Source of the DNA: Thermaceae bacterium
Lineage (GTDB): Bacteria; Deinococcota; Deinococci; Deinococcales; Marinithermaceae
Assembly: GCA_027061845.1 (NCBI GenBank)
Contig: JAMOVS010000059.1
Span: 1 to 33,349 of the forward strand
DNA: 33,349 nt
Direction of reading: 5' to 3'
Both the position numbers and the translations under genes were made by a program. This document shows positions 1-33,349 of the stretch, piece by piece; position 1 is the stretch's first letter; each line of letters opens with the position of its first letter. The notes beneath the pieces are model-generated. The model made no database searches and had not been told where the DNA came from. It was given only the letters and a program-made list of their open reading frames with translations.

Positions 1-929
1 TGAAAAGGCCCCGGCCCAAGAGCCTCCCCGAGCTCCAGGCCCTGGCCGCCCTGGGCCAGCCCGAGCTGATGCGGGCCTGGAAGGAGGCGTTTTTCCCCAA
101 GCCGGTGGCCCAGGTGCTGCTGGACGCCGGCGACCTGGCCGACCGCCGCCGCTTTCTGAACGCCAAGAACACGCTCGAGACCCTGCTCTCCTGGCGGGTG
201 CTCCCGGTGGTCAACGAGAACGACACCGTGATGACCGAGGAGATCCAGTTCGGCGACAACGACCAGCTGGCGGTGTTGATCGCGGGGCTGGTGGAGGCCG
301 AGGCGGTGATCCTGCTCTCCGACGTGGACGCGCTTTACGAGCAAGACCCCCGGGTGGACCCGGCCGCCCGGCCCCTCCGCGAGCTCGACGCGGTCACCCC
401 CGAGGTGCTGGCCATGGCCTCGGCCCGGCCCGGCCGCGCCGGCCGGGGCGGCATGCGCTCCAAGCTCTTCGCCGCCAAGAGGGCGCTCGATGCCGGGGCG
501 ATGCTCTGGCTCCTCCCCGGGCACGACCCGGAGGCGATCGCAAAGGCCCTCGCGGGGGAGGCGATCGGCACCCGGTTCGTGCCCCAGGGCCGCCGCTACG
601 GCGGGAGAAAGCGCTGGCTGGCCCAGATGCCGGTGATCGAAGGGGAAATCGTGGTCGACGCCGGCGCCGCCCGGGCGCTCCGGGAGCGGGGGGCGAGCCT
701 TTTGCCGGTCGGGGTGCGGGCGGTACGGGGCAACTTCCCCGCCGGCGCCCCGGTCAAGGTGGTCGACGAGGAGGGGCGGCTGGTCGGCTACGGGATCGCC
801 GAGTTCGGCTCCGAGACCATCGCCCGCATCAAGGGGCTTCACAGCGACGAGATCGAGCGGCTTTTGGGCCGCGGGGTGGCCGAGGAGGTGGTCCACCGGG
901 ACCGCTTCGCCCTGGCCGAGGAAGGGTAG
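1..929 (+). CDS. proB: Glutamate 5-kinase, C-terminal part (5' end outside window), with PUA domain
   Basis: Reading frame is open from base 3 (KRPRPKSLPELQALAALGQPELMRAW...). Contains VLPVVNENDTVMTEEIQFGDNDQLAVLIAGLVEAEAVILLSDVDALYEQDPR and a C-terminal PUA-like segment. Followed directly by proA. Confidence 0.95.
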   Translation, partial: KRPRPKSLPELQALAALGQPELMRAWKEAFFPKPVAQVLLDAGDLADRRRFLNAKNTLETLLSWRVLPVVNENDTVMTEEIQFGDNDQLAVLIAGLVEAEAVILLSDVDALYEQDPRVDPAARPLRELDAVTPEVLAMASARPGRAGRGGMRSKLFAAKRALDAGAMLWLLPGHDPEAIAKALAGEAIGTRFVPQGRRYGGRKRWLAQMPVIEGEIVVDAGAARALRERGASLLPVGVRAVRGNFPAGAPVKVVDEEGRLVGYGIAEFGSETIARIKGLHSDEIERLLGRGVAEEVVHRDRFALAEEG

Positions 930-940
930 CCTAAGGGCGT

Positions 941-2182
941 ATGGTGCGGGAACTGGCAGCGCGGGCGAAACAAGCCGCCGAGCGCATGGCGGCGGCCGGC
1001 GGCCGCGAGAAGAAACGGGCGCTTCTCGCCGCCGCCGAGCTCTTGGAGGCGGAAAAAGACGCCCTCTTTGAGGCGAACGCCGAGGACCTGAAGGCGGCCC
1101 GGGAGGCCGGCATCACCGGCGCCAAGTACGACCGGCTCCGCCTGGACGAAAAGACCTTGAGGACGCTCCAGGCGGGGCTCCGCCAGCTCGCCGAGATGCC
1201 CGAGGTGGTGGGCGAGATCAGCGAGATGCGCACCCTGGAAAACGGCCTCAAGGTCGGCCGGATGCGGGTGCCGCTCGGGCTCGTGGGCTTTGTCTACGAG
1301 TCCCGCCCGGGGGCCACGGTGGAGGCGGCCGGAATCGTGGTCAAGGCGGGAAACGCCATCCTGCTCCGGGGCGGCAGCGAGGCGATCCGTTCGAACACCG
1401 CCCTGGTCGCGCTCTTGCGAAGGGCGCTGGGGGAGGCTGGGCTCCCCGAGGACGCGATCACGTTGGTGCCCACCCCCGACCGCGAGGCGGTGCTCGAGAT
1501 GCTCAGGCTCTCCGAGTACATCGACGTGCTCATCCCCCGGGGCGGCGACGCGCTGATCCGGCTCGTCACCGAGAACGCCCGGATGCCGGTCCTCTACCAC
1601 GCCAAGGGGGTGAATCACCTCTTCGTGGACGAGGAGGCCGACCTCGAGATGGCCCTCAAGCTCGCGGTGAACGGCAAGGTGCAGCGGCCCGGGGTCTGCA
1701 ACGCGCTCGAGACCCTGCTGGTCCACGAGAAGGTGGCCGGGGCCTTTTTGCCCGAGCTGGCGAAGGCGATGTTCGCCCACGGGGTGGAGCTCAGAGGCGA
1801 CGAGCGCTCGCGGGCGATCGTCCCCGAGATGAAGCCGGCCACCGAGGAGGACTGGGCGGCGGAGTATCTGGATCTGATCCTGGCGGTGCGGGTGGTGCCG
1901 GATCTGGACGCGGCGCTAGCGCACATCGCCCAGTACGGCAGCCACCACACCGAGGTGATCGCCACCGAGAACTACGCCAAGGCGCTTCGGTTCCTGCGTG
2001 AGGTGGACGCGAGCCTGGTGCTGGTGAACGCGAGCCCAAGGCTGAACGACGGCTTCCAGCTCGGCCTCGGCGCCGAGATCGGGATCAGCACCACCAAGCT
2101 CCACGCCTACGGCCCCATGGGGGTGCGGGAGCTCACCACCAGCAAGTGGGTGGGGCTCGGCAGCGGCCAGCTCAGAGAATGA
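941..2182 (+). CDS. proA: Gamma-glutamyl phosphate reductase
   Basis: Full-length 413 aa. Motifs [68 protein letters not shown]. Adjacent to proB. Confidence 0.97.
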
Positions 2183-2186
2183 GAAC

Positions 2187-2211
2187 GCCGCCGGGGAGGG
2201 CCCCCGGCGGC
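2187..2211. terminator. Bidirectional intrinsic-type hairpin between convergent proA and phosphoribosyltransferase genes
   Basis: GCCGCCGGGG-AGGGC-CCCCGGCGGC, a perfect 10-bp stem. Followed on + by TTGGCGTTTT. Confidence 0.7.
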
Positions 2212-2224
2212 TTGGCGTTTTCGC

Positions 2225-2767
2225 TTAGAGGATCGGGATCTCGTAGAGGTAGTCGACCTCGCCGTCGAACTCCCGCTTGCCCTGCTGGAAGACCGCCAGC
2301 CGGCCCACCACCTTGCCGCCGGCCCGCTGCACCAGCCGGTCCAGCGCCTTCATGGTGCCGCCCGAGCTCACCACGTCCATGACCAGCGCCACCTTGCGGT
2401 TCATGATGCGCTCGGCCCAGCGCCGGTCGAGCCAGAGGGTGTCGCTGGCGCCCAGGGTGAGCGAGGGCACCTCCTGGATCAGGGGGTCCTCCATGTAGGC
2501 CCGGCGGCGCTTCCGGGCCACGACGTAGGGGAGCTCGGTCAACTGGGCCAGCCGGTGCACCAGCGGCACCGGGCTGCACTCCAGCGAGAAGAGCATCTCG
2601 GCCTCCTCCGGCACCCGCTCCTTCAAAAGCCGGGCGGCTTCCTCGACCAGCTCGGTGTCCCCCAAGAACTCGATCAGGGGGATCCGCATCCCCGGCAGGG
2701 TTTCCACCAGGGGCACGTGCCGGGTCACGTTGCCTACGGTGATCGGGTAGGTCTCCAGGGTGGTCAT
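2225..2767 (-). CDS. Phosphoribosyltransferase family protein with divergent PRPP loop
   Basis: 180 aa type I PRTase-like. PRPP-loop-like segment VALVMDVVSSGGTMKALDRLV. SD GGGAGG upstream of ATG. Paralogous to the adjacent upstream gene. Confidence 0.8.
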   Translation of the reverse strand: MTTLETYPITVGNVTRHVPLVETLPGMRIPLIEFLGDTELVEEAARLLKERVPEEAEMLFSLECSPVPLVHRLAQLTELPYVVARKRRRAYMEDPLIQEVPSLTLGASDTLWLDRRWAERIMNRKVALVMDVVSSGGTMKALDRLVQRAGGKVVGRLAVFQQGKREFDGEVDYLYEIPIL

Positions 2768-2781
2768 CTTGGCCTCCCGTT

Positions 2782-3321
2782 CTATTCTTCCGGCTTGAAG
2801 AGGGGCAGGTGCCCCAAAGCGATCACATCGTCGCGGGGATTGCCCTCGGTGAAGACCGCGAGCACGCCGACGACCTCGCCGCCGACGCTCTCGATCAGCT
2901 CCCGCAAGCCTTTCAGGGTGCTCCCGGTCGAGACCACGTCGTCCACGATCACCACCTTCTTGCCCCGGATCTTGTCGACGTCGGCGCCGTCCAGGACCAG
3001 GAGCTGGGGCTTGCCGGTGGTGATCGAGACCACCTCCCGGGTCACCGGGTTGCGCATGTAGGGTTTGGCGGTCTTGCGGGCGACCACGTAGGGGAGTCCG
3101 GTACGCACCGAGAGCGCGTGGGCCAGCGGCACCGCCTTGACCTCCGGGGTGACCAGCACCTGGGCCCCCTCGGGCAGGCGGCGGGCCATCTCGTCGGCCA
3201 CCGCCTCGGTGAGCTCGGTGTCGCCCAGGAGGTTCAAAAGCGCGACGGCCACGTCCTCGCCCACCGGCACGACGGGGAGTTCGCGGCGAACCCCGGCGAT
3301 CTCCACAGGGTAGGTCCTCAT
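2782..3321 (-). CDS. Phosphoribosyltransferase (adenine PRTase-like)
   Basis: 179 aa with canonical PRPP loop [26 protein letters not shown]. Confidence 0.85.
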
Positions 3322-3327
3322 GCCCTC

Positions 3328-3333
3328 AGTTTA
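3328..3333 (-). promoter_or_regulatory. Candidate -10 element TAAACT for a leaderless transcript of the 2782..3321 gene
   Basis: Minus-strand TAAACT-gagggc-ATG: 6 nt between the hexamer and the start codon. Confidence 0.5.
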
Positions 3334-3345
3334 TCCCCGGGAACC

Positions 3346-3351
3346 TATAAT
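3346..3351 (+). promoter_or_regulatory. Candidate -10 element TATAAT for a leaderless transcript of the DUF151 gene
   Basis: TATAAT-gaaacc-ATG: perfect consensus hexamer 6 nt before the ATG, with no Shine-Dalgarno sequence. Confidence 0.6.
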
Positions 3352-3357
3352 GAAACC

Positions 3358-3789
3358 ATGCTCAAGGCGAAAGTGGAAAACCTCGGGGTGGACCCGAACT
3401 CCGGGGGGGTGGTGGTGCTCCTGCGCGCCGAGAACGGCAAGCTCCTGCCCATCTGGATCGGCGCGCTCGAGGGCCAGAACATCGCCATCGCCCTCGCCGG
3501 CGAGAAGCCGCCCCGCCCCCTGACCCCGGACCTGCTTTTGAGCGTCCTCGAGATGCTCGGGGGCAAGCTGAAGCGCATCGAGATCACCGAGCTCAAGGAC
3601 AACACCTTCTACGCCCGCTTGATCGTCGAGCACCGCGGCATCGAGTACGAGATCGACGCCCGGCCCTCGGACGCGATCGCGCTGGCCCTCCGCACCGACG
3701 CCCCCATCTACGTGGACGAGAAGCTCCTCGAGGAGGCGGCGGTGGAGGAGGCCAAGGTCGAGCCCGAGGGCGGCGTGGCCGAGGCCTAG
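3358..3789 (+). CDS. Bifunctional nuclease family protein (DUF151)
   Basis: MLKAKVENLGVDPNSGGVVVLLRAENGKLLPIWIGALEGQNIAIAL... RPSDAIALALRTDAPIYVDEKLLEEA is typical of the family. Start refined from the ORF track to the ATG at 3358. Confidence 0.92.
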   Translation: MLKAKVENLGVDPNSGGVVVLLRAENGKLLPIWIGALEGQNIAIALAGEKPPRPLTPDLLLSVLEMLGGKLKRIEITELKDNTFYARLIVEHRGIEYEIDARPSDAIALALRTDAPIYVDEKLLEEAAVEEAKVEPEGGVAEA

Positions 3790-3798
3790 GGGGCCGCG

Positions 3799-4149
3799 GT
3801 GACGTTCGACGAAGCCAGCCTCGCCGCCCTCTGTCAGCGCCTCAACGAAAGCGAGGTCTTCCAGGCGGCGGCCACCAAGGCGGGCTCGTTTTTGCTCCTC
3901 CTGGGCGAGCGGGCGGTCTTTTTGCGGATCGCTCCCGGCCGCTGCGAGGAGGCCCGCCTGGCCCGGGAAGGGGAAGGCGCCGACTTCGTCATCGAGGCGA
4001 GCGAAGAGGCCCTGGAGAAGCTCGCCCGCCGCGAGCTCGACGTGACCGCCGCCTTCATGAAGGGCGAGCTCCGGCTCAAGAAGGGAAGCCTCTTCGGTCT
4101 CTTGCCCTACGCCCAGGCGGCCAAGGCGATCTTCGACGCCCTGGCCTAG
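3799..4149 (+). CDS. SCP2 sterol-binding domain protein
   Basis: GTG start. 116 aa with ADFVIEASEEALEKLARRELDVTAAFMKGELRLKGS...-type SCP2 pattern. Confidence 0.75.
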   Translation: MTFDEASLAALCQRLNESEVFQAAATKAGSFLLLLGERAVFLRIAPGRCEEARLAREGEGADFVIEASEEALEKLARRELDVTAAFMKGELRLKKGSLFGLLPYAQAAKAIFDALA

Positions 4150-4478
4150 CGCCAGCCGCCCAAGACGTGCACGTGCACGTGGAAGATCTCCTGACCGCCC
4201 TTTTCCCCCACGTTCACGATCACCCGGTAGCCGTCGAGACCCAGCACCTGGGTCGCGACCCGGTTTACGGTGCGGAAGAGCGCCCCCAGCTTCTTCTCGC
4301 CTTCTTCGTTGTCGGGGTAGTCGGAGAGCTTTTCGATGTGTTCTTTGGGCACCACCAGGACGTGCACCGGCGCCTTGGGGCGGATGTCGTGGAAGGCGAC
4401 GAAGTTTTCGTCCTCGTAGACCTTCTTGGCGGGGAGTTCGCCGGCGATGATGCGGCAGAAGACGCAATCGGACTTCAC
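4146..4478 (-). CDS. HIT family (HINT-like) protein
   Basis: CVFCRIIAGELPAKKVYEDE...HVLVVPKEHI...GGQEIFHVHVHVLGGWR, which contains the histidine triad HVHVHVLGG. Confidence 0.97.
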   Translation of the reverse strand: MKSDCVFCRIIAGELPAKKVYEDENFVAFHDIRPKAPVHVLVVPKEHIEKLSDYPDNEEGEKKLGALFRTVNRVATQVLGLDGYRVIVNVGEKGGQEIFHVHVHVLGGWR

Positions 4479-4483
4479 GAACT

Positions 4484-5737
4484 TTAGCTTACCCGGCGCC
4501 CGGTCAGGGTGTAGCCCTTTGCCCCCTCGATGAGGAAGGGAACGGTCTCGCCGGGATCGGCCTCACCCTCGACCTCGGCCTCGTAGTAGTCCGGCGTGTG
4601 GCCTTTCAAGACGCCCGCTTCCGCCCGCTCCACGAGCAGGGTGGTGGTCTTCCCCATCTTGGGCTGGATGCGCGCTTCGGCGAGCCTCGTCGCCAGCGCG
4701 ATCAGGCGGCGGGTGCGCGCCTTCTTCACCGGGTGGGGAACCTGGGGCAGGCGGGCGGCCCGGGTGCCGGGGCGGGGGGTGTAGGTGAAGACGTGGACCC
4801 GGGCGGGCCGGAGCTCCTCGAGCACCTTCAAGGTGGCCTCGAAGTCCTCCTCGGTCTCGCTGGGCAGTCCGGCGATCACGTCGGTGGTGAGGGCGAAGTC
4901 GGGGATTTTTTCGTAGGCGAGGCGGACGATACGCTTGTATTCTTCCAGGCTGTAACGCCGGTTCATGAGGCCGAGCAGCCGCTCGGAGCCGGTCTGCAGC
5001 GAGAGGTGGAGGTGGGGCCGCACCCGGGGGGCGTGCCGGGCGATCGCCTCGATCAGACGTTCGTCGGTGTCCTCGGGCTCGATCGAGGAAAGCCGCACGT
5101 AGGCCCCGAGGGCGACAAGGTCCTCCACCAGCCCGGCGAGGCCCCCTTCGTGGCCGGAGTAGGAGCCGAGCCGAACCCCGGTGAGGACGAGTTCCCGGAC
5201 CCCCTTTTCGAGGAGGGCCCGGGCCTCCTTGAGGGCGTCTTCGGCCGGCCGCGAGCGCTCGCGGCCGCGGAGCTTCGGGATGATGCAGTAGGCGCAGCCG
5301 GCGTTGCAGCCGTCTTGCACCTTCAAAAACGCCCGCACCCGGCTGTTTAAGAGGTAGCGCTCGGGGCTTCCCCAGAGCGCTTCGGGGGGGGCGGCGAGGG
5401 GGTCCACCCGCTCGCCCAAGGCCTCGCGGATCAGGGCGGCGATCTGGGGCTTATCCGCGTTCGGCACCACCAGATCGGCGCCCAGCGCCCGGGCGGTCGC
5501 GGGGTCGCGGGAGACGAAGCAGCCGCTCACCACCAGGAGGGCGTTTGGGTTTTCCCGGCGGGCGCGGCGGATCTCGGCGCGGGTCTTGGCCTCGGCGGTG
5601 GTGGTGACGGCGCAGGTGTTGACGAAGACGAGCTCGGCGTCCTTTTCCACCGGCTCCACCTTCCCCAGCTCGCCGAGCACCGCCTCGGTCTCGGCCAGGT
5701 TGACCTTGCATCCCAGCGACTTCGCCGCCACCCGCAT
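4484..5737 (-). CDS. mtaB: tRNA (N6-threonylcarbamoyladenosine(37)) methylthiotransferase, MtaB-like
   Basis: KSLGCKVNLAETEAVLGEL...FVNTCAVT...VQDGCNAGCAYCIIPKLRG (radical SAM CxxxCxxC)...TTDVIAGLPSETEEDFE plus a TRAM-like tail. Confidence 0.9.
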   Translation of the reverse strand: MRVAAKSLGCKVNLAETEAVLGELGKVEPVEKDAELVFVNTCAVTTTAEAKTRAEIRRARRENPNALLVVSGCFVSRDPATARALGADLVVPNADKPQIAALIREALGERVDPLAAPPEALWGSPERYLLNSRVRAFLKVQDGCNAGCAYCIIPKLRGRERSRPAEDALKEARALLEKGVRELVLTGVRLGSYSGHEGGLAGLVEDLVALGAYVRLSSIEPEDTDERLIEAIARHAPRVRPHLHLSLQTGSERLLGLMNRRYSLEEYKRIVRLAYEKIPDFALTTDVIAGLPSETEEDFEATLKVLEELRPARVHVFTYTPRPGTRAARLPQVPHPVKKARTRRLIALATRLAEARIQPKMGKTTTLLVERAEAGVLKGHTPDYYEAEVEGEADPGETVPFLIEGAKGYTLTGRRVS

Positions 5738-5799
5738 CGCCGGACCATTCTTCCACAGCTCGCGGTCGCCCTTTTGTGTACCGGCGTACCATGGGAGGG

Positions 5800-6726
5800 A
5801 TGATCGAGCTCGCCGACGTTTACGCCGCCTGGAGGCGGATCCGTCCCTACCTGCACGAGACCCCGGTGGTGACCTCGCGGCGCCTGGACGCCGAGACCGG
5901 GAAAACCCTCGTTTTCAAGGCCGAGCCCTTCCAGAAGACCGGCAGCTTCAAGGCCCGGGGGGCCCTCAACAAGGCGCTCTTGCTTGAGCGCCCCAAGGGG
6001 CTGGTGGCCGCCTCCTCGGGCAACCACGCCCAGGGGGTGGCCTACGCCGCCGGGGTACTCGGGGTGCCGGCGGTGATCGTGATGCCCGAGGACGCGGTCC
6101 GGATTAAGAAGGAGGCGGTGCGCGCCTACGGCGCCGAGCTGGTCACCCAGGGGGTGACGGTGGCGAACCGCGAGCGGATCGCCCGGGAGATCGCCCGGGA
6201 GCGCGGCTACGCCTTCATCCACCCCTTTGACGACGAGGCGGTGATGGCCGGGCAGGGGACGCTCGCGTTGGAGCTTCTCTCCCGGGTCTCCGACCCGGAG
6301 GCGGTCTTGGTGCCGGTCGGGGGTGGCGGGCTGATCTCCGGGGTGGCCACCGCGGTCAAGGCGCTCGCCCCCGACGTCCGGGTCCTCGGGGTCGAGCCGG
6401 CGGTGGCCGCCGACGCCGCCGAGAGCTTTGCCAAGGGCGAGCGGGTTTGCCTCGAGGCCCCGCCCGCCACCGTCGCCGACGGCGTGCGCACCCTCTGCCT
6501 GGGGGAGCGCACCTTCGAGGTGATCCGCCGCCGGGTGGACGGGATCCTGACCGTGAGCGAGGAGGCGATCCGGGAGGCCCAGGCCCGCCTGATCACCCGC
6601 ACCAAGGTCTTCGCCGAGCCCACCGGGGCGCTGGCGCTGGCCGCCGTCTTGGAGCACGGCGAGCGCCTTCCCGGCCGCCTCGCCCTGGTGGTCTCGGGGG
6701 GGAACGGGGAGCCCCCTCGGGTATGA
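5800..6726 (+). CDS. Threonine/serine dehydratase (PLP-dependent)
   Basis: EPFQKTGSFKARGALNKALLL (PLP lysine motif), AASSGNHAQGVAYAAGVLG, VPVGGGGLISG. The ATG at 5800 is preceded by GGGAGGG. Confidence 0.9.
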   Translation: MIELADVYAAWRRIRPYLHETPVVTSRRLDAETGKTLVFKAEPFQKTGSFKARGALNKALLLERPKGLVAASSGNHAQGVAYAAGVLGVPAVIVMPEDAVRIKKEAVRAYGAELVTQGVTVANRERIAREIARERGYAFIHPFDDEAVMAGQGTLALELLSRVSDPEAVLVPVGGGGLISGVATAVKALAPDVRVLGVEPAVAADAAESFAKGERVCLEAPPATVADGVRTLCLGERTFEVIRRRVDGILTVSEEAIREAQARLITRTKVFAEPTGALALAAVLEHGERLPGRLALVVSGGNGEPPRV

Positions 6727-6734
6727 TGGAGGCG

Positions 6735-7397
6735 ATGGTTTCCCTTCGTTGGGCGCGGTTTTTGCTCCTTCTGGTCCTGCTCGCCGCCTGCGCGCCGGCG
6801 CCCCAGACGCCGCCCCCGGCCGAGGCCCGGGTCGAGGGGCCGGTCTCCTTCTACCCCAAGGAGACCGGGCTCGCCTGGCACTACCTCCCCGAGGGGCTGC
6901 CGCTCGACGCTCCCCGCTACACCCTGCGGGTGGAGGGGCTGGGCAGCTTCGAGGGCACCCCCGGCCTCCGCTACCGCTTCTTCGGCCGGGGCCAGGACCG
7001 GGTCTACTACCGGCAGACCGGGGACGACGGGGTCAAGTTGCTCGGCTACGAGGAGCGGATCACCCTGAGCCGGGTCGAGTTCGACCCGCCCTTCCTCGAG
7101 TACCCGCCGAAGTCGCTGCTGCAGGTGGGCTACCAGTGGGGCGGCAAGAGCCGGGTGAAGAGCTACTTCGCGCTCCCCAGCGGGATCGTGAAGCAGGCTG
7201 AGCTCACCCTGGACTACCGCTTCGAGGTGCTGGCCCGGCGCGAGGTCGAGGTACCGGCCGGGCGCTTTCTCGCCTACGTCATCCGCTTCTCCGCCAAGGG
7301 CGGGGAAGAGGCCATCGAGTCCGAGCTCTGGTTCGTGCCCCACGTCGGCGAGGTGCGCACCCGGGAAGGGCTCGTCTTGATCGACAAGAACTTCTGA
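6735..7397 (+). CDS. Uncharacterised lipoprotein
   Basis: Signal peptide and lipobox MVSLRWARFLLLLVLLAAC|APAPQ. In-frame alternative ATGs at 6723 and 6726, so the start is uncertain. Confidence 0.75.
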   Translation: MVSLRWARFLLLLVLLAACAPAPQTPPPAEARVEGPVSFYPKETGLAWHYLPEGLPLDAPRYTLRVEGLGSFEGTPGLRYRFFGRGQDRVYYRQTGDDGVKLLGYEERITLSRVEFDPPFLEYPPKSLLQVGYQWGGKSRVKSYFALPSGIVKQAELTLDYRFEVLARREVEVPAGRFLAYVIRFSAKGGEEAIESELWFVPHVGEVRTREGLVLIDKNF

Positions 7398-7406
7398 GGA
7401 GCCGCC

Positions 7407-9266
7407 ATGCTGCTCGACCGCATCCAAGGACCCGAAGACCTAAAACGCCTCTCCGAGGAGGAGCTCGCCGAGCTGGTCGAGGAGCTCCGCAGCGAGATCA
7501 TCCGGGTTACCGCCAAGACCGGCGGGCACCTGGCCTCGTCCCTCGGCGCGGTGGAGCTGATCGTGGCGTTGCACCGGGTCTTCGACTCGCCCAAAGACCG
7601 CATCCTCTTCGACGTCGGCCACCAGGCCTACGCCCACAAGCTCCTCACCGGCCGCCGCGAGCGCTTCGAGACCCTGCGCCAGGAGGGCGGCATCTCGGGC
7701 TTTACCAAGGTCAGCGAGTCCCCCCACGACGCCATCACCGTGGGCCACGCCTCGACGAGCCTCGCGAACGCCCTCGGCATGGCGCTGGCCCGGGACGCCC
7801 GCGGCGAGGACTACAAGATCGCCGTGGTCATCGGCGACGGCGCCCTCACCGGCGGGATGGCGCTGGCGGCGCTGAACAAGATCGGCGAGCTGGGCAAGGA
7901 TATGCTGATCGTCCTGAACGACAACGAGATGTCGATCAGCCCCAACGTCGGGGCCTTAAACCGCTACTTCCGGAGTCTTCAAGTACAGCGCTGGCTGCAG
8001 GACGCCGAGGAGCGGGGCAAGCGGGTGCTGGAGCGGATCTCGCCCCGGCTCTACGAGCTCGCCGACCGCGCCAAGGAGGCGGCCAAGCTGGTGCTGCACC
8101 AGGAAAACCCCTTCTACGCCTGGCGCATCCGCTACGTGGGCCCGGTGGACGGGCACGACCTCGCGGGGCTGATCTACCTGCTCGATCACCTCAAGGACCT
8201 GAAAGGGCCTACCCTGCTCCACATCGTCACCAAGAAGGGCTACGGCTACAAGCTGGCGGAGGAGGACCCGGTGAACTGGCACGGGGTCGGCCCCTTCGAC
8301 CCCGACGCCCCGCCCAAGAAGGGCAAGGGCTACTCCTGGTCGCTCGCCTTTGGCGACGCGTTGGTCGAGCTCGCCGAGGAGGACGAGTGCATCTTCGCCA
8401 TCACCCCGGCGATGCGGGAGGGCTCGGGGCTCACCGAGTACGCCCGCCGTTTCCCCGAGCGCTACGTCGACGTGGGCATCGCCGAGGACGTGGCGGTGAC
8501 CACCGGGGCGGGGCTCGCGCTCGGGGGGATGAAGCCGGTGGTGGCGATCTACTCCACCTTTTTGCAGCGGGCGGTGGACCAGGTGATCCACGACGTCGCC
8601 ATCGAGAACCTGGACGTGGTCTTCGCCATCGACCGGGCCGGGGTGGTGGGGGCCGACGGCCCCACCCACCACGGCGTCTTCGACCTGGCCATCTTGCGCC
8701 CCGTGCCCAACCTGAAGATCCTCGCCCCCAAGGACGCCGCCGAGCTCCGGGCGATGCTCAAGGCGGCGCTAAAGGTCGGCGGTCCGGTGGCGATCCGCTA
8801 CCCCCGGGGCAAGGTGGCGCCGGCGGAGCCCGGCACCTGGCCCGAGATCGCCTGGGGGAGCTGGGAGGTCTTGAAGCCGGGCAGCGAGGCGATGATCCTG
8901 GCCTTCGGCAAGACCCTGGAATACGCCCTGGCCGCCGCCGGCGACGACCCCCGGGTGGGGGTGGTGAACGCCCGCTTCTTGAAGCCGCTGGACGAGGCGA
9001 TGCTAAGGCGGCTGGCGCAGGAGGGGAAAAAGCTCCTCACCGTCGAGGACCACCAGCTCGCCGGCGGCTTCGGCTCGGCGGTGCTCGAGGCGCTGGAGAG
9101 GATGGGGCTCAAAGCCGAGGTCCAAAGGCTCGGCCTGCCCGACCGCTTTACCGACCAGGGCAAGATCGAAAGCCTGCACGAAAAGGCGGGGATCGGCCCC
9201 GAGGGCATCCGCCGGGCGCTCGCCGAGTGGGGGATCGTGCTCTCGCCGGCCAGCAAGAGCGCCTAG
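7407..9266 (+). CDS. dxs: 1-deoxy-D-xylulose-5-phosphate synthase
   Basis: 619 aa. [106 protein letters not shown]. Confidence 0.97.
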
Positions 9267-9277
9267 ATAAGGCGAAG

Positions 9278-9301
9278 GCCGGGCGACGGCGCGCCCGGCC
9301 C
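9278..9301. terminator. Terminator-like hairpin between convergent dxs and rny
   Basis: GGCCGGGCG-acggcg-CGCCCGGCC, a perfect 9-bp stem. No obvious T-tract. Confidence 0.5.
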
Positions 9302-9315
9302 CGGCCGCGTGGGGA

Positions 9316-11055
9316 TCAACGGGCGTGGTCCACCGCCCGCACCTCGCGCACCACCGTGACCTGGACCTCGCCGGGGTAGTCCATGTCGCGCTCGATGCGG
9401 CGGGCGATCTCGCGGGCGAGCAGGGCGGCCTTGTGGTCGGTGACCTTGCCCGGCTCGACGATCACCCGCACCTCGCGGCCGGCCTGGACGGCGAAGGCCT
9501 GGTCGACGCCGGGGAAGCTGGTGGCGATCTTCTCCAGCTGCTCCAGCCGCTTGATGTAGTCCTCCAGCGACTCCCGCCGGGCCCCCGGCCGGGCGGCGCT
9601 GACCGCGTCGGCGGCGGCGACCAGCACGGCGTAGGGGGTCTCGGCGTTCTCCGGGTCGTGGTGGTGGGCGATCGCGTCCAGGACCTCCTTGCTCTCGCCG
9701 AAGCGCTTGGCCAGCTGGAGGCCGATCTCGACGTGGGAGCCCTCGATCTCCCGGTCCACGCTCTTGCCGATGTCGTGGAGCAGCCCGGCGCGGCGGGCGA
9801 TCGCCGGATCGTAGCCCAGCTCGGCGGCCAGGATGCCGGCGACGTGGGCCACCTGCACCGAGTGGGCGAGCACGTTCTGGCCGTAGGAGGTGCGGAAGTG
9901 GAGCCGGCCCAGAAGCTGCACCAGCCCGGGTTTTAGCCCCATCACCCCGGCCTCGAGGGCGGCCTCCTCGCCGCGCTCGTAGAGGAAGTGCTTCATCTCC
10001 TCCTTGGCCTTCTCCACCACCTCCTCGATCCGGGTGGGGTTGATGCGACCGTCGGCGACCAGCTCCTCGAGCGCCATGCGGGCGATCTCGCGCCGGAGGG
10101 GGTTGAAGGAGGAGAGGATCACCGCCTCCGGGGTGTCGTCGATGATCAGGTCCACCCCGGTGAGGGCCTCGAAGGCCCGGATGTTCCGCCCCTCGCGGCC
10201 GATGATCCGGCCCTTCATCGCGTCCGAGGGGATGGGCACCACGCTGACCGCCAGCTGGCTGGCCACCTCCGAGGCCTGGCGCTGGATCGCCTGGGCCAGG
10301 ATCTCGGCGGCCTTCCTCTTGGCCTCGAGCCGGGCCTTCTCCATCGCCGCCTTGACCTTGAGCGCCCGCTCCTCCTCGAGCTCGGCCTCGAGCTTTTCGA
10401 AGAGCCGCCGCTCGGCCTCCTCGCGGGTGAGGCCGGCGACCTCCTCGAGCTTGAGCTCGATCTCGCGCTCCTTTTCCTTGAGGTGCTCCTCCCAGGTCTT
10501 GAGCTCTTCCTCCTTGGCCGAGAGCCGTTCCTCGAGCTCGTCCAGCCGGGCGGCCCGGGCGTCGAGCTGCTCGCCGCGGCGGACCAGCCGCTCGTCGAGC
10601 TTCTTGAGCTCCTCCCGCTCGCGCCTGAGGTCCTCCCAGGCGGCCTCGAGCCGGCGGCGCTCCTTTTCCAGCTCGGCCCGCTCCCGCTCCAGGTCGGCGG
10701 CCAGCCGCTCCCGCTCGCGGCGGGCCTCCTCCACCAGCCGGGTGCGCTCCTTTTCCAGCTCGGCCTGGATCTGGCTCCGCTCCTCCTTCAGCCGGGTCTC
10801 GATCTCGGCCAGGCGGGCCTTGGCCTCGCGCTCGGCCTGGGTGCGGAGCTCTTTGACCTCGGAACGGGCGGCCTCGAGCAGTTCCCGGGCCTCCCGCTTG
10901 GCCTCCTCAACCACCCGCCGGGCCTCCTCCTCGGCGGCCCGGCGGATCTCCTCGGTGGAGATCTGGGGTTTTTCTGCGGGGCGCTTCAGGAGCAGGAAGA
11001 AGCCCCCCGCCAGCACCAGCAAAACGAGGACCAGTAGGGTTTCGAGTAAGCCCAT
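9316..11055 (-). CDS. rny: Ribonuclease Y
   Basis: N-terminal TM helix, long coiled coil, KH domain ([41 protein letters not shown]) and HD domain ([10 protein letters not shown]...EGSHVEIG). Confidence 0.97.
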
Positions 11056-11064
11056 GGCCTCCCC

Positions 11065-12093
11065 CTAGGCTTCCTCGGCGTTCGGCTCGGCGGTGAGAAT
11101 GCCGGTTTTTTCCAGTACCTTGGCCCGGATCTCCTCGGCCAGCTCGGGGTTCTCCCTGAGGTACTCGGCGGCCCGCTCCTTGCCCTGCCCGAGCCGCAGG
11201 TCGCCGTAGGAGAGCCAGGAACCGGCCTTGTCGATGATGCCCTGGTCGACCGCCACCGTGACCAGGTCGGTCATGGGGTCGATGCCGCGGCCGAAGTAGA
11301 GTTCGAGCTCGACCTCCTTGAAGGGCGGGGCCAGCTTGTTCTTGGTCACCTTGACCTTGACCCGGTTGCCGATGGGGGTGTCCTTCCTCTTGATCGGCTG
11401 GCCGATCCGCCGCACGTCGAGCCGTACCGAGGCGTAGAACTTGAGCGCCCGGCCGCCCGGGGTGGTCTCCGGGTTGCCGTACATCACCCCCACCTTCTCC
11501 CGCAGCTGGTTGATGAAGATGGCGGCGGTGTTTGACTTGGAGAGCACGGCGGTGAGCTTCCTGAGCGCCTGGCTCATCAGCCGGGCCTGGAGGCCGACGT
11601 GGGCGTCGCCCATCTCGCCCTCGATCTCGGCCGCCGGCACCAGCGCCGCCACCGAGTCGACCACGATCACGTCCACCGCTCCCGAGCGCACCAGGAGCTC
11701 GGCGATCTCGAGCGCCTGCTCGCCGGTGTCGGGCTGGCTGATCAGGAGGTCGTCGGTGTCCACCCCCAGCGCCCGGGCGTAGTTGGGGTCGAGGGCGTGC
11801 TCGGCGTCGATGAAGGCGGCGACCCCACCCTGACGCTGCGCCTGGGCGATCACGTGCAGGGCCAGGGTGGTCTTGCCCCCGGCCTCGGGGCCGTAGATCT
11901 CGGTGATCCGGCCCCGGGGGATGCCGCCGATGCCCAGCGCCACGTCCAGCGCCAGGCTCCCGGTGGGAATGACGTCGACCCGCTGCCGCGGGGCCTCGCC
12001 GAGGCGCATGATGGCCCCGGTTCCAAACCGTTTCTCGATGGTTTTGAGCGTGCTTTCCAGTACCTTTTCCTTATCGCTTTCCACGCTATTCAC
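11065..12093 (-). CDS. recA: Recombinase RecA
   Basis: [40 protein letters not shown]-type segment, [40 protein letters not shown] start. Confidence 0.98.
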
Positions 12094-12605
12094 ACCCCTT
12101 TGAGCGGAAAGGTCTCGACGACGCGGTAGGTCGGTCCTTTGGGCGAAAGCTTGGACTCCACCAGGGCCAGCTTTTGTACCGGGAACTCGAGGTCGAACAC
12201 CACCGGGGCCACCCGCGGTGCCGGGCCCTTCTTGCGGGCCAGGGTGATGTGGGGCTTGAAGGGCTTGTGGTCGGCGAACTCGGGCAGCGAGGTGCGCAAG
12301 CCCGCGGCCAGCTCTTCGAAGCCCTCACCCTCGGCCTTGGCGAACCAGACCCGCGGGGCGCCCGCCTCCGGAAAGTGGCCGGTGCCCCTGACCCGGGCGG
12401 TGAAGGCGGGAACGCTTTGGGCCACGTCCCGCCCGATGCCCTTGAGCTCGCCCAGGCGCTCCTCGGGAACGTCGCCCAGAAAGAGCAGGGTGAGGTGCAT
12501 CTGGTGGGGGGGTACCGGCTTCCACCTGCCCACCAGCCCCTCTTGGGCCTTCGCCAGCTTTTTCGCGACCTCGTCCGGTACAAAGACGGCGTAGAAGAGC
12601 CTCAT
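12090..12605 (-). CDS. thpR: RNA 2',3'-cyclic phosphodiesterase (2'-5' RNA ligase family)
   Basis: Two HxT motifs: [13 protein letters not shown] and [10 protein letters not shown]. Overlaps recA and cinA by 4 nt each. Confidence 0.9.
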
Positions 12606-13768
12606 CCTTCACTCCAGAAGTAGGCGAGCGCGGCGTACGCGGCCCGCAGACGTATCGATTCGCGACCCTGGTCGGGGAAGCGATACCCCCGCGCCCGGCT
12701 CCCCCCGGCGTCGGAAAGGCCCACGTACACGGTGCCGGGGGGGTGGCCTTCGAGCGGGTCGGGGCCCGCCACCCCGGTGACGGCGAGCCCGTAGTCGGCG
12801 CCCAGAAAGACCCGAGCCGCCTCGGCCATGGCGCGCGCGGTCTCGGCGCTCACCTGGCCGTGGGCGCGGAGCACCGTTTCGGGGACGCCGAAACGGACCT
12901 TCGCCTCACGGGTATACGATACCATACCCCCTCTATAAACCTTGGAAACCTTGGGCTCGCCGGTGATCAGCTCGGAGAGCAAGCCGCCGGTCAGCGATTC
13001 CATGACCGCCAGGGTCTTCCCCTCGGCCTTGAGCTTTTTATGCACCAGGGCGGGGAGGGTATCCTCGTCCTCGCCCCAGATCTTCCCCTTCAACTTCTTG
13101 CGGATGCGTTTGGTGAGGTCCGGGTCTGCCACCACCAGCTCCACCCCCCAGGGTTTGGCGTAGACCCCGAGCTCGCCGAGGGTCTCGCCCAGGATGCGGT
13201 AGAGGTCGGACTCGCCGAGGCCGAAGGTCTTTAAGACCTTGCGGTAGCGGGGCGTTTTCTCGAGCCCGAGCTCCTTTTTCGCCGCCTGCCACATCGGCCG
13301 CCACTCCGCCGGCGGCCCCGGCAGTGCCACCAGCGTTTTCCCGCCCTCTTGCCAGAGAAAGCCCGGGGCGGTGCCCCTGGGGTTTTCCAGCCAGCGGGCG
13401 CCGGCGGGCTTTTTCGCCTGTTTTTCGTTGATTTTGGGCATGGGTTTTCCGAGCCGTTGGAAGAAGGTCCGGATGGCTTCGAACGCCTCGGGGTCGAACT
13501 CGAGCTCGCGGCCGAGGGCCTGGGCCACCGCCTCCCGGGTGACGTCGTCGGGGGTGGGGCCGAGGCCGCCGGTGACCACCACCAGGTCGCTATGGGAAAG
13601 GGCGTGCTCGAGCTCCCGGACGAGCGGCTCCCGTTCGTCCGCCACCCGGTAGCTGACCTCGACTCGGGCGCCGTGCTCGGCGAGGTCGGCCGCCAGCTCG
13701 GCGGTGTTGGTGTCCAGGGTATGGCCGAGGAGAAGCTCGCTCCCCACGCCGAAGACAGAGGCCTTCAC
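12602..13768 (-). CDS. cinA: CinA family protein (MoCF-like domain plus nicotinamide-nucleotide amidase-like domain)
   Basis: [40 protein letters not shown]...[19 protein letters not shown]...[17 protein letters not shown]...[28 protein letters not shown] start. Confidence 0.93.
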
Positions 13769-13774
13769 CCCTCT

Positions 13775-13780
13775 AACTTA
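13775..13780 (-). promoter_or_regulatory. Candidate -10 TAAGTT for cinA-thpR-recA-rny
   Basis: Minus-strand TAAGTT-agaggg-GTG: 6 nt to the start codon. Confidence 0.4.
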
Positions 13781-13784
13781 CCCG

Positions 13785-13790
13785 TACACT
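13785..13790 (+). promoter_or_regulatory. Candidate -10 TACACT for the M42 peptidase gene, followed by a 5'-leader hairpin at 13798-13814
   Basis: TACACT, then GGTGCCCCCGGGGCACC (self-complementary), then SD GGGGAGGTGG, then ATG at 13829. Confidence 0.4.
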
Positions 13791-13828
13791 GGGGAGGGGT
13801 GCCCCCGGGGCACCGGGGAGGTGGAACG

Positions 13829-14883
<1,055 letters not shown>

Positions 14884-14887
<4 letters not shown>

Positions 14888-15189
14888 CCCTGGACCAGCT
14901 TCAGGCCGAGGTCGACGCCTGGATCAAAAGTTTTAAGACCGGCTACTTCCCGCCGCTACTCCAGCTCGCCCGCCTGGTGGAGGAGGTGGGCGAGCTCTCC
15001 CGGGTCCTCTCCCACCGCGAGGGGAAGAACCCCAAACCAGGGGAGGACCCGGGGGACCTTGAAGAAGAGATCGGCGACGTCCTCTTCGTCCTCGCCTCGT
15101 TGGCGAACCGCGAGGGGGTGAGCCTCGAGGCCGCCTTCAAGAAGGTGATGGCGAAGTACCGCGCCCGCGACCGGGGGCGGTGGGAGTAG
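14884..15189 (+). CDS. MazG-like nucleotide pyrophosphohydrolase
   Basis: LQLARLVEEVGELSRVLSHREGK...DLEEEIGDVLFVLASLANREGVSLEAAFKKVMAKYRARD: MazG EExxE...EExxD pattern. Confidence 0.88.
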
Positions 15190-15205
15190 CCGCCAGCGTA
15201 GGGTT

Positions 15206-15211
15206 TACCAT
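15206..15211 (+). promoter_or_regulatory. Candidate -10 TACCAT for a leaderless ABC exporter transcript
   Basis: TACCAT-cgttgc-ATG, 6 nt spacing, no SD. Confidence 0.45.
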
Positions 15212-15217
15212 CGTTGC

Positions 15218-16144
15218 ATGGAGGCGGTGCTCGAGGCCCGGGGCCTCCGCAAGGCCTACCCCGCCCGCAGCGGGCCGGTGGTGGCGGTGGACGGGGTGGA
15301 CCTGACGCTCGCCCCCGGCGAGGTGCTCGCCTTCCTGGGCCCCAACGGGGCGGGCAAGACCACCACCATCAAGATGATCGCCGGCCTGGTCCTGCCCGAC
15401 GCCGGCCAGGTGCGAATCGAGGGCCGGGACCCGCACCGGGACCCGGCCGCGCTGGCCCGGGTGGGGGCGGTGCTGGAGGGCAACCGCAACGTCTACTGGC
15501 GGCTCACGCCGCTGGAGAACCTGGAGTACTTCGGGGTGCTCCGGGGCCTTTCCGCCGCCACCGCCCGCCGGCGGGGGCGGCGGATGCTGGAGCGCTTCGG
15601 GCTTTTGGAGAAGGCGCGGGTCCTCACCCAGCAGCTTTCCCGGGGAATGCAGCAAAAGCTCGCCATTGCCGTCGCCCTGGTCCACCGGCCCCGGCTCCTG
15701 CTCCTCGACGAGCCCACCCTCGGGCTCGACGTCGAGGCCGCCGAGCGCGTCAAGGCGCTGATCCGGGAGCTCGCCGCCGAGGGCCAGGCCATCCTCCTCA
15801 CCACCCACCAACTCGCCGTCGCCGAGGCGCTCTCGCACCGGGTGGCGATCATCCGCAAGGGCCGGATCGTCGCCGAGGATCGCACCCAGGCCCTCCTGGC
15901 CCAGTTTTCCGGCGAGCACTACCGGATCGAGCTGGCCGTCGAGCCGGACCCGGAGCGCCGGCGCCGGCTCTCGGCGCTGGGGGCCCGGGTGGAGGGCGCT
16001 CGGGTGGTCTACGCCGGCGAGGAGGAGGGGCTTTGGCGGGTGCTCGAGGTGCTCCGTCCCCTGCCGCTCGTGCGCCTGGAGCGGCACCGAGCCGACCTGA
16101 CCGAGGTTTTTCTGCGCCTGGTCCAGGAGGAGGCCGATGCTTAG
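15218..16144 (+). CDS. ABC transporter ATP-binding protein (ABC-2 exporter type)
   Basis: Walker A GPNGAGKTTTIKM, signature-like LSRGMQQKLAIAVALVHRP, Walker B LLLLDEPTLGLD. Confidence 0.95.
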   Translation: MEAVLEARGLRKAYPARSGPVVAVDGVDLTLAPGEVLAFLGPNGAGKTTTIKMIAGLVLPDAGQVRIEGRDPHRDPAALARVGAVLEGNRNVYWRLTPLENLEYFGVLRGLSAATARRRGRRMLERFGLLEKARVLTQQLSRGMQQKLAIAVALVHRPRLLLLDEPTLGLDVEAAERVKALIRELAAEGQAILLTTHQLAVAEALSHRVAIIRKGRIVAEDRTQALLAQFSGEHYRIELAVEPDPERRRRLSALGARVEGARVVYAGEEEGLWRVLEVLRPLPLVRLERHRADLTEVFLRLVQEEADA

Positions 16145-16910
16145 GCTGATCGCGATCGAGTTCAAACGGGGCCTTTTGATGCTCCGCCGCTACCCGGTCG
16201 AGATGGCCGGTCAGCTGGTGGTGATCACCCTGATCTTCTACGGGCTCTTCCTGGGGGCCCGCTACGTCGCCGGCCCCGCCGCCCAGTTCGGAGACCGCCT
16301 GGACGCGCTGATCGTGGGCTACGTGCTCTGGACCCTGACGATGTTCGCCGTCGGCGACCTGAGCTGGGGGCTGATGAGCGAGGCCCGGGAAGGAACGCTG
16401 GAGCAGGTCTTTCTCTCGCCGTTTGGCCCGCTCCGGGTCTACCTGGCCCGAAACCTCGCCGCCCTGCTGGTCGTGCTCGCCTTCAACCTGGCAATCCTGC
16501 TCGTGCTGCTGGTGCTCACCGGAGCCCGGCTGCGGTTCGTCGGCGCGGCCCTTTGGCCCCTGCTGGCGGCCCTGCTATCCGCCTACGGGATCGGCTACGC
16601 CCTGGGGGCGATGGCGCTTTACTTCAAGCGGATCCAGGCGTTTTTGAACCTCTTTCAGTTCGTGATGATGTTCTTGATCATGGCCTCGCTGGAGCAGGCG
16701 CAAGGGCCGGCCCGCTTGGCCGGGGCCTTGCTGCCGGTGGCCCCGGCCGCCGGGATCTTGCGGGACCTGCTTGCCCGGGGCCTGCCCTTCGACCCCGGGG
16801 CCTTTGCGGTAGCGCTTTTCAACGGGCTCTTCTACCTGGCCCTGGGGCTTTGGCTTTTCCTCCGGGCGGTCCACCTGACCAAGCGGCGCGGCCTGCTCGG
16901 GGGTTACTAG
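16137..16910 (+). CDS. ABC-2 type transporter permease
   Basis: 257 aa polytopic membrane protein overlapping the ATPase gene by 8 nt. SEAREGTLEQVFLSPFGP motif. Confidence 0.9.
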   Translation: MLRLIAIEFKRGLLMLRRYPVEMAGQLVVITLIFYGLFLGARYVAGPAAQFGDRLDALIVGYVLWTLTMFAVGDLSWGLMSEAREGTLEQVFLSPFGPLRVYLARNLAALLVVLAFNLAILLVLLVLTGARLRFVGAALWPLLAALLSAYGIGYALGAMALYFKRIQAFLNLFQFVMMFLIMASLEQAQGPARLAGALLPVAPAAGILRDLLARGLPFDPGAFAVALFNGLFYLALGLWLFLRAVHLTKRRGLLGGY

Positions 16911-18025
16911 CTCGAGGGGAAGGGCCCTTCGGCCAAGGCGGCGTAGACCTCGGCCGCCCGGACCAGGTCCTCTGCCCTTACCCGCTCCGCCTCGGTGTGG
17001 GCGAGCCTGGGGTCGCCGGGGCCGAGCCCGGCGGTGGCGATGCCGGCGGCGGCGGTGTAGCGGCCGTCGGTGGCGAAGAACCAGAGCGAGGGCGGTCCCG
17101 CCTCGCCGAGCACCCGCCGCCTGGCCAAAAGCAGCGCCTGGACCAAGGGGTGCTCCGGCGGGGTGACGAAGCCCGGGGTGTTCTCGAGCTCGCCGTGCTC
17201 CCAGAGCTCGGGCACCTCGGCCTCGGCGGGGAGGCCCCGGAGCAGCTCGGCCAGGAAGGCCCGCATCTCTTCGGGTGACTCCCCCACCGTGCGCCAGTCG
17301 AGGACCAGCTCGATCTTGCCCGGGGTGCGGTTTTGGCTCTCGGTGTCGGCCTTGAGGACGGTGGGGGTGAGCTGGCTCTTGCCCAGGAGCGGGTGGGTCC
17401 GGACCCGGGCCACCGCCAGCCGCGGGTAGAAGCGGCCCAGCGCCTGGTGGGGGTTTTCCCCCGGCGCCGCCAGGGCGGCGTGGTGGGGGTGGCCCGAAAA
17501 CCGCACCCGCACCCGGGCCACCCCGCGGTGGCCGTACTTGACCTCGAGATTCGAGGGCTCGGCGACGACGGCGGCGCCAAAGCGCTCGCCCATCGTCTTC
17601 ACCAGGTGCTCCGCCCCCCGGCCCCCGAGCTCTTCCTCGACCACGCTGGCGACGTAGACGTCGCGCCGGGGGCGGCGCCTTAAAAAGGCCTTCAGGTAGA
17701 CCGTCGCCGCCAGCGGTCCCTTGATGTCCACCGCCCCCCGGCCCCAGATCCGGCCCTCCTCGTCGAGGTGGCCGGAAAAGGGCGGGTGGGGCCAGGCGGC
17801 CTCGTCGCCCACGTCCACGTGGTCGAGGTGGCTGAGGAAGAGCCAGCCCGGGCCCGGCTCCTCGCCCCGGATGAGGCCGAGGGCGTTTCCCGCCTCGTCG
17901 ATCCAGGCCTCGTCGTAACCGAGCCGTTTGAACTCGGCCACCACCCGGCGGGCCAGGGGAGCCTCGGCGCCGGAGGGGCTCGGGAGCTGGATCAGCTCCC
18001 GGGCGAAGGCGATCAGTTCCTTCAC
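16907..18025 (-). CDS. M20 family metallopeptidase
   Basis: LFLSHLDHVDVGDEAAWPHPPFSGHLDEEGRIWGRGAVDIKGPLAA, VVEEELGGRGAEHLV. GTG start at 18025 (SD GGAGG upstream). The 5' extension of the track ORF overlaps the permease gene and is rejected. Confidence 0.88.
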   Translation of the reverse strand: MKELIAFARELIQLPSPSGAEAPLARRVVAEFKRLGYDEAWIDEAGNALGLIRGEEPGPGWLFLSHLDHVDVGDEAAWPHPPFSGHLDEEGRIWGRGAVDIKGPLAATVYLKAFLRRRPRRDVYVASVVEEELGGRGAEHLVKTMGERFGAAVVAEPSNLEVKYGHRGVARVRVRFSGHPHHAALAAPGENPHQALGRFYPRLAVARVRTHPLLGKSQLTPTVLKADTESQNRTPGKIELVLDWRTVGESPEEMRAFLAELLRGLPAEAEVPELWEHGELENTPGFVTPPEHPLVQALLLARRRVLGEAGPPSLWFFATDGRYTAAAGIATAGLGPGDPRLAHTEAERVRAEDLVRAAEVYAALAEGPFPSS

Positions 18026-18852
18026 GAGCGCACCAGCCTCCGGCGGGGGTCGAAGGCGTCCCGGGCCCAGTCGCCGATCAGGTTGGTGGTGAGGACGAGC
18101 AGCATCAGGGCGAGGCCAGGAAGCGCCGTCGTCCACCAGATCCCGGAGAAGAGGTAGTCCATGCCCCGCTTGACCATCAGCCCGATCGAGGGGGTCTCGA
18201 TCGAGACGCCGACGCCGAGGAAGGAGAGGGTGGCCTCGAGCAGGATCACCCGGGGCACGTCCACCGAGATCTGGACCAGGACCACCGAGAGCACGTTGGG
18301 CAGGATGTGGCGGAAGAGGATCCGGGGGGTGGGCACCCCCAGGGCCTCGGCGGCGAGCACGTACTCCCGGCTTCGCTCCGAGAGCACCGCCCCCCGCACC
18401 AGCCGGGCGTACTCCGCCCAGCCCACGATCCCGATTACCAGGATCAGCTTCAAGAGCCCGGCGCCCCAGAGGGCGAGCACCACCAGCGCGATCAAAAAGG
18501 TGGGGATCGAGAGCTGGATGTCCACCGCCCGCATCACCAGTTCCCCGAAGCGGCGGCTGTAGCCGGCGAGAAGCCCCAGCGGCACCCCGATCAGGACGCT
18601 GATGATCACCGCGAAGAATCCCACCGAGAGGCTCACCCGGAGACCGTAGAGGATGTTCGAGAGGATGTCCCGGCCCTGTTCGTCGGTGCCCAGGGGGAAG
18701 CTGGGGTCGCCGCCGGGGAGCCAGGCGGGCGGCAGGTGCTGGCGCAGGAGGTCGCCCTCTAAGGGCGGGTGGGGGGCGATCCAGGGGGCGAAGATCGCCG
18801 CCAGCACCATGGCGAACAGGACCAGCGCGGTAAACCAGGGAAACCTACGCAT
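18022..18852 (-). CDS. Peptide/nickel-type ABC transporter permease (DppC/OppC-like)
   Basis: LGTDEQGRDILSNILYGLRVSLSVGFFAVIISVLIGVPLGLLAGY, EYVLAAEALGVPTPRILFRHILPNVLSVV. Confidence 0.94.
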   Translation of the reverse strand: MRRFPWFTALVLFAMVLAAIFAPWIAPHPPLEGDLLRQHLPPAWLPGGDPSFPLGTDEQGRDILSNILYGLRVSLSVGFFAVIISVLIGVPLGLLAGYSRRFGELVMRAVDIQLSIPTFLIALVVLALWGAGLLKLILVIGIVGWAEYARLVRGAVLSERSREYVLAAEALGVPTPRILFRHILPNVLSVVLVQISVDVPRVILLEATLSFLGVGVSIETPSIGLMVKRGMDYLFSGIWWTTALPGLALMLLVLTTNLIGDWARDAFDPRRRLVRS

Positions 18853-19759
18853 AGCGCACCCTCGGGTCGATCAGGCCGTAGAGCACGTCCACCACGAAGT
18901 TCACGGCGGCGAAGATCACCGCCGTCAGCACCACGAAGGCGAGGATCACCGGCCGGTCCTCGGTGAAGAGCGCGTTCAAGGCCAGCCGGTTCATCCCCGG
19001 CCAGGCGAAGATCCACTCGGTGACCACCGCCCCCGCCATCAGGTGCCCGAACTGCAACCCCACCAGGGTGACGAAGGGGATCAGCGCGTTCCTGAGCGCG
19101 TGCTTGTAGATCACCACCCGTTCGGAAAGCCCCTTGGCCCGGGCGGTGCGGACGTAGTCCTGGGAGAGGACGTCGAGCATGGTGGAGCGGATCATCCGCA
19201 AAAAGAGCGCGATGCGATAGAAGGAGAGGGTCACCCCGGGCAGGATGTAGTGCTTCCAGGAGTGGGCCCCGGCCGAGGGCAGCCAGCCCAGCGTCACCGA
19301 GAAGATCAGGATCAGCATGATCCCGATCCAGAAGGTGGGGGCGGAGATCCCCACCACCGAGAGGAAGCGGAGCGTTCGGTCCACCAGGCTGTCCGCCCGC
19401 ACCGCCGCCCAGACCCCGGCGGGCAGGCCGAAGAGGATGGCGATCCCGAGCGCCACCAGGACCAGCTTCAAGGTGGCGGGAAAGCGCTGGGCCAAAAGGG
19501 CGAGCGCCGGCTCGCCCGAGGTCCAGGAGACCCCCAGGTCCCCCCGGAGCAGGTTCTTCATGTAGACCAGGTACTGGACGTGGATCGGCTGGTCCAGGCC
19601 GTAGGCCTTCCGGAGCTCCTCGACCTGGGCCTCGGTCATGTCCTCGGGGGCCAGGAGCTCCATCGGGTCGCCGGTGAGCTGGAGGAAGAGGAAGACCAGG
19701 GTGGCGACCGCCCAGACCGCGAAGACCATCTGCAGGAATCGGACGACGAAGTAGCGCAT
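18845..19759 (-). CDS. Peptide/nickel-type ABC transporter permease (DppB/OppB-like)
   Basis: MRYFVVRFLQMVFAVWAVATLVFLFLQLTGDP, DYVRTARAKGLSERVVIYKHALRNALIPFVTLVGLQFGHLMAGAVVTEWIFAWPG. Confidence 0.94.
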   Translation of the reverse strand: MRYFVVRFLQMVFAVWAVATLVFLFLQLTGDPMELLAPEDMTEAQVEELRKAYGLDQPIHVQYLVYMKNLLRGDLGVSWTSGEPALALLAQRFPATLKLVLVALGIAILFGLPAGVWAAVRADSLVDRTLRFLSVVGISAPTFWIGIMLILIFSVTLGWLPSAGAHSWKHYILPGVTLSFYRIALFLRMIRSTMLDVLSQDYVRTARAKGLSERVVIYKHALRNALIPFVTLVGLQFGHLMAGAVVTEWIFAWPGMNRLALNALFTEDRPVILAFVVLTAVIFAAVNFVVDVLYGLIDPRVRYA

Positions 19760-19764
19760 GGCTC

Positions 19765-19799
19765 AAAAAGGGAGAGCCCGGGGGCCGGCCCCCGGGCTC
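19765..19799 (-). terminator. Rho-independent terminator/attenuator between the solute-binding-protein gene and the permease genes
   Basis: Perfect palindrome GAGCCCGGGGG-CCGG-CCCCCGGGCTC (19774-19799), then a T-tract on the minus strand (TCTCCCTTTTT). Confidence 0.8.
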
Positions 19800-19805
19800 C
19801 TTGGC

Positions 19806-21383
19806 TTACTCCTTCCTTGCTTCGAAGGCGTGCAGGTACTCGTCGGGCCGCGGGGTGAAGCGGACGCCCTTGCGGACGCCGGCGATCACGTTCTCGTAGT
19901 GCAGCGGGATGTAGGCGACGTCCTCGACCATGGCGATGTACATCGCCTGCTGCAGCAGCTCCTCGCGCTTGGCCTTGTCGAAGGTCTTGGCCGCCTCCTC
20001 GATCAGGCGGTCGACCTCGGGGTTCTTGTAGTGCTCGCGGTTGAAGCGGCCGTAGAGTCCCTCCTCGTCCTTGGAGTGGAACATCGAGAGCATGGTGTTG
20101 ATCGAGTCCATCGAGCCCCAGCCGGCCATGTACATGGTGAAGTGGCCCTTGGTCATGTTGGGGAAGAAGACCTTCTTGGGCACCGCGTTGACCTCGGCCT
20201 GGATGCCGATCTTGCGCAGCATGTTGGCCAGCGCCTGGGCGATCTGGGCGTCGTTCAGGTAGCGGTCGTTGGGGGCGTCGATGCGCAGCTTGAAGGGCAC
20301 CCGGCCGCCGTCCTTGGTGGGCAGTTCGAGCCAGCCGTCGCCGTCGGTGTCGCCGTAGCCGAGGTCCTCGAGCAGCCCGCGGGCGGCCTTGGGGTCGTAG
20401 GGGAAGCGCTGGATCTTGGGGTTGTAGCCCTCGTGGATGGGGGCCAGGAACTGCGGCGCCACCGTGGCCGCCCCGCCCATGATCTTCTGCACGATGGTGT
20501 CGGCGTCGATCGCCATGTAGATGGCTTTACGGGCGTTGGGATCGAGGAAGGGGTTCTTGGCGCCCTGGGGCAGCCCTTCCGAGCCGTACTCCCGCCAGTA
20601 GTCGAGGGCGATGTAGATCACCCGGACGCCCGGGGTCTGCTTGACGCTGGCGACGCCGGAGCGCTCCACCCGGGGGAAGTCCTGGGGCAGGACCTTCTCG
20701 GCGATGTCCACCTCGCCGGAGAGCAGCGCGGCGACGCGGGTGGCGCCGTTCGGGATGTTGACCAGCTTGACCTTCTTGAAGTCGGGCTTTTCGCCCCAGT
20801 AGTCCTCGAAGGCCTCGAGGTTCAGGTGGTCGGTGTTCAACCAGGAGACGAACTTGTAGGGACCGGTGCCGATCGGGTGCTTGCCAAAGCCCTCCTCGCC
20901 CACCTTCTCCAGGTAGGCCTTGGGGATCACCGCGGCGTGGTCGAGGTGGGCGGGGAGCAGGGGGTCGGGGACCTTGGTCTTGATCAGGACGGTGTAGCGG
21001 TCCAGGGCCTGGGCGTCCTTCACCTTGCCCACGTAGCCCTTCATCTGGGACTTCTTGTGGGTGGCCGCCCGCAGGATGGAGAAGGCCACGTCCTCGGCGG
21101 TCATCTCGCTGCCGTCGTGGAACTTGACGCCCTTCTTCAGGTAGAGCTTCCAGGTGTTTTCGTCGATGAGCTCGATCTTCTCGGCCAGGACCGGCACCAC
21201 CTTGCCCTCGGGGTTGAAGAAGAAGGGGGTCTCAAAGAGGTGGTGCTGCCAGGCCAGGGTGGTGGTCTCGTTGCGCATGTGGGGGTCGAGGGTGACCGCC
21301 CCGCCCTGATAGGCGACTACAAAGGTCTTTTCCGCGTAACCGAGAGCCAATAGGGATAAGAGTGCTACTAACCAACGCCGCAT
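19806..21383 (-). CDS. Peptide-type ABC transporter substrate-binding protein
   Basis: Signal peptide MRRWLVALLSLLALGYA. SBP family 5 features: HLFETPFFFNPEGKVVPVLAEKIELIDENTWKLYLKKGVKFHDGSEMTAEDVAFSI. Start refined to ATG 21383 (SD GGAGG). Confidence 0.94.
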   Translation of the reverse strand: MRRWLVALLSLLALGYAEKTFVVAYQGGAVTLDPHMRNETTTLAWQHHLFETPFFFNPEGKVVPVLAEKIELIDENTWKLYLKKGVKFHDGSEMTAEDVAFSILRAATHKKSQMKGYVGKVKDAQALDRYTVLIKTKVPDPLLPAHLDHAAVIPKAYLEKVGEEGFGKHPIGTGPYKFVSWLNTDHLNLEAFEDYWGEKPDFKKVKLVNIPNGATRVAALLSGEVDIAEKVLPQDFPRVERSGVASVKQTPGVRVIYIALDYWREYGSEGLPQGAKNPFLDPNARKAIYMAIDADTIVQKIMGGAATVAPQFLAPIHEGYNPKIQRFPYDPKAARGLLEDLGYGDTDGDGWLELPTKDGGRVPFKLRIDAPNDRYLNDAQIAQALANMLRKIGIQAEVNAVPKKVFFPNMTKGHFTMYMAGWGSMDSINTMLSMFHSKDEEGLYGRFNREHYKNPEVDRLIEEAAKTFDKAKREELLQQAMYIAMVEDVAYIPLHYENVIAGVRKGVRFTPRPDEYLHAFEARKE

Positions 21384-21502
21384 TTTGCCTCCTTTCCTTC
21401 GCATCCGTATTCTAGGGGATTGCTTTTCGCGCCCGCCAGCCCCGCGGCTCGCCACGCCCTCGCCACGCCCGCCCGGAAAGGCTTGGGGTGGGGAGGTGGG
21501 GA

Positions 21503-23305
21503 ATGCGAGGAAGGTATATAGGGTTCCTTGGGCTTTTGGTTTTTCTGGTGGCCTGTCAGGGGGGCGGTCCCCCGCCTGAGGACGGGGGCCGGCCGCGGGT
21601 CTACGAGGTGGTGGGTGCCCCCGCCCCCGATCGGCTCTTGGCGCTGGCGGAGGCGTTGGGGCTCAAGGGGGTCACGGTGGACGCCGACGGGGGGCTTCGC
21701 TACGAGGACTCCCAGGGCGTTTTGCGCCTGCCCACCCAACCGCTGGGGAAGCAGCGGAACCCCGAGGACGGGGGCGACGCGACCGTCGTGCGCTTCGACT
21801 TCGACGCCCTCGCCGCGCGGGGGGCGTTTGACGAGAAGACCGCCCGCGAGCGCTTCCTCACGGCACTCGCGCGGTCGGGGCTTGCGCCGGAGGGCGAGGC
21901 CCTTTCGGGGGCGGTCCGCTTCCTCGCCACCGACCTTCAGGGCGCGACCCGGGCGGAGACGATCCTCGGGGTGGAGGTCTCCTTCCGGCTCGCCCTCGAC
22001 GGCCTTCCCCTGATGGGGCCGGGGGCCCAGGTGCAGGCGCTCTTCGAGACCGAGCCGGTACCCACCCAGCTCTTTTACCTCTTCCGGGAGCTCAAGCCCG
22101 GTCCCAGGGTGGCGCTCCTCTCCCGGGAGGAGGCCGAGCTCCGGGCGCAGGGGTTGCTCGGGTTGCCCCGGGGCCTCGACCTGGGCACGCTCTCCGAGCC
22201 CAAGCTCGTCTACTACGCGCCTCCGCTATCGCGCAGCGGCGTCCGCCGCATCTACCCCCACTACCTCTACGAGCTGGTCGAGGAGGTCGAGGGGGAGGAG
22301 GTGCCGCGCCGGCGGGTGCTGGTGCCGGCGTTCGAGGGGGCGCCCAAGGTCACCATCGAATACCGGGTCGAGGGAGGGAAAATCGTCGCGGTGGCGCGGG
22401 TCCAGGGGGGAACGCCCCCCTATCGCTACCTTTGGACGAGCTCGAGCGGCGCGCTGAGCGAGGAGCAGGCGGGCGAGGGTCCGGAGCTCACCTACGACGC
22501 GGAGCAGCTCGATGGCCCCGAGGTCCTCTCGGTCTGGGTCGAGGACGCCGAGGGGCTTTCCGCCGGGGATAGCGTCTTGATCGAGCTTCCCGGGGATGAC
22601 GCGAAGCCCCAGGTGGGCGGGGTGGTGGACGCCGGCAGCGAGTGGATCGGCAGCTGCGCCAGACTGCCCCGGGCGGCGGCCAACGCCCGCGGCTTCGTGA
22701 TGACGATGCGGCTCGCCGGCGCCAAGATTCGCTTCAACTACGGCGAGTCCGCCGCCTGGGAGCGGGACTTCAAGGACACAAGCGACGCCGGCGTGGTGGA
22801 CAACGTCGATCTCGTCTTCTACACCGGCCACGCCAACGCCCACGGGTTCCAGTTCTGTGGCCAGCAGGACGATCGCTTCCTGCGTTACGACGAGGCGCGC
22901 TGGGGCGATGGGGATCTCGAGTGGCTGGTGATCGCCGCCTGCGGTCCCTTGCAGCGCTCGGCCCCCGGGGGCGCCTGGTGGCAGCGCTGGGGACCGGCGT
23001 TTCAGGGGCTGCATCTCTTGCTTGGCTACGCCACGGTGACCTTCGACAACACCGAGGAGGGCTTCATCTTCGCCGCGAGCGCCACCGGTTTTCCCTTCCC
23101 CTCCCGGGCCCGGACCGTGCGCGAGGCCTGGATTCGCACCGCGAAGGAGACCCAGGGACCCGAGGAGATCTGGTCGGTGATGGGGGTCTACGGCAAGAAC
23201 GGCGAGACCAACTACAACGACTACTTCCACGGCCGCGGACCGGTGGGGCCCGACATCAAGGGCGGCGATCTCGGGGGCTGGTGGATCATCTGGGGCCCCT
23301 CGTGA
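21503..23305 (+). CDS. Lipoprotein with PKD/Ig-like segment and a C-terminal caspase/gingipain-like (clan CD-like, possibly DUF6345) domain
   Basis: Lipobox MRGRYIGFLGLLVFLVAC. PKD-like VQGGTPPYRYLWTSSSGALSEE...LSVWVEDAEGLSAGDSV. DLVFYTGHANAHGFQF and LEWLVIAACGPL His...Cys blocks. SD GGGAGGTGGGG upstream of the ATG. Confidence 0.7.
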   Translation: MRGRYIGFLGLLVFLVACQGGGPPPEDGGRPRVYEVVGAPAPDRLLALAEALGLKGVTVDADGGLRYEDSQGVLRLPTQPLGKQRNPEDGGDATVVRFDFDALAARGAFDEKTARERFLTALARSGLAPEGEALSGAVRFLATDLQGATRAETILGVEVSFRLALDGLPLMGPGAQVQALFETEPVPTQLFYLFRELKPGPRVALLSREEAELRAQGLLGLPRGLDLGTLSEPKLVYYAPPLSRSGVRRIYPHYLYELVEEVEGEEVPRRRVLVPAFEGAPKVTIEYRVEGGKIVAVARVQGGTPPYRYLWTSSSGALSEEQAGEGPELTYDAEQLDGPEVLSVWVEDAEGLSAGDSVLIELPGDDAKPQVGGVVDAGSEWIGSCARLPRAAANARGFVMTMRLAGAKIRFNYGESAAWERDFKDTSDAGVVDNVDLVFYTGHANAHGFQFCGQQDDRFLRYDEARWGDGDLEWLVIAACGPLQRSAPGGAWWQRWGPAFQGLHLLLGYATVTFDNTEEGFIFAASATGFPFPSRARTVREAWIRTAKETQGPEEIWSVMGVYGKNGETNYNDYFHGRGPVGPDIKGGDLGGWWIIWGPS

Positions 23306-23311
23306 CCGACC

Positions 23312-24997
23312 CTAGTCGAGGAGGGTGAACCCGAGCGCCTGGGCCCGCTCGACGAAGTACTGGATGTTCTCGCTCTTCGTCTCGCCGCCGAGGCTTTTGC
23401 GCTCGAAGGCCGCCTCGGCGGCGAGGATCATGGTCTCGGCGAGGCAGGCGGGCACCAGGTCGGGGCCGCCGAAGTGGAGGTCCAGGGTGCTCTTCGCCTC
23501 GCCCGGGAGCCGCACCACGCCGCCCGGGATCACCCGCACGCCGGGGATCTTCTTGACCTCGGGGTGGACGTCCGGGGGCACCCCCTCGTCGTAGATCCAG
23601 GCCCCTTCCTTGACGTGCTCGGGCAGGATCACCGGCTCGGGGTCGCTGGTGGCGGTGAAGATCAGGTCGGCCTCTTTGAGGCTTTGGTAGTCGGTGGTGG
23701 CGACGACCTCGGTCTCGACGCCTTTGCGGGCCAGGTTCTTCCGCAGGCTCTCGGCGATCTTCTCGAGCCGTTCGGGGTCGCGGGCGATCAGGATCAGCCG
23801 GCCGAAGTGGGGTGCGACCTGGCGGGCGATGCCGAAGGCGACCACGCCGGTGGCGCCCACCACCGCGGCGGTGGCCTCTTTCGGGTTTTTGCCTTCTTTT
23901 TCAAAGCGCTCGAGGATCCGCGGGATCGCCGCCCGCACCGTACCGGCGGTGAGGGCGCCGCCGTTCGTTACCTGGATCTCGGGGACGGCCTCCTGGACCT
24001 TCTTGCCCTTCTCGCCGACCACGCTCCAAAACGCCCCCAGCCCGAAGACGGTGGCCCCGAGCTCGCTGGCGAGCCGGGCCCCCTGGATCGCGCGTTTGAC
24101 CGCGAGCTCGGGCTTATTCACGATCTGATGGGGCAAAAGGGGGGCCGAGATCAGGTGGCAGCGGATCTCGCGGCCGTCCGCCGTCTTCACCCCGCGGATC
24201 TCGCCCACCTTCATGGGACGGAAGGCCTCGGCGAGGCGCTCGATCCAGGCTGCGGGGACGAGGCCTTTTTCCACGAGGGGCCGCATCCAGCGGAACCGGG
24301 GCGACTGCCAGAAGTCCTCGAGCGTCAGGGGGTGGATCATGAAGGCGCAGACCACGGTCTTCTCGTCGGGAAGGGGAAGCGGCTCGCCGAGCTTGGGCTC
24401 GGTGCCCTCGAGGATCCGGCCCAGGTTCTCTTTGTAGCGCCAGAGCGCGAGCAGAAAGAGCGCCCAGCTAAGCGCCTTGCTCCAGGGGTCGAAGGGGAGG
24501 AAGCTCACCACCACCGCGAGCGCCAGCGCCAGGGTGAGCGAGGCCAGGGTGGCGTAGCCGGTGGCGGCGTAGACGACCAGTGCGGCGGCCAGCGGCACCA
24601 GGGCATAGAGCGTCCCCAGCCCCCCGACCGAGAGCCCTGCCAGCACCCCGAGCAAGACCCCCGCCCCCCGCGCCCGGAGCGGCGTGCGGGGGGCCAGGAA
24701 GGCGAAGGGGTAGAGGTGCCCCAGGTAGGCGAGCAGGGCGGCGGCGAAGGTCCAGGGCGGACCGAAGCCGAAGGGGGTCAGGAGGGCGACCGCCAGGTAG
24801 CCCTTCAAGAAGTCGGCGACGAAGGCCAAAAAGAGCGCCTTGGCGCCGACCTTGCGCAGCGCGCTTTCGAGCCCGAGGTTGTAGGCCGGGGCGGAGAGCG
24901 GGTCCTGGCCGGAGACGCGCTTCGCGATCCAGTAGCCCACCGGCAGCGCCCCGATCAGGTAGGCGAGCATGAGAAGCACCACGCCGAGCGCTTCCAT
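23312..24997 (-). CDS. Fusion protein: N-terminal PlsY-like membrane domain plus C-terminal acyl-ACP-reductase-like (Rossmann) domain
   Basis: aa 1-~200 resembles PlsY (LIGALPVGYWIAKRVSG...FVADFLKGYLAV...AYLGHLYPFAF). aa ~214-561 resembles cyanobacterial AAR (FMIHPLTLEDFW...ATAAVVGATGVVAFGIARQV...LILIARDPERLEKI...LVPACLAETMIL). Continuous 561-codon ORF. Confidence 0.75.
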   Translation of the reverse strand: MEALGVVLLMLAYLIGALPVGYWIAKRVSGQDPLSAPAYNLGLESALRKVGAKALFLAFVADFLKGYLAVALLTPFGFGPPWTFAAALLAYLGHLYPFAFLAPRTPLRARGAGVLLGVLAGLSVGGLGTLYALVPLAAALVVYAATGYATLASLTLALALAVVVSFLPFDPWSKALSWALFLLALWRYKENLGRILEGTEPKLGEPLPLPDEKTVVCAFMIHPLTLEDFWQSPRFRWMRPLVEKGLVPAAWIERLAEAFRPMKVGEIRGVKTADGREIRCHLISAPLLPHQIVNKPELAVKRAIQGARLASELGATVFGLGAFWSVVGEKGKKVQEAVPEIQVTNGGALTAGTVRAAIPRILERFEKEGKNPKEATAAVVGATGVVAFGIARQVAPHFGRLILIARDPERLEKIAESLRKNLARKGVETEVVATTDYQSLKEADLIFTATSDPEPVILPEHVKEGAWIYDEGVPPDVHPEVKKIPGVRVIPGGVVRLPGEAKSTLDLHFGGPDLVPACLAETMILAAEAAFERKSLGGETKSENIQYFVERAQALGFTLLD

Positions 24998-25003
24998 CGC
25001 GGT

Positions 25004-25468
25004 CTACCTTACCAGGAAGCGAAGCCCCTGGAGCACGCCGGCGCTGGCCAGGGCCACCAGCACCCCGGCGGTGATCACCCCGGCGGTGATCGCGGGCAGC
25101 GCGTAGCGCTTTTTGACCCCGAGCACCACCGCCAGGACGCTGCCGGTCCAGGCGCCGGTGCCGGGCAGAGGGACGGCGACGAAGAGGTAAAGCCCGAGCG
25201 CGCCGTAGCGCTGGACCTGGTCTTCGCCTTTGAGGCGGACGCGGGTCTCGAGCGCGTCCCAGAGCTTTTTGAAAAGGGGCACCCGCTCAAGCCACTGGAT
25301 GAAGATTGGAAGCAGGGTCAAAAGCAAGGGAACCACCAGGAGGTTCCCGAGCACCGCCCAGAAAAAGGCCTCCCAGACGGAAAGCCCGAGGGCCACCCCC
25401 AGGGGGATCGCCCCCCGGAGTTCGACCACCGGGGTCATGGCCATGAAAAAGACGTAGAGCTCGGGCAC
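25004..25468 (-). CDS. Small multidrug export protein family (COG2426-like) membrane protein
   Basis: MTPVVELRGAIPLGVALGLSVWEAFFWAVLGNLLVVP, ALGLYLFVAVPLPGTGAWTGSVLAVVLG. Confidence 0.85.
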   Translation of the reverse strand: MPELYVFFMAMTPVVELRGAIPLGVALGLSVWEAFFWAVLGNLLVVPLLLTLLPIFIQWLERVPLFKKLWDALETRVRLKGEDQVQRYGALGLYLFVAVPLPGTGAWTGSVLAVVLGVKKRYALPAITAGVITAGVLVALASAGVLQGLRFLVR

Positions 25469-25475
25469 CGGGGAA

Positions 25476-25481
25476 AGTATA
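25476..25481 (-). promoter_or_regulatory. Candidate -10 TATACT for a leaderless transcript of 25004..25468
   Basis: Minus strand TATACT-ttccccg-GTG, 7 nt spacing, no SD. Confidence 0.5.
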
Positions 25482-25507
25482 CGCGCGGGGGACCGGTCCC
25501 CCGCGCG
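25482..25507 (-). terminator. 26-bp perfect palindrome downstream of rplT (terminator and/or operator)
   Basis: CGCGCGGGGGACCGGTCCCCCGCGCG, lying 15 bp beyond the rplT stop codon. Confidence 0.6.
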
Positions 25508-25522
25508 GAGTGCACGGGCTTT

Positions 25523-25879
25523 TTAGCCGCGCGCCTTGGCGGCGGTCTCGACCAGCTTCTTGAAGCCCTCGGGGTCGCGCACCGCGATGTCGGCGAGGGC
25601 CTTGCGGTTGAGGTTCACACCGGCGAGCTTAAGCCCGTGCATGAACTCCGAGTAGCGCATGCCGTTCTGCCGGGCGGCGGCGTTGATGCGGGCGATCCAG
25701 AGCTTGCGGTACTCGCGCTTTTTCTTCTTGCGGTCGGCGTAGGCGTGCTCGGCCGCGTTTAGAAGGGTCTCCTTCGCCCGGCGGTAGGAGATCGAGCGGA
25801 GCCCCCAGTAGCCCTTGGCCCGCTTCAGGAGCCTTTTGTGGCGACGGCGACGAACGACACCGGTCTTGGCACGGGGCAT
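25523..25879 (-). CDS. rplT: 50S ribosomal protein L20
   Basis: [70 protein letters not shown]. Confidence 0.98.
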
Positions 25880-25882
25880 CGC

Positions 25883-26086
25883 TTACCTCCAGTCGTAGGG
25901 CAGGAGCACCCGGAACCTGCGGGCGTCGCCCTTGAAGAGCACGAACTTCTTGCCTTTGAGCCGGATGACCTTGCCGGACTTCTTGTAGTTCAGGTGGCGT
26001 TTGCCGGTCCGGTACGCCACCACCTTGCCACGGGCGGTGACCTTGACCCGCCCTTTGGCGCCCTTATGGGTCTTCATCTTCGGCAT
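25883..26086 (-). CDS. rpmI: 50S ribosomal protein L35
   Basis: MPKMKTHKGAKGRVKVTARGKVVAYRTGKRHLNYKKSGK. Lies between infC and rplT. Confidence 0.97.
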   Translation of the reverse strand: MPKMKTHKGAKGRVKVTARGKVVAYRTGKRHLNYKKSGKVIRLKGKKFVLFKGDARRFRVLLPYDWR

Positions 26087-26160
26087 ACTTCACCTCCGCT
26101 GGCCGGGCGCCCCGAAGGGTCTTGGGCCCGGACGCAGCGTCCTCGAGTCTATCACAGGGA

Positions 26161-26673
26161 CTACTTTTTGGCGATGGGGGCAAGGACCATGTTCATATCG
26201 CGGCCGGCGAGCTGCGGCGGCATCTCGACGGTGGCGATCTCCTTGAGGTCCTCGGCGACGCGGTCCAGGATCTTCTTGCCGAGCTCCGGGTGGGCCATCT
26301 CCCGGCCCCGGAACATGATCGTCACCTTGACCTTGTGGCCGTCCTCGAGGAAGCGGCGCACGTGCTTCAGCTTGGTCTGGTAGTCGTGCTCGCTGACCTT
26401 GACCCGGAACTTGATCGCCTTGACCTCTTGCCGCTTTTGCTTCTTGCGGCGCTCCTTCTCCTGCTGTTGCTGCTCGTAGCGCCACTTGCCGTAGTCGAGG
26501 ATCTTGGCCACCGGCGGCTTGGCCGCCGGGCTCACCAGGACGAGGTCGAGGCCCTTGTCGCGGGCGATCCGGATCGCCTCGCGGGTGTCCACAATGCCGA
26601 GCTGCTGACCGCCTTCGTCGATGAGACGGACCTGTCGCACGCGGATCTCTTCGTTAATTCTGTGTTCCCTGAT
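26161..26673 (-). CDS. infC: Translation initiation factor IF-3 (proposed AUC start; AUU at 26658 is the alternative)
   Basis: VRLIDEGGQQLGIVDTREAIRIARDKGLDLVLVSPAAKPPVAKILDYGKWRYEQQ. The frame extends upstream of the first ATG (26640) as REHRINEEIRVRQVRLIDE, bounded by an in-frame TGA at 26674-26676. SD GGAGGTG at 26681-26687. Confidence 0.9.
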   Translation of the reverse strand: MREHRINEEIRVRQVRLIDEGGQQLGIVDTREAIRIARDKGLDLVLVSPAAKPPVAKILDYGKWRYEQQQQEKERRKKQKRQEVKAIKFRVKVSEHDYQTKLKHVRRFLEDGHKVKVTIMFRGREMAHPELGKKILDRVAEDLKEIATVEMPPQLAGRDMNMVLAPIAKK

Positions 26674-26765
26674 TCAGCATCACCTCCAAGAGCGTTTCAC
26701 CGAACGCTCAGAAAAACCACCGGCCTTAAGTCTACGGGGCGGGGCGAAGCCGGCGCAAGCCGATG

Positions 26766-26771
26766 TAGCCT
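26766..26771 (+). promoter_or_regulatory. Candidate -10 TAGCCT for a leaderless trmL transcript
   Basis: TAGCCT-gatcgc-GTG, 6 nt spacing, no SD. Confidence 0.45.
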
Positions 26772-26777
26772 GATCGC

Positions 26778-27230
26778 GTGCTCAGGATCGTGCTGGTGGA
26801 ACCCGAGATCCCCCAAAACGCCGGCAACGTGGCCCGGACCGCGGTGGCGCTCGAGGCCGAGCTCCACCTGGTCCGCCCCTTCGGCTTTCGCTGGGGCGAT
26901 CCCAAGCTGCGCCGGGCCGGACTCGACTACTGGAAGCACCTGAACTACGTCCTCCACGATTCCTGGGAGGCGTTTTTGGAGGCCTTGCCCGAGGACGCCC
27001 GCGTTTTCGCCTTCAGCGCCCGCGCCGAGCGCTCGCTCTATTCCGCCCGCTTCCGGGAAGGCGACTGGCTCCTCTTCGGCCCCGAGACCCGGGGGCTTTC
27101 CCCCGAGGTGCTCGCCCGCTTTCCCTCCCTCAAGATCCCCACGCCGGGCCCGGTGCGCTCCTTGAACCTGGCGGTGGTGGTGGGGGTGGCGGCCTATGAG
27201 GCCTACCGCCAGATCGCGGGGTTAGCATAG
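26778..27230 (+). CDS. trmL: tRNA (cytidine(34)-2'-O)-methyltransferase, SpoU/TrmL family
   Basis: MLRIVLVEPEIPQNAGNVARTAVALEAELHLVRPFGF...LLFGPETRGLSPEVLARF...IPTPGPVRSLNLAVVVGVAAYEA. Confidence 0.93.
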   Translation: MLRIVLVEPEIPQNAGNVARTAVALEAELHLVRPFGFRWGDPKLRRAGLDYWKHLNYVLHDSWEAFLEALPEDARVFAFSARAERSLYSARFREGDWLLFGPETRGLSPEVLARFPSLKIPTPGPVRSLNLAVVVGVAAYEAYRQIAGLA

Positions 27231-27233
27231 GGC

Positions 27234-28851
<1,618 letters not shown>

Positions 28852-28860
<9 letters not shown>

Positions 28861-30021
28861 TTCATCAAGCACCTCCCCCACCGCCCGGGCGGCCGAAAGC
28901 AGTTCTTCTTCCGTCACCACCGCCGGGGGCAGAAAGCGCATTACGTTCGCGCCCGCCTGCAGACCCAGGATGCGGTGCTCCTCCGCCAGGCGTTTTAGGT
29001 AAGGGGCGGCCTTCTCCTTGAGCTCGATGCCGACCATCAAGCCCTTGCCCCGAACCTCCCGAATCTTGGGGCTTTGGATCTTCCGCAGGGCCTCCATGAA
29101 GACCTCCCCAAGCCGCCCGGCCCGTTCCCAGAGGCGTTCTTCCACTACCGCCCGGATCGCCGCCGTGCCCGCCGCCATCGCCAGCGGGTTGCCGCCGAAG
29201 GTGGAGCCGTGGGCGCCTTTGGGCATCTTGTCGGCGACCGCGTCGGTGGTGACCATGGCGCCTAAGGGGAAGCCCCCGCCCAGGGGTTTTGCCAGCGTCA
29301 GGACGTCGGGCACCACCCCGTAGTGCTCGAAGGCGAAGAGGCGCCCGGTGCGGCCGAGGCCGGTCTGGATCTCGTCGAGGACCAGGAGGGCCCCTACTTC
29401 CTCGGTGCGCCTCCGGGCGGCTTTTAAAAACGCCTCGGTCGCCGGCCGCACCCCGCCCTCGCCCTGGACGGGCTCGAGAATAAGCGCCGCGGTCTCTTCG
29501 TCCACCGCTCTTTCCAGGGCCTCGACGTCGTTGTAGGGGATGAACTCCACCGGCTCGACCAGCGGCATGAAGGGCTCGCGGTACTTTTTCTCCCAGGTGA
29601 GCGAAAGCGAGCCAAAGGTGCGTCCGTGAAAGGAGCGCATGGCGGCGACGAACTTCTTCTTGCCGGTGGCGGCGCGGGCGAACTTGAGGGCGGCCTCCAC
29701 CGCCTCGGTGCCCGAGTTGGTGGGGAAGACCCGGGTCAGAGACTCGGGAAGGACGTCGGTCAGGGCTTTATAGAACTCGGCCCGGCGGTCGGAGGCGAAG
29801 ACCTGGGGCAGGACCATCAGCCTTTCGGCCTGGGCCTTGATGGCCTCGACCACCTTGGGGTGCCCGTGGCCCAAAAACCCCACCCCGATGCCGTTGATCA
29901 GGTCGAGGTAGCGATTCCCCTCGGTGTCCCAGACGTAGGCGCCCTCGCCCCGGGTGACGACGAAGTCCGACTTGGCGTAGACCCCGGAATCGTGGCGCTT
30001 TTCGACGGCGAGCCAGTCCAT
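28852..30021 (-). CDS. lysJ: [LysW]-aminoadipate/glutamate semialdehyde aminotransferase (acetylornithine aminotransferase family)
   Basis: [112 protein letters not shown]. Confidence 0.93.
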
Positions 30022-30030
30022 GCCCCAATG

Positions 30031-30855
30031 CTACTCAATCGCCGTTCCCTGGCCGGCGAGGGCCCGGGTGATGGGGCGGTCGACGCGGGCGTCGGCGAAG
30101 ACCACCCGGCGCACCCCGGCCCGCACCGCCTCGGCGGCGCCCAGCACCTTTTTCTTCATCCGGCCCTCGGCGAAGCGCATGAACTCCTCAACCTGGGCGG
30201 CGGGGATCTTGGGGATGAGGCTACCTTCGTCGGGGTAGCGCTCTAAGAGCCCGGGGACGTTCGAGAGGTAAACGAGCGCCCTGGCGCCGAAGGCCTCGGC
30301 CACCCGGGCGGCGGCGACGTCGCCGTCGGTGTTGATGGCCTCGCCATCAAAACTTGCCGCCGGCGGGGTGAGGACCGGGAGGTAGCCGTGTTCGAGGAGG
30401 AGGGCGAGGAGCTCCTTGTTCACCCGTTCCACCGAGCCGGAAAAGTCGCCGCGGTGGATCTTGACCTTGCCGCCCTCGACGTACTTAATCGCCTTCTTGC
30501 GCTTGCCCTCGAAGACGCGGCCATCCAGGCCACTTAGCCCCACCGCGTTCACACCCCGCTTTTGGAAGAGCTCGACCAGGTGCTTGTTCATCTTGCCGGC
30601 GTAGACCATGTTGAAGATCTCGAGGGTCTTCTTGTCGGTGAGCCGGGAGGTCATGCCGCCGGGGTGGGTCAAAAACCGGGGCGGGTGGCCGAGGGCCTCG
30701 GCGACCCGGTTGGTTTCGGCGCTGGCGCCGTGGACGAGGATCAGCTTCTGGCCCTTCTTCCAGAGCTCGGCCGCGTCCTCGACCACCGCCTCGTAGTCGA
30801 TGCCCTCGGCACCGCCGACCTTAACAACGATCAGCCCGTCTTCCACGCTCCGCAT
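30031..30855 (-). CDS. lysZ: [LysW]-aminoadipate/[LysW]-glutamate kinase
   Basis: LIVVKVGGAEGIDYEAVVEDAAELWKKGQKLILVHGASAETNRVAEALGHPPRFLTHPGGMTSRLTDKKTLEIFNMVYAGKMNKHLVELFQKRGVNAVGLSGLDGRVFEGKRKKAIKYVEGGKVKIHRGDFSG matches the Thermus LysZ pattern. Exact start uncertain. Confidence 0.93.
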   Translation of the reverse strand: MRSVEDGLIVVKVGGAEGIDYEAVVEDAAELWKKGQKLILVHGASAETNRVAEALGHPPRFLTHPGGMTSRLTDKKTLEIFNMVYAGKMNKHLVELFQKRGVNAVGLSGLDGRVFEGKRKKAIKYVEGGKVKIHRGDFSGSVERVNKELLALLLEHGYLPVLTPPAASFDGEAINTDGDVAAARVAEAFGARALVYLSNVPGLLERYPDEGSLIPKIPAAQVEEFMRFAEGRMKKKVLGAAEAVRAGVRRVVFADARVDRPITRALAGQGTAIE

Positions 30856-30880
30856 TTTCTTGCATCCGGGTGGGTCTTGG

Positions 30881-31957
30881 CTAGGGGGCGCGCTCGCGAA
30901 AGAGCCGGGCAGCGGGTTTTTCGCTGCCGTCTTCGCGGAGGAGGCCGAAGCGGTCCTCGCCCTCGTCCTGGAGGCGGTACCAGATCGCGGCCCGGACCCG
31001 CCAGCGGCGGGCGTGGGCCTCGAGCAGGTCGAGCGCGATCCTTAGGTGTTTCGCTTGTTCTTCTTCGCTCCCCGCGTCGCCCCAGGCGTCGCCGCTTCCC
31101 ACCCCGAACTCGGTGAGCCAGAGGGGAAGACCGGCGCGCCCGTGCTCGTTGAGCCAGGCGCGGATCCGATCGAGCCCGGTCTCGAAGCACCAGGGCGGGG
31201 CAAGGGGGTCTTCCTCGTTGCACTGGTCGGGGTACTGGGCCCGGCCGTGGTGGGGCCCCTGGCGCTCGTCCACCCGGGCGTAGGGGTGGAGGGCGAGGGC
31301 GTCCATCCGGGCGCCGGCGGCGAAGAGCGCCTTCAGGTAGTCGAGGTCGGCGGAGGCCAGCGAGCCCCCGAGCACCGGGAGGTCCGGGAAGCGGGCCTTG
31401 AGGGCGTGGTGGGCCGCCTTCAGGAGGTCCGCGTATTCCCTTGCGTAGGCGAGGGGCACAAGCACGTAGGTCCCCGCCCGGGGCTCGACCTCGCCCCAGA
31501 ACTCGACGCTATTGGGCTCGTTCCATACCTCGACGGCGGCGACCCTTTCGGGGCCGATCGCCGCCACCAGGCGGGCGAGGGCGTCGGCATAGTCGCGGTG
31601 GTGCTCGGGGCGGGGAGGATGGGCGGGCGGGGCGCCGCCGTTTGCCCAGGCGGGGCTTTGGGCGAACATGAGGACGGCTTTTAGCCCGAGCGTCTCGGCC
31701 CGCTGGAAGCGGGTCTTGAGCTCTTCGAGGTAGGCGCCGTCGAACCGGCCGGGGGTCCCGGGCTCGAGGGCGTTCCAGTCGGCAGGGATTCGCACCAGCT
31801 GGGCGTCGAGCTCGGCCGCCTGCTCGAGCTTGGCGGAGTAGCCTGCTATACCCTCGGTCTCCGCGAGGTGGAGGCCGAGCAGGTACCGGGGCTCGGGGGG
31901 CGTGCTCCGGCACCCCGCGAGGAGCAGCACCAGCAACGCCCCGACTCTCAGAATCAC
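30881..31957 (-). CDS. Lipoprotein with glycoside-hydrolase clan GH-A-like TIM barrel (GH39-like?)
   Basis: Lipobox MILRVGALLVLLLAGC. VAAVEVWNEPNSVEFWG (acid/base motif) and LPLWLTEFGVGSGD (nucleophile motif). Confidence 0.75.
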   Translation of the reverse strand: MILRVGALLVLLLAGCRSTPPEPRYLLGLHLAETEGIAGYSAKLEQAAELDAQLVRIPADWNALEPGTPGRFDGAYLEELKTRFQRAETLGLKAVLMFAQSPAWANGGAPPAHPPRPEHHRDYADALARLVAAIGPERVAAVEVWNEPNSVEFWGEVEPRAGTYVLVPLAYAREYADLLKAAHHALKARFPDLPVLGGSLASADLDYLKALFAAGARMDALALHPYARVDERQGPHHGRAQYPDQCNEEDPLAPPWCFETGLDRIRAWLNEHGRAGLPLWLTEFGVGSGDAWGDAGSEEEQAKHLRIALDLLEAHARRWRVRAAIWYRLQDEGEDRFGLLREDGSEKPAARLFRERAP

Positions 31958-31962
31958 TGGAC

Positions 31963-32976
31963 CTATGCCCCTTCCGCTCGGATGAGGGCCCGGATCCCCG
32001 CCTCGAGCTGCCTGAGCGCCTCCACCTCGGTGATCCCCAGCCGGCGCTTGTTGGAAACGTCGTAGACGCCCCCCTCGGCCTGGGTGTGCTCGCCGTGGGT
32101 GCCCCGGACCTGGAGGCCGTGGGCAAGGGCGATGGCCTGGATCTCCTCTTCGGGAAGGCGCTGGAGGCGGACGTGGACGCTCGCCCGCATCCCCGTTCCC
32201 AGGTTGGTGGGACAGCTGGTCAGGTAGCCGAGGCGGGGCGAGCGGGCGAAGGAAAGGCGCCGCTCGAGCTCGGCCAGCGCCTGCACCAACCGGGAGAAGA
32301 CGCGCTTTAAATGGGAGCCCTTTTCCATGCTGATGATGCGGAGCTGGTCCTCCTCGTTGACCCAGACCAGGAAGGTCCTCTCCCGGTTGAGGAAGACGCC
32401 GCGGGCGTCCGGCCAGTGGCGGTTGAAGCCGCCGGCCTCGAGGAAGCGGTCGCCGGCTTTGAAGAGCAGGTGTTCCTCGACCAGCCGGGCTTGGGTGGCC
32501 GGGTCCAGGGCGGGGAGCGGGTGGTAGCTGCCGGCGAGCTCGCCCTCGAGCGTCTCCAGGGCCCCGAGGATCGCCCGCTCGGCCATGCGCCGCTCGCGGA
32601 AGCCGATCACCGGCCCGAAGGGGAAGCAGCAGAGGTTCCGCGCCACCCGCACCCGGGTGGAGAGGACGTAGCGCCCGGCGGGGTCCAGGGGTTGGTCCTC
32701 GAGGCCGCCAGGGTCGAGGTCGGAGACGTGCCGGTCCCCGGGGCCGAAGCCGTGGTAGGCCTCGATGATCGGGTCGAGGAGCGGGGCGAAGACCGAGTAA
32801 CTCTCCTCGTCGCCGGCGTAGACGCCGATCGCCGAGTCGGGGTTTTGAACTCCGGAGGCGATCAGGTGCTCGAGCCGGACCCCGAAGTAGGTCTCGCGGT
32901 CTTTAAGCGCCTGGTAGACCTCGGGGGTCAAAAAACGGGCAAGCAGGGACTCGCCTTCGATTCTGGGAGCCGCCAT
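31963..32976 (-). CDS. Phosphagen (guanidino) kinase, arginine-kinase-like, full length with N-terminal domain
   Basis: FGVRLEHLIASGVQNPDSAIGVYAGDEESYSVFAPLLDPIIEAYHGF, YVLSTRVRVARNL, TFLVWVNEEDQLRIISME, LGYLTSCPTNLGTGMRASVHV, LQVRGTHGEHTQAEGGVYDVSNKRRLGITEVEA. Confidence 0.93.
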   Translation of the reverse strand: MAAPRIEGESLLARFLTPEVYQALKDRETYFGVRLEHLIASGVQNPDSAIGVYAGDEESYSVFAPLLDPIIEAYHGFGPGDRHVSDLDPGGLEDQPLDPAGRYVLSTRVRVARNLCCFPFGPVIGFRERRMAERAILGALETLEGELAGSYHPLPALDPATQARLVEEHLLFKAGDRFLEAGGFNRHWPDARGVFLNRERTFLVWVNEEDQLRIISMEKGSHLKRVFSRLVQALAELERRLSFARSPRLGYLTSCPTNLGTGMRASVHVRLQRLPEEEIQAIALAHGLQVRGTHGEHTQAEGGVYDVSNKRRLGITEVEALRQLEAGIRALIRAEGA

Positions 32977-32991
32977 ACTCCAGCCTACCGG

Positions 32992-33349
<358 letters not shown>

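Follow-up and report, generated by a model that had tools for sequence, protein, structure and literature searches.

A predicted phosphagen-type arginine kinase encoded at a lysine biosynthesis locus in a thermophilic family of Deinococcota

An open reading frame resembling the arginine kinases (AKs) of animals is located among lysine biosynthesis genes in the DNA of a Thermaceae bacterium, which raises the questions whether it encodes a true phosphagen kinase, how it reached this place and what it might do there. The analyzed stretch of DNA, here called the window, is 33,349 nucleotides long and equals the whole contig C59 of a genome that is 76.7% complete and 0.8% contaminated and contains one AK. 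Textbook accounts usually present phosphagen kinases as enzymes of animals and protists, and many invertebrates store quick energy as phosphoarginine. Bacterial arginine kinases are described by Suzuki (2013) and Andrews (2008). AKs are known from Sulfurovum, Moritella sp. PE36, Desulfotalea psychrophila and Myxococcus xanthus (PMC6429109). The kind of enzyme is already known in bacteria, and the new aspect is its thermophilic Deinococcota host. No published AK of Oceanithermus or Thermaceae was found in a literature search, the Thermus part of which covered titles and abstracts.

The 337-codon reading frame reported in the preliminary description exists, but lies on the minus strand; the plus strand of this segment does not code for such a product. 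Using Pfam, both phosphagen kinase domains could be identified in the single chain of the predicted product: PF02807 at residues 9–72 (94.3 bits, cut-off 25.7) and PF00217 at residues 134–335 (229.1 bits, cut-off 22.4). The protein is 48–50% identical over its whole length to the AKs of Limulus, tick and sea anemone, and scored ∼345–357 bits per AK unit against the sequences of solved structures from sea anemone, tick, shrimp and horseshoe crab.

Active site residues were checked in an alignment to Limulus AK, the sequence of which was verified against 1m15 and the numbering of which is used here. D62, S63, G66, Y68, Y89, R124, R126, H185, E224, E225, R229, C271, R280, H284, R309, E314 and H315 all match, including the nucleotide-binding R124, R126, R229, R280 and R309 and the catalytic E225, C271 and E314, and positions 64, 65 and 67 are conservatively changed (GVGI to AIGV), which is in agreement with the motifs quoted in the preliminary description. 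The arginine-type specificity loop S-x-x-G-x-Y is found as SAIGVY at residues 48–53 of the window AK, and Y89 corresponds to its Y74. The only checked catalytic, nucleotide or guanidine contact that is neither kept nor conservatively changed is R312, where the His noticed earlier was confirmed. Since His is present at this position in 61 of 81 bacterial AK sequences and in both domains of the Anthopleura AK, it is the usual bacterial state and not peculiar to the window AK. Across an alignment of 35 bacterial sequences the catalytic residues of AK are invariant.

An AlphaFold2 model of the window AK, with a mean pLDDT of 90.4, adopts the phosphagen kinase fold. In Foldseek searches it matched AK and CK structures with a TM of ∼0.9, and its best PDB matches were AKs, including complexes with arginine or a transition-state analogue (4rf7, 4bg4, 1bg0). 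At the level of sequence and predicted structure, the gene is confirmed to encode a true full-length phosphagen-type arginine kinase. In both sequence (∼50% identity) and fold the best solved match is the Anthopleura AK (PDB 4rf6–4rf9), which shares the VYAGDEESY, STRIRVAR and TSCPTNLGT-like motifs as well as the His at R312 with the window AK, but consists of two fused units instead of one. Compared with Limulus AK (1m15, 1bg0; 48% identity), all checked catalytic residues are kept; besides the change at R312, the window AK lacks 20 residues, most of them at the N-terminus. The bacterial relatives examined have the two-domain architecture and the active site of the window AK, and the AKs of Moritella PE36 (L065) and many Campylobacterota are 50–62% identical to it. 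Unlike the known bacterial AKs, the window AK has a thermophilic Deinococcota host, is located in a lys operon and belongs to a clade of its own.

AK is flanked by lysY, lysZ, lysJ and lysK in this order, all on the minus strand (Table 1), with the spacing lysY–15 bp–AK–5 bp–GH5-like lipoprotein gene–25 bp–lysZ–9 bp–lysJ–78 bp–lysK. The earlier placement of AK between lysY and lysZ is therefore right for the interval, but AK does not adjoin lysZ, as the GH5-like lipoprotein gene intervenes. The tight spacing of the lysY–AK–lysZ string suggests that it may be transcribed as one unit. A full-length lysY orthologue is present in the orthologous contig L096, where lysX and two further ORFs, lysW-like and homoaconitase small-subunit-like and named from their translations only, are located upstream. 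A promoter scan gave nothing useful and no dedicated partner gene of AK was found. PADLOC gave no match for AK, and its interpretation as a defence gene was rejected.

Table 1. Coordinates of the AK locus in the window and loci of argB–AK pairs in Campylobacterota
Feature	Position or locus	Strand	Evidence or remark
lysY 3′ part (LysW-aminoadipyl phosphate reductase, ArgC-like)	32992–33348	−	cut by contig end
Predicted arginine kinase (AK, ATP:guanidino phosphotransferase), 337 aa	31963–32976	−	ATG start, intact active site
GH5-like (cellulase/Glyco_hydro_cc) putative lipoprotein, 358 aa	30881–31957	−	Pfam, synteny
lysZ, [LysW]-aminoadipate kinase	30031–30855	−	NF010659, 443 bits vs cut-off 223
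lysJ, [LysW]-aminoadipate semialdehyde transaminase	28852–30021	−	LysJ_Th_th 665 bits, just under cut-off 700
lysK, [LysW]-lysine hydrolase	27652–28773	−	NF003367, 446 bits vs cut-off 363
argB–AK pair loci, part 1	L011, L014, L015, L016, L019, L020, L021, L022, L028
argB–AK pair loci, part 2	L029, L035, L041, L046, L047, L048, L052, L053, L067

The GH5-like lipoprotein gene between AK and lysZ occupies this position only in the genus of the window, and an O. profundus homologue (59%) is found elsewhere on the chromosome (G003:C2, ∼149.4–150.5 kb).

From the LysW cluster, the preliminary description had proposed arginine or a related guanidine as a reasonable substrate. This argument was not supported. 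LysZ of the window, assigned as [LysW]-aminoadipate kinase, scored 167 bits with the model of the bifunctional aminoadipate/glutamate kinase, below its cut-off of 194. In addition, a separate argB was detected above cut-off in the family genomes by profile search, as was argG in 12 of the 14. The features of a bifunctional LysW pathway for both lysine and ornithine/arginine were not recovered, and on the best reading of these profile scores the lys cluster of the window looks lysine-only. Little can therefore be concluded from it about which substrate AK uses.

Ten of the 14 family genomes contain PF02807; over all Deinococcota it was found in 11 of 111 genomes, the ten just mentioned and one distant genome. 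AK is present in each of the six genomes from the sister genus, which includes Oceanithermus. One of these (G003) is taken as O. profundus and is referred to as O. profundus-like. The presence of an orthologue in this genome supports the thermophilic lineage assumed earlier, as Oceanithermus profundus is a vent isolate that grows at 40–68°C (PMC3111992). Three genomes of the window's genus have an intact AK in the lysY–lysZ interval, and so do the Oceanithermus genomes wherever the contig reaches, there in the order lysY, radical SAM, Memo, AMMECR1, AK, lysZ, so that two sister genera share this location. In a third genus, a one-contig genome of 2,269,167 bp, which we take to be probably Marinithermus hydrothermalis, has contiguous lysX–lysY–lysZ and no AK. 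Within the window's genus, AK is absent from G010 and from G009, where the GH5-like gene lies ∼97 bp after lysY, and is a pseudogene in G008, where it has lost ∼66 codons and carries frameshifts and stops. In G012 the contig breaks at the AK site, and this genome was left out of the presence/absence scoring. The close relatives with a defective copy or none show that AK is accessory and not essential. This distribution would be explained best if AK was gained before the window's genus and the sister genus separated, and was lost afterwards in some genomes. The AK of the distant genome G073 is 51% identical, is located on a contig of 36.5% GC and is placed elsewhere in the tree; it looks like a separate acquisition.

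The lysY–lysZ intervals of the AK-less G010 (L129:7100–9560) and of G008 with its AK pseudogene (L102:4900–5900) contain different small ORFs with the common motif WGERLPSGQCRINQESWWEYR, and the interval is suggested to be an insertion hotspot. In the O. profundus-like genome, in the stretch between AMMECR1 and the intact AK (L094:6771–8986), a reverse transcriptase gene with Drt6 as best PADLOC match (238 bits) lies together with a truncated AK start of 36 codons and a truncated 3′ end of AMMECR1. Apparently a defence-type reverse transcriptase was inserted at a duplicated AMMECR1–AK junction.

Phosphagen kinases had been called rare and patchy in bacteria, which is an understatement, as one scan of the contigs of 84,980 species genomes yielded at least 105 bacterial AK relatives, mostly from marine and vent Campylobacterota, a group whose AKs have been on record for a long time. 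The closest relatives are those of five Thermaceae assemblies (67–82%), followed by those of Campylobacterota (50–62%), Desulfuromonadales, Moritella and others. In a site-heterogeneous tree, in which two rows are Schistosoma mansoni, the family AKs formed one clade (100/100) that was sister to Hydrogenimonas/Nitratifractor-like Campylobacterota AKs (100/100). A separate branch for the family AKs was not rejected (AU p 0.114). After Dayhoff-6 recoding the grouping with the Campylobacterota AKs dissolved and the family clade took a basal position among the marine bacterial AKs. Because an R-rich composition with a high charged-minus-polar (CvP) index is common to the family AKs and the Hydrogenimonas/Nitratifractor-like AKs, their sisterhood is possibly compositional. 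The window AK can be counted among the marine bacterial AKs.

No AK relatives were found in viral contigs, and phage matches were partial, with 26–37% identity over the catalytic domain. Among plasmids, one full-length relative (40% identical) was found in the ciliate symbiont Candidatus Bandiella; the remaining matches were partial and, where annotated, named 'protein arginine kinase'. A mobile element as carrier of AK was rejected on these grounds. The full-length AK-like gene on the Candidatus Bandiella woodruffii plasmid (L133:2893–3990; ∼38–40%, annotated as hypothetical) is located near transposase genes and was perhaps acquired from the host.

Between intact copies of AK, dN/dS was 0.18–0.34, a ratio indicating that the gene is under purifying selection in the family. 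Its GC3 of 0.87–0.93 is like that of neighboring genes, and within the genus AK evolves faster than lysZ (82% vs 93% identity to G011). The CvP index was 11.9 for the window AK and on average 11.8 for the family, compared to means of 6.1 for other Campylobacterota, 1.0 for Desulfuromonadales and −2.4 for the Moritella/Psychromonas AKs. The high values of the family AKs are in the direction expected for heat adaptation, though GC content contributes.

In Campylobacterota, a canonical argB was identified directly upstream of AK on the same strand, with a gap of 27–476 bp, in 18 of 46 informative loci (Table 1), and in many of these a response regulator and a CBS/PAS histidine kinase precede the pair. 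Together these genes possibly constitute an arginine-phosphagen unit. Along the AK tree, the label for argB adjacency switches 11 times, which means that the pair was made or broken many times. This linkage independently supports arginine as substrate of bacterial AKs, better than the lys cluster does, and offers a new lead on function. At one of these loci (L015:7063–8244), a second, tandem AK paralogue straight after the pair, 37% identical to the window AK, has a Gly at the position of E225 and an altered specificity loop; it perhaps has a changed substrate or is a pseudo-enzyme.

The explanation that accounts best for these results, and which is considered quite probable, is that AK is a thermophilic arginine kinase that provides a phosphoarginine energy buffer and was gained horizontally within Deinococcota. 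It would be a single-unit, probably cytosolic, thermophilic enzyme that reversibly converts ATP and arginine to ADP and phosphoarginine, where the active site and the argB linkage in Campylobacterota point to arginine as substrate. By analogy with invertebrates, free arginine might be charged when ATP is plentiful and the phosphate transferred back to ADP when demand rises, so that AK would buffer ATP and phosphate in a vent bacterium exposed to fluctuating electron acceptors and temperature. Co-transcription with the lys genes appears plausible. In the simplest history, AK would have entered once by horizontal transfer, into the ancestor shared by the window's genus and the Oceanithermus-containing sister genus, where it inserted between lysY and lysZ, with later losses; in that case, the lys location is probably a landing site at which the gene is expressed, and not a functional partner. 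Against the energy buffer stands that phosphoarginine is chemically labile and might not be useful at 60°C and above. A broader proposal, in which a phosphoarginine reserve operating at 60°C and above in Deinococcota was transferred between unrelated vent bacteria and is co-regulated with arginine or lysine supply (through argB in Campylobacterota and lysY/lysZ in the window), is possible but doubtful.

The main functional rival to an energy buffer is the management of arginine supply or feedback, in which AK would serve arginine/lysine biosynthesis by relieving the feedback inhibition of acetylglutamate kinase or by keeping an arginine reserve. The argB–AK pairs of Campylobacterota and the position of the family AK between the argC-like lysY and the argB-like lysZ are consistent with it. 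However, LysZ scores as lysine-specific and the true argB is located elsewhere, most AK loci in other lineages are apart from arg genes, and the argB adjacency is as changeable on the tree as described above, which makes this role unlikely. Guanidines other than arginine serve as substrates for further enzymes of this fold, as taurocyamine, lombricine and glycocyamine kinases are among the PDB sequence matches, and Thermus relatives make polyamines via agmatine. Agmatine or aminopropylagmatine, in a Thermus-type polyamine route, or taurocyamine might thus be the main substrate, but the loop SxxGxY for the arginine carboxylate and Y89 are kept, the aligned taurocyamine kinase is without this loop and the Campylobacterota AKs show the argB linkage, and such a substrate is judged quite improbable.

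That the gene is a decaying passenger could be suspected from the pseudogene in G008 and the absences in G009 and G010, and contamination of the assembly had been raised as a concern before. Both are highly improbable, and contamination is refuted: the same locus is present in several independent assemblies, including the near-finished two-contig O. profundus-like genome, the composition of the gene matches that of its neighbors and dN/dS is well below 1. The window AK might also be a protein-arginine kinase of the McsB type that marks proteins for degradation, as the C-terminal catalytic domain is homologous and McsB models match it at 71–140 bits. PF02807 is, however, present in the window AK and missing from McsB, the NCBIfam equivalog models gave 140.5 bits vs a cut-off of 385 and 114.4 vs 500, McsB structures gave 71–87 bits, far below the scores of single AK domains, and no second PF00217 protein was found in the family genomes. 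This assignment is refuted at the sequence level and extremely improbable, and the distinction from McsB drawn in the preliminary description is upheld.

With a thermophilic arginine kinase as the preferred reading, AK is a gene that selection maintains in a family of thermophilic bacteria, the genomes of which apparently include the cultured type strain of O. profundus as well as an AK-less close relative. These AK-containing and AK-less relatives offer a natural comparison for the role of phosphoarginine in bacteria, and the family AKs are predicted to be a source of heat-stable arginine kinase for ATP regeneration.

Elsewhere in the window, the minus strand of positions 23312–24997 encodes a 561-aa protein in which the N-terminus of a PlsY-type glycerol-3-phosphate acyltransferase is joined to a C-terminal part with similarity to acyl-ACP reductase and to the N-terminal region of PigE. 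This fusion is kept in G010 and G013 with 78–87% identity.
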